Assembly: GCA_000023185.1 (NCBI GenBank)
Contig: CP001622.1
Location: 3,286,001-3,350,000, forward strand
Source of the DNA: Rhizobium leguminosarum bv. trifolii WSM1325
GTDB lineage: Bacteria > Pseudomonadota > Alphaproteobacteria > Rhizobiales > Rhizobiaceae
Direction: 5' to 3'
DNA: 64,000 bases
Below are positions 1-64,000 of the stretch, one piece after another; positions within the stretch are counted from its first letter, which is position 1; every line of letters starts with the position of its first letter. Under the pieces are notes generated by a model. That model saw only the letters and a program-made list of their open reading frames with translations. It had not been told where the DNA came from and did not search any database. The translations under genes and the position numbers were made by a program.

Positions 1-92
1 TTGGCCTCCAGGCCAAGCTGTTGATCGGCGGCATGACCGGCTGGGCCGATGAAGGCTTCGCCTTCGAACAGGGCGTCCCCGCTGCCGCCTGA
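1..92 (+). CDS. Rhodanese-like domain protein, C-terminal end only
   Basis: Only the last 29 codons are visible, in the frame that ends at the TGA at 90-92. They contain a GGMTGWADEGF stretch followed by a short Ala-rich tail. A Gly-Gly-x-x-x-Trp segment close to the C-terminus is typical of single-domain rhodaneses (sulfurtransferases), but the catalytic Cys loop lies outside the window, so activity cannot be judged. The gene is followed at once by a strong bidirectional hairpin (100-137). Confidence 0.5.
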   Translation, partial: GLQAKLLIGGMTGWADEGFAFEQGVPAAA

Positions 93-99
93 TCGGCCT

Positions 100-137
100 C
101 CCGTCTCCCCCTTACAATTATACGGCGGGGAGACGGG
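100..137. terminator. Bidirectional hairpin terminator
   Basis: An 11-bp perfect inverted repeat, CCCGTCTCCCC (100-110) with GGGGAGACGGG (127-137), separates a rightward gene end from the leftward gene ending at 150. Its position between two convergent stops fits a shared terminator. Confidence 0.7.
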
Positions 138-149
138 AATTCGCCGCCG

Positions 150-1172
150 TCAGAACTCGACGACCACCTTGCCGAAGGGCCCGCGATAGAGATGATCGAG
201 CGCCTCAGGGAATTCGTTGAAGGCATAACGCTTGTCGATCACAGGCTTCAGCCCGGTCTGGTCGATTGCCCGCACGAGGTCTTCCAGCGCACGGCGATGG
301 CCGACGGATATGCCCTGCACAACCGGCGCCTTGAGCAGCAGCGGGCCGGCCGGGCCGGAAACCTCGAAACCCTCGAGCACGCCGATCACGGAAATGCGGC
401 CATTGATCGCCACCGCCTTCAGCGCCTGGCCGAGATGCGGGCCGCCGACGATCTCAAGCACGTGATCGGCGCCATAGCCGCCGGTCAACTGATAGAGTTG
501 CTCAACCCAGTCGCCCTCATGGCGGTTGATCGCGTGATCGGCGCCGAGGGCAACGGCGCGGCCGAGCTTCTCGGCACTACCTGATGTGATGAAGACCTCC
601 GCGCCATGCGCCTTGGCGATCTGCAGACCGAAGAGCGCCACACCGCCGGTGCCTTGCACCAGAACCTTGTCGCCGGCCTTCAGACCGCCGCGTTCGATCA
701 GCGCGAACCAGGCAGTCAGCCCGGCGCAGGGTAAGGTGCTCGCCTGCGCCGCGTCGAGCGTGTCAGGTGCACGCGAATACCATTCTTCGGAAAGCACGGT
801 GTATTGCGAGAGGACGCCGGGATAGAAGCCGCCGCGCGTCTTGTAAGGTGGCGTGCGCGCATCGCCCAAGCCGCGTCCGTCGATCCAGTCGGGCGAAAAC
901 GTCGAGATGACACGATCGCCCGGCTTGAAACGGCTGACCTCGGGTCCGACTGCCTCGACGACTCCTGCCATATCGGAAGCGGGCACGAAGGGAAATTGCA
1001 GCGGCAACCCCATGCCGCTCTCCAGCACCAGCCGGTCGCGGAAATTGAGCGAGACGGCTTCCGTCCGGACCAGAACCCTGTTTCCCGAAACCGGTTCGAG
1101 CCTCCGCTCGCCGATCGTCAGCTGGCGCTCCGGTCCAACCGCGTCGATCTGCCATTGCCGTGTCGTCTGCAT
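150..1172 (-). CDS. NAD(P)-dependent alcohol dehydrogenase / quinone oxidoreductase-like (MDR superfamily)
   Basis: The 340-residue protein has the MDR layout: an N-terminal GroES-like part with the GDRVIS segment near residue 85, then a Rossmann fold with VLVQGTGGVALFGLQIAKA around residues 170-190. The cysteines that hold the structural zinc in classical alcohol dehydrogenases are not obvious, which points to the zinc-independent quinone-reductase-like branch. It is divergent from a LysR-type regulator, with about 100 bp between the starts, so that regulator probably controls it. The substrate cannot be inferred. Confidence 0.8.
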   Translation of the reverse strand: MQTTRQWQIDAVGPERQLTIGERRLEPVSGNRVLVRTEAVSLNFRDRLVLESGMGLPLQFPFVPASDMAGVVEAVGPEVSRFKPGDRVISTFSPDWIDGRGLGDARTPPYKTRGGFYPGVLSQYTVLSEEWYSRAPDTLDAAQASTLPCAGLTAWFALIERGGLKAGDKVLVQGTGGVALFGLQIAKAHGAEVFITSGSAEKLGRAVALGADHAINRHEGDWVEQLYQLTGGYGADHVLEIVGGPHLGQALKAVAINGRISVIGVLEGFEVSGPAGPLLLKAPVVQGISVGHRRALEDLVRAIDQTGLKPVIDKRYAFNEFPEALDHLYRGPFGKVVVEF

Positions 1173-1216
1173 TGTCTTGCTCCTTGTTCATTGCAGGGAG
1201 GACAAGGATATCGTTG

Positions 1217-1242
1217 AATATTTCGCACCAGTTGCGATATTA
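1217..1242. promoter_or_regulatory. Candidate LysR-type operator
   Basis: The interval between the divergent dehydrogenase and LysR genes contains TCGCA-N5-TGCGA (1223-1237) inside an AT-rich imperfect dyad. LysR-type regulators usually bind such dyads between their own gene and a divergent target. The assignment rests on position and symmetry only. Confidence 0.35.
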
Positions 1243-1273
1243 ATTCTCCCAAATGGTTCCAAAGAGGAAACAA

Positions 1274-2173
1274 ATGGAACGGCTGAAGGGTATCTCGATC
1301 TTTGTCGAAGCCGTCGAGGCAGGTGGCTTTTCGGCTGCCGCCGAGCGGCTCCATCTCACGCGTTCGGCGGTCGGCAAGACGATCGCACGTCTGGAGCAGC
1401 GTCTCGGCGTGCGCCTCTTCAACCGCACGACACGCATGCAGAGCCTTACCGAGGAAGGCCGCTTCTTCTACGAGCGCTGCCTGCGGGCGGTCGAGGAAAT
1501 CCGCCTCGGGGAAGCCATGCTGGAATCCGGCCGGCGTGACGTGCGCGGCCGGCTGCGCATCTCGATGCCCGTGCTTTTCGGCCGCCACTGCATCGCGCCG
1601 ACCCTCGCACGCCTGCTCGATGAACATCCGAACCTCGAACTCGACCTTTCCTTCAACGACCGTATCGTCGACCTGCTCGAAGACGGCTTCGATCTTGTCA
1701 TTCGCAACGGGCCGTTGAAGGACAATCCGGATCTGATGGCCCGGGCGATCGCCCGCCAGCGCATGACCGTCTGCGCATCGCCCGCCTATCTGGAAAAACA
1801 TGGCGAGCCGCAAACGGTGTTCGATATTCCGCGGCATGAAGGCATCGTCTACAGGCGGGGCGATGACGACAAGGGTTGGATATTTCCGACTGCGGCCGAT
1901 CCCGGGCGGCGGCTGGTGCCAAAGGCGCGACTGCGGCTCGACGACCTCGCTTCGATTTCCGATGCGGCCGTCGCCGGACGCGGTCTTGCCTGGCTGCCAT
2001 GCTGGCTGGTCCGCGAGGAGGTGCTGGCAGGCCGGCTCATTCAGGTATTGAAGCAGGAACCGGCCAATGTCTTCGATGCCCATGCCGTGTGGCTGCGCTC
2101 CCCGGTCATGCTGCCGAAGGTGCGGCTCGCGATCGATACGCTCGCCGCCAGACTGCCGGCAATGATGGGCTGA
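1274..2173 (+). CDS. LysR-family transcriptional regulator
   Basis: The protein has 299 residues from the ATG at 1274, which is chosen over the ATG at 1253 because AGAGGA lies just upstream with normal spacing. The N-terminal winged helix-turn-helix reads FVEAVEAGGFSAAAERLHLT followed by SAVGKTIARLEQRLGVRLFNR, the standard LysR DNA-binding signature. The rest, from about residue 90, is a LysR substrate-binding domain. Its divergent placement suggests it regulates the MDR dehydrogenase at 150-1172. The inducer is unknown. Confidence 0.88.
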   Translation: MERLKGISIFVEAVEAGGFSAAAERLHLTRSAVGKTIARLEQRLGVRLFNRTTRMQSLTEEGRFFYERCLRAVEEIRLGEAMLESGRRDVRGRLRISMPVLFGRHCIAPTLARLLDEHPNLELDLSFNDRIVDLLEDGFDLVIRNGPLKDNPDLMARAIARQRMTVCASPAYLEKHGEPQTVFDIPRHEGIVYRRGDDDKGWIFPTAADPGRRLVPKARLRLDDLASISDAAVAGRGLAWLPCWLVREEVLAGRLIQVLKQEPANVFDAHAVWLRSPVMLPKVRLAIDTLAARLPAMMG

Positions 2174-2311
2174 AGCGCTCGCCGCGCCTGCGAGCGACGA
2201 GAAACCTATGTTATTCTTCGGCTTTCTCTGGAAATAACGCGATACCGCAGTATATCCGCTCATTCACCGTCCGTTGTGGGCGGCCGCCATATCACTCGGA
2301 AAAACGCCAGC

Positions 2312-2848
2312 ATGTCACTTCGCAGCGCCCTCCGCGCACAAACTGCAGATTGCCACACCGCGGTGGACACTCTCTTCGGCAGTTTCGACCTCTCACGCAT
2401 CCAGGATTACAAGGCTTTCTTGCGCGCGCATGCCCGGGTCGTACCATCAGTCGAACATGCGCTTGAGAATGGAGGAATCGGCCGTCTGCTGCCGGACTGG
2501 CCGGAACGAAGGCGGGCGCATCTATTGGCTGCCGACATCCGGGAACTCGATGATCGATTGCCGGTGCTGCTGCCGCAACCGGTATTGCGCTGCGAAGCAG
2601 CGGTCTGGGGCGCCGCCTATGTCCTTGAAGGCTCCAAGCTCGGCGGCGCGCTGCTCGCCAAGGCCGTGCCCGACCACTTGCCCAGCAGCTATCTGAGCCC
2701 GCAAGGCCCGAAGGGCGCCATACGGCTTTTCATGGATCGTCTCGACGCGAGCGAGGTGGACGATCCGGGTGCGGCTGTCGCCGCAGCCCGCGATGTCTTC
2801 GATCTCTTCCTCAAAGCGGGGCAAGTCGAATTGGAAGCCGTCCCATGA
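2312..2848 (+). CDS. bphO: Biliverdin-producing heme oxygenase
   Basis: This 178-residue protein probably opens heme to biliverdin IXa, the chromophore of the bacteriophytochrome encoded next. The N-terminus MSLRSALRAQTADCHTAVD places a candidate proximal heme ligand at His15. GAAYVLEGSKLGG (about residues 98-110) matches the conserved distal-helix region of bacterial heme oxygenases. The ATG at 2312 is preferred to the upstream one at 2276, which adds a non-conserved leader. Its last four bases overlap the start of bphP (ATGA), so the two are translationally coupled. The phytochrome neighbour strongly supports the call. Confidence 0.85.
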   Translation: MSLRSALRAQTADCHTAVDTLFGSFDLSRIQDYKAFLRAHARVVPSVEHALENGGIGRLLPDWPERRRAHLLAADIRELDDRLPVLLPQPVLRCEAAVWGAAYVLEGSKLGGALLAKAVPDHLPSSYLSPQGPKGAIRLFMDRLDASEVDDPGAAVAAARDVFDLFLKAGQVELEAVP

Positions 2849-5412
2849 ACGGCACGCACGAACCGGTCGATCTCACCAATTGCGACCGTGAGCCGATCCA
2901 CCAGCTCGGCTCCGTCCAGCCCTTCGGCTTTCTATTGGCCGCATCCTCAGACTGGATTGTCATGCGCGCCTCCGCAAATCTGGCGGAGTTTATCGGAGTG
3001 ACAGAGGCCAACGCGATCGGCCGTCCTGTTCTCTCTCTGATTACACCCGAAGCACTCCACACAATCCGCAACAAGCTTACCACGTTGCGCGGTTCGGACG
3101 TCGTCGAGCGCATTTTCGGCATTGCTCTGACGTCCGATCAAAACAGGTTCGACCTTGCCGTGCACCTGAACGGAGGTCAGGTCATCATCGAAGGCGAGCG
3201 CTGCCAGGAAGACAGGCACGACGCCGCGTCACTCTCGATGCGCAGCATGATGTCCCGCCTCGATCACACGGAAACACTGGAAGCTTTCTTCCGTGAGGGT
3301 GCAAGACAAGCGCGGGCGCTTACCGGTTTCGATCGGGTCATGGTCTATCGTTTCGACGAAAGCGGTTCCGGCGAAGTCGTGGCGGAAGCCGCCCGGGCCG
3401 GCATCGGATCGTTCCTCGGGCTGCACTACCCGGCTTCCGACATTCCGGTACAGGCGCGCGCGCTTTATCAGCGCAACCTGTTCCGTATCATTGCTGATGT
3501 CGACGCCGTCCCGGTCCCGATCCTGCCGCCGCTCGATGAGCACGGCCGGCCGCTCGACCTCTCCATGTCGGTCTTGCGTTCGGTCTCGCCGATCCACATC
3601 GAATATTTGAAAAACATGGGCGTTGGCGCTTCGCTCTCCATATCGATCGTTGTCGACGGTAGGCTCTGGGGCCTGTTTGCCTGCCATCACTACGGCCCGC
3701 GTCTGCCTTCGGCCCAAAGCCGCTCCACTGCCGAACTCTTCGGCCAGATGTTTGCGTCGCGCCTTGAAAGCCGCGAACGGCGACTGGCTCTCGACTACGA
3801 GACCAAGGCGCGCCGCATTGCCGACCGGCTTCTCACCTCCGTCGCAGACAATGCGAGCCTGCTCGACGATCCGGCCTGGCTGATCGAGGCGCTCGCCGAC
3901 GCCATTCCTGCCGACGGGATCGGCGTCTGGATCAACGGCCGGCTGGCACTTGCCGGTAACGGGCCGAATGAGAGAGGCTTCGCAGCCCTCGTCCGCCACC
4001 TCAACCGCAACGCCGCCGGCCGCATCTATGCCGTGGACAGGCTCGCGGAAACCTATCTGGATCTTGAGGTCGACGATGCTGTAGCAGGCATGCTCGCCAT
4101 TCCGATCTCGCGTTCGCCGCGCGATTATGTGGTGCTTTTCCGTCAGGAATTAGTGCGCACAGTTCGCTGGGGCGGCGATCCGTACAAGCCGGTGGAATAC
4201 GGTCCGAATGGCCCGCGGCTGACGCCGCGCAAGAGTTTCGAAGCCTGGTCGGAACTGGTGCGCGGCCGCTCCCTCCCCTTCACCGAGGCCGAGCGCCGTG
4301 TCGCCGAAACGATCCGCGTCACATTGATCGAGGTGGTGTTGCGCCTCACCGACGAGGTCAGTATGGCGCGCCAGACGGCAAACGAGCGCCAGGAACTGCT
4401 GATTGCCGAGCTGAACCACCGCGTCCGCAACATATTGAGCCTTATCACCGGTATCATCCGGCAGTCGCAGGCAACGTCGGTCGGCCTTGGCGACTACATC
4501 CGCCAGCTCGAGGGCCGCATCCAGTCGCTCGCCCGCGCCCATGACCAGATCACCCGCGATCACTGGGCGCCTGCTTCGCTCCGGCAATTGCTGCTGGCAG
4601 AGACCGCCGCCTATCTCGGGAAAAATGCGCAACGCATCCAGATGGGCGGCGAGGATGTACTGCTGGAACCGCACGCCTTTTCCACCGCCGCCCTTGTCTT
4701 CCACGAGCTGATGACCAACAGCGCCAAATATGGCAGCCTTTCCGGCACCGGCAGCGGCACGGTCCAACTTGGCTGGCACCGCGACGACGAGGGCAATCTG
4801 CGCATTGGCTGGCGCGAAAAGCATGGTCCGCCCGTCATCGAACCCACCCGCCATGGCTTCGGTTCGACGATCATCCGCCGCTCGATCCCCTATGACCTCG
4901 GCGGCAAGGCGGAGGTCCGCTACCTCAGGGATGGGCTCGAGGCCGATTTCTGCATTCCGGCGCGACATGTCGTCGGCCCGACCAGCGAACGGTCAAATCC
5001 GGTTCCGATCGGAGCAACCGAACCCAAGACCAATCCCGACGATCAACCGCTTTCCGGCCTGAACGTGCTGCTGGTGGAAAACAATCTGATCATCGCCATG
5101 GATGGGGAGGATATCCTGCGCCGCCTGGGCGCCGACGTCGCAACGGCACCAAGTGTCACTGAGGCGATGGAAATCCTGGCCGGCCAGTCCTTCGATCTGG
5201 CGCTTCTCGATGTCAATCTTGGCGATGAGACGAGTTTCGGGATTGCCGACCGGCTGGCAGCTGATGGCGTGCCCTTCGTTTTTGCCACGGGGTATGGGGA
5301 AGGCATCGCCCAGGCAAACAGCCACTCGGATGCACCCGTGCTGCAGAAGCCTTATACGATGGAAGGCGTGACGGATATTCTTGCCCGGGTACAGCTTCGC
5401 AGGAGCGGGTAA
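2845..5412 (+). CDS. bphP: Bacteriophytochrome: PAS-GAF-PHY, HWE histidine kinase, C-terminal receiver
   Basis: This 855-residue photoreceptor kinase has a PAS domain with a biliverdin-attachment Cys at position 13, and a GAF domain with the phytochrome PASDIP motif (residues 196-201). The PHY domain carries the tongue motif PRKSF (461-465). The kinase has its phospho-acceptor His525 in ELNHRVRN and a WRE motif near residue 650, which identifies the HWE family rather than ordinary HisKA. A receiver follows from about residue 735 with acceptor Asp789 (LLDVNLGDE). That receiver begins VLLVENN instead of the usual acidic pair, so Mg binding may be weakened. It is coupled to bphO by a 4-bp overlap. 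Confidence 0.93.
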   Translation: MNGTHEPVDLTNCDREPIHQLGSVQPFGFLLAASSDWIVMRASANLAEFIGVTEANAIGRPVLSLITPEALHTIRNKLTTLRGSDVVERIFGIALTSDQNRFDLAVHLNGGQVIIEGERCQEDRHDAASLSMRSMMSRLDHTETLEAFFREGARQARALTGFDRVMVYRFDESGSGEVVAEAARAGIGSFLGLHYPASDIPVQARALYQRNLFRIIADVDAVPVPILPPLDEHGRPLDLSMSVLRSVSPIHIEYLKNMGVGASLSISIVVDGRLWGLFACHHYGPRLPSAQSRSTAELFGQMFASRLESRERRLALDYETKARRIADRLLTSVADNASLLDDPAWLIEALADAIPADGIGVWINGRLALAGNGPNERGFAALVRHLNRNAAGRIYAVDRLAETYLDLEVDDAVAGMLAIPISRSPRDYVVLFRQELVRTVRWGGDPYKPVEYGPNGPRLTPRKSFEAWSELVRGRSLPFTEAERRVAETIRVTLIEVVLRLTDEVSMARQTANERQELLIAELNHRVRNILSLITGIIRQSQATSVGLGDYIRQLEGRIQSLARAHDQITRDHWAPASLRQLLLAETAAYLGKNAQRIQMGGEDVLLEPHAFSTAALVFHELMTNSAKYGSLSGTGSGTVQLGWHRDDEGNLRIGWREKHGPPVIEPTRHGFGSTIIRRSIPYDLGGKAEVRYLRDGLEADFCIPARHVVGPTSERSNPVPIGATEPKTNPDDQPLSGLNVLLVENNLIIAMDGEDILRRLGADVATAPSVTEAMEILAGQSFDLALLDVNLGDETSFGIADRLAADGVPFVFATGYGEGIAQANSHSDAPVLQKPYTMEGVTDILARVQLRRSG

Positions 5413-5417
5413 AACCC

Positions 5418-6068
5418 TCACCCTCCGAGAGGATCCGGTCGCAGCCCGCCGATGAAGAGCTGTTCCAGAAACCGCGCCGCATCCTCGAAACGCCCTTCGC
5501 CCGAATGTTCCTGCCCCAGCACCGCGCGCACCTGGACGTCGAAATCCGCGTAATGCTGCGTCGTCGACCAGATGGAGAAGATCAGGTGATAGGGATCGCA
5601 TTTGACGATCTTGCCTGACTTCGCCCAGGTGCGGATGACCTCCGCCTTCTCGTCGACCAATTCCTTCAGCGGTCCCTTCAGCTCGTCCTCGATATGCGGC
5701 GCGCCCTGCAGCACCTCGTTGGCGAAAAGCCGGCTCTCGCGAGGAAAATCGCGTGCCATCTCCAGCTTGCGGCGGATGTAGCTGCGGATTTCCGCCTCCG
5801 GATTGCCTTCGGCGTCGAAGGCCCGCAGCGGCTCCAGCCAGGTGTAGAGCACCCGGTCGATCAGCGCCCGGTGCATGGCTTCCTTGGTGCGGAAATAATA
5901 GAGCAGGTTGGGTTTCGACATGCCGGCCACTTCGGCAATCTGGTCGATGGTCGAACCGCGAAAGCCGCTTGCCGAAAACACATCGAGCGCGGCTTCCAGG
6001 ATCTGCTCTTCCTTCTCTTCCTGGATTCGCGTCCGCCTCAGGGTTTTCGCTGCTCTCGGTATGGTCAC
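5418..6068 (-). CDS. rutR: TetR-family regulator, RutR type
   Basis: The protein has 216 residues from a GTG at 6068, which has AGGGGA upstream; a TTG at 6095 is an alternative start. The N-terminal TetR helix-turn-helix includes GFRGSTIDQIAEVAGMSK and LLYYFRTKEAMH. The remainder resembles RutR, the uracil/thymine-responsive repressor of pyrimidine catabolism. It is divergent from the pyrimidine/hydantoin operon, and a good match to the RutR box lies between them (6214-6229). The simplest reading is that it represses that operon until a pyrimidine ligand appears. Confidence 0.82.
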   Translation of the reverse strand: MTIPRAAKTLRRTRIQEEKEEQILEAALDVFSASGFRGSTIDQIAEVAGMSKPNLLYYFRTKEAMHRALIDRVLYTWLEPLRAFDAEGNPEAEIRSYIRRKLEMARDFPRESRLFANEVLQGAPHIEDELKGPLKELVDEKAEVIRTWAKSGKIVKCDPYHLIFSIWSTTQHYADFDVQVRAVLGQEHSGEGRFEDAARFLEQLFIGGLRPDPLGG

Positions 6069-6213
6069 AGGCTGTCGTTTCCCCTTGAAATTCAACTTCT
6101 TCGCTCAAGTTTTGGTTGGGGACGACCCTCGCCGCTTCCTTGAGCAACTACCCGCATTTTTATCGGCGATTTTCGTGATTTTCGTCTTGAGCCCGGCGGT
6201 GGAAGTTGTAATG

Positions 6214-6229
6214 TTTACCAATCGGTCAA
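6214..6229. promoter_or_regulatory. RutR-like operator
   Basis: TTTACCAATCGGTCAA agrees at 12 of the 14 specified positions with the E. coli RutR box TTGACCA-N2-TGGTCAA. It lies between the rutR-like gene and the amidohydrolase operon it should control. The match is seen directly; binding is inferred. Confidence 0.6.
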
Positions 6230-6370
6230 ATTATCCGTCAGATGTAAAACAAAGGCAACTGGCGATTTTCCGGCGCTCGACAAAACCAATAAGGGGGCGC
6301 AGGAACGGACCACGGGAACAGGCAGGCATGCCCCTTGCATGACTGCCGCAAACAGGTGAGGGCATACAAA

Positions 6371-7624
6371 ATGGTGGCAGCACCAGGCGAGAACATGCGC
6401 GTCAATGGCGACCGTCTCTGGGACAGTCTCATGGACATGGCGAAGATCGGCCCCGGCATAGCAGGCGGCAACAATCGCCAGACGCTGACGGATGCCGATG
6501 CGCAAGGGCGCAGCCTCTTCAAGACATGGTGCGACGATGCCGGTTTGACCATGGGCGTCGACCGCATGGGCACGATGTTCGCCACCCGCCCCGGCACCGA
6601 TCCCGATGCCTTGCCCGTCTATGTCGGCTCACATCTCGACACCCAGCCGACCGGCGGCAAATATGACGGTGTGCTCGGCGTACTTGCGGCTCTCGAAGTC
6701 GTGCGCACCATGAACGATCTCGGCATCAAGACCAAACATCCGATCGTCGTGACCAATTGGACGAATGAGGAAGGCGCGCGTTTTGCCCCCGCCATGCTGG
6801 CGTCAGGCGTCTTCGCCGGCGTGCACAGCCTGGACTTTGCCTATAATCGCAGGGACCCCGAGGGCAATCTGTTCGGCGACGAATTGAAGCGTATCGGTTG
6901 GGTCGGCGACGAAGAGGTCGGCGCCCGCAAGATGCACGCCTATTTCGAATATCACATCGAGCAGGGACCGATCCTCGAAGCCGAGGAAAAGCAGATCGGC
7001 GTCGTCACCCATTGCCAGGGCCTCTGGTGGCTGGAATTCACGCTGATCGGCAAGGAAGCCCATACCGGCTCGACGCCGATGAACCTGCGTGTCAATGCCG
7101 GCCTTGCCATGGCCCGCATCCTGGAAATGGTCCAGGGCGTGGCGATGGGCGAACAGCCGGGCGCCGTCGGCGGCGTCGGACAGGTGTTCTTCTCGCCGAA
7201 TTCCCGCAACGTCCTGCCGGGCAAGGTGGTCTTCACCGTCGACATCCGCTCGCCCGACAAGGAGAAGCTCGACCGTATGCGGGCAAAGATCGAGGCGAAG
7301 GCGCCTGAGATCACCGACGCACTCGGCGTCGGCTGTTCCATCGAGGCGATCGGCCACTTCGAGCCGATCACCTTCGATCCGGAACTGGTCACGTCGGTGC
7401 GCGATGCCGCCGAGCGACTCGGCTACAGCCACATGAACATCATCTCCGGCGCCGGCCACGACGCCTGCTGGGCCGCCAAGGTCGCACCGGCAACGATGGT
7501 CATGTGCCCCTGCGTCGGCGGGCTCTCGCACAATGAGGCGGAAGAGATCTCCAAGGAATGGGCGATGGCGGGAGCCGATGTGCTATTTCATGCCGTGGTG
7601 GAAACGGCGGAGATCGTGGTGTGA
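6371..7624 (+). CDS. Zn-dependent M20 amidohydrolase (N-carbamoyl amino acid / beta-ureidopropionase family)
   Basis: This 417-residue enzyme probably hydrolyses N-carbamoyl-beta-alanine or a related N-carbamoyl amino acid, releasing CO2 and ammonia. This is the last step of reductive pyrimidine or hydantoin breakdown. Metal-binding segments are GSHLDTQPTGGKYDG and NEEGARF, characteristic of the AmaB/PydC-like branch of M20. The start at 6371 is supported by AGGTGAGGG upstream; an ATG at 6335 has no such site. Its stop overlaps the GTG start of the barstar-like gene by 4 bp, and the dihydropyrimidinase follows. Confidence 0.88.
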   Translation: MVAAPGENMRVNGDRLWDSLMDMAKIGPGIAGGNNRQTLTDADAQGRSLFKTWCDDAGLTMGVDRMGTMFATRPGTDPDALPVYVGSHLDTQPTGGKYDGVLGVLAALEVVRTMNDLGIKTKHPIVVTNWTNEEGARFAPAMLASGVFAGVHSLDFAYNRRDPEGNLFGDELKRIGWVGDEEVGARKMHAYFEYHIEQGPILEAEEKQIGVVTHCQGLWWLEFTLIGKEAHTGSTPMNLRVNAGLAMARILEMVQGVAMGEQPGAVGGVGQVFFSPNSRNVLPGKVVFTVDIRSPDKEKLDRMRAKIEAKAPEITDALGVGCSIEAIGHFEPITFDPELVTSVRDAAERLGYSHMNIISGAGHDACWAAKVAPATMVMCPCVGGLSHNEAEEISKEWAMAGADVLFHAVVETAEIVV

Positions 7625-7965
7625 GCGCAACCGAAGCGGTGGTCGTCATGGATGGCACTCGACTGGTCGGGCATGATAAATTTCATGACAGCTTCGCCGA
7701 GACGTTCGGCTTTCCTGACTTCTACGGTCGCAACATGGACGCCTGGATCGACTGTATGAGCTGTCTCGACGACCCCGATGCTGGGATGTCGAAACTGACC
7801 ATCGAGCCAGGAAAAGCTCTGACCGTTCGGATCAACAACTATCTGCATTTCAAGGATGCAGCGCCGCAACAGTGGGTCGACCTGATGGAATGCGCAGCGT
7901 TCGTGAATTGGCGCCGCACTGAAAAGGGCCGCGGCGCAGTCCTGGCTTTAGCGTTTTACGATTGA
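7621..7965 (+). CDS. Barstar-family protein without a visible barnase
   Basis: The 114-residue protein starts at a GTG overlapping the preceding stop (GTGA). It contains TFGFPDFYGRNMDAWIDCM, the barstar-family core with the Phe-Tyr-Gly-x-Asn helix that in barstar contacts barnase. No barnase-like RNase gene is seen in this window. The gene is locked between two catabolic enzymes by overlap on one side and a 10-bp gap on the other. Either an operon role for a barstar fold or inhibition of an RNase encoded elsewhere is possible; the function is unknown. Confidence 0.75.
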   Translation: MSATEAVVVMDGTRLVGHDKFHDSFAETFGFPDFYGRNMDAWIDCMSCLDDPDAGMSKLTIEPGKALTVRINNYLHFKDAAPQQWVDLMECAAFVNWRRTEKGRGAVLALAFYD

Positions 7966-7975
7966 GGATATGATC

Positions 7976-9430
7976 ATGACCACAGTCATCAAGAACGGCA
8001 CCATCGTCACCGCCGACCTGACCTATAAGGCTGACGTGAAAATCGACGGCGGCAAGATCATCGAGATTGGTCCGAACCTCTCGGGCGACGAGACGCTGGA
8101 TGCGACCGGCTGTTATGTAATGCCCGGCGGTATCGATCCGCACACCCACCTCGAAATGCCCTTCATGGGTACTTATTCCTCCGACGATTTCGAAAGCGGC
8201 ACGCGCGCCGCCCTTTCCGGCGGCACGACCATGGTGGTCGATTTCGCCCTGCCCGCCCCCGGCCAGTCGCTGCTCGAGGCGCTGACCATGTGGGACAACA
8301 AATCGACCCGCGCCAATTGCGACTATTCCTTCCACATGGCGGTCACCTGGTGGAGCGAGCAGGTCTTCAAGGAGATGGAGACCATCGTCCGCGACAAGGG
8401 CATCAACACCTTCAAACACTTCATGGCCTACAAGGGCGCGCTGATGGTGGACGATGACGAGATGTTCGCGTCGTTCCAACGCTGCGCCGAACTCGGCGCC
8501 CTGCCGCTCGTCCATGCCGAAAATGGCGACGTCGTCGCCTCGATGTCGGCAAAGCTGCTTGCCGAGGGCAATAACGGCCCCGAGGCGCATGCCTACTCCC
8601 GCCCGGCGGAAGTCGAGGGTGAGGCCACCAACCGCGCCATCATGATCGCCGACATGGCCGGCTGTCCTGTTTATATCGTCCACACCTCCTGCGAACAGGC
8701 CCACGAGGCGATCCGCCGCGCCCGCGCAAAGGGCATGCGTGTCTATGGCGAACCGCTGATCCAGCACCTGACGCTCGACGAGAGCGAATATTCGAATCCC
8801 GACTGGGATCATGCGGCCCGCCGGGTGATGTCGCCGCCTTTCCGCAACAAGCAGCATCAGGATTCGCTCTGGGCAGGTCTTGCCTCCGGCTCGCTGCAGG
8901 TCGTCGCCACCGACCATTGCGCCTTCACCACGGCGCAGAAGCGTTTTGGCGTCGGCGACTTCACCAAGATCCCGAACGGCACCGGCGGCCTCGAAGACCG
9001 TATGCCGATGCTCTGGACGCATGGTGTCAACACCGGCCGGCTGACGATGAACGAATTCGTCGCCGTCACTTCAACCAACATCGCCAAGATCCTCAACATC
9101 TATCCGAAGAAGGGCGCGATCCTTGTCGGCGCCGACGCTGACATCGTCGTCTGGGACCCGCAACGTTCCAAGACCATTTCGTCCAAGGCCCAGCAGTCGG
9201 CGATCGACTACAACGTCTTCGAAGGCAAGGAAGTGACCGGCCTGCCGCGCTATACGCTGACGCGCGGCGTCGTCGCGATCGAGGAAGGTGCGATCAAGAC
9301 CCGCGAGGGTCACGGCGAATTCGTCAGGCGCGAGCCGGTCACGGCTGTCAGCAAGGCGCTTTCCCAGTGGAAGGATATCACTGCACCGCGCAAGGTGACG
9401 CGTAGCGGCATTCCGGCAAGCGGCGTATGA
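7976..9430 (+). CDS. hydA: Dihydropyrimidinase / D-hydantoinase
   Basis: This 484-residue cyclic amidohydrolase opens dihydrouracil, dihydrothymine or hydantoins to N-carbamoyl amino acids, feeding the M20 enzyme two genes upstream. GGIDPHTHLEMPFMG holds the first metal-binding histidines. KHFMAYKG is the likely carbamylated-lysine region, and TDHCAF supplies the late metal-binding Asp. The start at 7976 is chosen because GAGGA lies 7 bp upstream, whereas the ATG at 7970 is too close to it. Dihydropyrimidine dehydrogenase genes (preTA), often nearby in other bacteria, are not in this window. Confidence 0.92.
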   Translation: MTTVIKNGTIVTADLTYKADVKIDGGKIIEIGPNLSGDETLDATGCYVMPGGIDPHTHLEMPFMGTYSSDDFESGTRAALSGGTTMVVDFALPAPGQSLLEALTMWDNKSTRANCDYSFHMAVTWWSEQVFKEMETIVRDKGINTFKHFMAYKGALMVDDDEMFASFQRCAELGALPLVHAENGDVVASMSAKLLAEGNNGPEAHAYSRPAEVEGEATNRAIMIADMAGCPVYIVHTSCEQAHEAIRRARAKGMRVYGEPLIQHLTLDESEYSNPDWDHAARRVMSPPFRNKQHQDSLWAGLASGSLQVVATDHCAFTTAQKRFGVGDFTKIPNGTGGLEDRMPMLWTHGVNTGRLTMNEFVAVTSTNIAKILNIYPKKGAILVGADADIVVWDPQRSKTISSKAQQSAIDYNVFEGKEVTGLPRYTLTRGVVAIEEGAIKTREGHGEFVRREPVTAVSKALSQWKDITAPRKVTRSGIPASGV

Positions 9431-9488
9431 CGATGGCGTATGACGATACGGCCATCAACCGAGGACCGCTGCCTCTATGCCAATGACC

Positions 9489-9902
9489 TCACGCCGGCAC
9501 CAAAGCGTCCAACTCCGGCAGAAGCACGACGCTTTCCTGCTCGTTCGGATCGGTGCGCGCGATGATCGCCGTGCACGGCGTGCTGCTGAGGTTCGCCGGC
9601 AGGTGTGGCACACCCGCTGGGATATAGAACAACTCGCCGGCATGGACGATGACGTGATGTTCCAGTTCGTCTCCGTACCAGGTATGCGCCTCGCCGGAGA
9701 GCATGTAGATCGCCGTCTCGTGCGCCTCGTGCAGATGCGCCTTGGCGCGCACGCCGGGCGGGATCGTCAACAGATGCATGCAGATGCCCTTGGCGCCGAC
9801 CGTTTCGGCGGCGATGCCTGCGAAATAGCTCAGCCCCTGCTTGCCGTCATAGGCATGATTGGGGCGAACGATATGGCAGGTGGGCTTTGATGTCACGTCC
9901 AT
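9489..9902 (-). CDS. Cupin-domain protein
   Basis: The 137-residue protein is a single cupin barrel. HLHEAHETAIYMLSGEAH matches cupin motif 1, with a His/Glu metal set, and a second histidine-bearing motif follows in ELFYIPAGVPHLP. The start at 9902 has GGAGG 6 bp upstream. It converges on the dihydropyrimidinase gene (58 bp gap) and is divergent from the ABC transporter, so it interrupts the rightward pyrimidine genes. The substrate or binding role is unknown. Confidence 0.8.
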   Translation of the reverse strand: MDVTSKPTCHIVRPNHAYDGKQGLSYFAGIAAETVGAKGICMHLLTIPPGVRAKAHLHEAHETAIYMLSGEAHTWYGDELEHHVIVHAGELFYIPAGVPHLPANLSSTPCTAIIARTDPNEQESVVLLPELDALVPA

Positions 9903-9996
9903 CCTCATCCTCCATGGAGTGTGTCGTCGATAAAACCGGCGGTAATAATAGCACGCAAACCGCGTTCCCGCGGCGAAAACAAGACTGGTCGCATTG

Positions 9997-10773
9997 ATGC
10001 AAGCACCCTCCGTCGTATCCGCCAAGGATCTCTGTCTCACCTACCAGGCCAACGATGGCCCGGTGAACGCACTGAGCAATGTCAATCTCGATGTCCGCAA
10101 GGGCGATTTCGTCTCTTTCATCGGCCCGTCGGGCTGCGGCAAGACCACCTTCCTGCGTGTCATCGCCGATCTCGAGAAGAGCACCTCGGGCGAGATCTCG
10201 ATTAACGGCATGACACCGGAGGAGGCGCGCAAGGCCCGCGCCTACGGCTATGTCTTCCAGGCGCCGGCGCTCTATCCCTGGCGCACCATCGAAAACAACA
10301 TCGCCCTGCCCTTGGAGATCATGGGGTATTCCGGCGCTGACCGGACGCGGCGCATCGCCGAAGCGCTCGATCTCGTCAGTCTTTCGGGCTTCGAGAAGAA
10401 ATTCCCCTGGCAGCTATCCGGCGGCATGCAGCAGCGCGCCTCGATCGCCCGAGCGCTCGCCTTCGACGCCGACCTGCTGCTGATGGACGAGCCCTTCGGC
10501 GCCCTGGACGAGATCGTCCGCGACCATCTGAACGAAGAGCTGCTGAAACTCTGGACCCGCACCAACAAGACGATCTGCTTCGTCACTCATTCCATCCCCG
10601 AGGCGGTCTACCTCTCGACCAAGATCGTGGTCATGTCTCCACGCCCGGGCCGCGTGACCGATGTGATCGACTCGACCCTGCCGGCCGAACGCCCGCTCGA
10701 CATCCGCGAAACCCCCGAGTTCCTAGAGATTGCCCACCGCGTCCGCGAAGGGTTGAGGACGGGGCACGCATGA
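9997..10773 (+). CDS. ABC transporter ATP-binding protein, NitT/TauT type
   Basis: The 258-residue ATPase shows Walker A GPSGCGKTT, signature LSGGMQQRASIARAL and Walker B LLLMDEPFGALD, followed by the switch histidine in CFVTHSIPEA. The sequence belongs to the SsuB/TauB/NrtD branch. With two permeases and an NMT1/THI5-like binding protein it forms a complete importer. Position in the pyrimidine cluster suggests uptake of a pyrimidine, hydantoin or related ring compound; this is inference. A large inverted repeat separates it from the first permease gene. Confidence 0.9.
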   Translation: MQAPSVVSAKDLCLTYQANDGPVNALSNVNLDVRKGDFVSFIGPSGCGKTTFLRVIADLEKSTSGEISINGMTPEEARKARAYGYVFQAPALYPWRTIENNIALPLEIMGYSGADRTRRIAEALDLVSLSGFEKKFPWQLSGGMQQRASIARALAFDADLLLMDEPFGALDEIVRDHLNEELLKLWTRTNKTICFVTHSIPEAVYLSTKIVVMSPRPGRVTDVIDSTLPAERPLDIRETPEFLEIAHRVREGLRTGHA

Positions 10774-10796
10774 GGAGCGGGAGCGTGCGCCCTGGG

Positions 10797-10979
10797 GCCA
10801 CCCCCCTCTGCCCTACCGGGCATCTCCCCCACAAGGGGGGAGATCGATATGCTGCACCGGCTTCCCCAAACAAGGATCGCCGTTCCGTTCGCTGCAGAGC
10901 TAACACGGAGCGAGGCGCTACCCTCCTGCCGATCTCCCCCCTTGTGGGGGAGATGCCCGGCAGGGCAGAGGGGGGTGGC
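10797..10979. repeat. Long inverted repeat, RIME-like, inside the ABC operon
   Basis: Two 49-nt arms (10797-10845 and 10931-10979) are reverse complements at 48 of 49 positions, separated by 85 nt. Each arm also contains a smaller hairpin, CTCCCCCACAAGGGGGGAG. Its size and mosaic palindrome structure resemble the Rhizobium-specific intergenic mosaic elements (RIMEs); the exact family would need a database comparison. It fills most of the 241-bp gap between the ATPase and first permease genes. In RNA it could fold into a very long stem and change expression of the downstream genes. Confidence 0.75.
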
Positions 10980-11014
10980 TGCGCGTTCGACGCCAACCAA
11001 TGGGGGCAGTCGCT

Positions 11015-11944
11015 GTGAAACCCGACACCTTCAAGGACAAGATCGTCCCCGTCACCACAATCCTGCTGGCGCTCGTCGTCATCTGGTATATCGCCGCCAT
11101 CCTCATGAACGCGCCGTTCCAGCGCGACATGGACGGCCGCGCCGGCGTTACACCTACGACCCTCGAATTCATCGGCAAGACTCTGGCGCAGCCGAAGCCG
11201 ATCCTGCCGGCGCCGCATCAGGTGGCGCAGAACGTCTACGAGAACACCTTCCTGCGCAGCCTTTCAAGCAATCGCAGCCTCGTCTATCACAGCTGGGTAA
11301 CGCTCTCCTCCACCCTGCTCGGCTTCGGCTTCGGCATGCTGCTCGGCATCCTTCTCGCCGTGCTGATCGTCCATAACCGCGCCATGGACCGCTCGCTGAT
11401 GCCGTGGCTGGTGGCGAGCCAGACCATACCGATCCTCGCCATCGCGCCGATGATCGTGATCATCTCCTATAACGTGCTGACCGGCGACAATGCCGTTGCA
11501 CATCTCCTCAATCTCGATTCCGACGCCTCCCGGCTCGTGTCGAAGGCGCTGATCTCCACCTACCTCTCCTTCTTTCCGGTCGCCGTCGGCATGGTGAAAG
11601 GGTTGCGTTCACCTGAGATCATGCATCTCGACCTGATGCGCACCTATTATGCCAGCCCGATGCAGACTTTCTGGAAGCTGCGTGTTCCAGCCTCGATCCC
11701 TTTCCTCTTCACCTCGATGAAGGTCGCGATCGCCGCCAGCCTCGTCGGCGCCATCGTCGGCGAGCTGCCGACGGGTGCCGTCGCCGGTATCGGCTCGAAG
11801 CTGCTCGCCGGCTCCTATTACAGCCAGACCATCGATATCTGGGCCGCCCTCGTCGCCGGATCGCTGCTGGCGGGCATCCTGGTTGCGATTGTCGGCGTCG
11901 CGGCGAAGATCGTCGACCGCGCCATGGGCGGGAGGCCGGCATGA
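11015..11944 (+). CDS. ABC transporter permease (first)
   Basis: The 309-residue inner-membrane protein begins with a hydrophobic helix (IVPVTTILLALVVIWYIAA) and has several more. A BPD_transp_1 coupling region is visible around SLVGAIVGELPTGAVAGIGS. The GTG at 11015 is preferred because the preceding run of five G could act as its ribosome site; an in-frame ATG at 11000 is the alternative. It overlaps the second permease by 4 bp (ATGA). Relative to that paralogue it has a longer periplasmic stretch after the first helix. Confidence 0.85.
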   Translation: MKPDTFKDKIVPVTTILLALVVIWYIAAILMNAPFQRDMDGRAGVTPTTLEFIGKTLAQPKPILPAPHQVAQNVYENTFLRSLSSNRSLVYHSWVTLSSTLLGFGFGMLLGILLAVLIVHNRAMDRSLMPWLVASQTIPILAIAPMIVIISYNVLTGDNAVAHLLNLDSDASRLVSKALISTYLSFFPVAVGMVKGLRSPEIMHLDLMRTYYASPMQTFWKLRVPASIPFLFTSMKVAIAASLVGAIVGELPTGAVAGIGSKLLAGSYYSQTIDIWAALVAGSLLAGILVAIVGVAAKIVDRAMGGRPA

Positions 11945-13068
11945 GACATCTGACCTTCTCCTGGCAAGCCATGGTCGCCCTCCTCCTCTGCATCGGGGCA
12001 CTGACGGCCTTGCCGCTTCTGGGCGAGGGCGCGGCGCGCCCCCTCACTGACGGCACGGCAAGCCTCATTTTCATCATCGTCATCGCGGCTGCCCTGCTGT
12101 CTCTAGCGCCGCAGCCGCCGGCCTATCGTGCCACCGTGCTGTTTATCGGCGCGCATGGCGCCGCCTGGATGCTGCTTTCCGCTCTTTCCGGCAACGAGGG
12201 CACGGCGACGCGGGCTTTCTTCTTGCTGCTCTTCGCCTGCTGGCTGCTTGCCTGGCGATGCGTCACCGAGCTGTCGAAACTGCAGCCCGTCACTACTTCC
12301 GGCAAGTCGGCGCTCCAGCTTCTGATTCCGGCGATTTTCGGCGCCTGGATCCTCATTCTCTGGGAGGCGGTCACGCGTGGCGCCGGCGTTCCCTTCATCC
12401 TGCTGCCGCCGCCGAGCGCCATCGGCGCGCGGTTCATGGCATCGCTGCCGATCCTCGGCGCGGACGTCAGGCAGACGATCTTCAAGGCAGTGCTGATCGG
12501 TTATATCGCCGGCTGCCTCAGTGGCTTCGTCGTAGCGGTGCTGGCCGACCGCATCGCCTTCCTGCGCCGCGGCCTTCTGCCGATCGGCAACATGGTTTCG
12601 GCCCTGCCGATCATCGGCGTCGCCCCTGTCATGGTCATGTGGTTCGGCTTCGACTGGCCGTCGAAGGCCGCCGTCGTCATCATCATGACCTTCTTCCCGA
12701 TGCTGGTGAATACCGTAGCCGGCCTTGCCGCCTCCGGCAGCATGGAGCGTGACCTGATGCGCACCTATGCCTCCGGCTATTGGCAGACGCTGCTGAAGCT
12801 CAGGCTTCCGGCGGCAATGCCCTTCATATTCAACGCACTGAAGATCAACTCGACGCTGGCGCTGATTGGTGCCATCGTTGCGGAATTCTTCGGGACGCCG
12901 ATCGTCGGCATGGGCTTCCGTATCTCCACCGAGATCGGCCGCATGAATGTCGACATGGTCTGGGCGGAAATCGCCGTCGCGGCGCTGGCCGGCTCGATCT
13001 TCTATGGCATCATCGCCCTGACCGAACGGGCGGTGACGTTCTGGCATCCGTCTATCCGTGGTGGCTAG
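11941..13068 (+). CDS. ABC transporter permease (second)
   Basis: The 375-residue permease is longer than the usual 250-300 because an N-terminal region of about 120 residues adds three or four extra helices before the conserved transport domain. The coupling-loop region reads RTYASGYWQTLLKLRLPAAMPF, the usual contact with the ATPase. It starts inside the stop of the first permease gene and is followed by the binding-protein gene after 58 bp. Confidence 0.86.
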   Translation: MRHLTFSWQAMVALLLCIGALTALPLLGEGAARPLTDGTASLIFIIVIAAALLSLAPQPPAYRATVLFIGAHGAAWMLLSALSGNEGTATRAFFLLLFACWLLAWRCVTELSKLQPVTTSGKSALQLLIPAIFGAWILILWEAVTRGAGVPFILLPPPSAIGARFMASLPILGADVRQTIFKAVLIGYIAGCLSGFVVAVLADRIAFLRRGLLPIGNMVSALPIIGVAPVMVMWFGFDWPSKAAVVIIMTFFPMLVNTVAGLAASGSMERDLMRTYASGYWQTLLKLRLPAAMPFIFNALKINSTLALIGAIVAEFFGTPIVGMGFRISTEIGRMNVDMVWAEIAVAALAGSIFYGIIALTERAVTFWHPSIRGG

Positions 13069-13126
13069 GCGCGCACGGGCTCCAGAAACGGGTCCGGGCA
13101 TAACTTCAGAGGGTAAGGATAAGAAA

Positions 13127-14098
13127 ATGAGAAAGTTGATGGTTGCAATGATGGCGAGCGCGATGTCGCTTGCATCGGCCCATGCGATGGCCGCCGACAA
13201 GGTGGTGCTGCAGCTGAAATGGGTCACGCAGAGCCAGTTCGGCGGTTATTACGTCGCCAAGGAAAAGGGCTTCTATAAGGAGGAAGGCCTCGACGTCGAC
13301 ATCAAGCCGGGCGGCCCTGATATCGCCCCCGAGCAGGTGATCGCCGGCGGCGGCGCCGATGTCATCGTAGACTGGATGGGCGGTGCCCTGGTTGCCCGCG
13401 AAAAGGGCGTTCCGCTCGTCAACATCGCCCAGCCCTATCAGAAGGCGGGCCTGGAAATGGTCTGCCGCAAGGACGGCCCGATCAAGACCGAAGCCGACTT
13501 CAAGGGCCACACGCTCGGCGTCTGGTTCTTCGGCAACGAGTATCCCTTCTTCGCCTGGATGAACAAGCTCGGCCTGTCCACAGAAGGCGGTCCGAACGGC
13601 GTCACCGTGTTGAAGCAGAGCTTCGATGTGCAGCCGCTTGTCCAGAAGCAGGCCGACTGCATCTCTGTCATGACCTATAACGAATATTGGCAGGCGATCG
13701 ATGCCGGCTTCAAGCCGGAAGAACTGACGGTCTTCAACTACACGGAAATGGGCAACGACCTTCTTGAAGACGGCCTCTATGCGATGGAAGACAAGCTGAA
13801 AGATCCGGCCTTCAAGGAGAAGATGGTCAAGTTCGTCCGCGCATCGATGAAGGGCTGGAAATATGCCACCGAGAATCCCGACGAAGCCGCCGAGATCGTC
13901 ATGGATAATGGCGGCCAGGACGACAACCATCAGAAGCGCATGATGGGCGAAGTCGCCAAGCTGGTCGGCGACAGCTCCGGCAAGCTGGACGAGGCGCTCT
14001 ATGCCCGCACGGCAAAGGCGCTGCTCGACCAGAAGATCATAAGCAAGGAGCCGTCGGGCGCCTGGACGCACGATATCACCGACGCCGCTTCCAAGTAG
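13127..14098 (+). CDS. ABC transporter substrate-binding protein, NMT1/THI5-like
   Basis: The 323-residue periplasmic protein has a Sec signal peptide (basic start MRKLMVAMM, probable cleavage after AHAMA at about residue 22). The mature start, VVLQLKWVTQSQFGGYYVA, is typical of the NMT1/THI5-like family, which binds pyrimidine-related ligands such as thiamine precursors as well as nitrate- or sulfonate-like compounds. The start at 13127 is preceded by GAGGGTAAGGAT. Together with the RutR-like regulator this favours a pyrimidine-type ligand. A terminator follows at 14118-14148. Confidence 0.86.
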   Translation: MRKLMVAMMASAMSLASAHAMAADKVVLQLKWVTQSQFGGYYVAKEKGFYKEEGLDVDIKPGGPDIAPEQVIAGGGADVIVDWMGGALVAREKGVPLVNIAQPYQKAGLEMVCRKDGPIKTEADFKGHTLGVWFFGNEYPFFAWMNKLGLSTEGGPNGVTVLKQSFDVQPLVQKQADCISVMTYNEYWQAIDAGFKPEELTVFNYTEMGNDLLEDGLYAMEDKLKDPAFKEKMVKFVRASMKGWKYATENPDEAAEIVMDNGGQDDNHQKRMMGEVAKLVGDSSGKLDEALYARTAKALLDQKIISKEPSGAWTHDITDAASK

Positions 14099-14117
14099 TT
14101 TCGGCAGGATTGCGAAG

Positions 14118-14148
14118 CGAAACGCGCGGGAGATTTCCGCGCGTTTCG
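14118..14148 (+). terminator. Terminator after the pyrimidine-cluster transporter
   Basis: A perfect 12-bp stem, CGAAACGCGCGG (14118-14129) with CCGCGCGTTTCG (14137-14148), has a 7-nt loop and is followed by a T-rich stretch. It starts 20 bp after the binding-protein stop. Confidence 0.8.
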
Positions 14149-14158
14149 TCATTTTCTG

Positions 14159-14268
14159 GAGCATGATGGCAAAAACTGTCCGCGGTATTCGGACGACATT
14201 CTCTATCTATTTGATTTGGATGCTGATTCAGATTTCCGGTCAGTCGGCCTACATCATCTGCATCCAGC
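14159..14268. repeat. Decayed copy of the two-module palindromic repeat
   Basis: Read on this strand, the segment follows the reverse complement of the intact repeat at 41297-41410 over its whole length: GAGCATGATG, then CGGACGACAT, then TATTTGATTTGGA and GATTCAGATTT in the same order and spacing, with many substitutions. The hairpin arms no longer pair well. The rest of the interval between 14149 and 14603 shows only an AT-rich stretch near 14390 and no credible gene. Confidence 0.6.
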
Positions 14269-14603
14269 AACCGAAAAAAATGCCTTGCAACTGTCGCATT
14301 TTTCGGGCGTCAAACGTCTTAGGGATGAGGCGCGATCAATCTTCGTAATGTTGACATAACCTTGCGGTGATTGATTGACGTCGGAATGGTAATTATTATT
14401 GCCTAATGGGGAATTGTTTTCTGCCGGACTTGTAGATCGAGCAAATCGATACCACCTACAAGCCGAATTTGCCGGCGAGGGATGAAGGCGGCAAAGGATC
14501 GGCGGATACCTCTGAGAATGCAGGAAGGGCAGTGGCCTGATCGCGCGCTGAGTGGCAGACGCTCGAGTTCGGCCAACCTTATCATAAGATTGGACGAACA
14601 CGC

Positions 14604-15794
14604 ATGGTACGCAAGCCGACTGGAATTCTAGGCGCCTCTACTCTTTTTGCAGCGGCACTTGCTGCATCCACCGCATTTTCGCAGGAAGCGCCGGTCGCAA
14701 AACCGCAGCAGAACCTGCCGGCGATCGTCGTCACCACTGCGGTGAACCGCACCCTCGTCGACCGTGTCATCGGCACCGGAACGGTCAAGCCCGTCGAAGA
14801 AGTCTATATCCAGCCGCAGGTCGAAGGCCTCTCGATCCGCACGCTGAAAGCCGATATCGGCGACAAGGTTCAGGCCGAAAGCACGTTGGCGACGCTCAAC
14901 GATGACGCAGTGGTCCTGGAAAAGAGCCAGATGATGGCGACGAAGGCCAAGGGCGAGGCAAGCCTCGCCCAGCTGCGCGCCCAGCTCATCGAGGCGCAGG
15001 CCAATGCCGAACAGGCAAGGCAGCAGCAGGCCCGCGCCCAGGAAATGGTCAAGAAGGGCACGGTTTCCACCGCCCAGGTCGAACAGGCCGATGCGACCGC
15101 CGCAGCAGCCAATGCCCGCGTCGTCTCCGCCGAACAGGCGATCGAGGTCTCCGAAGCGGATCTCAAGGTCTTCGACAGCCAGATCGCCGATGCGGATTTG
15201 AAGCTGGCGCGCACCGACGTGAAGACGCCGGTCGCCGGCACGGTCTCGGCGAAGAACGCCAAGGTCGGCGCCATTGCCGCCGGCAACGGCGATCCGCTGT
15301 TCACCATCATCCGCGACGGTGATATCGAGCTTGTCGCTGAGGTCGCTGAAAGCGATGTCGTCAGGATCATGGCCGGCCAAAAGGCGACGATTTCGCTTTC
15401 CGGCAGCCGTGAGAAGCTTTCCGGCGCCGTACGCCTGGTTTCGCCGACCGTCGATCCGGTCACCCGCCTTGGCCTCGTCCATATCTCCATCGATGATGAC
15501 AGCAAGGCGCGTTCAGGCATGTATGGCAGCGCCGAGATCACCGTGCGCGAGACTGAAGGCGTAGCGCTTCCCCTGACCGCTGTACTCACCGGCAACGAAG
15601 GCTCCTCCGCCCGCAAGGTCGAGGACGGCGTGGTGAAATTCGCCAAGATCGAGACCGGCATCCAGGACGGCGCCTATGTCGAGGTCATCGATGGATTGAA
15701 GACCGGCGACGAGGTCGTGGCCAAGGCGGGCGCTTACGTTCGCGACGGTGACCACATCACGCCGGTGCGTGAACAGCCCCCGGCTTCCAACTAA
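14604..15794 (+). CDS. RND efflux periplasmic adaptor (membrane fusion protein)
   Basis: The 396-residue HlyD-type adaptor has a signal peptide (cleavage near AFSQEA, residue 26). It has a split biotinyl-lipoyl domain (IQPQVEGLSIRTLKADIGDK and TPVAGTVSAKNAKVG) flanking a long Ala/Gln/Glu-rich coiled coil at about residues 100-200, then beta-barrel and membrane-proximal domains. It bridges the inner-membrane pump encoded 12 bp downstream to an outer-membrane channel; no channel gene is present here, so a shared TolC-like protein is likely. No local repressor gene is adjacent. Confidence 0.92.
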   Translation: MVRKPTGILGASTLFAAALAASTAFSQEAPVAKPQQNLPAIVVTTAVNRTLVDRVIGTGTVKPVEEVYIQPQVEGLSIRTLKADIGDKVQAESTLATLNDDAVVLEKSQMMATKAKGEASLAQLRAQLIEAQANAEQARQQQARAQEMVKKGTVSTAQVEQADATAAAANARVVSAEQAIEVSEADLKVFDSQIADADLKLARTDVKTPVAGTVSAKNAKVGAIAAGNGDPLFTIIRDGDIELVAEVAESDVVRIMAGQKATISLSGSREKLSGAVRLVSPTVDPVTRLGLVHISIDDDSKARSGMYGSAEITVRETEGVALPLTAVLTGNEGSSARKVEDGVVKFAKIETGIQDGAYVEVIDGLKTGDEVVAKAGAYVRDGDHITPVREQPPASN

Positions 15795-15806
15795 AGAGAC
15801 CATCCG

Positions 15807-18800
15807 ATGAATTTTTCAGCCTGGTCCATCCGAAATCCCATTGCACCACTGCTGGCCTTCTGCCTGTTGGTGTTCATCGGCATGCAGTCCTTCAACGCGC
15901 TGCCGATCACGCGTTTTCCGAACATCGACGTGCCGCTCGTTTCGATCAACGTGACGCAGAGCGGCGCTTCGCCGGCCGAGCTCGAAATGCAGGTGACGAA
16001 GGAGATCGAAGACGCGGTGGCCTCCATCACCGGCATCGACGAAATCCAGTCGACGGTGACCGACGGTAGCTCGCAGACCGTCGTCATGTTCCGGATGGAA
16101 GTGCCGACCGAACAAGCCGTGCAGGACACCAAGGATGCGATCGACCGCATCCGCAGCGATCTGCCGACTACGGCCGAAGCACCAATCGTCTCCAAGGTCG
16201 ATGTCGAGGGACAGGCGATCCAGACCTTCGCCGTTTCCTCGCCTGCCATGTCGCTGGAAGAACTTTCGTGGTTCGTCGACGATACGATCAAGCGTTCGCT
16301 GCAGGGCCAGGCCGGCATCGGCCGTGTCGACCGTTACGGCGGCGCCGAGCGCGAAGTGCGCATCGAACTTACCCCTGACAAGCTCAATGCCTACGGCATC
16401 ACCGCCGCGAGCGTGAACCAGCAGCTGCGCGGCACCAACATCGACCTCGGCTCAGGCCGCGGCCAGGTGGCGGGAAGCGAACAGGCCATCCGTGTTCTCG
16501 GCGACGCCCGCAACGTCGCCGACCTCGCCAACACGACGATCGGCCTGCCGAACGGCCGCTTCGTCAAACTATCCGATCTCGGCGTCATCAAGGACACCTA
16601 TGAGGAGCCGAAATCCTTCTCGCGCTTCAACGATACGCCAGTCGTTACCTTCGGCGTTTTCCGCTCCAAGGGCGCCAGCGAGGTCAGCGTCGCCGAAACC
16701 GTGGCGCAGAACCTCGACAAGGTGCGGACCGAAAATCCGAATGTGAAGATCGAACTGATCGACGATTCGGTCTATTTCACCTACGGCAACTACGAGGCCG
16801 CCATCCATACGCTCCTCGAAGGCGCGCTGCTCGCCGTCATCGTCGTCTTCCTGTTCCTGAGGAACTGGCGCGCGACGCTGATTTCGGCAATCGCCTTACC
16901 CTTGTCCGCGATCCCGACCTTCTGGATCATGGACATGATGGGCTTCTCCCTGAACCTCGTCAGCTTCCTCGCTCTGACGCTCGCCACCGGTATCCTTGTC
17001 GACGATGCGATCGTCGAAATCGAAAACATCGCCCGCCACATCAAGATGGGCAAGACGCCCTATCGAGCGGCGATCGAGGCGGCTGATGAAATCGGCCTTG
17101 CCGTCATCGCCACCACTTTCACCATCATCGCCGTTTTCGTGCCCGTTTCCTTCATGCCGGGCATCCCGGGCCAGTACTTCATCCAGTTCGGTCTGACCGT
17201 CGCCTTCTCCGTCTTCTTCTCGCTGATGGTCGCGCGACTGATCACCCCGATGATGGCCGCTTATCTGATGCGCGCCGAAGACGCCATGGAAGACCATCAC
17301 GACAATGATGGCCTGCTGATGCGGGGATACACCCGTCTCATACGTGGCACCACCGGACGCTGGTACACGCGTTATGCGACGCTGATTGTCGCGTTCGCTT
17401 TCCTGGTCGGCTCCGTTTTGTTGCTGATGCAGGTTCCCGGCAGCTTCCTGCCGCCGGAAGATGCCTCACGCATCGTTCTCTCCGTCGAGCTGCCGCCCAA
17501 TGCACGCCTTGACGACACCGAGAAGACGACGGATGCGATCTATGACAGGGTCAAGGACATCAACGGCGTCGATAGCGTCTTCGTCCTCGGTGGCGCATCG
17601 CCGAAGGGCGATCTCGAACTGCGCCGTGCGACCATCACGCTGGCACTCGACAAGCTCGACCAATCGCTGGTCAAGAAGATGGTCAACGACGTGATCGGCC
17701 GTATCCCCGTCATTGGCCCGAAACTGCCGAAGGTGGAGGTCCACGGCCGTGAACGCCCGCAGTGGGATATCGAAAAGGAAGTCTTCGCCAAGCTGCGTGA
17801 TATTCCCGACGTCCGGATCCTGAAGCTCAATGACCGCGGCGAACGCGACCTCTCCTTCAACTTCCTTTCCAAGAACGACAAGGACCTGAACGACGCCGTC
17901 GGTATTCTGGAATCCAAGCTGCGCGCCGATCCGCTGCTTGCCAATGTCAGCGCCGACGGCTCCCTTCCCCGTCCGGAACTGCAGGTTCACCCGCGCATGG
18001 ATGAGGCGGCCCGCCTCGGCATTACGCCGCAGCAGATCTCCGAGACGATCCGCGTCGCCACCATCGGCGATGTCGATGCCGCCCTTGCCAAGATCTCGCT
18101 CGACGATCGCCAGATCCCGATCCGCGTCCAGGCCGCACTCGACATGCGTCGCGATCTCGCGGCCATCCGGACATTGAAGATCCAGACCGCCAGCGGCGGC
18201 ACCGTTCCGCTCGCGAGCGTCGCCAATATCGACTATTCGGAAGGCGTAAGCTCGATCAAGCGCAACAACCGCTACCGCGTCGTCTCGATCGGTTCCGACC
18301 TGCCGCAGGGCGTAGCACTCGACACGGCTTCGGCCCGCTTCCGTCAGATCGTCAACGACGCCAATATCCCGGCCACGGTGCACCTTGCCGAAAGCGGCGA
18401 CACCAAGGTGCAAAGCGAGATGCAGCAGAGTTTCGTCAACGCCATGTTGATGGGCCTGCTGTTGGTGCTGACGGTGCTGATCCTGCTCTTCAAGGACGTG
18501 ATCCAGCCCTTCACCATCCTGTTCTCACTGCCGCTCGCCATTGGCGGCGTCGCAGCCGGCCTGATCCTCACCAGCAATCCGCTGTCGATGCCTGTCATGA
18601 TCGGCATCCTGATGCTGATGGGTGTCGTCACCAAGAACGCGATCCTGCTCGTCGATTTCGCAATCGAGATGCGCCATCAGGGCATGCCGCGCGTCGAGGC
18701 CATGGTCGAAGCCGGCCGCAAGCGCGCCCGGCCGATCATCATGACCTCGATCGCCATGTCGGCGGGCATGCTGCCTTCCGCGCTTGGTGTCGGCGAAGGC

Positions 18801-19133
18801 GGCTCGTTCCGCGCGCCGATGGCGATCGCGGTGATCGGCGGCATCATCGTCTCGACTGTGCTCTCGCTCGTCGTCGTGCCCTCCTTCTTCTTGATCATGG
18901 ACGACCTGTCCCGCCTGCTCGGCTGGGCTTTCGGCCGCCTGGTCGGCAGGAAGGACGAGGAGGAGCTGCCGCTGTCGCGCGAGGATCTCACCCGTGTCAC
19001 TCGGGAGAACCGAAGCGAGATCGACTCGCTGGAGGAGCGCCTGACCGCAATCGAAAAGCCGGAAGGCAAACGCAAGAGCGCCAAGGGCAACGACACCAAC
19101 GTGCTGCGCCTGCCGCCCTTCGCGGCGGAATAA
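15807..19133 (+). CDS. RND efflux transporter, inner-membrane pump
   Basis: The 1108-residue protein is a full-length AcrB/MexB-family pump with two repeats of six helices. Helix 4 carries the proton-relay pair in LATGILVDDAIVEIENI, and the pseudosymmetric lysine-bearing helix reads LMGVVTKNAILLVDFAIEM. Large periplasmic loops follow helices 1 and 7. It exports hydrophobic drugs, solvents or metabolites; the substrate cannot be read from sequence. The tail of about 70 residues is charged. It is co-transcribed with the adaptor gene. Confidence 0.93.
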   Translation: MNFSAWSIRNPIAPLLAFCLLVFIGMQSFNALPITRFPNIDVPLVSINVTQSGASPAELEMQVTKEIEDAVASITGIDEIQSTVTDGSSQTVVMFRMEVPTEQAVQDTKDAIDRIRSDLPTTAEAPIVSKVDVEGQAIQTFAVSSPAMSLEELSWFVDDTIKRSLQGQAGIGRVDRYGGAEREVRIELTPDKLNAYGITAASVNQQLRGTNIDLGSGRGQVAGSEQAIRVLGDARNVADLANTTIGLPNGRFVKLSDLGVIKDTYEEPKSFSRFNDTPVVTFGVFRSKGASEVSVAETVAQNLDKVRTENPNVKIELIDDSVYFTYGNYEAAIHTLLEGALLAVIVVFLFLRNWRATLISAIALPLSAIPTFWIMDMMGFSLNLVSFLALTLATGILVDDAIVEIENIARHIKMGKTPYRAAIEAADEIGLAVIATTFTIIAVFVPVSFMPGIPGQYFIQFGLTVAFSVFFSLMVARLITPMMAAYLMRAEDAMEDHHDNDGLLMRGYTRLIRGTTGRWYTRYATLIVAFAFLVGSVLLLMQVPGSFLPPEDASRIVLSVELPPNARLDDTEKTTDAIYDRVKDINGVDSVFVLGGASPKGDLELRRATITLALDKLDQSLVKKMVNDVIGRIPVIGPKLPKVEVHGRERPQWDIEKEVFAKLRDIPDVRILKLNDRGERDLSFNFLSKNDKDLNDAVGILESKLRADPLLANVSADGSLPRPELQVHPRMDEAARLGITPQQISETIRVATIGDVDAALAKISLDDRQIPIRVQAALDMRRDLAAIRTLKIQTASGGTVPLASVANIDYSEGVSSIKRNNRYRVVSIGSDLPQGVALDTASARFRQIVNDANIPATVHLAESGDTKVQSEMQQSFVNAMLMGLLLVLTVLILLFKDVIQPFTILFSLPLAIGGVAAGLILTSNPLSMPVMIGILMLMGVVTKNAILLVDFAIEMRHQGMPRVEAMVEAGRKRARPIIMTSIAMSAGMLPSALGVGEGGSFRAPMAIAVIGGIIVSTVLSLVVVPSFFLIMDDLSRLLGWAFGRLVGRKDEEELPLSREDLTRVTRENRSEIDSLEERLTAIEKPEGKRKSAKGNDTNVLRLPPFAAE

Positions 19134-19150
19134 GCAAGACCCAGGAAAGG

Positions 19151-19188
19151 AACGGGCCGGGAGCGATCTCCTGGCCCGTTTCGTTTTT
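19151..19188 (+). terminator. Terminator after the RND operon
   Basis: AACGGGCC pairs with GGCCCGTT across a short centre that itself pairs (GGAG/CTCC), and TCGTTTTTTGG follows directly. It lies 18 bp after the pump stop codon. Confidence 0.8.
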
Positions 19189-19204
19189 TGGTCATGTCTG
19201 ACGA

Positions 19205-19218
19205 TTGACCGAAATCAA
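19205..19218 (+). promoter_or_regulatory. FNR/DNR-type box
   Basis: TTGAC-CGAA-ATCAA matches the Crp/Fnr-family anaerobox TTGAT-N4-ATCAA at 9 of 10 specified bases. It is 80 bp upstream of a Crp/Fnr-family gene, so either autoregulation or control by another FixK/FNR protein is plausible. Confidence 0.55.
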
Positions 19219-19298
19219 ATCCACCGCCATCTCCCTCCCGTATTTTGCCTGGCATGCACGTGGAATTGGAAAGACCGGCCATATCAGGAGACCGGGAG

Positions 19299-19982
19299 AT
19301 GAACAGGACGCTGACATTCAACGGCCATGAGGCCGCTGTGCTCGCCAAGGCCGCCTTCATGGCCGGGCTCGACCACAACGAGGCTGAAGCCCTGCGCGCC
19401 TGCGCCACCGTTCGCCTCTGCGACCCGCACGACGTTCTCTTCGAGGAGGGCGACAAGGCGGCCTATTTCTATTGCGTACTCAGCGGTTATGTCAGGCTCT
19501 ATCGCCACAACGGCGACGGCAGGCAGGCCGATATCCGCATCTGCGAGCCCGGCGACGGCTTCGCGGAATGCCTGATCCACGCCGACGAAACCTATCGCAC
19601 CGGCGCGCAGGCGATGGATCATGCCGTGCTGGCATGCTTCCGCATTCCCAAGGTCCGGCTGTTGCTGGAGGAGCGGCCGCGGATCGGCAAGGCGATCATG
19701 CGCAGCCTGTCACTGCATCTGATCTCGACGATGGAATGCCTGGCAAGCGACCGGATGCAGACCGCGCCGCAGCGCGTTGCGCATTATCTGCTGACCCACT
19801 GTGCCGGGAACGGTGCGGCCGGTTCGCTGCGGTTGCCCTTTCCGAAAAACCTGCTTGCCCGCAAGCTTGGCCTCGCACCGGAGGCGCTCTCACGCGCCTT
19901 CTCGACGCTGAAAACGAAAGGTGTCACGGTGCGCGGCCGGGCGATCGCCATCAGCGACGTCAACCTGCTGCGGCAGGTCTGA
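19299..19982 (+). CDS. Crp/Fnr-family transcriptional regulator
   Basis: The 227-residue protein has a cyclic-nucleotide-binding-like beta barrel (about 25-140) and a C-terminal winged helix with LLARKLGLAPEALSRAFSTL as the recognition region. The ordered N-terminal Cys set of oxygen-sensing FNR is missing; cysteines are scattered. It is therefore more like the DNR/NnrR or other non-FeS groups, which may sense NO through heme or other signals. The start at 19299 has GGAG close upstream. It stands alone between the RND terminator and a repeat. Confidence 0.82.
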   Translation: MNRTLTFNGHEAAVLAKAAFMAGLDHNEAEALRACATVRLCDPHDVLFEEGDKAAYFYCVLSGYVRLYRHNGDGRQADIRICEPGDGFAECLIHADETYRTGAQAMDHAVLACFRIPKVRLLLEERPRIGKAIMRSLSLHLISTMECLASDRMQTAPQRVAHYLLTHCAGNGAAGSLRLPFPKNLLARKLGLAPEALSRAFSTLKTKGVTVRGRAIAISDVNLLRQV

Positions 19983-20001
19983 CCGCCAAAATCATCCCGC
20001 T

Positions 20002-20106
20002 TTAGAGCAATTCCAGCAAAAGTGCGTAGCGGTTTTGCGTCCGGAATTGCGTGAAAACAAAGAGATAGAGCATTTCCGTGATTCGGAGAAAAACGGAATG
20101 CTCTAG
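20002..20106. repeat. Palindromic intergenic repeat, copy 1 flanking ureG
   Basis: It consists of two palindromic modules: GAGCAATTCCAGCAAAAGTG pairing with a later CCGGAATTGC segment, and GAGCATTTCCGTGATTCGGA pairing with CGGAATGCTC. It overlaps the ureG stop codon, which is read from its terminal CTCTAG. An inverted copy is at 20786-20887. Confidence 0.8.
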
Positions 20107-20714
20107 AGCCCGCCCTGCTCCCTGAGGAAGCTGACGATCGAACTGACGCCGTCGCCGCGCTTCATGTCGGAGAAGACGAAGGGGCGGCTCGCACGCATGC
20201 GCGTCGCATCCCGGTCCATGACCTCGAGATCGGCGCCGACATAGGGCGCCAGATCCTTCTTGTTGATGACAAGCAGGTCCGATCGGGTGATGCCGGGGCC
20301 TCCCTTGCGCGGGATTTCCTCGCCCTGGCAAACCGAGATGACATAGATGGTGATATCGGCAAGATCGGGCGAAAAGGTCGCCGCCAGATTGTCGCCACCG
20401 GATTCGATGAAGACAACGTCGAGATCGGGGATTCGCTGGTTGAGGCCGGCGATCGCCTGCAAATTGATCGTCGCATCCTCGCGGATGGCGGTATGCGGGC
20501 AGCCGCCCGTCTCGACGCCGACGATGCGGTCCGACGTCAATGCTTGCATCCGCACCAGCGCCTCGGCATCCTCTGTCGTGTAGATATCGTTGGTGACAAC
20601 GGCGACGGAATAGTCGTCGCGCATCGCCTTGCAGAGCTTTTCGGTCAGCGCCGTCTTGCCCGAGCCGACCGGCCCGCCGATGCCGACACGCAAAGGTCCG
20701 TTTCTTGATTTCAT
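20103..20714 (-). CDS. ureG: Urease accessory GTPase UreG
   Basis: This 203-residue SIMIBI-class GTPase powers nickel insertion into apo-urease with UreE, UreF and UreD. The P-loop is [17 protein letters not shown], followed by the metal-binding CPH of [15 protein letters not shown], and [15 protein letters not shown], all hallmarks of UreG. The start MKSRNGPL at 20714 gives the usual UreG length. It is the last gene of the urease block but is 197 bp beyond ureF, and both sides carry inverted copies of a palindromic repeat. Confidence 0.95.
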
Positions 20715-20785
20715 ATGCCTTACTCCAAACTCCAATCGAACCCCGATGATAACGAAGCCGCCCGCCCGCGCCACCGTCAAATGAC

Positions 20786-20887
20786 TTAGAGCGCCTGTTT
20801 TTCTTCGAATCACGGAAGCGCTCTATCTCTTGGTTTTCACGCAATTCCGGACGCAAAACCGCTGCGCACTTTTGCTGGAATTGCTCT
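20786..20887. repeat. Palindromic intergenic repeat, copy 2 (inverted) flanking ureG
   Basis: The reverse complement matches 20002-20106 closely, including the GCGCACTTTTGCTGGAATTG and CACGCAATTCCGGACGCAAA segments. The copy occupies half of the ureF-ureG gap. In the minus-strand transcript it would fold before the ureG start codon. Confidence 0.8.
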
Positions 20888-20911
20888 CACCGCAGCGATA
20901 ATTTCGGACAA

Positions 20912-21586
20912 TCACGAACGGAACAGCCGCGTCGCCTGCGTCTCGTGGCGCAGGCTGGCAATATCGGCCTGCACCGTCGCCGAACCCAGATCGTCAAGCG
21001 TCGAGGCTGCCGCCCGCCGGGCGACCTCCGTGATATGGTCTTCGAGACCGGCAAGCACGGCGACACCATCCCTTTGCCCCGCGACACCGAGGCGGATGCC
21101 TGATGAAACCGCTTGTGAGGCATAGGCATGCAGGAAGGCGGCAAGCGCCTTCTCGGGCTCTATGCCATGGGCGCCCGTTACCGCCCCGACCGCAATGGGA
21201 TAAGCGACCTTGCCGGGTAGCCGATCGAACACCCCGTCCGGCCAGGCCCGCGCCGCTGCGAGAAAAGCCTCGCCGAGCAACATCGTTTCCTGATGGCGCT
21301 CGCGTGATCCCGCAAGCGCCTCGGCAAGCACGGCGATCTCGGCAAGGCGTACGGCTTCCACTTGGTGCCTGTGGCTTTCAGCCAGAAGCACCGCATCGTT
21401 CCAGACCGAACCATTGCCGATCAGCGTGGCGGTCCAGGCCGCAAGCGAGCCAGCATCCGTGACGAGCCCGTCGGCAACCGCCCGCTCCAGCCCGCCCGAA
21501 TAGGCAAAGCTGCCGATCGGAAAGGCCGGTGACAGCCATGCGGTCAGGCGCAGCAATGCCTGCAGCTCGCGATCCCCGGTCATCAA
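20912..21586 (-). CDS. ureF: Urease accessory protein UreF
   Basis: The 224-residue, mostly helical protein has [16 protein letters not shown] near residue 18, the conserved UreF N-terminal motif. UreF joins UreD and UreG in the complex that activates urease and keeps UreG GTP hydrolysis productive. It starts 3 bp after the ureE stop, so the two are coupled. [16 protein letters not shown] further supports the family. Confidence 0.93.
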
Positions 21587-21589
21587 GGC

Positions 21590-22174
21590 TCAGTCGTGCT
21601 TGTGGTCATGATCATGACCGCGATCGTGGCGGTGTTCATGCTCGTGCTCGTAGCCATGTTCGTGATCATGGTCATGGCCGTGATCATGCCCGTGGTCATG
21701 ATTGTGATCGTGATCGTGATCATGCCCATGCGAATGCCCGCCTTGGGAATGATAGGCCCCGCGCGCCGGCTGGAATGGTTCGTCGATCTCGAGGACGACG
21801 GCGCCGAGGCCCTGCAGCATGGTGCGGATGACATGATCGCGGAGGATGACGATGCGGTCTTCCTCGATCTGCGCGGCAAGATGCCGGTTGCCGAGATGCC
21901 AGGCGAGCTCGACCAGATGCGTGCGGTCGCGGCCGCGAACCTCGAAGAGCTTCTCGTCGGCAGCGAGGATCTCGATCAGTTCGCCGTCGTCGCGCACCAG
22001 CAGATCGCCATTGGCAAAAAGCACCGGATCCTTGAGATCGAGCATGACCATCTCGCCATTTTCCAGATGCAGCAGCTTGCGGCGCAGATGGCGTAGATCA
22101 TGCGGCAGCTTGACCTGGGCGATCGGATGGGAGGAAGGGGTTCCGGCAGGAAGATAGGAGGTGACGCGCTGCAT
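21590..22174 (-). CDS. ureE: Urease nickel metallochaperone UreE with long His-rich tail
   Basis: This 194-residue nickel carrier delivers Ni2+ to the UreDFG-urease complex. The first 140 residues hold the peptide-binding and metal-binding UreE domains ([17 protein letters not shown] contains the conserved Asn-Arg-His). The last 51 residues contain 22 histidines in alternating His-Asp/Gly/Glu runs, a nickel-storage tail longer than in many homologues. The repetitive DNA at 21596-21760 is simply the coding sequence of this tail. Confidence 0.94.
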
Positions 22175-22260
22175 GATATGTCCGTTTTGCTGAGAGGACG
22201 ACCATGCAAAATAGCTCTTCCCGATGCAAGCACCAATGGTCTTTCGTTCGGGTCCCGTTT

Positions 22261-23121
22261 TTATATTCCGTAAGCCTGCATCACATTGTCGCTCTCCGGT
22301 CCGCCCTCGCCATCGACGCCCTTATCGACGAGCCCGTGCCAGGCGTGATGCAGACCTTCCCGCTCGTGTACGACGCGATTGCGCCCGAGCGCCTTGGCGA
22401 GATAGAGCGCCCGGTCGGCGGAGGCATAGACCGCCTGCTTGTTGCGCCCGGCGACGAGATCGGCAACGCCGCCGGAAACGGTGATGCGGATATCGTGCCC
22501 CTCGGCCTTGATGGCGCCACCGGCGATCCGGGCTCGGACACCTTCGACGCGCTCCATCCGCGCCTCCAGCGGTTCCCCGGAGACGATGACGCCAAACTCC
22601 TCCCCACCCAGCCGTGCGACGACGGACATCTCATCGAAGGCGGAGGTGAGCATGGCCGAAACGGCAATGATAACGGCATCGCCGCAGCCATGGCCGAAGC
22701 GGTCATTGATCGTCTTGAAACGGTCGACGTCAAAAATGACCAGGGACGCGTCGCCATCAGTATTCTCAAGCGCCTCGGTAAAAGCCCGCCGGTTGAGCAG
22801 TCCGGAAAGTGTATCGGTGCGGCTGAGCTTTTCGAATTCCGCCCGCGAGAGCGCGAGATCGCGCATGGCAAAGCCGGCGAACAGTGACAGCATGCCGGAA
22901 ACCGTACCGCCGATCAGCCAGGAAAAGATCGCGCTGAAGCCAATTGCATGAGCGAGTGTCACCGGCAGCAACCCGAGAAGATCGAGCGACGGCATCGTCA
23001 ATGCGATAATGACTCCCGAGAGAATAACGGCGAGAAAAGCCATCTTCAGGGCGAAGACGTAGACGTTCTTGCGGTATTGAAGATCGCCGAAATCGGCCTG
23101 CAGCGAAATCCAGTTTCTCAT
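22261..23121 (-). CDS. Membrane-bound diguanylate cyclase (GGDEF)
   Basis: The 286-residue protein has two to three membrane helices in its first 95 residues and no recognisable sensor domain. A GGDEF domain follows, with [11 protein letters not shown] as an intact active-site motif, and [15 protein letters not shown] at its start. It should make cyclic di-GMP. The start at 23121 is preferred because AGGAAGG lies 9 bp upstream. It lies inside the urease gene run between the TIGR02117 gene and ureE, but a 330-bp gap upstream suggests its own promoter. The gap (23122-23452) shows no other gene. Confidence 0.88.
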
Positions 23122-23452
23122 GAGAATCAACCTTCCTGCTCGGCGTTTCCAGGCATTGATAAGAGCCCAATTGCTGCGGGTGTCTTAATCGACTCGTTAA
23201 GATTCGAACGGTTTCGGACGAATCGGTGGATAGAACTTTTCTAGCAGGGGGTGCAGTTTTCCAATCTCTGAATCGAACAGCGCAGAGAGACACTTAAATT
23301 ACTGATATAAAAGAGATTTATTGATCACTGCGGGGCAGATGTTCCAGAATGGTTTAGCTGGGGAAAACATCGGTTCTTCCACTGATTTTTACAACCATAT
23401 GGAGAGCGCTGTTCACAATTCACTTTAAGAGCGGACTGGCTCTACGGCTGCT

Positions 23453-24124
23453 TCAATTGTAGACAGAAACAGACAATCGCAATGCTTGTGGAATCGGGCT
23501 CCATAAGCCGGTTCGAAGCCCAGCCGAACGCAGGGCGGCGGCGCTCCAGGTGTTGCAGCCGAAGAGAGCGTTGAAGTATCCCCTGGCCTCGAAGAAACGG
23601 TCGATCTCGCCGTAACCGGCATCCGGGATCGGCACCACCGCGCCCGCGTCGCGCACGAAGCTGTCCGAGATAAAATTGCGCAGCTGCGCCAATTGATCGT
23701 CACTGACATTGAATGCCGCAACAGTCGGCTGCGGCTCGGTGATGTGACCGGCAAGATCCACATGCAGCACTGAACGGTCGATTGTCAGCGCGCGCAACAC
23801 CGGCAGCGGCTTCAGTTCCGCCCATGTGGGAGTTTCCAGATAGAAGGCCCGACCTCCCCAGCCGATAATGAGCCACTCCGCATTCGGATGGCCGAGCGGA
23901 AAACCGGTATCGTCAAGGAAGGAAAAGGCAGCCCGCGTTTCCGCGTCGAGCGGAATGGCAATATCGGTATGGATCGGGCCCGACAGCAGCAGAATCCGAT
24001 GCGTCACCGCCGCAGACGACGCCTTGACCGGCGCAATCAGCGGCCGGGGAATGAAGATTCCGCAGGCCGCCGAAAACACGAGCAGGAATACGATCCGCAA
24101 CAACCAGCGGATGCCTGTCCTCAT
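23453..24124 (-). CDS. TIGR02117 / DUF2459 urease-region protein
   Basis: The 223-residue protein has an N-terminal signal anchor (RWLLRIVFLLVFSAACGIFI) and an exported domain with GPIHTDIAIPLDAETRAAF and FYLETPTWAEL. This matches the family named for its frequent location beside urease genes (TIGR02117, DUF2459). CNTWSAAALRSAGL near the C-terminus holds a conserved Cys-Asn. It follows ureC by 31 bp. The biochemical role is unknown. Confidence 0.8.
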   Translation of the reverse strand: MRTGIRWLLRIVFLLVFSAACGIFIPRPLIAPVKASSAAVTHRILLLSGPIHTDIAIPLDAETRAAFSFLDDTGFPLGHPNAEWLIIGWGGRAFYLETPTWAELKPLPVLRALTIDRSVLHVDLAGHITEPQPTVAAFNVSDDQLAQLRNFISDSFVRDAGAVVPIPDAGYGEIDRFFEARGYFNALFGCNTWSAAALRSAGLRTGLWSPIPQALRLSVSVYN

Positions 24125-24155
24125 CGGAGCCGTCCATCACACATCCGACCTGGGC

Positions 24156-25868
<1,713 letters not shown>

Positions 25869-25871
25869 CTA

Positions 25872-26495
25872 TCAGGCTCCTTGGGAGGAAGAGACGAGTG
25901 TTTTTCCGCCGAGCCGCTTGAGGCGGCCAGCGGCAATATAACTATCGACAAGCTGTCGTTCGGCCGCAAATGGGTGCCATTCCCAGCCGACGTGGCCGAA
26001 GCCGGCAAGCGTCACCTCGGCCTCGGCATATGTGTTCAGCACCTCGGCAATGACGATCATACCGCTGCTCGGCACGACATAGGGCGACGGAGAAAACGCC
26101 GAAAGCGAGGCATCCACGGACTCGTGAACCGCCTTGCCGATGACGACGTGCTTCTTGCCGGTATCGGCGCAGTAGACACTGAATTCATCCGTATAGTCGT
26201 CGCAGAAATCGTCGAGTTCCGGATGCGAGACGGCAAGCGGTGCCCGCATCGCGGCGAATTTTTCCGGGTCGCGCACGCTCCAGATTTCGCCCGCCGACAC
26301 CACGCCCGGATGGGTGCGCCACTCACGCGAGCCGAGCATCGCCTTTGCCGGTCTGCCGGTATTGCAGACCGCGACGGCATCCGTGCGGCTGCCGCCGGCG
26401 CCATAGGAGCGGCAATCATTGAAGCGGATGACGAAATCGGCGGCATCGATGATGCCAGCCCCGCCCTCCTCAATGTCGCCATTGCCGACGATCAT
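25872..26495 (-). CDS. Urease operon accessory protein, sialyltransferase-like fold
   Basis: The 207-residue protein starts MIVGNGDIEEGGAG and continues DAADFVIRFNDCRSYG. This resembles the nucleotide-sugar-binding start of glycosyltransferase family 29, and similar proteins are annotated in rhizobia only as urease-operon accessory proteins. The ATG at 26495 has AGGAAA upstream; a GTG at 26510 is an alternative. Only 3 bp separate it from ureC. No role in urease maturation is established to my knowledge. Confidence 0.65.
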   Translation of the reverse strand: MIVGNGDIEEGGAGIIDAADFVIRFNDCRSYGAGGSRTDAVAVCNTGRPAKAMLGSREWRTHPGVVSAGEIWSVRDPEKFAAMRAPLAVSHPELDDFCDDYTDEFSVYCADTGKKHVVIGKAVHESVDASLSAFSPSPYVVPSSGMIVIAEVLNTYAEAEVTLAGFGHVGWEWHPFAAERQLVDSYIAAGRLKRLGGKTLVSSSQGA

Positions 26496-26511
26496 GATTT
26501 TCCTGATCACC

Positions 26512-26919
26512 CTAGTTGCTCATCGTATCTTCGAGCTCTTTCAGCTCTTTCGTGCGTTTGTCCGTGATGTTGGCGAGACACCCGGCGACCAGCATCGGCT
26601 CCATCGTGCCGCCGCGGGCCTGAAAGCCGAAGGCGTCGCATTCGGCGTCGCGATAATCGATCCAGGCGCGCTGCGCCTTGACCAGCGCCTGCTCTGCACC
26701 CTTCCTGTCGCCATCCAGGTCCTTGTCGATCGCTGTCAGGACGGCGCGGGTCTTCTTGTATTGCGCATTCAAAGCCTTGTCGGCGGCCTCATGACGCGCC
26801 GCCTCGCAGGCAGTCATGTCCGATTGCGTCTTGGGACTGTTGCAATCGACATCCTCAGCAGAGGCAGCACCTGCCGTCAGCAGCATCGCCGCCCCGACGA
26901 GGCAGATATTCAAGCGCAT
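26512..26919 (-). CDS. LprI-like (DUF1311) secreted protein in urease operon
   Basis: The 135-residue exported protein has a signal peptide (MRLNICLVGAAMLLTAGAAS, cut near AEDVDC). The mature part has four cysteines and the family pattern DCNSPKTQSDMTACEAARHE followed by WIDYRDAECDAF. LprI in mycobacteria inhibits lysozyme; whether this one does is unknown. It lies between ureB and the ureC-linked accessory gene with gaps of 22 and 16 bp, so it is part of the operon. Confidence 0.75.
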   Translation of the reverse strand: MRLNICLVGAAMLLTAGAASAEDVDCNSPKTQSDMTACEAARHEAADKALNAQYKKTRAVLTAIDKDLDGDRKGAEQALVKAQRAWIDYRDAECDAFGFQARGGTMEPMLVAGCLANITDKRTKELKELEDTMSN

Positions 26920-26941
26920 GCACTCCTCCAGCCTATTGTTC

Positions 26942-27247
26942 TTAAAGCTTGCCCATCACCAGCTGACGGAAACCGTAGACCTCGCGCTTGCCGGAAAGCG
27001 GGATCAGCGTCACCGAGCGCGTCTGCCCCGGCTCGAAGCGCACGGCCGTTCCCGCCGGGATATCGAGCCGCTTGCCATGCGCCGCCGCGCGATCGAAGGA
27101 AAGTCCCGCATTGGTCTCGGCGAAATGATAGTGGCTGCCGACCTGCACCGGCCGATCGCCCGTATTGGAAACCTCCAGCGTCACCGTCGGCGCGCCGGCA
27201 TTCAGTTCGATGTCGCCGCTCGCGGCAAAGATTTCGCCTGGAATCAT
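26942..27247 (-). CDS. ureB: Urease beta subunit
   Basis: The 101-residue structural subunit begins [18 protein letters not shown] and includes [18 protein letters not shown], both conserved in UreB. It packs with UreA and UreC in the urease trimer. Separated from ureA by one small extra gene. Confidence 0.95.
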
Positions 27248-27257
27248 CTCGTCCTCC

Positions 27258-27509
27258 TTAAGCCGCCTTGGGCGCGCAGCCCTCGGCTTTTAGCACACGC
27301 TTCGTCGACGCGGGATTTTTGGCAAGCATCGCCGCCGGCCGAATAGGCCTCGCAACGAGATTGCCGCCGCAGTTCGGGCAGACACCCTTCAGCACGCCGT
27401 CCACGCAATCGGCGCAGAAGGTGCATTCATAAGTGCAGATCCGTGCCTCAGTGCTATCAGGCGGCAGATCCTTGTCGCAGCATTCGCAATTGGGCCTGAG
27501 CTCGAGCAT
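27258..27509 (-). CDS. DUF1272 small zinc-ribbon-like protein
   Basis: The 83-residue protein starts [19 protein letters not shown] and contains [13 protein letters not shown] and VCPNCGGNL. This arrangement of about nine cysteines in CxxC-type pairs predicts bound zinc. It belongs to the DUF1272 family by pattern. It is inserted between ureA and ureB with 10-bp gaps on both sides and must be co-expressed with them. A metal-handling or regulatory role is possible but not shown. Confidence 0.78.
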
Positions 27510-27519
27510 CCCTATCTCC

Positions 27520-27822
27520 TCACCGGATCGGCTCGTGCACGGTGACGAGCTTGGTGCCATCAGGAAACGTCGCCTCCACCTGCACGTCGTGGATCATCTC
27601 GGCAATGCCCTCCATCACCTGGGAGCGGCCGATCACATGGGCGCCGGCTTCCATCAGCTCGGCAACCGGGCGGCCATCGCGCGCGCCTTCGACGACGAAG
27701 TCGCTGATCAGCGCGATCGCTTCGGGATAGTTCAGCTTGACGCCGCGCTCCAGTCGCCGCCGCGCCACCATCGCCGCCATGGAAATCAACAGCTTGTCTT
27801 TTTCTCTCGGAGTGAGGTTCAT
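27520..27822 (-). CDS. ureA: Urease gamma subunit
   Basis: The 100-residue subunit begins [20 protein letters not shown] and contains [22 protein letters not shown], the UreA core. Ends with the conserved [19 protein letters not shown] region. The gene follows ureD by 33 bp. Confidence 0.96.
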
Positions 27823-27855
27823 CGCTTGTCCATCTGCTTGACCGAATGCTTACGT

Positions 27856-28677
27856 TCATAGATTCCAGACTTTCGGCACAGGCGCACCATTGCGCAAGGC
27901 GGAAATGACCGGGATCAGGATTTTTCTGAGTGAGAAGCCGTCGGCTGCGGCAAGGCGGACGACGAGTTTGCCATTCCAGGCGCTCGCACCGCCCATCGAT
28001 CCTTCGACCAGCGGCCGGACCTTGCTAAGATAGGCTTCTGAAAGCGGCCCGGCATAAAGCAGCGTCGCAAAGGCCACCTGTCCGCCGAGCACGGCCCGCC
28101 GCGCCGCCAGTGCCGCCACACCTTCGGAAAGCCTGAGTTCCTCGGCATGGATCAGTTGACCCGAGCGGCGGATCCGCCAGCGATCGCGGAACAGCCCCGA
28201 TACCACCGCCTCACCCATCGCCTTGCGGCCGAGCAGCACGGCTTCGACAGCCAGAAATTCGGCGCTCTCGTCAAGATCGACATCCAGCCGGCGGAAAAGT
28301 GCGGCCCGGTCGAAGAGGATCGTTTCCTGCGGCAGCCAGTCGACACGGGCTTGGGCTCCGACCTTGATGCTGGTCGCCACCTCGGCGATGCCGGCCGATG
28401 CCTTGTAGATCTTCTCGCAAGCCTGAGTGGTGACGTCGATGCGCGTGCCGGGGCCGGCATCAACGCTCCAATCCATCCGATCGCCGCCCGTCAAACCGCC
28501 AGCAGTATTGATGATGACGGCTTCCATGGAGGCGTCGAAGGTATCGGGCAGGCGGATCTTCGCTGCCCCCTCCTGATAGAGTTCACGGATACGCGTGCGG
28601 CCATCGAACAGCTTTGCCGCCAGATGCCCGCGCCCTTCCGCTCTTTGCGGTCTCGTGCCTGCCGCCGCGATCGTCAT
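27856..28677 (-). CDS. ureD: Urease accessory protein UreD
   Basis: This 273-residue scaffold protein (UreH in some species) carries UreF and UreG to apo-urease and has a path for nickel. [14 protein letters not shown] and [11 protein letters not shown] are the UreD signatures. The ATG at 28677 has AAAGGGA upstream and is preferred to 28710, which lacks a ribosome site. It is the first ure gene and begins 151 bp beyond the urtE stop, so one urt-ure transcript is possible. Confidence 0.93.
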
Positions 28678-28828
28678 ATCGTCCCTTTCGGTCGCGCCCC
28701 TGGTTTTCATTCAAGCGCGCGAATAACGGAAAGCAAGCAATTCCTATGCCGCCCCGAGCAGACCCTTGGCGGCGGCGGAAGGTTTTCCAGGCGCCGCGCG
28801 CTTTGCTGCAAAATGCGGCATCTGCCGG

Positions 28829-29524
28829 TCAGACAGTCAGGTGGCGGCGGGCCTCCGGCGTATCCAGCGTCTCGGCAAGCCCTTCATGCACGATTTCGCC
28901 GCGGTCCATGATGTAGACATAGTCGGCAAGCTCGCGGCAGAAATCGAGATACTGCTCGACGAGCAGGATCGCCATGCCTGTGGAGTCGCGCAAATAGCGG
29001 ATCGCCCTGCCGATATCCTTGATGATCGATGGCTGAATGCCCTCGGTCGGCTCGTCGAGCACGAGAATCCTCGGCCGCGTCACCATGGCCCGCCCGATCG
29101 CCAGCTGCTGCTGCTGCCCGCCGGAAAGATCGCCGCCGCGACGTGACAACATCGACTTCAGCACCGGGAAGAGACTGAAGATGTCATCGGGGATGTTGCG
29201 GTCGCGGCGGCCAAGCGGAGCAAAGCCGGTTTCGAGATTTTCCTTGACTGTCAGCAGCGGAAAGATTTCGCGTCCCTGCGGCACATAGCCGATGCCCTGC
29301 TTGGCGCGGGCAAAGGGTGGCAGGCCGTTGAGCTTGGTATCATTGAAGGTGACGGTACCGGCCGACAGCGGATGCTGGCCGGTAACGGCGCGCAGAAGAG
29401 AACTCTTCCCCACGCCGTTACGCCCCAGCACGCAGGTAATCTTGCCCATCTCCGCTTTGATCGAGATGCCGCGCAGCGCCTGAGCGGCGCCGTAGTGGAG
29501 GTTTGCGTTTTCGACTGTCAGCAT
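28829..29524 (-). CDS. urtE: Urea ABC transporter ATP-binding protein UrtE
   Basis: This 231-residue ATPase is the LivF-like half of the urea importer. It shows Walker A GRNGVGKSS, signature LSGGQQQQLAIGRAM and Walker B ILVLDEPTEGIQP. The TEGIQPSIIKDIG stretch is characteristic of UrtE. The start at 29524 has AGGAGA upstream; the longer reading to 29572 runs into repeat DNA. It is separated from urtD by 224 bp containing a 35-bp inverted repeat. Confidence 0.92.
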   Translation of the reverse strand: MLTVENANLHYGAAQALRGISIKAEMGKITCVLGRNGVGKSSLLRAVTGQHPLSAGTVTFNDTKLNGLPPFARAKQGIGYVPQGREIFPLLTVKENLETGFAPLGRRDRNIPDDIFSLFPVLKSMLSRRGGDLSGGQQQQLAIGRAMVTRPRILVLDEPTEGIQPSIIKDIGRAIRYLRDSTGMAILLVEQYLDFCRELADYVYIMDRGEIVHEGLAETLDTPEARRHLTV

Positions 29525-29560
29525 GATGCCGTCTCCTGAATCTTTGCGGGTCCAAAAAAG

Positions 29561-29712
29561 ACCCCTCCCCAACCCCTCCCCACAAGGGGGAGGGGCAAAC
29601 TCGGAGCCGCCGTCCCACTTCTCAGGAGATCATAGGAAAGCTGGCAATCGTAGCGATGAGCGAGCGCCGGGGTTAAGCCCCTCCCCCTTGTGGGGAGGGG
29701 TTGGGGAGGGGT
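29561..29712. repeat. Perfect 35-nt inverted repeat between urtD and urtE
   Basis: The arm at 29561-29595 (starting ACCCCTCCCCAACCCCTCCC) is the exact reverse complement of 29678-29712, with 82 nt between. Each arm also has its own small CTCCCCACAAGGGGGAG hairpin. It is the same design as the element at 10797-10979 but a different sequence subfamily. Confidence 0.75.
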
Positions 29713-29748
29713 GACACACCCATCAACATCCGATGTATCCATCATCCC

Positions 29749-30513
29749 TCACCGCCCCAAATAGTTCTCGATGACCTTCGGATCCGAACTCACAAAATCG
29801 ATCGATCCCTCTGCCAGCACCGATCCCTCAGCAAGGCAGGTCACCTTGACGCCGAGGTCTCGGATGAAGCCCATGTCATGTTCGACGACGACGACCGACC
29901 GGGTTTTGGCGATATCCTTGAGCAGGATCGCGGTTTCCGCCGTCTCCGCATCGGTCATGCCGGCCACCGGCTCGTCGACCAGCAACAGCTTCGGCTCCTG
30001 CGCCAAGAGCATGCCGATCTCCAGCCATTGCTTCTGCCCGTGCGAGAGATTGGCGGCGAATTCGTCACGGCGATGCGTCAGCCGCACCGTTTCGAGGATC
30101 TCCTCGATGCGCGTCTTGTCCTCGCCCGAAAGCCGGTAGAACAGTGTTGAGAACACGCCGCGACGGCGGTTCAGCGCCAGCTCCAGATTGTCCCACACCG
30201 TATGGCTCTCGAAGACCGTCGGCTTCTGGAACTTGCGGCCGATGCCGAGCTGGGCGATATCGGCCTCGTCCTTCTTGGTAAGATCGATCGTGCCGTTGAA
30301 GAACACCTCGCCCTCGTCGGGCCTGGTCTTGCCGGTTATGATATCCATCATCGTCGTCTTGCCGGCGCCGTTCGGGCCGATGATGGCGCGAAGCTCGCCG
30401 GGTTCGATGACGATCGACAGCGAATTCAGCGCCTTGAAGCCATCGAAGGAAACCGAGACGCCGTTGAGGTAAAGCACGCTGGTGGGTTTGTCGTCGGGGA
30501 TCATGGCGCTCAC
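29749..30513 (-). CDS. urtD: Urea ABC transporter ATP-binding protein UrtD
   Basis: This 254-residue LivG-like ATPase has Walker A GPNGAGKTT, signature LSHGQKQWLEIGMLL (typical for UrtD) and LLLVDEPVAGMTDAE. The GTG start at 30513 overlaps the urtC stop by 4 bp; an ATG at 30504 is the alternative. It pairs with UrtE to energise urea import through UrtBC. Confidence 0.94.
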   Translation of the reverse strand: MSAMIPDDKPTSVLYLNGVSVSFDGFKALNSLSIVIEPGELRAIIGPNGAGKTTMMDIITGKTRPDEGEVFFNGTIDLTKKDEADIAQLGIGRKFQKPTVFESHTVWDNLELALNRRRGVFSTLFYRLSGEDKTRIEEILETVRLTHRRDEFAANLSHGQKQWLEIGMLLAQEPKLLLVDEPVAGMTDAETAETAILLKDIAKTRSVVVVEHDMGFIRDLGVKVTCLAEGSVLAEGSIDFVSSDPKVIENYLGR

Positions 30514-31673
30514 TCCGCTGCCTGGATTTTCGGCTCGATGCCATCTTCCTCAGCCGCCGATGGTGCCACCTTGGAGACGACCTTCCGCTTGCCGAGATAT
30601 TGGGCGATCGTGCCAACGACCCCCTTGGGCAAGAACAGCGTGACGGCAACGAAGAGGCCGCCGAGCGCAAACAGCCAGAACTCCGGGAAGAGGCCGGTGA
30701 AGATCGTCTTGCCGCCGTTGACGAGGATCGCGCCGATGATCGGACCTATCAGCGTCGCCCGCCCACCGACCGCCGTCCAGATGACGACTTCGATCGAATT
30801 GGCAGGCGCGAATTCGCCGGGATTGATGATGCCGACCTGCGGCACGTAGAGCGCGCCGGCAATACCGGCCATCATCGCCGAGACGACGAAAGTGAAGAGC
30901 TTGAAATGCTCGACGCGGTAGCCGAGGAAGCGCGTGCGGCTTTCGGCATCGCGTACGCCGACCAGCACCTTGCCGAACTTCGAGCGCACGATCGCCGAGG
31001 CGATCAGCAGCGATAGAGCCAGGAAGATCGCAGTTGCCGCAAAGAGGACTGCACGCGTGCCGTCAGCCTGGACGCTAAAACCGATAATGTCCTTGAAATC
31101 GGTAAGGCCGTTGTTGCCGCCGAAGCCCATGTCGTTGCGGAAGAAGGCCAGCAGCAGCGCATAGGTCATCGCCTGGGTGATGATCGAGAGATAGACGCCG
31201 TTGACGCGTGAGCGGAAGGCAAACCAGCCGAAGACGAAGGCGAGCAGGCCGGGCACGACGAGCACCATCAGCGCCGCAAACCAGAAATGGTTGAAGCCGA
31301 ACCAGAACCAGGGCAGATCCTTCCAGTTCAGGAACACCATGAAGTCGGGCAGAACAGGATCTCCGTAGCTGCCGCGCGTGCCGATCTGGCGCATCAGATA
31401 CATGCCCATCGCATAGCCGCCGAGCGCAAAGAAGGCACCGTGGCCGAGGGAGAGGATACCGCAGAAGCCCCAGACGAGATCAAGCGCCAGCGCCAGCAGC
31501 GCATAGGTCAGATACTTGCCGAACAGCGACATGATATAAGTCGGCACGTGCAGCGGATTGCTCGGCCCCGTCATCAGGTTCAGGACCGGCACAAGAACCG
31601 CGACCAGAAGCAGGAGGGCGATGGCAATGACGATCTTTCGATCGAGTGATCGGAGAAGGAAGGCCGTTATCAT
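30510..31673 (-). CDS. urtC: Urea ABC transporter permease UrtC
   Basis: The 387-residue LivM-type permease has about ten hydrophobic segments. DLVWGFCGILSLGHGAFFALGGYAMGMYL is conserved in UrtC. The ATG at 31673 overlaps the urtB stop (ATGA). The transport path for urea is formed with UrtB. Confidence 0.94.
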   Translation of the reverse strand: MITAFLLRSLDRKIVIAIALLLLVAVLVPVLNLMTGPSNPLHVPTYIMSLFGKYLTYALLALALDLVWGFCGILSLGHGAFFALGGYAMGMYLMRQIGTRGSYGDPVLPDFMVFLNWKDLPWFWFGFNHFWFAALMVLVVPGLLAFVFGWFAFRSRVNGVYLSIITQAMTYALLLAFFRNDMGFGGNNGLTDFKDIIGFSVQADGTRAVLFAATAIFLALSLLIASAIVRSKFGKVLVGVRDAESRTRFLGYRVEHFKLFTFVVSAMMAGIAGALYVPQVGIINPGEFAPANSIEVVIWTAVGGRATLIGPIIGAILVNGGKTIFTGLFPEFWLFALGGLFVAVTLFLPKGVVGTIAQYLGKRKVVSKVAPSAAEEDGIEPKIQAAE

Positions 31674-33307
31674 GCTTCCACCGCCCTTCCTTTGAGTGCG
31701 AAGAGCCCGCGGGGACGCTTCTGGATGAAGAGAATGATGAGGACGAGCACCAGGATCTTGCCGAGCACCGCGCCGGCGAAGGGCTCGAGGAACTTGTTGA
31801 CGACGCCGAGCGAGAGTGCACCGACCAGCGTGCCCCAGAGATTGCCGACACCGCCGAAGACGACGACCATGAAGCTGTCGATGATGTAGGATTGACCGAG
31901 GTTCGGCGAGACATTGTCGATCTGGCTGAGCGCCACGCCGGCGATGCCGGCAATGCCCGAGCCGAGCGCGAAGGTGAAGGCATCGACCCAGCCGGTGCGG
32001 ATGCCCATCGACGACGCCATGCGCCGGTTCTGCGTAACGGCACGCATCTGCAGGCCGAAGGCGGACCGTTTGAGCAGCAGGAGCAGCGCCACAAAGACCA
32101 CCATCGAAAAGACGATGATCCACAGTCGGTTCCACGTGATGGAGAGCCCGCCGAGATCGAAGACGCCGGACATCCAGGTCGGATTGCGGACCTCGCGGTT
32201 GGTCGGGCCGAAGCTGCTGCGCACCGCCTGCTGCAGGATCAGCGACACGCCCCAGGTGGCGAGCAGCGTTTCGAGCGGCCGGCCGTAGAGATAGCGGATG
32301 ACGGCGCGCTCGATCACCAGACCGACGAAGCCGGTAAAGACGAAGGCCGCAGGCACGGCAAAGGCCAGCGAATAATCGGCAAGTTCAGGAAAGGCGGAAG
32401 TAATGTATTCCTGCACCACATAGGTGGTGTAGGCGCCGATCATCACCATTTCGCCATGCGCCATGTTGATGACGCCCATGACGCCGAAGGTGATGGCAAG
32501 GCCGATCGCGGCAAGCAGCAGGACCGAGCCGAGAGACAATCCGTACCAGATGTTCTGGACGATATCCCACAGCGCCAGGCTGCGATTGATGGAGCTGATA
32601 TCCGCCTGGATCGCCGGCTTCAGGTCGTCAGGCGCGGTTTCGAGTGTGGTCGTGAGGATGGTCAGCGCATCGCGATTGCCGCGCGCCGCGATCGTATCGA
32701 TCGCAGCCTTCTTGTCTTCGACGCTCGCATCCGTCTTGAGCAGCAGCACTGCGCGCGCCGCTTCCATCGTATTCTTGATCTCAGCGTCCTTTTCGGCCGC
32801 AAGCGCCGAGTTCAGCAGGTCGAGATTGGCGGGATCGGCATCTTTCAGGAGGCCCTGCGCCGCGGCAAGCCGCGCGGAGCGGTCCGGGCTCATCAGCGTC
32901 AGCTGGCTGGTGGCGGCGCCGATGACGCCGCGAAGCGCGTTGTTGATCTTCACCTTCGTCATCAGATCCGGATCGACATCGGCAGCGGCTTCGCCGGTGA
33001 TCGGATCGGAATAGGTCGGTTCGTCATCGGTACCGCCCTGGAGAAGAACCGGGCCGCCATCGGAATTGACGTAGAGAAGGCCGTCGCTCAACTGCTGCAG
33101 GATCTGGCTGACATGCGGATCCTTGGAAGCGACCAGCGCCTTGATGGCCTCTTCGCGTTCCGGGAAGTCGCCGACGCCGAGCGCGTCGATAAGCACGTGG
33201 ATATCATCCTGGGCATGGACTTCGCTCGAGATTATCACGCCCGAAAATGTCAGGCCCGAAAATGTCAGGCAAACCGTGATGAGGAAAATCTTTATGGCGC
33301 GATACAT
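31670..33307 (-). CDS. urtB: Urea ABC transporter permease UrtB
   Basis: This 545-residue LivH-type permease has a signal-peptide-like start and an N-terminal extension of about 240 residues that is exported and helical. The extension is a family trait of UrtB. The permease core follows (NIWYGLSLGSVLLLAAIGLA, then GVMGVINMAHGEMVMIGAYT). It is 115 bp downstream of urtA, with a stem-loop between them. Confidence 0.93.
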   Translation of the reverse strand: MYRAIKIFLITVCLTFSGLTFSGVIISSEVHAQDDIHVLIDALGVGDFPEREEAIKALVASKDPHVSQILQQLSDGLLYVNSDGGPVLLQGGTDDEPTYSDPITGEAAADVDPDLMTKVKINNALRGVIGAATSQLTLMSPDRSARLAAAQGLLKDADPANLDLLNSALAAEKDAEIKNTMEAARAVLLLKTDASVEDKKAAIDTIAARGNRDALTILTTTLETAPDDLKPAIQADISSINRSLALWDIVQNIWYGLSLGSVLLLAAIGLAITFGVMGVINMAHGEMVMIGAYTTYVVQEYITSAFPELADYSLAFAVPAAFVFTGFVGLVIERAVIRYLYGRPLETLLATWGVSLILQQAVRSSFGPTNREVRNPTWMSGVFDLGGLSITWNRLWIIVFSMVVFVALLLLLKRSAFGLQMRAVTQNRRMASSMGIRTGWVDAFTFALGSGIAGIAGVALSQIDNVSPNLGQSYIIDSFMVVVFGGVGNLWGTLVGALSLGVVNKFLEPFAGAVLGKILVLVLIILFIQKRPRGLFALKGRAVEA

Positions 33308-33362
33308 CGGCTTTCTCGCCCTTGATAGTGTTGGCCTCGCGGCGCAATCGCTGGGACGGAGC

Positions 33363-33390
33363 TTCCGCCCGGGATCAAACCCGGACGGAA
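33363..33390 (-). terminator. Stem-loop between urtA and urtB
   Basis: TTCCGCCCGGG (33363-33373) pairs with CCCGGACGGAA (33380-33390) with one mismatch and a 6-nt loop. Hairpins after a binding-protein gene often trim or stabilise the 3' end so that the binding protein is made in excess over the membrane parts; that is the likely role here. Confidence 0.55.
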
Positions 33391-33422
33391 TCCTTCAGGC
33401 AATCATCGGATCGGAGTCGTAC

Positions 33423-34715
33423 TCAGGAGCCCTTGCCACCGCACTTGCCCGTAGCGACGTTGAAGTTGCCGCAGGACATCGGCTTGCGCCAATCGGAGAT
33501 CAGATCCTTGGAGTCAGGCAGGAAATCTGACCATTCGTCGCCGACGACGGCAGGTGTCTGCTGGACGATTTCGAATTGGCCGTCGGCCTGGATTTCACCG
33601 ATCAGCACCGGCTTGGTGATGTGGTGGTTCGGCATGACGGTCGCATAACCGCCGGAGAGGTTCGGAACGCTGACGCCGATAATGGTGTCGAGAACCTTGT
33701 CGGTATCGGTCGTGCCGGCAGCCTGGACGGCCTTAACCCATGCATTGAAGCCGATATACGCAGCTTCCATCGGGTCGTTCGTCACGCGCTTGTCGTTCTT
33801 GGTGAAAGCGTGCCAGTCCTTGATGAACTTCTTGTTCGCCGGGCTTTCGACCGACTCGAAGTAGTTCCAGGCAGCGAGATGGCCGACGAGCGGCTTGGTG
33901 TCGAGGCCGGCAAGCTCTTCTTCGCCAACCGAGAAGGCGACGACGGGGATGTCGGTTGCCTTGATGCCCTTGTTGCCCAGTTCCTTGTAGAACGGAACGT
34001 TGGCATCGCCGTTGATCGTGGAAACGACGGCGGTCTTCTTGCCGGTCGAACCGAATTCCTTGATCTTGGAAACTTCGGTCTGCCAGTCGGAGAAGCCGAA
34101 CGGCGTGTAGTTGGTCATGATGTCTTCTTTCGGAATACCCTTCGAAATCAGGTATGCCTCGAGAATCTTGTTGGTCGTGCGCGGATAAACGTAGTCCGTA
34201 CCTTCGAGAACGAAGCGCTTGACGCCTTCTTTTTCCATCAGGTAGTCGACAGCAGGAATGGCCTGCTGGTTCGGAGCAGCACCGGTGTAGAAGATGTTGC
34301 GCGAGGACTCTTCGCCTTCATACTGGACCGGGTAGAAGAGGATCGAGTTGGTCTCTTCGAAAACCGGCAGAACGGACTTGCGCGACGAGGACGTCCAGCA
34401 ACCGAAGACGGCGGCAACCTTGTCCTTCTGGATCAGCTCACGTGCCTTTTCGGCAAATAGCGGCCAGTCGGAAGCCGGGTCGACGACGACGGCCTCGAGC
34501 TTCTTGCCGAGAAGGCCGCCCTTCTTGTTCTGCTCGTCGATGAGCATCAGCATGGCGTCCTTGAGCGTGGTCTCGGAGATGGCCATGGTGCCGGAAAGCG
34601 AGTGCAGAATGCCGACCTTGATCGTATCGTCGGCGGCAACCGCACCGCTGAAGGCAGCCGAGGCCGCCATGACGGCGCCGAGTGCAGCGCCCGCAATAGT
34701 AGTTCTGAGATTCAT
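33423..34715 (-). CDS. urtA: Urea ABC transporter substrate-binding protein UrtA
   Basis: The 430-residue periplasmic protein has a signal peptide (cleavage after AFSGAVA, about residue 27) and begins its mature part DDTIKVGILHSLSGTMAIS. It continues with KGGLLGKKLEAVVVDPASDW and FGCWTSSSRKSVLPVFEE, all typical of UrtA. It captures urea or short-chain amides for UrtBCDE. First gene of the cluster; I looked for a sigma-54 (GG-N10-GC) promoter upstream and did not find one. Confidence 0.95.
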   Translation of the reverse strand: MNLRTTIAGAALGAVMAASAAFSGAVAADDTIKVGILHSLSGTMAISETTLKDAMLMLIDEQNKKGGLLGKKLEAVVVDPASDWPLFAEKARELIQKDKVAAVFGCWTSSSRKSVLPVFEETNSILFYPVQYEGEESSRNIFYTGAAPNQQAIPAVDYLMEKEGVKRFVLEGTDYVYPRTTNKILEAYLISKGIPKEDIMTNYTPFGFSDWQTEVSKIKEFGSTGKKTAVVSTINGDANVPFYKELGNKGIKATDIPVVAFSVGEEELAGLDTKPLVGHLAAWNYFESVESPANKKFIKDWHAFTKNDKRVTNDPMEAAYIGFNAWVKAVQAAGTTDTDKVLDTIIGVSVPNLSGGYATVMPNHHITKPVLIGEIQADGQFEIVQQTPAVVGDEWSDFLPDSKDLISDWRKPMSCGNFNVATGKCGGKGS

Positions 34716-34859
34716 CTGGTTGAGCCCCTCTTCTTGTTCCGCAACAGGCCGGAAACGGAGATTAACTGTTGCTTAAGGGACTATCGGGTGCTGCAGCGCA
34801 AAAACACATACGCAAAATGACGTAGGCGCGGGGGTCAAACAGGCAGGCCGGAGAAGGAA

Positions 34860-34884
34860 GGGCATCCTCGCAGCAGGGATGCCC
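34860..34884 (-). terminator. Hairpin after the PAP2 phosphatase gene
   Basis: GGGCATCC (34860-34867) pairs with GGATGCCC (34877-34884). On the minus strand it is followed by TTCCTTCT. It lies 18 bp beyond the phosphatase stop and upstream of the urtA start, so it probably insulates the urea operon. Confidence 0.55.
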
Positions 34885-34901
34885 TATCTCGATACCGGAA
34901 A

Positions 34902-36806
34902 TTATCCGTCGATCGTCAAGGTGACGGATGTCGGGCCATAGGAGAGGCTCGCCTTGTGGCCGGAGACGGTGACCTTGCCGAAGGTGCCGGTCACGGCACC
35001 CGCCTTGAGGATTTCGATCTTCGTTCCGGGCGTCGGGGCATAACCGTCGACAAGCGTCACGGCGAGGTCGCCGGCCAGCGCCGCCTTGCCCTCGACGACC
35101 AGTGTCCCCGCGCCGTTTGCGCCGAGCGCCGGCTTCGTCGTGGCATTGGCGAGCTGCTGATAATCGCCGCTCACGGTCAACGGCTTGTCGGCCGCCAAAA
35201 CGAGCGAGCCACCGTTGACCGTCAGCCCGCCACGACCGAAGGCCGACGACGACAGGGCCACCAGCGCGCCCTCTTCCAGCATGGTGCCGCCGGAATAGCT
35301 GTTGGCGCCCGACAGCCCGAGGATGCCGTTGCCACGCTTCACCAGCCTGCCCCTGCCGGTGATGTCGTTCCGCCAGGTGTCGATCGAATTGAACCCGCCC
35401 TTTGCCGCGTCCATCGTCACGGTCACGTCCTGTTCGAACGCACCGTAACCGTCGGCGGCGGCAAACAGGTTGAGACGGCCGTAACCTTCCGCATCGTCGA
35501 GCAGCGGATAGCCGGAGGCGATCTCCGTCGTCTTCAGCACATCGCGGCGCTGCTCGCCGTCCAGATAGGGCAGACGCGTTTCGAGAAGCGCTTCGGCGCC
35601 CTGCGGCACGCGCGCCGGTTGATCGGTCGCATGGATCGTCGGCAGGCCGTAGCTCAGGCGCTGCAGCACGTAGGCACGATTGGCGTCATGATCGGCGAAA
35701 CGGTCTGCAGCGAGCGGTGCCGCGTGGGCGGCAACCTCGAGCGCACCCGCATCCGCAACGCCTGATTTGGCGACGAGCCATGACTGCGCTTGGGCGTAGG
35801 CATCGCTCTTCAGCGCCGCATTGTCGGCCTTGTTCAGATTGTAGACGACCGTGGCGGTGCCGAGCATGCGGCCGCCCATCACGTCGAGCGGAGAATGCAT
35901 GCCGGCGAGAATACGGTCTTCACCCAGCTCGCTGGCGCGCGTGATCATTTCCTGAAAGCGCTGCGGCACGAGATAGGCCATGGCGAGCGCATCCCGCCAG
36001 GCTTCCGCCGTATGCCCGCTCGGGAAACCACCATCCTCGACCGGCTTGCCGCTCTTGGCGGGCTCCAGCGTCGGAACGACCGACACGTCCTGGCTCCAGC
36101 GGTAGGGACGGCCATATTTGAAATAGCGTTTTGCGGGCTCCGTCGAGCCGTCACCGCTTGCGGCGTTGATGAAGTCGATTGCAAGGCCCATGTCGGGATT
36201 GGCATCGGTCTTGTTTTCCGTGTCCGGCTTGCTGCCGGCGCCGCGATTGTTGCCCTTGTCGTCATATTTGGCCGTCGTCGCGTCGGCCGCCACCTCGGTG
36301 ATCGTGGTGGTCTGCTTCGAGCCGGCCTTCCAGGCATCCGTCAGCGGACCGAGGCCATCGACGATGCTGGCATTCTTGCCGCGCCGATCGTCGAGATAGG
36401 CGGCGACGGCCTGATCGGCCGTCCGCGCCCGCGTTGCTTTGACGACATAGGCGATGTTGGCGTCATGGACGGCCTGGTTGAGGATATGGCCGTCGGTCTT
36501 GCTGGAAGGAATGCCGTCCCAATCCGTCTTGGCAACCGCCGGGCAATTATCCTTGGCCGGGGCTTCGACACCCGCATCGACGAAAGGCGTGCGCGGGGTC
36601 CAGATTTCGAGGAAGCCGGAGAGGAGGCGAACGGCAGCGTTGGTGTCCACCGTCGAGAAGCAGGCGTCACCGCGTTTGTTGGTGTTTCCGGCCTGCGCAT
36701 AAGGCGCTTTCGCCGCCGTGGCCTGCTCGGCGCCGGCAAGCGAGGGCACGATGGAAAGGAGGCAGACGAGGGCGGTGCTCAGGCGGAAAAAGCTTAAAAC
36801 AGACAT
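34902..36806 (-). CDS. Secreted PAP2-type acid phosphatase with autotransporter-associated repeat
   Basis: This 634-residue protein has a signal peptide (cleavage near SLAGAEQ). Phosphatase motifs occur in order: KYGRPYRW, GGFPSGHTAEAW with His265, and RILAGMHSPLDVMGGR, the three PAP2/class A acid phosphatase signatures. From about residue 480, GNGILGLSGANSYSGGTML is an autotransporter-associated beta-strand repeat, and the C-terminus stays beta-rich. No 12-strand beta-barrel domain follows, so export through the outer membrane is unexplained. It lies divergent from the permease-kinase gene. Confidence 0.85.
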   Translation of the reverse strand: MSVLSFFRLSTALVCLLSIVPSLAGAEQATAAKAPYAQAGNTNKRGDACFSTVDTNAAVRLLSGFLEIWTPRTPFVDAGVEAPAKDNCPAVAKTDWDGIPSSKTDGHILNQAVHDANIAYVVKATRARTADQAVAAYLDDRRGKNASIVDGLGPLTDAWKAGSKQTTTITEVAADATTAKYDDKGNNRGAGSKPDTENKTDANPDMGLAIDFINAASGDGSTEPAKRYFKYGRPYRWSQDVSVVPTLEPAKSGKPVEDGGFPSGHTAEAWRDALAMAYLVPQRFQEMITRASELGEDRILAGMHSPLDVMGGRMLGTATVVYNLNKADNAALKSDAYAQAQSWLVAKSGVADAGALEVAAHAAPLAADRFADHDANRAYVLQRLSYGLPTIHATDQPARVPQGAEALLETRLPYLDGEQRRDVLKTTEIASGYPLLDDAEGYGRLNLFAAADGYGAFEQDVTVTMDAAKGGFNSIDTWRNDITGRGRLVKRGNGILGLSGANSYSGGTMLEEGALVALSSSAFGRGGLTVNGGSLVLAADKPLTVSGDYQQLANATTKPALGANGAGTLVVEGKAALAGDLAVTLVDGYAPTPGTKIEILKAGAVTGTFGKVTVSGHKASLSYGPTSVTLTIDG

Positions 36807-36984
36807 GGTGATATCCGAAATAGTTGAACGAACGCCGGAGAGTTAGAGCTGTTATGTGAAAGATCAATTGCAAAAATATTGCCATTCTGTGAACCAGCTG
36901 GTGCCCGCCTCTTGCCTTTCCCATCCATCCCGCCAAAACTGCCGAAGAGACGATGAGCCCAACCGGAATGCCGGAAAGGAAGAC

Positions 36985-39900
36985 ATGGCAGCGCGCCAAC
37001 GCATCATTCCGGTAAGACGCGAATATAATCGCTGGGTCGCCAACCAGACGCTGGAAGATTATGCGCTGCGCTTCACTGCCAAGAGCGCCCGCCATTTTTC
37101 CTCACAGCGCATCTCACAGACGGCGATCGGCGCAATCTCCTTCCTGGCGCTGGAGGCGATCGGCGGCGCGATCACGCTTTCCTACGGCACCACCAACGCC
37201 TTTTACGCCATCATCGTCGCCTCGATCGCCATGCTGGCGATCGGCCTGCCGATAAGCCGCTACGCCATCCGCCACGGCGTCGACATCGATCTTCTGACGC
37301 GCGGCGCGGGCTTCGGCTATATCGGCTCGACCATCACCTCACTGATCTATGCAAGCTTCACCTTCATGCTGTTTGCGATCGAGGCTTCGATCATGTCCGG
37401 GGCGCTGGAGCTCACCCTCGGCATCCCGCTCTGGATCGGCTACATCATCAGTGCCGTCATGGTGATCCCCCTGGTGACGCACGGCGTGCGGCTGATCAGC
37501 AAGTTCCAGCTGATGACCCAGCCCTTCTGGATCGTGCTGAATATCCTGCCTTTCATCTTCATCGCCTTGCTGGATTGGGAAAAATTCGATCTCTGGCGCG
37601 CCTTTGCCGGCATCCGTCATGCCTCCGGCCCGCCCGGCACCGTCGCCGAGTTCGATCTCGTGGAGTTCGGCGCCGCCTCCGCCGTCATCCTGGCGCTGAT
37701 GTCGCAGATCGGCGAACAGGCCGACTTCCTGCGCTTCCTGCCGCCGGACCCGCAGCGCAAGTGGCGCCACCGCCTGGCGATCTTTCTCGCCGGCCCCGGC
37801 TGGGTCATCATCGGCGCGCCCAAGTTGCTTGCCGGTTCATTTCTGGTCGTGCTGACCTTCACCTCGGGCGTCCCCCTCGATCGCGCCGCCGACCCGGCAC
37901 AGATGTATCTGACCGCCTTCGGCTACATGGTCCCCTGGCACAATGCCGCGTTGCTGTTGATGGCGGCCTTCGTCGTCGTCTCACAGCTAAAGATCAATGT
38001 GATGAACGCCTATGCAGGTTCGCTCGCCTGGTCGAACTTCTTCTCGCGGCTGACCCACAGCCATCCCGGCCGCGTCATCTGGCTGGTGTTCAACGTCGCG
38101 ATTGCCCTGCTTTTGATGGAACTCGGCATCTACCGGCTGCTGGAGGAGACGCTCGGCATCTTCTCGATCATCGCCATGGCCTGGCTCTGCACGATCTCCG
38201 CCGATCTCTTCATCAACAAGCCGCTGGGGCTGGCTCCCCCCGGCATCGAGTTCAAGCGCGCGCATCTCTACGACATCAACCCGGTCGGCCTCGGCGCCAT
38301 GACGCTATCGGCGACGGTGTCGCTGATTGCCCATTTCGGTGCCTTCGGCGAGATCGCCGCCTCGCTCGCTCCCTATATTACCCTCGTCGTCGCGCTGGTC
38401 GCCTCGCCTGTCATCGCCTGGGCAACGAAAGGCAAGTTCTATCTCGCCCGCAAGCCGCGCCAGAGCTGGAAGAACCTGACGAACATCACCTGCTCGGTCT
38501 GCGAGCATCCCTTCGAGCCGGAGGATATGGCCTGGTGCCCGGCCTATGCCGCGCCGATCTGCTCGCTCTGCTGCTCGCTCGACAGCCGCTGCCACGACAT
38601 GTGCAAGCCGGCCGCCCGTTTCAATGCGCAAGTCGGCACCGTCGCCAAGGTGCTGCTGTCTGAAACCATCATCGAGAAGCTGACGACGCGTCTCGGCCGC
38701 TACGGCATCGCCGTCGTGCTGGCATTGACCGCCATCGGCGCGATCCTGGCGATGATCGCCCATCAGGTCGCCTCCGCCTCCCCTGAGACGGCCGAGGTCG
38801 TCAACCGCACCATCTTCATCGTCTTCTTCGTCTTCTCGGTGATCGCAGGCGTCGTCTGCTGGTTCTATGTGCTCGCCCATGACAGCCGCGTCGTTGCCGA
38901 GGAGGAATCCTCACGCCAGAACACGCTGCTGCTCAAGGAAATCGCCGCCCATAAGAAGACCGACGCTGCCCTGCAGAACGCCAAGGAAACGGCCGAGGCC
39001 GCCAACCGCGCCAAGAGCCGCTATGTCGTCGGGCTCAGCCATGAATTACGCACGCCGCTGAACGCCGTGCTCGGCTACGCCCAGATCCTCGAACGCGACG
39101 AGACCATTCCGGCGCCGCGCCAGTCCTCGATCAAGGTCATCCGCCGCAGCGCCGAACACCTCTCCGGGCTGATCGACGGCCTGCTCGATATTTCCAAGAT
39201 CGAAGCCGGCCGCCTGCAGGTCTATTCCAACGAGATCAACATCCAGGATTTCCTCGACCAGATCGTCGATATGTTCCGGCCACAGGCGCAGGCAAAGGGG
39301 CTCGCCTTCATCCATGAGCGCGCGCCGGCCTTGCCGCAATTCGTCCGCACCGACGAAAAGCGCCTGCGCCAGATTCTCGTCAACCTGCTCTCCAATGCCA
39401 TCAAGTTCACTGACGAGGGCAGCGTCACCTTCGATGTCGGCTATCGCAGCCAGGTCGCGACCTTTACCGTCGCCGATACCGGCCGAGGCATCACCGAGAA
39501 AGACCTGCCCCGCATCTACGAACCCTTCCAGCGCGGCGAGGCCGAAAGCGTGCGGCCAATGCCGGGGCTCGGCCTCGGCCTCACCATCACCCGGCTTCTG
39601 ACCAACACGCTCGGCGGCGAGATCTCGGTTTCAAGCGTGAAGGAGGAAGGCTCGACCTTCCGCGTCCGGCTGATGCTGTCCGCCGTCATGCGCGCAGTGG
39701 CCGCAGCGCCGCAGGAGAAGCGCATCGTCGGTTATGACGGCCCGCGCCGCACGATCGTCGTCGTCGATGATAACGAGGACCACCGCGAGATGATGCGCGA
39801 GATCCTGGCGCCGCTCGATTTCATCGTGCTGACGGCGGCAGGCGGCGGCGAATGCCTGACGCTGATCGAGGGCATCATGCCGGACCTTTTCCTCGTCGAT

Positions 39901-40371
39901 ATCCTGATGCCCGGCATGAACGGCTGGCAGCTCGTCTCGCGTCTGCGCGAGGCCGGACAGACAGCGCCAGTGCTGATGCTGTCGGCCAATATCGGTGATG
40001 CGGCCGTTCTCAGCGACAGTGACGACAGCCACAATGATGCGATCGGCAAGCCGGTCGACATCCGCCAGCTGCGCGACAAGCTCGCCCTGCATCTCGGCCT
40101 GACATGGATCTATGCCGATGCCATGCCAACCGTCCCTGTCAAGATCGAAGCGCCGATGCTGAGCCCAGGTGCTGCCCATGTGCAGGAATTGCTGCGGCTC
40201 GGCGAGATCGGCTATATCAGAGGCATCGAAGCCAAGCTTTCGGACCTTGCCAAGGTGGAGGCAAATCAGCCATTCACGGAGGAACTTCGCGCCTATGTCG
40301 CCGCCTTCGATCTCGCCGGCTTCATGACCTTCCTGCACGACTTCGACGAAAAGGTGGAATCCATTGGCTGA
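36985..40371 (+). CDS. NCS1 permease-histidine kinase-receiver fusion (hybrid sensor)
   Basis: This 1128-residue membrane protein has four parts. Residues 1-485 resemble an NCS1 nucleobase/hydantoin permease with about 12 helices. Residues 503-540 hold eight cysteines (503, 506, 518, 526, 529, 530, 536, 540), spaced like a zinc or iron-sulfur site. Two more helices (about 575-645) precede a HisKA domain with phospho-acceptor His686 in SHELRTP, then a HATPase with DTGRGI and GLGLGLTI. A receiver carries Asp972 (LVDILMPGM), and a tail of about 100 residues follows. The start at 36985 has GGAAAGGAAG upstream. It resembles in concept CbrA, which fuses a different permease family to a kinase. The ligand is unknown; neighbours suggest a nitrogen compound. 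Confidence 0.85.
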   Translation: MAARQRIIPVRREYNRWVANQTLEDYALRFTAKSARHFSSQRISQTAIGAISFLALEAIGGAITLSYGTTNAFYAIIVASIAMLAIGLPISRYAIRHGVDIDLLTRGAGFGYIGSTITSLIYASFTFMLFAIEASIMSGALELTLGIPLWIGYIISAVMVIPLVTHGVRLISKFQLMTQPFWIVLNILPFIFIALLDWEKFDLWRAFAGIRHASGPPGTVAEFDLVEFGAASAVILALMSQIGEQADFLRFLPPDPQRKWRHRLAIFLAGPGWVIIGAPKLLAGSFLVVLTFTSGVPLDRAADPAQMYLTAFGYMVPWHNAALLLMAAFVVVSQLKINVMNAYAGSLAWSNFFSRLTHSHPGRVIWLVFNVAIALLLMELGIYRLLEETLGIFSIIAMAWLCTISADLFINKPLGLAPPGIEFKRAHLYDINPVGLGAMTLSATVSLIAHFGAFGEIAASLAPYITLVVALVASPVIAWATKGKFYLARKPRQSWKNLTNITCSVCEHPFEPEDMAWCPAYAAPICSLCCSLDSRCHDMCKPAARFNAQVGTVAKVLLSETIIEKLTTRLGRYGIAVVLALTAIGAILAMIAHQVASASPETAEVVNRTIFIVFFVFSVIAGVVCWFYVLAHDSRVVAEEESSRQNTLLLKEIAAHKKTDAALQNAKETAEAANRAKSRYVVGLSHELRTPLNAVLGYAQILERDETIPAPRQSSIKVIRRSAEHLSGLIDGLLDISKIEAGRLQVYSNEINIQDFLDQIVDMFRPQAQAKGLAFIHERAPALPQFVRTDEKRLRQILVNLLSNAIKFTDEGSVTFDVGYRSQVATFTVADTGRGITEKDLPRIYEPFQRGEAESVRPMPGLGLGLTITRLLTNTLGGEISVSSVKEEGSTFRVRLMLSAVMRAVAAAPQEKRIVGYDGPRRTIVVVDDNEDHREMMREILAPLDFIVLTAAGGGECLTLIEGIMPDLFLVDILMPGMNGWQLVSRLREAGQTAPVLMLSANIGDAAVLSDSDDSHNDAIGKPVDIRQLRDKLALHLGLTWIYADAMPTVPVKIEAPMLSPGAAHVQELLRLGEIGYIRGIEAKLSDLAKVEANQPFTEELRAYVAAFDLAGFMTFLHDFDEKVESIG

Positions 40372-41281
40372 GCCGGCCCTCCCCCGCGACATCGTTCTGC
40401 TCGTCGACGACTCGGCCGAAGCACTCGGCTTCATGACTGACGCGCTCGAACAATCCGGCTTCTCCGTGCTGATCGCCACGTCGGGTGCGGCAGCCCTTGG
40501 TATCGTCGAGCGCATCACGCCCGATCTTATCCTGCTCGACGCGGTGATGCCCAGCATGGATGGCTTCGAGACCTGCCGCCGGTTGAAGGCGAACGCCACA
40601 GTAGCGCAGGTGCCTGTCGTCTTCATGACCGGCCTGACCGAGACCGAGCATGTTGTGCACGCGCTGGAATCGGGCGGCGTCGATTATCTCAGCAAACCGA
40701 TCAACATCGATGAACTGCGCGCCCGCATCCGCGTCCATCTGCGCAATGCCCGCTCGGCCCAAAGCGCCCGCATCGCCCTGGACGCGGCTGGCCGTCATCT
40801 GCTGGCAGTCAAGGGCGACGGCGCCATCCACTGGTCAACGCCGCAGGCGACACGGCTGGTCAATGCCGCCATGGGCAGCGACGACGGCATGGAAATCGTC
40901 GTGCGCCATATCGCCGGCTGGATGCACGACCGCGTCGCAGCGGTGCGCGACGGCATCATCTCGATCGCCCATGCCGGCCAGGCGGCGCTGCAGCTCGCCT
41001 TCCTCGGCGCAATCGGCCCTGACGAATATCTCTTCCGCCTCACCGCCGCCAGTCAGCGCAGCGACGACGAGGTGCTGCGCCAGCGCTTTTCGCTCACCCA
41101 GCGCGAATCCGAAGTGCTGCTCTGGATCGCCAAGGGCAAGGCCAACCGCGACATCGGTGAAATATTGGGACTGTCGGCGCGGACGGTGAACAAACACCTC
41201 GAACAGATTTACGTGAAGCTCGGCGTCGAGAACCGGGCCTCGGCCGCCGTGAAAGCCACGCATGTGCTGTACGAGATGTAA
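40364..41281 (+). CDS. Response regulator, REC + LuxR-type HTH
   Basis: The 305-residue protein has an N-terminal receiver (LLVDDSAEAL, acceptor Asp59 in LLDAVMPSM, FMTGLTETE, and the conserved Lys of YLSKPIN). A linker of about 100 residues and a C-terminal LuxR-type helix-turn-helix (LTQRESEVLLWIAKGKANRD) follow. The TTG start lies inside the end of the permease-kinase gene (8-bp overlap), which strongly indicates they form one two-component system. Its target genes are unknown; the nearby urea cluster is a candidate. Confidence 0.88.
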   Translation: MAEPALPRDIVLLVDDSAEALGFMTDALEQSGFSVLIATSGAAALGIVERITPDLILLDAVMPSMDGFETCRRLKANATVAQVPVVFMTGLTETEHVVHALESGGVDYLSKPINIDELRARIRVHLRNARSAQSARIALDAAGRHLLAVKGDGAIHWSTPQATRLVNAAMGSDDGMEIVVRHIAGWMHDRVAAVRDGIISIAHAGQAALQLAFLGAIGPDEYLFRLTAASQRSDDEVLRQRFSLTQRESEVLLWIAKGKANRDIGEILGLSARTVNKHLEQIYVKLGVENRASAAVKATHVLYEM

Positions 41282-41296
41282 GATGGTATTGGAGGC

Positions 41297-41410
41297 TAGA
41301 ACAGGATGATTTTAGGCCTGTTCGGCCTAAAATCTGAATCCTGTTCTAAATTAAATAGTTAGAGCATGATGTCGTCCGAAAACCGCTCACACTTTTCGGC
41401 ATCATGCTCT
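41297..41410. repeat. Two-module palindromic intergenic repeat
   Basis: Module 1 (41297-41348) is a near-perfect palindrome: TAGAACAGGAT at one end pairs with ATCCTGTTCTA at the other, with TTTAGGCC/GGCCTAAA inside. Module 2 (41361-41410) has AGAGCATGAT paired with ATCATGCTCT. It fills the gap between two convergent genes. Confidence 0.8.
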
Positions 41411-41415
41411 AGGCG

Positions 41416-42387
41416 CTAAACCACCCGATCCGGCACATCTCTACCCTCGAAAAACGCCGTCACGTTGTCAACCACCTTCATACCCATGGCGGTCCGCGTC
41501 TCTTCCGTGGCGCTGCCGAGATGCGGCAGCACCATAACGTTCTCCATCCGCCGCAGCGCCTCCGGCACATCGGGTTCCGCCTCGTAGACGTCAAGCCCGG
41601 CGCCGCGGATCGTGCCCGCCTCGAGCGCTGCAATCAGCGCCGCCTCATCCACCACGTCGCCACGCGCCGTATTGATGAGAAAGGCGCCCGGCTTCATCGC
41701 CGCAAGCCGCGCCGCATTCATCAGGTGCCGGTTCTCTGCTCCACCTGGGCAATGCAGCGAGACGAAATCGGCCACCGCGAGCACAGCCTCGATCGTCGGC
41801 AGTTGCCGCGCGGCGTAACGCGCCGCCTCAGCCGGATTGATCGGTGAGCGGTTGAAGAACACCACATCCATGCCGAAGCCGAAATGGCAGCGTTGCGCGA
41901 AGGCCTTGCCGATCCGGCCGAAACCGATAATGCCGACCGTCTTCCCCGTCACCTTGGTGCCGACCATATGCGTCGGGCACCAGCCCTTCCATTCACCAGC
42001 GCGTAGCTGCCGCTCGCCCTCACCGCCACGCCGGGCAACGGAGAGCAGCAGCAGCATGGCGATATCGGCCGTGCAGTCGGTCAGCACGCCCGGCGTGTTT
42101 GTGACCGCAATGCCTCTCTCCTTGGCAGCGGATATATCGATGTGATTGTAGCCGACGCCGAAATTGCCAAGGATCTTGGTGACAACAGGCACGCCGTCGA
42201 AGACGGCGGCGGGCAACCGATCGGAAACCGTCGGCAATACGGCTTCAAAGGTCGAGAGCGCCAGCCGCAGCTCGTTTTCAGCGAGCGGGATATCGTCACG
42301 ATTGAACGTCACATCGAAACGTTCAGCAAGGACGGTTTCCACCGTGGCTGGCCAGCGCCGGGTGACGAGAATGCGGGGTTTGGACAT
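41416..42387 (-). CDS. D-isomer-specific 2-hydroxyacid dehydrogenase (glyoxylate/hydroxypyruvate reductase-like)
   Basis: The 323-residue NAD(P)H-dependent enzyme has the nucleotide-binding GKTVGIIGFGRIGKA, and the catalytic Arg, Glu and His in NTARGDVVDE, DVYEAEPDVP and LPHLGSATEE. FGVGYNHID is also typical of this branch, which reduces glyoxylate, hydroxypyruvate or similar 2-oxoacids. The start at 42387 (MSKPRILVT) is chosen over longer readings that run into intergenic sequence. It is transcribed toward the same repeat as the response regulator. Confidence 0.9.
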   Translation of the reverse strand: MSKPRILVTRRWPATVETVLAERFDVTFNRDDIPLAENELRLALSTFEAVLPTVSDRLPAAVFDGVPVVTKILGNFGVGYNHIDISAAKERGIAVTNTPGVLTDCTADIAMLLLLSVARRGGEGERQLRAGEWKGWCPTHMVGTKVTGKTVGIIGFGRIGKAFAQRCHFGFGMDVVFFNRSPINPAEAARYAARQLPTIEAVLAVADFVSLHCPGGAENRHLMNAARLAAMKPGAFLINTARGDVVDEAALIAALEAGTIRGAGLDVYEAEPDVPEALRRMENVMVLPHLGSATEETRTAMGMKVVDNVTAFFEGRDVPDRVV

Positions 42388-42467
42388 GGACGGTTCCGCT
42401 CGATGCTTCAAAACGATGCCAAGAGTTAGACCAGCCAGGCGAAAATTGAAACGCCCGCAAAAAGAAA

Positions 42468-42491
42468 GAAGCCCGGTCGGAACCGGGCTTC
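42468..42491 (-). terminator. Terminator after braC
   Basis: GAAGCCCGG (42468-42476) pairs with CCGGGCTTC (42483-42491). On the minus strand the hairpin is followed by TTTCTTT, giving an intrinsic terminator 31 bp after the braC stop. Confidence 0.8.
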
Positions 42492-42522
42492 GATAATCAT
42501 GTCCCATAAAGGGGAGCGAGGC

Positions 42523-43644
42523 TTACATGCCCTGCGGGAAGTAGCTGTACTTGCCGTCCGGACCCTTCTTCCATTCGTACATGATGTAGCCAGGAATCTT
42601 CGGGTCGCCCTTTTCGTCGAACGAAATGTCGCCGAGAACGGTCGGGAACGGGCCCTTTTCCTTCATGGCCTTGGCAACGGCCTCAGGATCCAGCGAACCG
42701 GCAGCCTTGGCGGCTCCGGCGATCGTCTGCATCGCAGCGTAGGAATAGAGCGTGTAGGCTTCCGGATTGAAACCAGCGGCCTTGAACTTTTCGACGAGTT
42801 CCTTGTTCGCAGGGTTCGCCGTCGGATCCGGGCCGAAGGTGTTCAGCGTACCGGCAACGGCGTCGCCAGCGATCGAGGCCAGTTCGTTCGAAACGATACC
42901 GTCGCCCGAAACCAGCGTCGCCTTCAGGCCCTGGTCGGCCGCCTGGCGGATGATGAGACCGGCTTCGGTGTGCAGACCACCCCAATAGATGATCGAGACG
43001 CCGGCTTCCTTCATCTTGGCGATGAGTGCCGAGAAGTCCTTGTCGCCGACATTGATGCCTTCGTAAATGACTTCGGTGACGCCGGCGGCGTTCATAGCCT
43101 TCTTGGTTTCGTCGGCAAGGCCCTGACCGTAAGGTGTCTTGTCGTGAACGACAGCGATCTTGGCGTCCTTGAAGTGATCGGCAAGATACTTGCCGGCGAT
43201 GGCACCCTGCTGGTCGTCACGGCCGCAGGTGCGGAACGTGTTCCAGAGGCCCCGTTCCGTGAAGGTCGGGTTCGTCGCGGCCGGGGTGATTTCGAGGATG
43301 CCGTTTTCGGCATAGACTTCCGAAGCCGGGATCGAAACGCCCGAGTTGAAGTGGCCGATGACGAACTTGACGCCGTCAGCGGCGAACTTGTTGGCGACCG
43401 AAATGCCCTGCTTCGGGTCGGAGACGTCGTCGCCGAGCTCGATCTTGATCTGCTCGCCGTTGATGCCGCCAGCCGCGTTGATGTCGGCGGCTGCCTGTTC
43501 GGCACCCTTCTGGAGCTGAGCGCCGAATGCGGCGTTCGGTCCAGTCAGTGGACCAGCGACAGCGATGAGAACGTCGGCCCACGCGTTGCCGCTGAAGGCG
43601 ACCATCGCCGTCAGAGCCACTGCCGACAGAAGAGACTTCTTCAT
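42523..43644 (-). CDS. braC: Branched-chain amino acid ABC transporter binding protein BraC
   Basis: The 373-residue periplasmic protein has a signal peptide ([20 protein letters not shown], cut after AWA) and a type I periplasmic fold. [17 protein letters not shown] and [19 protein letters not shown] are typical of LivJ/BraC. The gene order permease, permease, ATPase, ATPase, binding protein matches the braDEFGC locus of R. leguminosarum. There the system is known to transport a broad range of amino acids, not only branched-chain ones. Confidence 0.92.
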
Positions 43645-43764
43645 ATTATTACTCCCAATTTTTGGGCGGGTTCCGGTCCAAGGCCCAGCGCACTACCCAC
43701 CATTGACTGCGCCAGGAAAGCTGTTCCACTCGGAAGGCAATTCATGCCTAGTTTCAACGGACTG

Positions 43765-44118
43765 TCAATGTTTGTCCTTCCACGAAAACGCGGAAGTTTT
43801 TTCGTACAGCCAGTAATAGTTGTTAACCATCTGATTGGTGCGGCGGTAACGGAAGCCGGCCGTCGAGAACACCAACAGCGTCACAAAGTCGAGGATATAG
43901 TAGAAGGCGTTGAGCATCGGCCCATTGAACAGGGCATGATGCAGGAACTGCATCGCCCAGGCGAGCAGGAATGTATAGACGATGACCAACGGATAGTCGG
44001 CCCAGCCTTCGGCAACCGCTTTGCCGGCGCGCCAGGCCGTCCAAAAGCCTAAGAGCAAGACGATGACACGGATCGCCACAAGGGGGCCGGCATCCGCTTC
44101 GAAGAAAAGTCCCTGCAT
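43765..44118 (-). CDS. Small membrane protein of the bra operon (DUF6867-like)
   Basis: The 117-residue protein has three hydrophobic segments (about 10-28, 45-65, 75-90) and an aromatic C-terminus (NQMVNNYYWLYEKTSAF). It lies between braG (19 bp upstream) and braC (120 bp downstream), so it is co-transcribed with the transporter. Similar small proteins occur in liv clusters of other Rhizobiales. The function is unknown; the family name is from memory. Confidence 0.7.
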   Translation of the reverse strand: MQGLFFEADAGPLVAIRVIVLLLGFWTAWRAGKAVAEGWADYPLVIVYTFLLAWAMQFLHHALFNGPMLNAFYYILDFVTLLVFSTAGFRYRRTNQMVNNYYWLYEKTSAFSWKDKH

Positions 44119-44137
44119 GTCAAACTCTCCTTTCCAC

Positions 44138-44881
44138 CTAGTGTCTTCCGCCTTCGAGATAGGCGGCGCGGACCTCGGGATTGGCAAGAAGCTCCTTGCC
44201 GGAGCCGCTCATCGTCACCTTGCCGTTCACCATCACGTAGGCGCGGTGAGAAAGCCTGAGGGCGGCGAATGCGTTCTGCTCGACGAGGAAAACGGTCAGC
44301 CCCTCCGCCTCGTTGAGCTTTTTGATCGCCTCGAAGATGCCCTTGACGATCAGCGGCGCGAGACCGAGCGAGGGTTCGTCGAGAAGCAGCAGCTTCGGGC
44401 GCGCCATCAGCGCGCGGCCGATCGACAGCATCTGCTGTTCACCGCCCGAAAGTGTTCCGCCCCGCTGGGCGTGACGTTCCTTGAGACGCGGGAAGAGCGT
44501 GAAGATCTTCTCGACGTCTTCGGCGAAGTGTTTCAGATTGTCGAGGCCAGCGCCCATCTGAAGGTTTTCCAGAACCGTCATGCGCGGGAAGATGCGGCGG
44601 CCTTCCGGTGACTGTGCAATGCGCAGACGGGCGATTTCATGCGTCGGCATGTGGGTGATGTCGCGGCCCTCGAAGACCACCGAACCGGTGCGGGCCTGCG
44701 GGCTGCCGCAGATCGTCATCATCAGTGTCGACTTGCCGGCGCCGTTGGCGCCGATCAGGCTGACGATCTCGCCCTTGTTGACGTGGACATCGACGCCGGC
44801 CAGCGCCCGGATATTGCCGTAATAGGTTTCGACGCTATTCACCTGAAGGAGCGGTTGACCCGTCATTACTTCATCGCCCAT
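44138..44881 (-). CDS. braG: Branched-chain amino acid ABC transporter ATPase LivF/BraG
   Basis: The 247-residue ATPase shows Walker A GANGAGKST, signature LSGGEQQMLSIGRAL and LLLLDEPSLGLAP. The last is typical of LivF. Its ATG shares one base with the stop of braF (TGATG), so translation is coupled. Confidence 0.94.
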   Translation of the reverse strand: MGDEVMTGQPLLQVNSVETYYGNIRALAGVDVHVNKGEIVSLIGANGAGKSTLMMTICGSPQARTGSVVFEGRDITHMPTHEIARLRIAQSPEGRRIFPRMTVLENLQMGAGLDNLKHFAEDVEKIFTLFPRLKERHAQRGGTLSGGEQQMLSIGRALMARPKLLLLDEPSLGLAPLIVKGIFEAIKKLNEAEGLTVFLVEQNAFAALRLSHRAYVMVNGKVTMSGSGKELLANPEVRAAYLEGGRH

Positions 44882-45756
44882 CAGTTTGCGCCTCCCTCGA
44901 GCTGCTCGACGGCTGCGATCACCTCTTCCACTTCTTCATCCTCGACACCGAGATAGGCCGCGATGACCCGCGGATCGTTCTTCACGTGATCCGGTGTGCC
45001 ATCGGAAATCTTCTGACCGTATTCGAGGACGACGACGTGGTCGGAGATTTCCATGACCACGGACATGTCGTGCTCGATCAGAAGGATCGACGTTCCGGTT
45101 TCGGCGCGAATGCTCTTCAGCAGTGCGTTGAGCGTTGCCGATTCCCGTGGGTTGAGGCCGGCAGCCGGTTCATCGAGGCAGAGCAGCTCCGGACCGGTGC
45201 ACATGGCGCGGGCAATTTCGAGACGCCGCTGGGCGCCGTAGGGCAAATCGCCGGCGGGGTCGTCGGCGCGGTCGATCAGATCGGCCTTCTCGAGCCAGAA
45301 ACGGGCGAGTTCGATTGCCGCAGCCGCTTCCCGCCTGTAGGGGCCGACACCGATAAGGCCGAGGATCGTATAACCCGATGCCTTCATCAGCTTGTTGTGC
45401 TGGGCAACCAGAAGGTTTTCGAGAACGGTCAGGCCGGAGAACAGCCGGATGTTCTGGAAGGTGCGTGCGACCTTGGCTTCCCTGGTGATGCGAAAGTCCG
45501 GCAGGCGCTCCAGCAGGTATTGCTTGCCGCTCTTCTGGTTGAACGTGATCATGCCCATCGTCGGCTTGTAGAAGCCGGTGATGCAGTTGAAGACGGTGGT
45601 CTTGCCGGCGCCGTTCGGCCCGATCAGCGCGGTGATATCGCCACGCTTGGCTTCGAAGGAGAAGTCGTTGATGGCCATCAGGCCGCCGAACTTCATCGAC
45701 AGGTGTTCGACCTTGAGAAGAGTGTCGTCAGACATCGTATTCGTTACGGGGCTCAT
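44881..45756 (-). CDS. braF: Branched-chain amino acid ABC transporter ATPase LivG/BraF
   Basis: The 291-residue ATPase shows Walker A GPNGAGKTT, RTFQNIRLFSGLTVLENLL (LivG signature region) and LLCLDEPAAGLNPRES. The ATG at 45756 overlaps the braE stop by one base. About 35 acidic residues at the C-terminus extend it beyond LivG of E. coli. Confidence 0.94.
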   Translation of the reverse strand: MSPVTNTMSDDTLLKVEHLSMKFGGLMAINDFSFEAKRGDITALIGPNGAGKTTVFNCITGFYKPTMGMITFNQKSGKQYLLERLPDFRITREAKVARTFQNIRLFSGLTVLENLLVAQHNKLMKASGYTILGLIGVGPYRREAAAAIELARFWLEKADLIDRADDPAGDLPYGAQRRLEIARAMCTGPELLCLDEPAAGLNPRESATLNALLKSIRAETGTSILLIEHDMSVVMEISDHVVVLEYGQKISDGTPDHVKNDPRVIAAYLGVEDEEVEEVIAAVEQLEGGAN

Positions 45757-47147
45757 CAACCATGCCCCTCCTTGATGAAGCTTCCGGATATCGCCTTGCG
45801 CTCTCTGAGGAAGGCTGTCGGCTCACGCGAGCCGACGAAGCCGCGCGGCTTGAACAGCATGACGACGACCATGGCGAGGCCGAAGATCAGCATGCGGTAG
45901 AGTTCCGGCGTAAAGTCGGGTCCGAAGATGAGTTTTAGGAAGTCCATGCTGCGCAACAACTCGGTGCCGCCGACCATGACGATCGCGGCAATCGCGATGC
46001 CGGTCAACGAACCCATGCCGCCAAGAACGACGATGGCGAGAATGACGGCCGATTCCAGGAAGACAAAGGATTCCGGCGAGACGAAGCCCTGCCGGGCGGC
46101 GAAGAACGAGCCGGCGAAACCGGCAAACATCGCGCCCGTCGCAAAGGCGGTCAGCTTGGTCGTCACCGTGTTGATGCCGAGCGAACGGCAGGCGATCTCG
46201 TCTTCGCGCAAAGCTTCCCAGGCGCGTCCAATCGGCATGCGGCGTAGCCGGATGGTGACATAGGCCGTCAGCATGCAGAGCATCAGAATAAGATAGAAAA
46301 GGAAGATCTTGTAGTAGGCCGAGGAGGGCGGCAGGTGAAAGAGCTTGGCAAAACCGCCGGCCGTCGCATCGAAAGGAATGCCGAAGAGTGTTGCCTTCGG
46401 GATGCTCGATATACCGAAGGTGCCCCTCGTCACGTCAGTCCAGTTGATGAGGACGAGACGAATGATTTCACCGAAGGCAAGCGTCACGATGGCGAGGTAA
46501 TCGCCGCGCAGGCGCAGCACCGGGAAGCCGAGAATGACGCCCCAGAGTGCCGCGAAGATGCCCGAAAGCGGCAGCAGCACCCAGAAGGATAGGCCGAAAT
46601 AGCTCGAAAGCAGCGCGTAGGAATAAGCGCCGACGGCATAGAAGGCGACATAGCCGAGATCGAGCAGGCCGGCGAGGCCGACGACGATATTCAGCCCCCA
46701 GGCGAGCATCACATAGATCAGGATCTGGATGCCGAAATTGTCGACATATGTCAGCGAGCCCTGAGGGCCCTTAATCGCCACCACCACCAGGGGATAAAGC
46801 AGCAGCGCGATCAGCGCGATCTTCAGGAAATGCCGGTGGAAGAAGCTCTTCTCTGTCGAGATGTCGAGTTCGCCCTGTCTCGCCTTTGCCAGCTTGCGGC
46901 TGTCGAGATGCGGCCGCAGGAAAACCACCGTGGCGAAGCGGCCGATGGCGGCGACCGCAACGAAGATCGCAAGCAGGCCCCAGCGCTGGACGATGATCAA
47001 CTCGTTGCTGATGTTCTGGTCGGTCTTGAGGCCGACATAGAGAACGAACATGCCGAACGACAGGACGGCGGCGAAAAGAGCTTCGGTAAGGCCTTTGCGG
47101 ACAAGTCCGGCATCGGGCTTGCCTGCAGAATTTTCAATGTTTGCCAT
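45756..47147 (-). CDS. braE: Branched-chain amino acid ABC transporter permease LivM/BraE
   Basis: The 463-residue permease has an N-terminal extension of about 120 residues with two to three helices before the conserved LivM core ([21 protein letters not shown]). [16 protein letters not shown] is the conserved cytoplasmic loop touching the ATPases. Overlaps braF. Confidence 0.93.
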
Positions 47148-47151
47148 GACG

Positions 47152-48054
47152 TTATACCTTCTCGACTTCCGGCCGCCCGAGGATGCCGGTCGGCTTGAAG
47201 ATCAACACGAAAGCCAGGATCGCAAAGGTCGCGACGTCTTTGTAGGCGATGGTGAAGTATGCCGACCACAGCGACTCGATAAGGCCGATAAGCAGGCCGC
47301 CGAAGACGGCGCCGGGCAACGAACCGATACCGCCGAGAACGGCTGCCGTGAAGGCCTTCACACCAGGCGTGAAGCCGTCGTTAAACGAGGCGACGCCATA
47401 ATACATCAGGTACATCGTGCCGGCCACGGCCGCGAGTGCCGCACCCATAACGAAAGTGATCGAGATCGTCTGGTCGACGTTGACGCCAAGCAGTGCCGCC
47501 ATCTTGCGATCCTGCTCTGTGGCGCGCTGGGCACGGCCGAGTGCGGTGCGATTGACGATGTACCAGAAGATTGTCAGCAGCACTGCGGTGATCACGATGA
47601 TGATGATCTGTTTCAGCGACACCGAGATGTTGCCGAACTGGTAGACCGTGCTCACCATCGGTGGAATCGGCTTGTTGCGCGGGCCCTGCGTCACCTGGAT
47701 GAAGTTGGACAGCGTGATCGACATACCGATCGCGGTAATCAGCGGCGCCAGGCGGAAGGAACCGCGCAGGGGACGGTATGCGACGCGCTCGATCGTCCAA
47801 TTCCACAAACTCGTCATCAGCATCGCGACAACAAGCATCGCCAGCAGCAGAACGGCCACCGGGAGACCTGCGAAGATGGATGTGAGGACGAGGAAGACGA
47901 TAAGAGCGGCGAAACCACCAAGCATGAAGATGTCGCCATGGGCGAAATTGATCATGCCGATAATGCCGTAAACCATCGTATAGCCAATAGCCACGAGGCC
48001 ATAGATGGATCCGAGCGTCAGCCCGTTTAAGAGCTGCTGGACGAAATACTCCAT
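47152..48054 (-). CDS. braD: Branched-chain amino acid ABC transporter permease LivH/BraD
   Basis: The 300-residue permease begins [20 protein letters not shown] and continues [19 protein letters not shown], the LivH signature. REQ-type loop residues ([19 protein letters not shown]) contact the ATPases. The start at 48054 gives the normal LivH N-terminus. It is the first gene of the bra operon. Confidence 0.94.
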
Positions 48055-48597
48055 ATGTCGTTTTCCCCTGGATGCGAGCCGAAAATGCTGCATCTCTTTT
48101 TGGTTCTTCAGTTCTCCGTTTCAGAGAACCTCATAGGCCGAATGCATAGCGGTTTCGTTGGAAATGTGAAGACAAAAAGGATTTACTTCTACAGATTCTT
48201 GTCTGAACAGGCCTAAATGGCGCGTTTTGAACCAAAATCCACAGAAAAACGGCAGAGCAGGGCCTATTTTTAGCCAGAAACCGCCACTGGGTTAACCGTC
48301 CGGAGATATCGCCGTCGATTTCCTGCGCCGCTTGCTGCGTAAGCTATTCCACAGAATTGGACAATGGAGCAAATTCAGACCCCAAGGCAGCTTCTTTGAC
48401 GAATGCCATTTCACGAGCGATGCCCGCTTCTTCGTCTGACAAGGCTGAAAATTTATGGTAGCATCATCAGGCTTTGTATTGAGGGATGCGGAGCATGACG
48501 GGGAACACCATATAACTTGAGTATCTGGTTGTGACAGGGATGGTTTGCGGACGAGCGACAGCGGGGTGCTCGCCGCGTGGCGAACGGCAAAAGGACG
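48055..48597. other. Intergenic region between divergent braD and pssB
   Basis: 543 bp without a credible gene. It must hold the leftward bra promoter and the rightward pssB promoter. One candidate for pssB is listed separately (48436-48464). AT content rises between 48130 and 48260. No strong dyad or repeat is seen. Confidence 0.6.
48436..48464 (+). promoter_or_regulatory. Candidate sigma-70 promoter for pssB
   Basis: CTGACA (48436-48441) and TAGCAT (48459-48464) are 17 bp apart and match the -35 and -10 consensus at 5/6 and 4/6. The distance to the start codon is about 130 bp. Confidence 0.35.
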
Positions 48598-49395
48598 ATG
48601 CTGAGGACATTTGAAAAGGCGGCGCTCGAAGCCGGCAGGGCCATCATCACGGTCCTGCGCGAAGGCTTCCCCGTCGCCATGAAGGCGGATGCAAGTCCGG
48701 TCACGGTCGCCGACGAGGAGGCCGAGCGCATCATCCTCGCGCATCTCGCCAGAGATTATCCCGAAATACCCGTCGTGGCGGAAGAATCGGTCGCCGCTGG
48801 CAAAGTGCCCGACATCGATGGCCGAGGCTTCTTCCTGGTCGACCCTCTCGACGGCACCCGTGAATTCGTCGACGGACGGCAGGAGTTCACCGTCAACATC
48901 GCCTATATCGAGAACGGCGCCCCGATTGCCGGCATCGTCTATGCGCCGGCGCTGGGGCTTGCCTTCTCCGGAGAACGCGGCCACGCCGAAAGGCTCGTCG
49001 TCATGGACGATTTCACGGTTGGCGCACGCAGCGCGATCACGGTGCGCGAACAGCCGGACGACAGGCTGGCGCTTGCAAGCCTTCGCCACAACAGCCCGGA
49101 GACTGGAAGCTTCCTCGCCGATCAAGCGATCTTCAAATGCACCAATATCGGCTCCTCGCTGAAATTCTGCCTGCTGGCCGAAGGCAAGGCCGACGTCTAT
49201 CCGCGTTTCACCCGCACGATGGAATGGGACACCGCAGCCGGCGATGCGGTGCTGCGCGCAGCCGGCGGTTCGACGGTGACGCTGGACGGGACGCCACTGA
49301 CCTACGGCAAAACGGGAACGGCCGCCGATTTCGACTTCGCCAACCCGAACTTCATCTCCTGGGGCGGCAGGAAACGCGTCCTCGAACCGGCGTAA
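48598..49395 (+). CDS. pssB: Inositol monophosphatase-family phosphatase (CysQ/PssB)
   Basis: This 265-residue Mg-dependent, Li-sensitive-type phosphatase has metal-site motifs VVAEES, DPLDGTREF and EWDTAAGDAVL. CysQ relatives hydrolyse 3'-phosphoadenosine 5'-phosphate. In R. leguminosarum the homologous gene next to pssA is pssB, described as an inositol monophosphatase that affects exopolysaccharide amount. The ATG at 48598 (AAAGGA upstream) is preferred; a GTG at 48577 is the alternative. Its neighbour pssA supports the pssB name. Confidence 0.85.
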   Translation: MLRTFEKAALEAGRAIITVLREGFPVAMKADASPVTVADEEAERIILAHLARDYPEIPVVAEESVAAGKVPDIDGRGFFLVDPLDGTREFVDGRQEFTVNIAYIENGAPIAGIVYAPALGLAFSGERGHAERLVVMDDFTVGARSAITVREQPDDRLALASLRHNSPETGSFLADQAIFKCTNIGSSLKFCLLAEGKADVYPRFTRTMEWDTAAGDAVLRAAGGSTVTLDGTPLTYGKTGTAADFDFANPNFISWGGRKRVLEPA

Positions 49396-50038
49396 CCACC
49401 CGCGGGAATCGCTGAAGACCGGCAAGCGGCAAATCCTTTGCATCGCCGCCACGTGTTCAGGCCCGCCGCTACGATCCGCGGTCGACCTCATGCATGCGCA
49501 CCCCAACTGAGCGAGCCGCCTCCCCTCAAAGCGTGCCACGATCCTATTTCTAGCTGTGAAGTGATTCGCGTTATCGGGCCTGATTGAGCGATTCGGGCTG
49601 CGAATTCATTGCCCTGCATCTTTTCAAGACGCCGCGCGCCATCAATCCTGCCTTGATTTTGTCACATTTCGGCACGGCTTCGACGATGATCGATATCTTC
49701 ATCAGCAAAATTTCGCATCGTCTTTCGTTAAGAAATACGCTTAAGAGCCACGGCCCACGTGTCGAATCGGCACGTCGCCAGCCTGCGGCGAACCCCTCCA
49801 AAGGCCTAAAAACTTTGACAAAATTCCAATTATTAACGAAATATCATGAGCTTGCCTCAACTTAACGCAAATGCGAAAGATTTGCTGCGATGCGATATTT
49901 CTCTGGACACCATTACACAATTGTCGCATTTTTCCGTTTTAGTAGGGTTACCAAGACCTAAGTGCAGCCCTGGTGACAGGGTAAACCATTGATCGCCTTT
50001 TGCCGCCGCGCCCCCTCGAAGACAACAGAGTACGATCC
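49396..50038. other. Long pssB-pssA intergenic region
   Basis: About 640 bp without a gene, AT-rich after 49640. In R. leguminosarum the pssA upstream region is known to be long and to respond to several regulators (RosR, phosphate, carbon signals). I see one sigma-70-like element (49815-49843) but cannot place RosR or PhoB boxes with confidence. Confidence 0.6.
49815..49843 (+). promoter_or_regulatory. Candidate pssA promoter
   Basis: A perfect -35 hexamer TTGACA (49815-49820) is followed after 17-18 bp by AAATAT-like sequence in a very AT-rich stretch. The -10 match is weak. It would give a leader of about 190 nt. Confidence 0.3.
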
Positions 50039-50764
50039 TTGAGCATCACGGAACTAAACAACAGCATTTCGACAGAGTCCTTCCGGCCGAGCCGCCGCCA
50101 GCAGCCGAGCCTGAAGATCCAGACCCCTGTTATCCACAGCGATGCGCCGCAGGCGCCGTTGCTGGATCTGGTCCTGAAGCGGGCGTTCGACATTGTTTCG
50201 TCGTTGAGCGCCCTCCTCGTCCTCGCCCCTTTCCTTCTGTTCGTCGCCCTGCTGATCAAGATCGACAGCCCGGGGCCGGTGCTCTTCAAGCAGACCCGCT
50301 GGGGCAAGAACTGCAAGGCCATCAAGGTCTACAAGTTCCGTTCCATGCGCACCGACCTCTGCGACGTCTCCGGCGTTGCCCAGACGGTAATGAACGATCC
50401 GCGCGTCACGCGCATCGGCGCCATTCTGCGCCGTACGAATGTCGATGAGTTGCCGCAGTTGCTGAACGTGCTGCTGGGCCACATGTCGGTCGTCGGTCCG
50501 CGCTGCCATGCGATCGGCATGCGCGCCGGCGGCGTGCTCTACGAAGAACTCGTACCGGAATATCATCAGCGACATGCGATGCGTCCCGGCATGACGGGTC
50601 TTGCCCAGATGCGCGGCCTGCGCGGCCCGACCGATCGTCCGGCCAAGGCGCGTGCCCGCATCGCCAGCGATCTCTACTATGTCGGGAATTTCTCGATCTG
50701 GATGGATATGCGCATCGTTGCCGGAACCGTCGTGTCGGAGCTGACCCGCGGAAAAGGCTTTTAA
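50039..50764 (+). CDS. pssA: Sugar transferase initiating exopolysaccharide (PssA/ExoY-like)
   Basis: The protein has about 241 residues and is a polyprenyl-phosphate hexose-1-phosphate transferase. KRAFDIVSSLSALLVLAPFL is the membrane anchor, and SPGPVLFKQTRWGKN with YKFRSMRTD and RRTNVDELPQLLNVL are the ExoY/WcaJ catalytic signatures. It places the first sugar phosphate on undecaprenyl phosphate in acidic exopolysaccharide synthesis. The start is uncertain: TTG codons at 50039 and 50000 are both possible and neither has a good ribosome site. The stop codon is the first base triplet of a palindromic repeat. Confidence 0.88.
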   Translation: MSITELNNSISTESFRPSRRQQPSLKIQTPVIHSDAPQAPLLDLVLKRAFDIVSSLSALLVLAPFLLFVALLIKIDSPGPVLFKQTRWGKNCKAIKVYKFRSMRTDLCDVSGVAQTVMNDPRVTRIGAILRRTNVDELPQLLNVLLGHMSVVGPRCHAIGMRAGGVLYEELVPEYHQRHAMRPGMTGLAQMRGLRGPTDRPAKARARIASDLYYVGNFSIWMDMRIVAGTVVSELTRGKGF

Positions 50765-50856
50765 AGCGCGTCGCGATCTTTCAGATCGGCTCCTCGCGCT
50801 TTCGGTCGTTGTTTTCACGCATGTCGCGCAAACCGATGCACACTTTGCGCGACATG
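50762..50856. repeat. Palindromic repeat directly after pssA
   Basis: Two hairpins: AAAGCGCG near 50763 with CGCGCTTT (50795-50802), and CATGTCGCGCAAA with TTTGCGCGACATG (50820-50856). The element begins within the pssA stop codon and could act as its terminator. Confidence 0.7.
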
Positions 50857-50894
50857 CTGCCAAGCTTTAGCTTTGTGAGAAAGGACCGGCTGCC

Positions 50895-51709
50895 TCAGAG
50901 CAGCCGGTACCGGAATGCTCCGGCGACCGTCTGCATGCGGCTGACCGAATCGAGCTTGCACATCGCGCTCTTCAGATAACCCGCCACCGTATGCGACGAG
51001 AGATCGAGAATGATTGCGATCTCGTCGCTGCTCTTGCCGACAGCGCCGCTCGTCTTTTTAGACGCGCAAAGGACGCTGTAGCACTTTGAATTGCTGCGTG
51101 ATTCCCTAAATCAATTCGTGGCAGGCATTCGATTTCGCGCCGGGTGAGCGTCTCCAACGGACCATCCTCCACGCCGCCGCTACGCGAAACCTTATCCAGA
51201 AGCTCCATGCAGCCGGAGAGCAGCGCCATCGCCTGCTCTCGCGTGGGCATAGGACAGCTGCCTGAAAAGGCGAAGGTGTATTGTTTCAGGTCAGCATCAT
51301 GCTGCGCGAAGGCGAAGGTATTCTTCAGCCCGTGCATCTGAAAGAGCCTGTCGAGTTTGCGGTTTTCCTGATTGGCGGCGCTGCCCGCAAAAGACCCCTC
51401 CTCGCAGAAGACCGGCATGATCGCCCGCTTCATCGCGGTCACCAGTCTGCCGCAATAGAAGAGATCGGCAGCGTCATAAAAGCCGACAAGGCTTTGCAGC
51501 CAATTGCTGATCAACCGGTTTTCGGCGAAATCCGTGCGGTCGCCCCGCGGGAAAGCCGAGAGCAGATAGAAATCGAAGCCCACAAGCTTCGCCATCACCC
51601 CGAGCCGTTCCTTACCGTCGTTAAACGAAACCCCGACGCCATCGGCCTGCGAAGGCGAAAATGCAGCATCCTCAGCGCAGTCGCCGACTGCGCGTCCACG
51701 TCTTTTCAT
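50895..51709 (-). pseudogene. LuxR-family regulator gene broken by a palindromic repeat
   Basis: The first 195 codons from 51709 encode an autoinducer-binding-like N-terminal part and reach TLTRREIECL, the start of a LuxR helix-turn-helix. The reading then enters about 70-80 bp of foreign repeat sequence (51040-51118). Beyond it, in a frame shifted by 2, the missing half follows: GKSSDEIAIILDLSSHTVAG to the stop at 50895. A normal LuxR fold needs about 15 nt between these points and 83 are present, a net gain near 68 bp. As it stands the product would end at 50972 without a working DNA-binding domain. Confidence 0.8.
51040..51118. repeat. Palindromic repeat inserted in the luxR-type gene
   Basis: ACAGCGCCGCTCGTC and GACGCGCAAAGGACGCTGT form the main hairpin around TTTTTA, with an AT-rich flank (AATTGCTGCGTGATTCCC) that belongs to a repeat type common between rhizobial genes. 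It splits the helix-turn-helix coding region of the gene at 50895-51709. Confidence 0.7.
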
Positions 51710-52108
51710 CTTTGTATCCTCGTATAGCCAGCTTCGGCTCAGCCTTGCTGCCGGCGGCGAAAAGTTCGGGTCGGGGCATCAGCAAAGACGGCTTCTTCGC
51801 CGCATCCCGAGGACACGAAGCCTCAAAAGCGCGAACTGGACCGATACAGCGGGACGAACGTAGACGACGTCTTGCGCTCATTCTTATGTTGCCGCACGTA
51901 TCAGATCATCCCGGGAAATCAGCTAATATTTATTCCGCATGGCTCCCATGCAGGCGCTGCAAATTGACGTAGCAGCATGCCGCTGCCCGACGTCACCAGC
52001 CGGGCGGGCGTCTAAATTTGTTATCAAAGTCTTACGATGGGTTTAGGCAATTTTTAAATGTGGCAGGCTAGAGTGGGGTTCGTGGTCTTGCGTTGTGTAG
52101 AGAGTCCA
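51710..52108. other. Intergenic region upstream of sciP
   Basis: About 400 bp between the divergent luxR pseudogene and sciP. No gene, clear repeat or TTAA-N7-TTAA site is seen. The sciP promoter must lie here but is not identified. Confidence 0.5.
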
Positions 52109-52384
52109 ATGACCGAAATGATACGTCCCCGAGTAAAATATGTCATCGGCCCCGATGGCAGCCCCCTGACGATCGCGGATCTTCCGCCGCCCAATACGCG
52201 GCGCTGGGTGATTCGCCGGAAGGCAGAGGTTGTCGCGGCTGTTCGCGGTGGCTTGTTGAGCTTGGAAGAGGCCTGCGAGCGTTACACGCTCACGGTCGAA
52301 GAATTCCTCTCCTGGCAGTCGTCGATCAACAGCCACGGTCTTGCCGGCCTGCGCACCACGCGCATCCAGCAATATCGTCACTGA
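52109..52384 (+). CDS. sciP: CtrA inhibitor SciP (DUF1153)
   Basis: The 91-residue helix-turn-helix protein begins MTEMIRPRVKYVIGPDGSPL and contains NTRRWVIRRKAEVVAAVRGG, then LTVEEFLSWQ. It matches SciP of Caulobacter and its rhizobial orthologues throughout. SciP binds CtrA and prevents it from activating transcription in G1 cells. It is encoded 2 kb from ctrA here. The ATG at 52109 gives the family N-terminus. Confidence 0.92.
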   Translation: MTEMIRPRVKYVIGPDGSPLTIADLPPPNTRRWVIRRKAEVVAAVRGGLLSLEEACERYTLTVEEFLSWQSSINSHGLAGLRTTRIQQYRH

Positions 52385-52407
52385 TCACACCCCAGCATTG
52401 ACGACAT

Positions 52408-52896
52408 TTATTTCGGGCCGGACGCATCTCCCGTTAGGGAATGAAGAAGGCCCGAAATCATTGACGAGGCTGCGTAGCACCAAAGGCCCGGCTGCGTGAA
52501 TGCATCCGCCAGCCCCGTCGTCTTCGCCGCCGCAATGACGATCGCGACCAGCAGCACATCCATCATCGACCACTTGGACAGATGCGGTACGACGCGACGA
52601 TAGAACAGGCTGCCGGCCCCACCGCCGGCGGCCGTCGCTTCCGCGGTGATCCCCATCGCCTCCACGGTGATGCCGACCATCTTCAGAAACGGGAGCAGGA
52701 TCGAAACCAGGGCGACGATTGCCGCCAGCAGCCCGTCCCCGCCTTGCCATAGCGAGACGATGATTTCGATCAGCGACGGCGTCTTGTCGAAAAAATACAG
52801 CGTCTCGAAACGGACCAGCGGCAAGACGAGACCGAGCGCCAGGAAGAACGGCGCGGCCACGAGAAGCACGGGGCGAGCCATCGAAAGCGCACTCAT
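52408..52896 (-). CDS. Paraquat-inducible protein A-like membrane protein
   Basis: The 162-residue protein has four hydrophobic segments and resembles the PqiA domain (LVLPLVRFETLYFF, then LLPFLKMVGI and WSMMDVLLVAIVIAAAK). It converges on sciP with a 23-bp gap. The PqiA cysteine-containing zinc-binding head is absent, so this is the membrane part only. Likely an envelope lipid-transport or stress role by family. Confidence 0.72.
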   Translation of the reverse strand: MSALSMARPVLLVAAPFFLALGLVLPLVRFETLYFFDKTPSLIEIIVSLWQGGDGLLAAIVALVSILLPFLKMVGITVEAMGITAEATAAGGGAGSLFYRRVVPHLSKWSMMDVLLVAIVIAAAKTTGLADAFTQPGLWCYAASSMISGLLHSLTGDASGPK

Positions 52897-53029
52897 TGCC
52901 CTGAATCTCTTATCGATCCGACATTTTGCATGAACACTCTGTCTCCTGCCTGTATTGCCTCTACGGCTTGGCACGACCGCGCTGCCATGTCACGGTCCGC
53001 TAAGACAATATCCGTTACGAGGAAAGACA

Positions 53030-53308
53030 ATGGACATTCGAAGTGAGGAAGGCGCCTCCGGCGGCCGCTATGCGGCCGAGGTCGAAGGGCACGAGGCGGA
53101 GATGACCTATTCACGCACATCGCCGAAGCTCGTCATCATCGATCACACGGCCGTTCCCGATGCGCTGCGCGGAAAAGGTGTCGGCCAGGCACTGGCGCTC
53201 CACGCCGTGGAGGCAGCCCGCACCGGCGGCTGGAAGATCATCCCGCTCTGCCCTTTCTTCAAGGCGCAGGCGCAACGCCATACGGAATGGAAGGATGTCG
53301 TGAATTAA
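53030..53308 (+). CDS. GNAT-like N-acetyltransferase (YjdJ type)
   Basis: The 92-residue protein corresponds to the short acetyltransferase family: EMTYSRTSPKLVIIDHTAVP, then ALRGKGVGQALALHAVEAAR (acetyl-CoA loop) and IIPLCPFFKAQAQRH. The start at 53030 has GAGGAAAG upstream. The acceptor is unknown. A palindromic repeat begins at its stop codon. Confidence 0.85.
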   Translation: MDIRSEEGASGGRYAAEVEGHEAEMTYSRTSPKLVIIDHTAVPDALRGKGVGQALALHAVEAARTGGWKIIPLCPFFKAQAQRHTEWKDVVN

Positions 53309-53384
53309 TGCATGTCGCCCAAAAACGCACAGCGCGTTTTGGGACAGGACATGCATAAGACAAATCGTCCCCGCGGGGGACGAA
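53308..53384. repeat. Palindromic repeat after the acetyltransferase gene
   Basis: An imperfect hairpin ATGCATGTCGCCCAAAA with TTTTGGGACAGGACATGCAT, then a second perfect one TCGTCCCC (53365-53372) with GGGGACGA (53376-53383). Same general type as the element after pssA. Confidence 0.65.
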
Positions 53385-53512
53385 TCTCGTTTCCCATGGG
53401 AGCGACGCATAAGGCAAACACCAAAAGCCATGTATAACGGACAGCGCGCCCATCATACATGGCTTCTCAGTGGCGATCCCAGGGCGCCAAAGCCGGCACC
53501 CAGCCGTTTCTG

Positions 53513-53863
53513 TTACGCCCTTGCTCTGGCGCCGCCGTCACGCTCTTCCAGCGCTGTGGCCCTTGCATATTCCGCCTGCATCTCCTCGAGCGCCATTTCC
53601 AGCGTCTCTTCCTGCATCTTCAGTTCCTTGATCGAAACCTGCAGGTTGTCGGCCCGCTGACGCGCGGCCTTGGCGAAGGTCGGATAAGCAAAGTGATTCG
53701 GGTCGGAAATACCGGACTTCTTTTCCTCGACAACGATCTGGCTCTCCAGATCCTTCGTCATCCGTTCGAATTCGGACATCATCATCTGCAACTGCTGCAA
53801 CTGACGTCGTTTTTCGTTCACCTGAAATTCCTTCAGGCGAACGAGACTTTCTCGCGACTTCAT
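53513..53863 (-). CDS. fliJ: FliJ-like flagellar export chaperone
   Basis: The 116-residue protein is almost wholly helical, with coiled-coil spacing through LKEFQVNEKRRQLQQLQMMM and later repeats, and a basic N-terminus MKSRESLVRLK. These features match FliJ-type proteins of the flagellar export apparatus. The start at 53863 has CGGGAG 8 bp upstream. It is divergent from ctrA and may share its CtrA-responsive control region. No other flagellar genes are in the window. Confidence 0.7.
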   Translation of the reverse strand: MKSRESLVRLKEFQVNEKRRQLQQLQMMMSEFERMTKDLESQIVVEEKKSGISDPNHFAYPTFAKAARQRADNLQVSIKELKMQEETLEMALEEMQAEYARATALEERDGGARARA

Positions 53864-54019
53864 ACGCATTACTCCCGTGATGCGAGACCCCGGCTCAACT
53901 TGAAACCGCCCTGCGCGCCGCTTTGACACGGTTTGCTAAAAAATTTCCTGCGATATTAACAAATACCTACCGCTGGTAACCTTTCGTTTACGGGCATCGT
54001 TAATGATAGGCCCGATGAT

Positions 54020-54034
54020 TTAAGGGTCGGTAAA
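54020..54034 (+). promoter_or_regulatory. Candidate CtrA binding site
   Basis: TTAA-GGGTCGG-TAAA matches the CtrA consensus TTAA-N7-TTAA with one mismatch. It lies between fliJ and ctrA, 266 bp before the ctrA start. Confidence 0.5.
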
Positions 54035-54068
54035 TGCCGCGGCATTAAGTTCGAACCTTTTCATTGGC

Positions 54069-54133
54069 GAGTCGGATGAATCACTTAGCGCTGTTTCCTA
54101 ATGTTAAAGTTGAGGAACACCTTTTTGAGATTC
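54069..54133. promoter_or_regulatory. Cluster of three GANTC methylation sites
   Basis: GAGTC (54069), GAATC (54078) and GATTC (54129) occur within 65 bp upstream of ctrA. GANTC is the target of the CcrM methyltransferase, and methylation state controls the ctrA P1 promoter in Caulobacter. Seen directly; function inferred. Confidence 0.5.
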
Positions 54134-54206
54134 CTATTGGAAAACAGAGAAATGGAAAAATTGTTTAATAAATTCGATACTCCTTGCCAGAGTGAATTAG
54201 AATTTG

Positions 54207-54214
54207 TTAACCAT
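54207..54214 (+). promoter_or_regulatory. CtrA half-site TTAACCAT
   Basis: The octamer TTAACCAT, a recognised CtrA half-site, lies 86 bp before the ctrA start, consistent with autoregulation. Apart from this, the FNR-free 53864-54299 interval holds the sites listed and no gene. Confidence 0.45.
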
Positions 54215-54299
54215 TTCGTGGCAGCTTTCAAATCACGTAGCGTGTTCGGTATCGTGTAGGGGGCCAGACCACCTTTCGGCGGCGGTAAAGGGGATAATT

Positions 54300-55001
54300 A
54301 TGCGGGTACTTCTAATCGAGGATGACAGCGCGACGGCGCAGAGCATCGAGTTGATGCTGAAATCAGAGAGTTTTAATGTTTATACCACCGATCTCGGTGA
54401 AGAAGGCGTCGATCTGGGCAAGCTGTATGATTATGACATCATCCTTCTCGATCTGAACCTGCCCGACATGTCCGGATATGAAGTGCTTCGCACTCTTCGG
54501 CTGTCCAAGGTCAAGACACCGATCCTCATCCTGTCGGGCATGGCCGGCATCGAAGACAAGGTTCGCGGCCTCGGTTTCGGCGCTGACGACTACATGACCA
54601 AGCCGTTCCATAAGGACGAGCTCGTCGCCCGCATCCACGCCATCGTCCGTCGCTCCAAGGGCCACGCCCAATCGGTCATCATGACCGGCGAACTGATCGT
54701 CAACCTCGATGCCAAGACGGTCGAAGTCGGGGGCCAGCGCGTCCACCTGACGGGCAAGGAATATCAGATGCTGGAGCTGCTTTCGCTCCGCAAGGGCACC
54801 ACCCTCACCAAGGAAATGTTCCTGAACCACCTCTACGGCGGCATGGACGAACCGGAACTGAAGATCATCGACGTCTTCATCTGCAAGCTCCGCAAGAAGC
54901 TCGCCAACGCTGCAGGCGGCGCCAACTACATCGAGACCGTCTGGGGCCGTGGTTACGTTCTTCGCGAGCCGGATGGTGCCGAATACGCCGAAACCGCCTG
55001 A
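54300..55001 (+). CDS. ctrA: Cell-cycle master response regulator CtrA
   Basis: This 233-residue OmpR-type response regulator has a receiver with acidic residues MRVLLIEDD, acceptor Asp51 in [11 protein letters not shown] and the conserved Lys in [10 protein letters not shown]. The C-terminal winged helix includes [17 protein letters not shown] and [15 protein letters not shown], typical of CtrA. The start at 54300 has AAAGGGG upstream. CtrA controls division, flagella and envelope genes. Adjacent chpT provides its phosphate donor and sciP its inhibitor. The C-terminal EYAETA lacks the Caulobacter Ala-Ala degradation end. Confidence 0.97.
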
Positions 55002-55035
55002 TATTTTTTTCCGATCCCCCTTGTCGGACAAACGA

Positions 55036-55062
55036 AGATCCCGCCTTTTCGGCGGGATTTTT
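55036..55062 (+). terminator. ctrA terminator
   Basis: ATCCCGCC (55038-55045) pairs with GGCGGGAT (55051-55058), followed by TTTTTCG. It is 36 bp after the ctrA stop. Confidence 0.85.
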
Positions 55063-55106
55063 CGTTTCTGCCTGCGGGCAATAAGAACCCACCCTCACAA
55101 CACATG

Positions 55107-55254
55107 ACCTCAGGCCGGATCGGCCTGAGATGCTCTGTCATTTCGATCTAGAGCATGTCTCGCAAAAGTGTGCAGCGGTTTTGCGATAAAGACATGCGGA
55201 AAAGCAAAGACCTAAAGCGTGGCAAGCGAATCTGAAAGATCGCGACGCTTTAGG
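55107..55254. repeat. Composite palindromic repeat after ctrA
   Basis: Three palindromes in a row: CTCAGGCCG/CGGCCTGAG (55109-55129), GAGCATGTCTCGCAAAAGTG with TTTGCGATAAAGACATG (about 55151-55197), and CCTAAAGCGT with ACGCTTTAGG (about 55212-55254). It fills most of the convergent gap between ctrA and the receiver gene. Confidence 0.7.
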
Positions 55255-55336
55255 AAATAGCGTAGGGCGGCTGAAACCGCTTGCACTCGGCATCATGCGC
55301 CAGTGATGCCGATATCGGCGAAAAGAGATCTGCCGG

Positions 55337-55699
55337 TCAGGCGGCGATCGCGCGGTTTCCGAAAACGGCGGTCAGGATCTTACGATCGAACGGCTTCAGC
55401 AGGAAGTCGGTAGCACCGGCCCGTTTGCCCGCCATCAGTTTCTTCAGATCCGCCTCGACGACGCAATAATAAATCTTGACCTCTTTGCCGCCTTCCATGG
55501 CACGGATGGCGGCGATGAGGTCGAGGGCGCCTTCCATGCCGGAATCGACGATCAGATATTCCGGCAGCTCCGCCTGGCAGCGCTGCAGCGCTTCGCCGGC
55601 GTTGGAGGCTTCGCTGACGAGAAAGTCGAGTTCGGAGAGAATGCGCTTGCCGACCTTACGGACGATGTCCGAATTATCGGTGATCATGAACCTTTGCAT
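55337..55699 (-). CDS. Single-domain receiver protein with atypical active site
   Basis: The 120-residue protein is a stand-alone CheY-like receiver. Asp52 (LIVDSGMEG) and the Lys of FLLKPFDR are present. The N-terminal acidic pair is reduced to TDNSD (Asp-Asn), and the usual Ser/Thr is Cys in IYYCVVEAD. This may weaken Mg binding or switching. It lies 121 bp from the chpT stop, in the same orientation, so it may receive phosphate from ChpT or act as a phosphate sink. Not recognisable as CpdR or DivK. Confidence 0.8.
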   Translation of the reverse strand: MQRFMITDNSDIVRKVGKRILSELDFLVSEASNAGEALQRCQAELPEYLIVDSGMEGALDLIAAIRAMEGGKEVKIYYCVVEADLKKLMAGKRAGATDFLLKPFDRKILTAVFGNRAIAA

Positions 55700-55820
55700 G
55701 GCCGCTCCTTTGCCCCCGCATTCGTCGCAGCAAGAGGCCTCTTACAACCCTGGAGAATAGGTCCATCAGGCTAACGAATCGTTACCGGACGGAGCGCCGA
55801 CGCACGTCTGCGCTCCGAAA

Positions 55821-56468
55821 TCAGGCTGCCGCAGCCACTGCCGTGAACACCAGTTCGTCGGCGCTGGCGCTGTGATCAAGCGTCATTCCGCACTCCTGCG
55901 CCAGAAGCACGGTGTAATAGGGCTGGATCGAATGGGCATCGATCGCCTCCTCGATCGTGCCGGTCGATATCTCGACGAATTTCGGCGGCAAGCGCATCAA
56001 CTTGCCTTTGGACGTGAGCTTGAACTTGGCATCGAACTCGGGATTTTCGAGCGTTACCTCAAGCACGCCGCCGCGCGGAATGGCGGAATAGGCAACGAGG
56101 AAGAGGTTGAGCAGCAGCTTGACACGGTTCTTGGCGACGATCGCGCGCGGTCCGTTCCAGATCACCTCGGTCTTCTTCTCGGCGACGGCGAAATCCTTGG
56201 CTGCACGCTCGGCCTCGCCAGTGTCGATCGATGCGCCGACGGAACCCGACGCGCCGAAAGCGAGACGTGCGAATTTCAGGCGGACGGAAGCGTTGAGCGC
56301 GCTGGTGCGGATCAGGTCCATCGCGTCGGCATCGGCGCCGCCCTCATCCAGGAGTTCCAGCCCGTTGTTGATCGCGCCGACGGGCGAGATGACATCGTGG
56401 CAAACTCGGCTGCAAAGAAGCGCGGCCAGATCTGGGCCGGACAGGGTGAGATTGGGGTTCTTGGACAT
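55821..56468 (-). CDS. chpT: Histidine phosphotransferase ChpT
   Basis: The 215-residue protein has CSRVCHDVISPVGAINNGLE near residue 20, with the phosphorylated His of ChpT, followed by a degenerate kinase-like ATPase fold. In Caulobacter ChpT moves phosphate from CckA to CtrA and CpdR. The ATG at 56468 is preferred for spacing from AGGAG; the ATG at 56471 is equally possible. It is divergent from eipA, with a CtrA-like site between. Confidence 0.92.
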   Translation of the reverse strand: MSKNPNLTLSGPDLAALLCSRVCHDVISPVGAINNGLELLDEGGADADAMDLIRTSALNASVRLKFARLAFGASGSVGASIDTGEAERAAKDFAVAEKKTEVIWNGPRAIVAKNRVKLLLNLFLVAYSAIPRGGVLEVTLENPEFDAKFKLTSKGKLMRLPPKFVEISTGTIEEAIDAHSIQPYYTVLLAQECGMTLDHSASADELVFTAVAAAA

Positions 56469-56573
56469 CATTGTCTCCTGATGGGCGGCAATTTCATTGC
56501 GCCCGGAATATGCTTCATCAAAATTGCGCGAAGTTTGCGATCGTACTCGATGCCATAATGACACCATATTTGG

Positions 56574-56588
56574 TAAACCGATTGTTAA
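56574..56588. promoter_or_regulatory. Candidate CtrA site between chpT and eipA
   Basis: TAAA-CCGATTG-TTAA matches TTAA-N7-TTAA with one mismatch. It lies 75 bp from the eipA start and 106 bp from the chpT start. Known CtrA control of eipA in related bacteria supports it. Confidence 0.55.
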
Positions 56589-56662
56589 GATCATCGGCGC
56601 AAAATGCACCAATCGCCGCGAGCGGTTGCCCGCTCCTAGCCAAACGACGAACGGATGACACC

Positions 56663-57250
56663 ATGCGCCCTCGATTTCCGCACCGATTCATCGGCTTCTG
56701 CAGGTTACTTTCGGCCCTCATCTTCTCCTCGCTGATGGTTGCCGGGCCGGCTGCCGCCCAGGACAACGGCCAGTACACGATGCAGGAAATCGTCGACGCC
56801 GGCCACTCCTTCTTCGGCTCCGCCAGCGGCGGACTTGCCAAAGTGGTCGAGAGTGCCTTCCAGAAATATGGCCTGCCGAACGGCTATATCCTCGGACAGG
56901 AAGGCGGCGGCGCCTTCATCGCCGGCCTTACCTATGGTGAAGGCCAATTGAACACCAAGAACGCCGGCGAACATAATCTCTACTGGCAGGGACCCTCGCT
57001 GGGCCTCGATTACGGTGGCCAAGGCTCGCGCGTGATGATGCTGGTCTACGACCTGCCTTCCGTCAACGGCATCTATGCCCGCTTCGGCGGCGTCAGCGGC
57101 TCGGCATATGTGATCGCCGGCTTCGGCATGACGCTGCTCAAGAACAACGACGTGCTGGTCGTGCCGATCCGCACCGGCGTCGGCGCCCGCCTCGGCGTCA
57201 ATGTCGGCTATCTCAAAATCACCCAGGCGCCGACCTGGAACCCCTTCTGA
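56663..57250 (+). CDS. eipA: Envelope integrity protein EipA (DUF1134)
   Basis: The 195-residue exported protein has a signal peptide (RLLSALIFSSLMVAGPAAAQ). The mature domain has YTMQEIVDAGHSFFGSASGG and YGEGQLNTKNAGEHNLYWQG, both typical of DUF1134. In Brucella the orthologue EipA supports envelope stress resistance and, to my knowledge, its expression depends on CtrA. The start at 56663 is supported by the signal peptide. A hairpin after the stop (57257-57296) may terminate it. Confidence 0.88.
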   Translation: MRPRFPHRFIGFCRLLSALIFSSLMVAGPAAAQDNGQYTMQEIVDAGHSFFGSASGGLAKVVESAFQKYGLPNGYILGQEGGGAFIAGLTYGEGQLNTKNAGEHNLYWQGPSLGLDYGGQGSRVMMLVYDLPSVNGIYARFGGVSGSAYVIAGFGMTLLKNNDVLVVPIRTGVGARLGVNVGYLKITQAPTWNPF

Positions 57251-57366
57251 GGCCTCAAGGCCGCTGGAATCTGCCGCCGTCCCCACCGGCGGCCTTGCCA
57301 TGCGCGTCACGCGTGCTTAATCATCGCGGCTGACCTCGTATCAACCTTCTTACCGATGGCCGCGCC

Positions 57367-58533
57367 GTGATCGAATATGCTCTCTTGTTCGGATTGGGCT
57401 TCCTGACCGCGGCCTTTCTCGTCTTTCTGGTCTCGCCCGCCGTTCACCGCCGCATCGTCTGGTATACGGAGAACAGGCTGAAAGCGACGATGCCGCTGAG
57501 CCCGCAGGAGGTTCGCGCCCAGAAGGATATGGTGCGCGCGCTCTATGCCGCCGAAAACGCCCGCACCGCCCAGGACCTTCTGCGTGAGCGCGAGAAATCC
57601 CTGTCACTCCAGCTTCGCCACGACGCCCTCGCCGTCGACGCCGGCAGGTTTGCCGCCGAGATCGGCGAATTGCAGGCCCAGATCGGCGAGATGCATGTCG
57701 AGGCGGCCGACCAGCGCTCGCATCTTCGCAAGGACGAGAACTATATCAGCCAGTTGAAGACCAATCTGCATATTGCCGAGCAGTCCGCTGCCAATAAGGA
57801 GAGCGAACTGACGACGATGAGGACGCGGCTGGGCAAACTCGGTGAACAGGCCGATGGGCTGAGGATAGACCTGGCCGCGCGCGAGACCGAGGCGGAGAGC
57901 CTGAAATTCCGCGTCAACGCGCTACGCGACGAACGCGACACGCTGCGCCAGGACGTCAGCCTGCTGCAGAAGCGCGCCAAGGATGCCGAACAGAAACTGA
58001 CGCAGCAGCAGCATATGGTGATCCGCCTGGAGGACAAGGCCGCGCGCGAGAGCGCTTCCGCCACCGAAAAGGAAAACCTGGTCGCTCGTCGCCAGCAGGA
58101 GATCGCCAAGTTGAAGGAGCAGTTGAAGGCCGCCAACACCGAGATCCGCAAGGTCAACCGGGTGCTGCGCGACGCCGGCCTTGCCGGGTTGGTCGCGGAG
58201 CTGCCGGCGGAAATGACGGCCGAAGACACGACCACATCCACGTTCGACACCGCCATGATCACGGCTGAGATCGGCGAGGATGTCCGCAAGCGCAGCGCCG
58301 CCCTTGCCGAGCGCCTGCAAAAGGCAAAGGCCGTAACCGGACGCGACGGTGCGATCCGCGAGGAGATCGCCTCGATCGCCGCCAATATGGTGGCGCTGAC
58401 CGCACTCAGCGAGGGTCCCGCCTCACCGATCCGCACGCTGCTCGTCGAAGCTGCGGAAAAGAACGCGAACGATCGTGTCAGCCTTGCCGACAGGGCAGCC
58501 GCGATCATCGCCGATCCCCCGCGCGCGCCATAG
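57367..58533 (+). CDS. Membrane-anchored coiled-coil protein
   Basis: The 388-residue protein starts at a GTG with one transmembrane helix (ALLFGLGFLTAAFLVFLVSP, residues 5-24), then a long cytoplasmic coiled coil (about 40-275) rich in Glu, Lys, Arg, Gln and Leu heptads. An Ala-rich C-terminal tail of about 110 residues follows. Genes of this architecture are common in Rhizobiales as conserved hypotheticals. It could act as an envelope or chromosome-organising scaffold; no family motif is recognised. Confidence 0.8.
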   Translation: MIEYALLFGLGFLTAAFLVFLVSPAVHRRIVWYTENRLKATMPLSPQEVRAQKDMVRALYAAENARTAQDLLREREKSLSLQLRHDALAVDAGRFAAEIGELQAQIGEMHVEAADQRSHLRKDENYISQLKTNLHIAEQSAANKESELTTMRTRLGKLGEQADGLRIDLAARETEAESLKFRVNALRDERDTLRQDVSLLQKRAKDAEQKLTQQQHMVIRLEDKAARESASATEKENLVARRQQEIAKLKEQLKAANTEIRKVNRVLRDAGLAGLVAELPAEMTAEDTTTSTFDTAMITAEIGEDVRKRSAALAERLQKAKAVTGRDGAIREEIASIAANMVALTALSEGPASPIRTLLVEAAEKNANDRVSLADRAAAIIADPPRAP

Positions 58534-58603
58534 GACGCCCGGCGCGCCAACATGTTTGAATTGACGCAGAACCTGAAAATCGATTCCGATGAAAGGATGT
58601 GCG

Positions 58604-59428
58604 TTAGACCCGGCCCATCGCCGAGGCCATGGAAAACAACGCGATCCCCGTCGCCGTCGCGGCATTGAGGCTGTCGAGTTCCTCCGACTGCGGAATGCGC
58701 GCGCTCTGGAACCGCGCAAGCAGCGCCTCCGGCAACCCCTCGCCTTCAGTGCCGACGACGAGCGCCATGCGCGTCGAGGCGGGAATGGCGCGGATATCGG
58801 TCTTGCCGTGCGGAGAAAGCGTCCAGATGGCAAAGCCCCGTTCGGCAAGCGCCACGAGTACATCCAGCGCCTTGCCGCCGCGACGGTGCGGAACGCTCAG
58901 CACAGAACCGACCGAGACACGCAACGCCTTGCGGTAGAGCGGATCACAGGAGGTTTCGTCGAGCAGCACTGCATCCGCACGGAAGGCGGCCGCATTGCGG
59001 AACATCGAGCCGGCATTGTCGTGATTGGAAATGCCGCAGCCGACGAGCACCAGCGCCCGTTCCGGCAGCGCATCGAGAAGTGCCGCCTCGCCGCGGTCCT
59101 GTCGCCTCCCGAGCGCGAGAACGCCGCGATGCAGATGGAAACCGACAACGCCGTCGAGCACATCGGCCCCGGCGACATAGACCGGCACATCGGCCGGAAA
59201 CCGCTCCAGGATCGGCAGGACGCCCTCGACGCGGTTGCGCAGCAGCAGGATCTTCTCGGCGAAAAAGCCGCGGCCTGCCGCATGCGCCTCGGCCAGCATG
59301 CGCAGCACGACCGTGCCTTCGGCGATGAAGCGGTTCTCTCGGCCTGTCAGGTCGCGCTCGCGGATCTCGCGGAATTCAGCGACGCGCGGATCGTCGGCGC
59401 TGTCGATGTCGATCGGGACGGCGGCCAT
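58604..59428 (-). CDS. SpoU/TrmH-family RNA 2'-O-methyltransferase
   Basis: The 274-residue enzyme transfers methyl from S-adenosylmethionine to a ribose 2'-OH. Its C-terminal knotted fold is marked by GCGISNHDNAGSMFRNAAAF, ALVVGTEGEGLPEALL and IPQSEELDSLNAATATGIAL, the three SpoU motifs. The N-terminal part recognises RNA. The start at 59428 (MAAVPIDIDS) is chosen over a longer reading that overlaps the neighbouring gene. Specific target (rRNA or tRNA) is not evident. Confidence 0.88.
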   Translation of the reverse strand: MAAVPIDIDSADDPRVAEFREIRERDLTGRENRFIAEGTVVLRMLAEAHAAGRGFFAEKILLLRNRVEGVLPILERFPADVPVYVAGADVLDGVVGFHLHRGVLALGRRQDRGEAALLDALPERALVLVGCGISNHDNAGSMFRNAAAFRADAVLLDETSCDPLYRKALRVSVGSVLSVPHRRGGKALDVLVALAERGFAIWTLSPHGKTDIRAIPASTRMALVVGTEGEGLPEALLARFQSARIPQSEELDSLNAATATGIALFSMASAMGRV

Positions 59429-59435
59429 GCCGGCC

Positions 59436-59822
59436 TCAATTGCCCGTAACAGTGACGTCGGCGACGGTGCGGCCGGTCCTGAGATCGTAAACCAGCGCCT
59501 TATTCTTGCCCTCGGCCGTTTCGCCGTAGAACAGGATCTGCCCGGCCGAAAACGAGGTGGACTGCACCTTGAAGCCGAGCGGCAAGGAAACGGTCGCCGC
59601 AAGCGGCGCATCCGAGGGCACGCCGGAGGCGGCAACAGCCGACGCCGTCTCCTTCGGTTCGCTGTGCATCACCTTGTAGACAACCGCGCCGAAGACCGCC
59701 ATAAGGCTCACGAACATGATGGCGCCGGAAACGATCTGCAGGCGGACCATCTTGCGCCGGACACTTTCCATCGCCGGATCAAGGGGCTTCTCTTCCTGGT
59801 CGTCTGGCTCGATTGCTGTCAT
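59436..59822 (-). CDS. Small single-pass membrane protein
   Basis: The 128-residue protein has one helix (IVSGAIMFVSLMAVFGAVVY, residues 30-49), then an exported part ending TGRTVADVTVTGN. It lies between the methyltransferase gene (7 bp away) and a divergent RluD-type gene. It occurs with these neighbours in other rhizobia as an unnamed protein. The function is unknown. Confidence 0.7.
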   Translation of the reverse strand: MTAIEPDDQEEKPLDPAMESVRRKMVRLQIVSGAIMFVSLMAVFGAVVYKVMHSEPKETASAVAASGVPSDAPLAATVSLPLGFKVQSTSFSAGQILFYGETAEGKNKALVYDLRTGRTVADVTVTGN

Positions 59823-59865
59823 CTGTGCGTCCCGTTCTAAAAAAATACGTCGGAGAAGAAGCGTC

Positions 59866-60891
59866 TTGAGCGACCCCTTTAAACAAGCAGCCGGCAATAG
59901 AAAAGTCCTGACCGCCGATGAAAGCGCCGAAGGCCGGCTGGACGCCTGGCTGACGGCGCAGGTGGGCGAGGAATTTTCGCGCAGCCGCATCAAGGCGCTG
60001 ATCAAGGACGGCCAGGTTTTTCTGCGCGGCGAACCCGTCACCGACCCGCAGCGCAAGGTGCGCACCGGCGATAGTTTCGAACTCACGCTGCCCGAGCCGG
60101 AAGACCCGACGCCGCAGGGCGAGGACATCCCGCTCGATATCCTCCATGAGGATGACGACGTCATCGTCATCTCCAAGCCTTCCGGTCTCGTCGTCCATCC
60201 CGGCGCCGGCAACTGGACAGGGACGCTGGTCAACGCGCTGATCCACCATTGCAGCAATACGCTGTCCGGTATCGGCGGCGTGCGCCGCCCCGGCATCGTC
60301 CACCGTCTCGACAAGGACACGACAGGCGTCATGGTCGTCGCCAAGAACGACATTGCCCATCGCCACCTGTCGCTGCAATTTGCCGACCATGGCCGCACCA
60401 TGCCGCTGGAGCGGGCCTATCAGGCAGTCGTCTGGGGCCGGCCCCGCTCACTGTCGGGCATGGTCGATGCCCCGCTTGGCCGCGCCACCGGCGACCGCAC
60501 GCGCCGTGCCGTCAAGCGCCCCGACAGTCAGGACGCCGACGAGGCGATCACGCATTACCAGGTGGTCGAGCGCTTCCATGAGAAGCCGGATGCGACCGCG
60601 TTCGCCTCGCTGGTCGAGTGCCGCCTCGAAACCGGCCGCACCCATCAGATCCGTGTCCATATGGCCCATATCGGCCATCCGCTGCTCGGCGACACGGTTT
60701 ACGGCGCCGGCTTCAAGACCAAGGCCAATCTCCTGCCCGAAGAGATCCGCAAGATCGTCAACGGTTTCGGCCGCCAGGCGCTGCATGCCTTCATGCTGCA
60801 GTTCGAGCATCCCCGCACCGGCGAAATCATGCATTTTGAGGTGCCGCTGCCGGATGATATGGTCGAACTGGTCGAAGCGCTGCGGCGATAA
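59866..60891 (+). CDS. rluD: RluA/RluD-family rRNA pseudouridine synthase
   Basis: The 341-residue protein has an S4 RNA-binding domain (about 30-90, SRSRIKALIKDGQVFLRGE) and a catalytic domain with HRLDKDTTG, whose Asp149 attacks the uridine. ETGRTHQIRVHM is the second RluA motif. RluD orthologues modify 23S rRNA helix 69. The TTG at 59866 with GGAGAAG upstream is the likely start; no closer ATG fits. Confidence 0.9.
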   Translation: MSDPFKQAAGNRKVLTADESAEGRLDAWLTAQVGEEFSRSRIKALIKDGQVFLRGEPVTDPQRKVRTGDSFELTLPEPEDPTPQGEDIPLDILHEDDDVIVISKPSGLVVHPGAGNWTGTLVNALIHHCSNTLSGIGGVRRPGIVHRLDKDTTGVMVVAKNDIAHRHLSLQFADHGRTMPLERAYQAVVWGRPRSLSGMVDAPLGRATGDRTRRAVKRPDSQDADEAITHYQVVERFHEKPDATAFASLVECRLETGRTHQIRVHMAHIGHPLLGDTVYGAGFKTKANLLPEEIRKIVNGFGRQALHAFMLQFEHPRTGEIMHFEVPLPDDMVELVEALRR

Positions 60892-60941
60892 AGCCGGGCT
60901 CCGAATGCCGCCTGCCCAACTCACACCTGCGTGAGCGGCAC

Positions 60942-60970
60942 CTTGAACCGCCGTTTCGCCACACTTATCT
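60942..60970 (+). promoter_or_regulatory. Heat-shock (RpoH-type) promoter of rpoH
   Basis: CTTG (60942-60945), 18 bp, then CTTATCT (60964-60970) matches the alphaproteobacterial heat-shock consensus CTTG-N17/18-CYTATNT at every specified base. It is 111 bp from the rpoH start. It implies RpoH-dependent or autoregulated transcription of rpoH. Confidence 0.6.
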
Positions 60971-61080
60971 GTATGTTGACTTAGTGCGGGCTCGGAGAGA
61001 GCCGCACGTCCCGGTTCGCTTTTTTTAACGCGACGATGCGTTTCCATCGGGAACCGGAATTCACTTTAGGAGGGTGCACT

Positions 61081-61989
61081 ATGGCCCGAAATACCTTGCC
61101 GTCCATTACCGCCGGTGAAGCCGGTCTCAATCGTTACCTCGACGAAATCCGCAAGTTTCCGATGCTGGAGCCGCAGCAGGAATACATGCTCGCCAAGCGT
61201 TATGCCGAGCATGGTGACCGCGATGCCGCCCACAAGCTCGTCACCAGCCATCTTCGCCTCGTCGCGAAGATCGCGATGGGTTATCGCGGCTACGGCCTGC
61301 CGATCGGCGAAGTCGTCTCCGAAGGCAATGTCGGACTGATGCAGGCCGTCAAGAAATTCGATGCCGAGCGCGGCTTCCGCCTCGCCACCTACGCCATGTG
61401 GTGGATCAAGGCCTCGATCCAGGAATATATCCTGCGTTCGTGGTCGCTGGTGAAGATGGGCACGACCGCCAACCAGAAGCGCCTGTTCTTCAACCTGCGC
61501 CGGCTGAAAGGCCGCATCCAGGCAATCGATGACGGCGACCTGAAGCCGGAGCACGTCTCGGAGATCGCCACCAAGCTGAAGGTCTCGGAGGAGGAGGTCA
61601 TTTCGATGAACCGCCGCCTCTCCGGCGACGCCTCGCTGAACGCGCCGATCAAGGCGGCCGAAGGTGACGGCGGTCAATGGCAGGATTGGCTGGTGGACGA
61701 CCATGACAGCCAGGAAGACGTGCTGATCGAACAGGATGAGCTCGACACCCGCCGGCGCATGCTGGCGAAAGCGATGAGCGTGCTGAACGAGCGCGAACGC
61801 CGCATCTTCGAGGCTCGCCGCCTCGCTGAAGATCCAGTGACACTGGAAGACCTTTCGACCGAATTCGACATCAGTCGCGAACGCGTTCGCCAGATCGAGG
61901 TCCGCGCCTTCGAAAAGGTGCAGGACGCGGTTCGCAAGGAAGCCCTGGAACGGGCCAAGGCCGTCCGCGTCGTTGAAGCCACGGCATAA
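61081..61989 (+). CDS. rpoH: Heat-shock sigma factor RpoH
   Basis: This 302-residue sigma-32 homologue has the RpoH box NQKRLFFNLR at residues 131-140, which separates it from RpoD. Regions 2 (VSEGNVGLMQAVKKFDAERG, ATYAMWWIKASIQEYIL) and 4 (TLEDLSTEFDISRERVRQIE) bind the -10 and -35 elements. The ATG at 61081 has GGAGGG upstream. It directs heat-shock and stress transcription; several rhizobia have two copies and this looks like the major one. Confidence 0.94.
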   Translation: MARNTLPSITAGEAGLNRYLDEIRKFPMLEPQQEYMLAKRYAEHGDRDAAHKLVTSHLRLVAKIAMGYRGYGLPIGEVVSEGNVGLMQAVKKFDAERGFRLATYAMWWIKASIQEYILRSWSLVKMGTTANQKRLFFNLRRLKGRIQAIDDGDLKPEHVSEIATKLKVSEEEVISMNRRLSGDASLNAPIKAAEGDGGQWQDWLVDDHDSQEDVLIEQDELDTRRRMLAKAMSVLNERERRIFEARRLAEDPVTLEDLSTEFDISRERVRQIEVRAFEKVQDAVRKEALERAKAVRVVEATA

Positions 61990-62012
61990 CCTGCCGCGTG
62001 ATACAATTGAAG

Positions 62013-62042
62013 AAGGCGGGTCCTTGCGGCCCGCCTTTTCTT
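62013..62042 (+). terminator. rpoH terminator
   Basis: AAGGCGGG (62013-62020) pairs with CCCGCCTT (62030-62037), followed by TTCTTTTTC. It starts 24 bp after the rpoH stop. Confidence 0.85.
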
Positions 62043-62112
62043 TTTCATTCATCTCTGTCCGCAGCCTCAGCACCCCATCAAGATCTGGGAGCGCTGGCAT
62101 TGCGTAAACACC

Positions 62113-64000
62113 TCATTGGCTCGTCGACACATCTCCGAGCGCGGTCCATTCCTTGATCGCAGTATTGAAGGCGTCCGTTCCCGTACCGCCCTTTTCCATC
62201 GTCAGCAGCGCGCGGCGGCCGTTGCGGTAGGTGATCGGAATATCGATCCAGTTGCGGGTCGACATCAGGTCGAGATTGGCCTTGCGCGCATCAGGGTAGT
62301 CGTTGAGCGCGATCATATGGAAATCGTCGGTGATCTTGGCCGGAACCGCGATCAGCGCATCGCCGCGGTCCTGTTCCGTGCGCTTCATCGAGATGCGCTG
62401 GACACTGTCGATGCTGCCGCCTTCGAAATTCGGCGGCACCGAGAAGACGATCTCGACGAGATGGCTTGCCGGCAGCGACGGATCGGAATTGCGTTTGAAG
62501 GTGACGAGAGCCGAGAGATTGCGCTCAGGAACCGTGACATTGCCCTGCACCGTCGCCTCCTGCCGGCCGCCCTGGCCGGCCTCGTGCTGCACGCTCCAGA
62601 CGACCGATCCCTCGATCGCCGTCGGCGAGCTCTGGCCGATGCGCTCCTCATAGAGGAACATCTTTTGCGACGAACCGACGGGCGCGGCCTGCGGCGGCGA
62701 TGCCGCCGCACCGTTCGGCGTCGGCGTGGCGGCGGGTGCCGCATCACCCTGCGCGCTGGCAGGCGGCGTATCGGCTGCCGCGACATTCTGTTCGGCCACC
62801 GATTTTCCTTCCGCGGTCGGCGTTCCCGGCACGGTCGCCGGTCCGCTATCGACCTCAGTTCCATCAGTCAGCAGCCGCTGGGTGAATTTCGAATTGGCCG
62901 CAGCGCCGTCATTGTTCATTGACGCTACCTGCGGGTTCGGCTGTGCCGGCGTCGCTGGAGTATTCTGCGCTCCTGGTGCGGTCGGCTGGGCTGGCGTCAC
63001 CGCGCCCGGCTGGGCAGGCGTCGACGAACCGTCCGGCGGCGTTGCCGCCTCGTTCCTGGTCGCCTGCGACGGTGCCGAGCTGACGAGCCCGTCGACCATC
63101 GCCACCAATGCCTCTCTGTTCGTCCAGCCTGCATAGGCGCCGCCACCAATCAGGATGAGTGCGAAGATGAGCGTGATCACGGTGCCGATGCCGAAGCGGC
63201 GGCGCTTCGGTTCCATACGGAAGCTCTTGCCCTGCAGCTTGGAGGCGACAATCTGATCGATATCCATCGACGGATTGGCGTCATCGTCGTCAGCGGCGAC
63301 CGAGCCGCGGCGGTCGTAGCCGCGCAGCGCTTTCGCTTCTCGCCAGTCCTCGCTCGGCGCGCCGCTAGCGGGCGCCGGCTTGCCGTTGTGCACTTCCGCG
63401 AAAATATCGACATCGTCGAAATGAGAGGCAACCGGTGTCTTCTTACCGCTGTCGGCCTCGATCGGCGGCAGATCGTCGAAGGCGGCCGTCTCCCAGGAAA
63501 AACTTTCCTTGGCGGCCGGCATGATGGCGGCGGGTGCCACTTTTTCGAGGCTCGATATCACCTCCTCGAAGGCGCGCGCCGAGGCATCGGCGGTAATCGG
63601 CGCCGGCGCCGTCTCCGAATATTGCCGGAGTTCCTCTTCCGCCCATTCGGTCTCCGCATCCTTGGGCGCCGGAGCCGGCGTTTCGGCAACGGGCTCGGTC
63701 CAGACGGGGTCGAAATGCGCCGCAGCTTCGGCCTGCAACGGCTCCTCGCGGCTGTGCTCGACGAACTCCTGCGGACGATCGAAATCGGCGACCGGCTCTA
63801 CAAGGCGGTTGGATGCATGATCTATGCCGCGGGTGATCGGCTGCAACGGCTCGACGGGCTCGTAAGCCTCCTCGGCCTCCGGCTCCTCGCTTTCCACCGC
63901 CGCCGGTTCGGCCGCGATCTCGTCGGCTTCCAGGGCATGCTGCCCGTCGGCACGGTCTTCGTCGGCTTGCTCGCTGCGATGCGCGGCAGGCGGCTCCCAG
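62113..64000 (-). CDS. Large acidic membrane protein with Pro/Ala-rich linker, 5' end outside window
   Basis: The frame stays open from 64000 to the stop at 62113, giving 629 visible residues without a convincing start, so the N-terminus lies beyond the window. The visible part begins with a very acidic, Pro/Ala/Glu-rich region. It then has one membrane helix (IGTVITLIFALILIGGGAYA, after the basic EPKRRRF), a Pro/Ala/Thr-rich exported linker, and a C-terminal domain with VPERNLSALVTFKRNSDPS. Similar proteins are annotated only as hypothetical in Rhizobiaceae. A cell-envelope role is possible. Confidence 0.75.
   Translation of the reverse strand, partial: WEPPAAHRSEQADEDRADGQHALEADEIAAEPAAVESEEPEAEEAYEPVEPLQPITRGIDHASNRLVEPVADFDRPQEFVEHSREEPLQAEAAAHFDPVWTEPVAETPAPAPKDAETEWAEEELRQYSETAPAPITADASARAFEEVISSLEKVAPAAIMPAAKESFSWETAAFDDLPPIEADSGKKTPVASHFDDVDIFAEVHNGKPAPASGAPSEDWREAKALRGYDRRGSVAADDDDANPSMDIDQIVASKLQGKSFRMEPKRRRFGIGTVITLIFALILIGGGAYAGWTNREALVAMVDGLVSSAPSQATRNEAATPPDGSSTPAQPGAVTPAQPTAPGAQNTPATPAQPNPQVASMNNDGAAANSKFTQRLLTDGTEVDSGPATVPGTPTAEGKSVAEQNVAAADTPPASAQGDAAPAATPTPNGAAASPPQAAPVGSSQKMFLYEERIGQSSPTAIEGSVVWSVQHEAGQGGRQEATVQGNVTVPERNLSALVTFKRNSDPSLPASHLVEIVFSVPPNFEGGSIDSVQRISMKRTEQDRGDALIAVPAKITDDFHMIALNDYPDARKANLDLMSTRNWIDIPITYRNGRRALLTMEKGGTGTDAFNTAIKEWTALGDVSTSQ

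Follow-up and report, generated by a model that had tools for sequence, protein, structure and literature searches.

A putative transceptor kinase with an NCS1-related domain, and its LuxR-type partner, are linked to urea and short-amide genes in Pseudomonadota

We describe a hybrid sensor histidine kinase of Rhizobium leguminosarum bv. trifolii WSM1325 in which an NCS1-related membrane domain is joined through an eight-cysteine module to a kinase. On the evidence of sequence comparison, this sensor and the REC-LuxR regulator encoded beside it probably switch on genes for the uptake of urea and small amides via a short DNA box. We put the probability at roughly 0.6 that the pair forms a two-component system of the transceptor type that responds to urea and short-chain amides, with a box-binding regulator that would activate urt. 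A wider proposal, to which we give slightly less than even odds, is that the sensor represents a Pseudomonadota-wide family of NCS1-fold receptors for urea and short amides, with a bacterial RING/PHD-like zinc module in the place of STAC and a regulator box of its own at operons for urea and amide uptake. In that case the two-component system would sense urea specifically, and transporter-kinase transceptors would include a second class that was recruited independently.

Results

Domain organisation of the sensor kinase and its regulator

The window (the whole 64,000-nucleotide stretch of WSM1325 DNA analysed here) contains the kinase gene at 36985..40371 on the + strand. Translation of 36985-40368 gives 1128 residues free of stops, followed by a TGA stop at 40369-40371; an in-frame GTG upstream, at 36856, would give 1171 residues, and the ATG at 36985 matches the start position of most homologues in the alignment. 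The protein comprises, all on the + strand, an NCS1-related 12-helix domain (residues 1-490; 36985..38454), the eight-cysteine module (residues 503-540; 38491..38604), a TM hairpin preceding the kinase (residues ~569-632 in a structure model; 38689..38880), Pfam HisKA (677-742, phospho-acceptor His686) and HATPase_c (789-898) domains (39013..39678), a Pfam receiver domain (Response_reg, residues 924-1033, phospho-acceptor Asp972; 39754..40083) and a C-terminal tail. Across 156 aligned loci the position of His686 is always a histidine, and that of Asp972 is an aspartate in 152 and a gap in 4; the most distant kinase homologues (884-894 aa) are without the receiver. A single 1128-residue protein with two further membrane helices, a kinase and a receiver was what the first-pass annotation of this DNA had described, and these features are all borne out.

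The adjacent gene (40364..41281, + strand, TTG start) encodes a REC-LuxR (GerE) response regulator of 305 aa, in which Pfam places Response_reg at 11-123 and GerE, a LuxR-type HTH, at 243-298. From the stop and TTG start coordinates the two genes share 40364-40371, which confirms the 8-bp overlap annotated earlier. By tblastn the regulator gene lies 3' of the kinase, adjacent and on the same strand, in 150 of the 156 loci; its apparent absence from 16 of them in the gene calls proved to be mostly a gene-calling artefact.

The same domain order in other genomes, a check that the annotation had proposed, was found in homologues down to ~40% identity, and because the permease-Cys-kinase order is retained over this range we judge, from these sequences, that it is not a product of chance. 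Over up to 73 distant loci (those with a kinase <=60% identical) the Cys module averages 68% identity, ahead of the permease (58%), the kinase (56%) and the REC domain (40%, 69 loci); the TM hairpin has the lowest value, 28% (73 loci). The 7.4-Mb WSM1325 genome holds a single copy of the sensor, the other 80 matches in it beginning at query residue 574 or later, and the protein shares 98% identity with a Rhizobium leguminosarum entry and with its counterpart in Rhizobium johnstonii 3841 (L222).

The NCS1-related domain

Pfam recognises nothing in the first 605 residues: PF02133 (Transp_cyt_pur) gives no match to residues 1-605 at E<=10, in a search where the HMMER filters lose most matches above ~0.1. 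Fold comparison and hhalign, by contrast, identify a 12-helix NCS1/LeuT fold with distant profile similarity to NCS1, in keeping with the NCS1-type permease of the annotation, and among solved structures the folds nearest to it are those of CodB (cytosine) and Mhp1 (hydantoin). A phmmer search of the permease against the PDB returned weak, unrelated rows only (best E 0.0099), mostly Gs-alpha constructs and one uracil-DNA glycosylase.

Base-stacking aromatics have been described for CodB and Mhp1 (PMC9379551). In the alignment with CodB, where ~17% identity makes the pairing of residues approximate, the stacking TM3 Trp corresponds to L/F129 and the TM6 aromatic to M/V/I239; Trp is absent from the inspected TM3 columns of the permease alignment (156 loci). 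Thr278/Thr279 of the CodB Na2 site align, at the same 17% identity and next to a 5-residue gap, with N341/A342. Since the pairing is approximate and the stacking aromatics are not matched, we refer to the domain as NCS1-related and not as an NCS1 transporter. E57, T126, E133, Q241, E244, Q245, D247, N338 and N341, in TM1, TM3, TM6 and TM8, are nevertheless invariant or nearly so, independently of which enzyme gene adjoins the locus. The annotation had asked which ligand residues of the permease persist: within the limits of a 17%-identity alignment the CodB stacking aromatics do not, while another set of polar residues is invariant, an outcome that tells in part against the annotation. The replacement of the TM3 and TM6 aromatics by L/F129 and M/V/I239 speaks against the nucleobase-like ring that had been suggested as ligand.

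The class search (385 genomes, E<=1e-10) contained no stand-alone relative of the domain; of its 26 rows, 25 fall in frames 1124-1243 aa long, and the frame of the remaining one has 281 aa. Weak permease matches in four Rhizobiaceae genomes, considered as stand-alone NCS1 relatives, were dropped after a domain scan of three of the proteins (all but L058) showed two to be AgcS sodium:alanine symporters and found a mechanosensitive-channel domain in the other.

Gene neighbourhood and distribution

The predicted target in the window is urtA (33423..34715, - strand; TIGR03407 above cut-off), which encodes the substrate-binding protein of the urea ABC transporter. It is accompanied on the - strand by urtB (31670..33307; TIGR03409 above cut-off), urtC (30510..32135 as listed; TIGR03408 over residues 194-508), urtD (29749..30513; TIGR03411 above cut-off) and urtE (28829..29572; TIGR03410 above cut-off); the listed urtC frame overlaps urtB, so that its true start is probably later. 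Downstream of urt on the same strand lies ureC, for the urease alpha subunit (24156..25868; TIGR01792 above cut-off). Between urtA and the kinase gene there is a gene for a PAP2-domain/PATR-repeat protein (34902..36806, - strand), probably not part of the sensor system; many distant loci have urtA and the kinase gene side by side in divergent orientation.

Neighbours were compared in 156 loci oriented on the kinase, made up of a set of 80 minus four that held only unrelated weak matches, and of 80 kept from 590, which range from Rhizobium to Bradyrhizobium, Methylobacterium and a Zhongshania. Certain genomes are represented by two loci, and in a few cases separate entries apparently stem from the same genome; because of this relatedness the counts are not independent and, like the Fisher values given below, are inflated. 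With this reservation, urtA is in reach in 137/156 loci, and urt, amidase (fmdA/amiF) or urease genes are in reach in 147/156, so that the neighbourhood is not the random one that would have told against the annotation. Enzyme genes in reach code for urease in 39 loci and for an amidase in 46; no locus has both. The cluster labels UreA, UreB and UreD were given by eye; NCBIfam confirms the cluster representatives of UrtA, UrtB, UrtC, UrtE, FmdA, aliphatic amidase and UreC, and the UreD representative has no NCBIfam match. The 9 of 156 loci with no urt, amidase or urease gene in reach include four stretches of only 4.8-12.7 kb, and three of the nine belong to genomes that are taken up again below (G138, G071 and that of L214). 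The most divergent members (L051, L052, L138 and L139, ~40% identity) are without urt and the REC-LuxR gene; the two that were scanned, L138 and L139, have an OmpR-type regulator beside FmdA-cluster genes, and the L138 neighbourhood additionally contains a REC-HisKA-HATPase protein. The amide theme holds here too.

Within the family sample 48 of 151 genomes matched at E<=0.001, of which 45 remain (one as a fragment) after removal of three with weak matches alone (G022, G027 and G133; the two of these scanned proved unrelated). In an evenly drawn class sample the sensor occurs in 26/385 genomes at E<=1e-10, and a phylum search with the Cys profile gave a strong match in 52/398; absence of the kinase from a genome refers to a first look by the search, with at most three candidates scored per genome. 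In the class sample UrtA is found in 25/26 sensor genomes versus 67/359 others (Fisher p 4e-16, inflated as noted). A hand comparison of coordinates places it within ~8 kb of the sensor in 21 of these 26 sensor genomes.

The partner genes suggest urea or short amides as the ligand, since they encode urease or formamidase/aliphatic amidase. That the same near-invariant pocket helices serve urease and amidase loci favours this assignment, and a ligand of this kind would unify the two because their substrates have the H2N-C(=O)- group in common; urea or a short amide is, on these sequence grounds, the most economical choice. The strongest of the alternatives, though in our view unlikely, is that the permease domain senses a product of purine or pyrimidine breakdown (hydantoin, allantoin or a cytosine-like ring) and that urt-ure is controlled since urea is the end product of the pathway. 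The NCS1 profile match and the identity of the nearest solved folds, CodB and Mhp1, fit such a ligand; the loss of their stacking aromatics at the aligned positions does not, the recurring neighbour enzymes are urease or amidases, and no purine or pyrimidine gene was recognised by eye among the 19 most frequent neighbour clusters.

A palindromic box upstream of urtA

The palindrome TACGCAAAATGACGTA (34809..34824), the predicted box of the regulator, lies 93 bp before the urtA ATG and is the one TACG-N8-CGTA site in the 64-kb window, against 0.15 expected. Upstream regions of divergent urtA genes (106 loci, 86 after dereplication, 550 bp each) have the palindrome TACGTCA-NN-TGACGTA in common. 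TACG-N8-CGTA occurs in 60/86 of these kinase-linked regions, compared with 0-2/86 in 20 first-order Markov shuffles and 0/40 control regions of 1.4 kb. The controls are 37 of the 67 UrtA genomes without the kinase, picked in descending order of score with some skipped and all of other families, together with 3 second urtA copies of kinase genomes; for the 37 alone the comparison (60/86 versus 0/37) gives a Fisher p of 1e-14, likewise inflated. With a leave-one-out matrix, 64/86 linked regions score above 15.4, the best of all 40 controls. The best score among the 37 kinase-less regions is 3.8, and two of the 3 second urtA copies carry box variants (15.4 and 11.5). The exact pattern is absent from 26/86 linked regions, some of which keep one half, TACGTCA...CCCAT, and one kinase-linked urtA has no box (G607, score -9.4).

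The palindrome tracks the kinase/regulator set, in three genomes even where urtA does not adjoin the kinase: it is kept at urtA genes ~60 kb away (G138, score 27.2), ~11 kb away (G071, 27.2) and beyond the 10-kb kinase flank (genome of L214, 30.9). The urtA of G201 has a half-variant (8.0), and those of G183, G410 and G312, where the kinase is on another contig, have at best weak forms (4.2, 2.8 and 4.2); in G183 a strong box stands upstream of the kinase gene (L161, 25.5). Together with the presence of urtA in reach of most loci, this common palindrome upholds the link to urt-ure that the annotation had drawn from a single neighbourhood.

A stricter form of the palindrome has 3 sites in the whole WSM1325 genome, with no enrichment over a backward control, and only one of them adjoins a nitrogen gene. 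Of the others, G000:C1:370343 falls within a frame that resembles a flagellin gene, and C1:2004341 is flanked by a transglutaminase-like gene and the frame next to it (both genes named by eye); these two were taken as chance occurrences. With only three such sites, the predicted regulon in WSM1325 is narrow. This bears on a second alternative, that the sensor reads general nitrogen or carbon status or transport flux and that control of urt and amidase genes is its output alone. One type of sensor at urease and amidase loci alike would be expected in that case, but three strict palindromes genome-wide with one near a nitrogen gene fit a narrow, substrate-induced operon, and we consider a general status sensor improbable.

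A third alternative holds that the palindrome belongs to another, co-occurring regulator and that the linkage with urt is hitchhiking. Recognition of the box by the REC-LuxR protein is something we infer, and 11 of 13 second urtA copies in kinase genomes are without the box, as this explanation would allow. TACG-N8-CGTA is, however, found in 0/37 kinase-less urtA regions and box copies persist at the non-adjoining urtA of three kinase genomes, while the regulator gene stands beside the kinase almost throughout (150/156), and we therefore regard a separate regulator as a poor prospect.

The eight-cysteine module

The eight cysteines annotated between residues 503 and 540, with two CxxC pairs, were recovered on counting: they are residues 503, 506, 518, 526, 529, 530, 536 and 540 (C-x2-C-x11-C-x7-C-x2-CC-x5-C-x3-C; CxxC pairs 503/506 and 526/529). 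Each is present in 156/156 aligned loci, as is Asp514, with Asp538 in 155/156, and the module is the best conserved part of the protein. A loss of the cysteines in homologues, which would have counted against the annotation, is not seen. From the 12 helices and the basic residues following the last one, its location is predicted to be cytoplasmic. The spacing is reminiscent of cross-brace fingers. Modelled by itself (63 sequences, pLDDT 77.8), the module has RING and PHD domains as its top Foldseek matches, all weak (best E 0.24), and Pfam gives a weak Prok-RING_1 match to the region (E 3.7); when PDB sequences were searched with the Cys profile, the matches were mainly short pieces of C2H2 fingers. 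A structural zinc finger would fit the spacing and the weakly RING/PHD-like model at least as well as a redox or metal role, and a structural coupling role seems more likely than the redox or metal signal proposed earlier.

The phylum search with the Cys profile gave 59 matches in 53/398 genomes. The 57 strong ones (52 genomes) all lie in frames of 894-1365 aa, and the two weak ones (E 0.006 and 0.009) come from frames 47 and 28 aa long. Three loci at which the match begins at profile position 19-26 (L135, L136 and L137) were considered as other fusions of the module, and on inspection are the same kinase.

Least probable of the alternatives is that true sensing, of zinc, nickel or redox state, resides in the module, with the permease as no more than a membrane anchor: urease requires nickel and the eight cysteines are invariant, but the same cysteines are kept in amidase-linked members, the weak fold matches suggest a RING/PHD-like zinc finger, and the TM1, TM3, TM6 and TM8 residues are roughly on a par with the cysteines in their invariance, a constraint that a simple anchor would not require.

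Discussion

A predicted sequence of events connects these elements, in which the identity of the ligand, the coupling mechanism, zinc binding, the route of phosphotransfer, binding by the regulator and the direction of activation are all parts that we infer. The NCS1-like domain would act as a receptor for urea or a small amide akin to it, whether or not it retains some transport activity. A ligand-driven change would reach the kinase by way of the eight-Cys finger, in the cytoplasm, and the TM hairpin. Phosphate would be transferred from His686 to Asp972 and from there to the REC-LuxR protein. The latter would bind TACGTCA-NN-TGACGTA upstream of urtA and activate urtABCDE and the accompanying urease or amidase genes.

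If this proves true, sensor, regulator and DNA site would be provided together, in symbiotic rhizobia and other Pseudomonadota, and all three could be tested with one reporter plasmid. A further transporter family would have become a kinase receptor, which bears on the evolution of transporters into sensors, and the protein might offer a genetically encoded sensor of small amides. Among the matches listed from the open-licence full-text literature, no sensor is named for control of urtABCDE by urea or short amides, and no NCS1-kinase fusion, sensor family or box of this kind was recognised.

The known systems are compared here as they appear in excerpts of the cited reports. In the SLC5/STAC systems CrbS/CrbR, CbrA/CbrB and RpuS/RpuR a transporter-type domain is likewise fused to a histidine kinase, hybrid in CrbS, and CrbS/CrbR resembles the present pair also in its REC-LuxR partner. 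CrbR is LuxR-type and needs an inverted repeat in its target promoters, with motif matches that include TACGACTAAAGTCTAAA (PMC5715377); this is a similar kind of site to the box described here, differing in its inside. RpuS/RpuR controls a transporter operon in Sinorhizobium fredii (PMC9100948). The permease of these kinases is SLC5, whereas that of our sensor is NCS1-related (hhalign against a profile of 25 SSS-family loci gives 1.3% probability, and there is no PF00474 match) and the predicted targets are urea and amide genes. CbrA, moreover, has STAC where our sensor has the eight-Cys module and TM hairpin (PMC13022988), in a stretch between permease and HisKA in which no Pfam domain passes E 0.001. 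The transporter part of CbrA can mediate uptake while sitting on a kinase (PMC13022988; PMC7096432), which sets a precedent. The Kuenenia ammonium sensor kinase likewise uses a transporter fold, Amt, as receptor for a nitrogen compound, and is set apart by name as a different transporter family (PMC5764959). Azoarcus AccS was considered as an analogue for Cys-based redox sensing and set aside: it has PAS motifs, and the excerpted text mentions neither 'permease' nor 'symporter' (PMC6456745). CodB and Mhp1 have the 12-helix fold and distant sequence similarity in common with the sensor permease, but at ~17% identity and with stacking Trp/Phe that are not kept, and the sensor is fused to a Cys module and kinase. 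A counterpart comes from Dechloromonas aromatica, where the 1131-aa histidine kinase and 308-aa CheY-like protein VIMSS583663/583664 are tabulated as adjoining urtA in a urt-ure cluster (PMC2907700), the excerpted description giving neither domains nor a function; going by size and place, this is very likely the same system.

Predicted regulator sites and box variants

Variants of the palindromic box (TACGTCA-NN-TGACGTA) predicted to bind the REC-LuxR regulator are found upstream of urtA, the gene for the urea transporter binding protein, at loci L043, L045, L048, L160 and L167, and also at L362. All six retain an intact left half, TACGTCA, while the right half ends in CTCCAT, CCCCAT or ACCCAT; at L043, L048 and L160 the element lies at positions -106 to -109. 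Second copies of urtA in three genomes that encode the kinase (L347 in G319, L346 in G192 and L366 in G416) carry box variants ending in GCAG, with matrix scores of 15.4, 11.5 and 1.0, respectively, so in certain strains a single regulator may control both uptake systems. A strong box (score 25.5) is located upstream of the kinase gene itself at L161, in a genome (G183) without a linked urtA, and judged from this predicted site the gene is possibly autoregulated. A good palindrome far from urt in the source genome (L349, G000:C1:2004341-2004356), near a transglutaminase-like gene, is either a chance occurrence or a second target.

Kinase variants and flanking genes

The most divergent kinases (L051, L052, L138 and L139; 884-894 residues) have no receiver, adjoin a gene of the formamidase (FmdA) cluster and possibly represent a second sub-type. 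An OmpR-type regulator replaces the REC-LuxR gene at L138 and L139, and a REC-HisKA-HATPase protein is encoded among the neighbours of L138. A fragment in G050 (G050:C12:38142-39062), inside a 388-residue frame, covers residues 133-441 at 82% identity; it may be the remnant of a degenerated copy or an artefact of assembly.

Downstream in the window, genes on the minus strand (42523-47147) encode an ABC transporter of the branched-chain-amino-acid type, with a binding protein and LivM, LivG-like and LivF-like components. The cluster to which this binding protein belongs is seen again in 41 loci, and in none of these is the kinase less than 70% identical. Here urtA and the kinase gene are separated by a gene (34902-36806, minus strand) whose product combines a PAP2 phosphatase domain with a PATR repeat of the autotransporter type; neighbour comparison places urtA as the direct divergent neighbour of the kinase gene in many distant loci.
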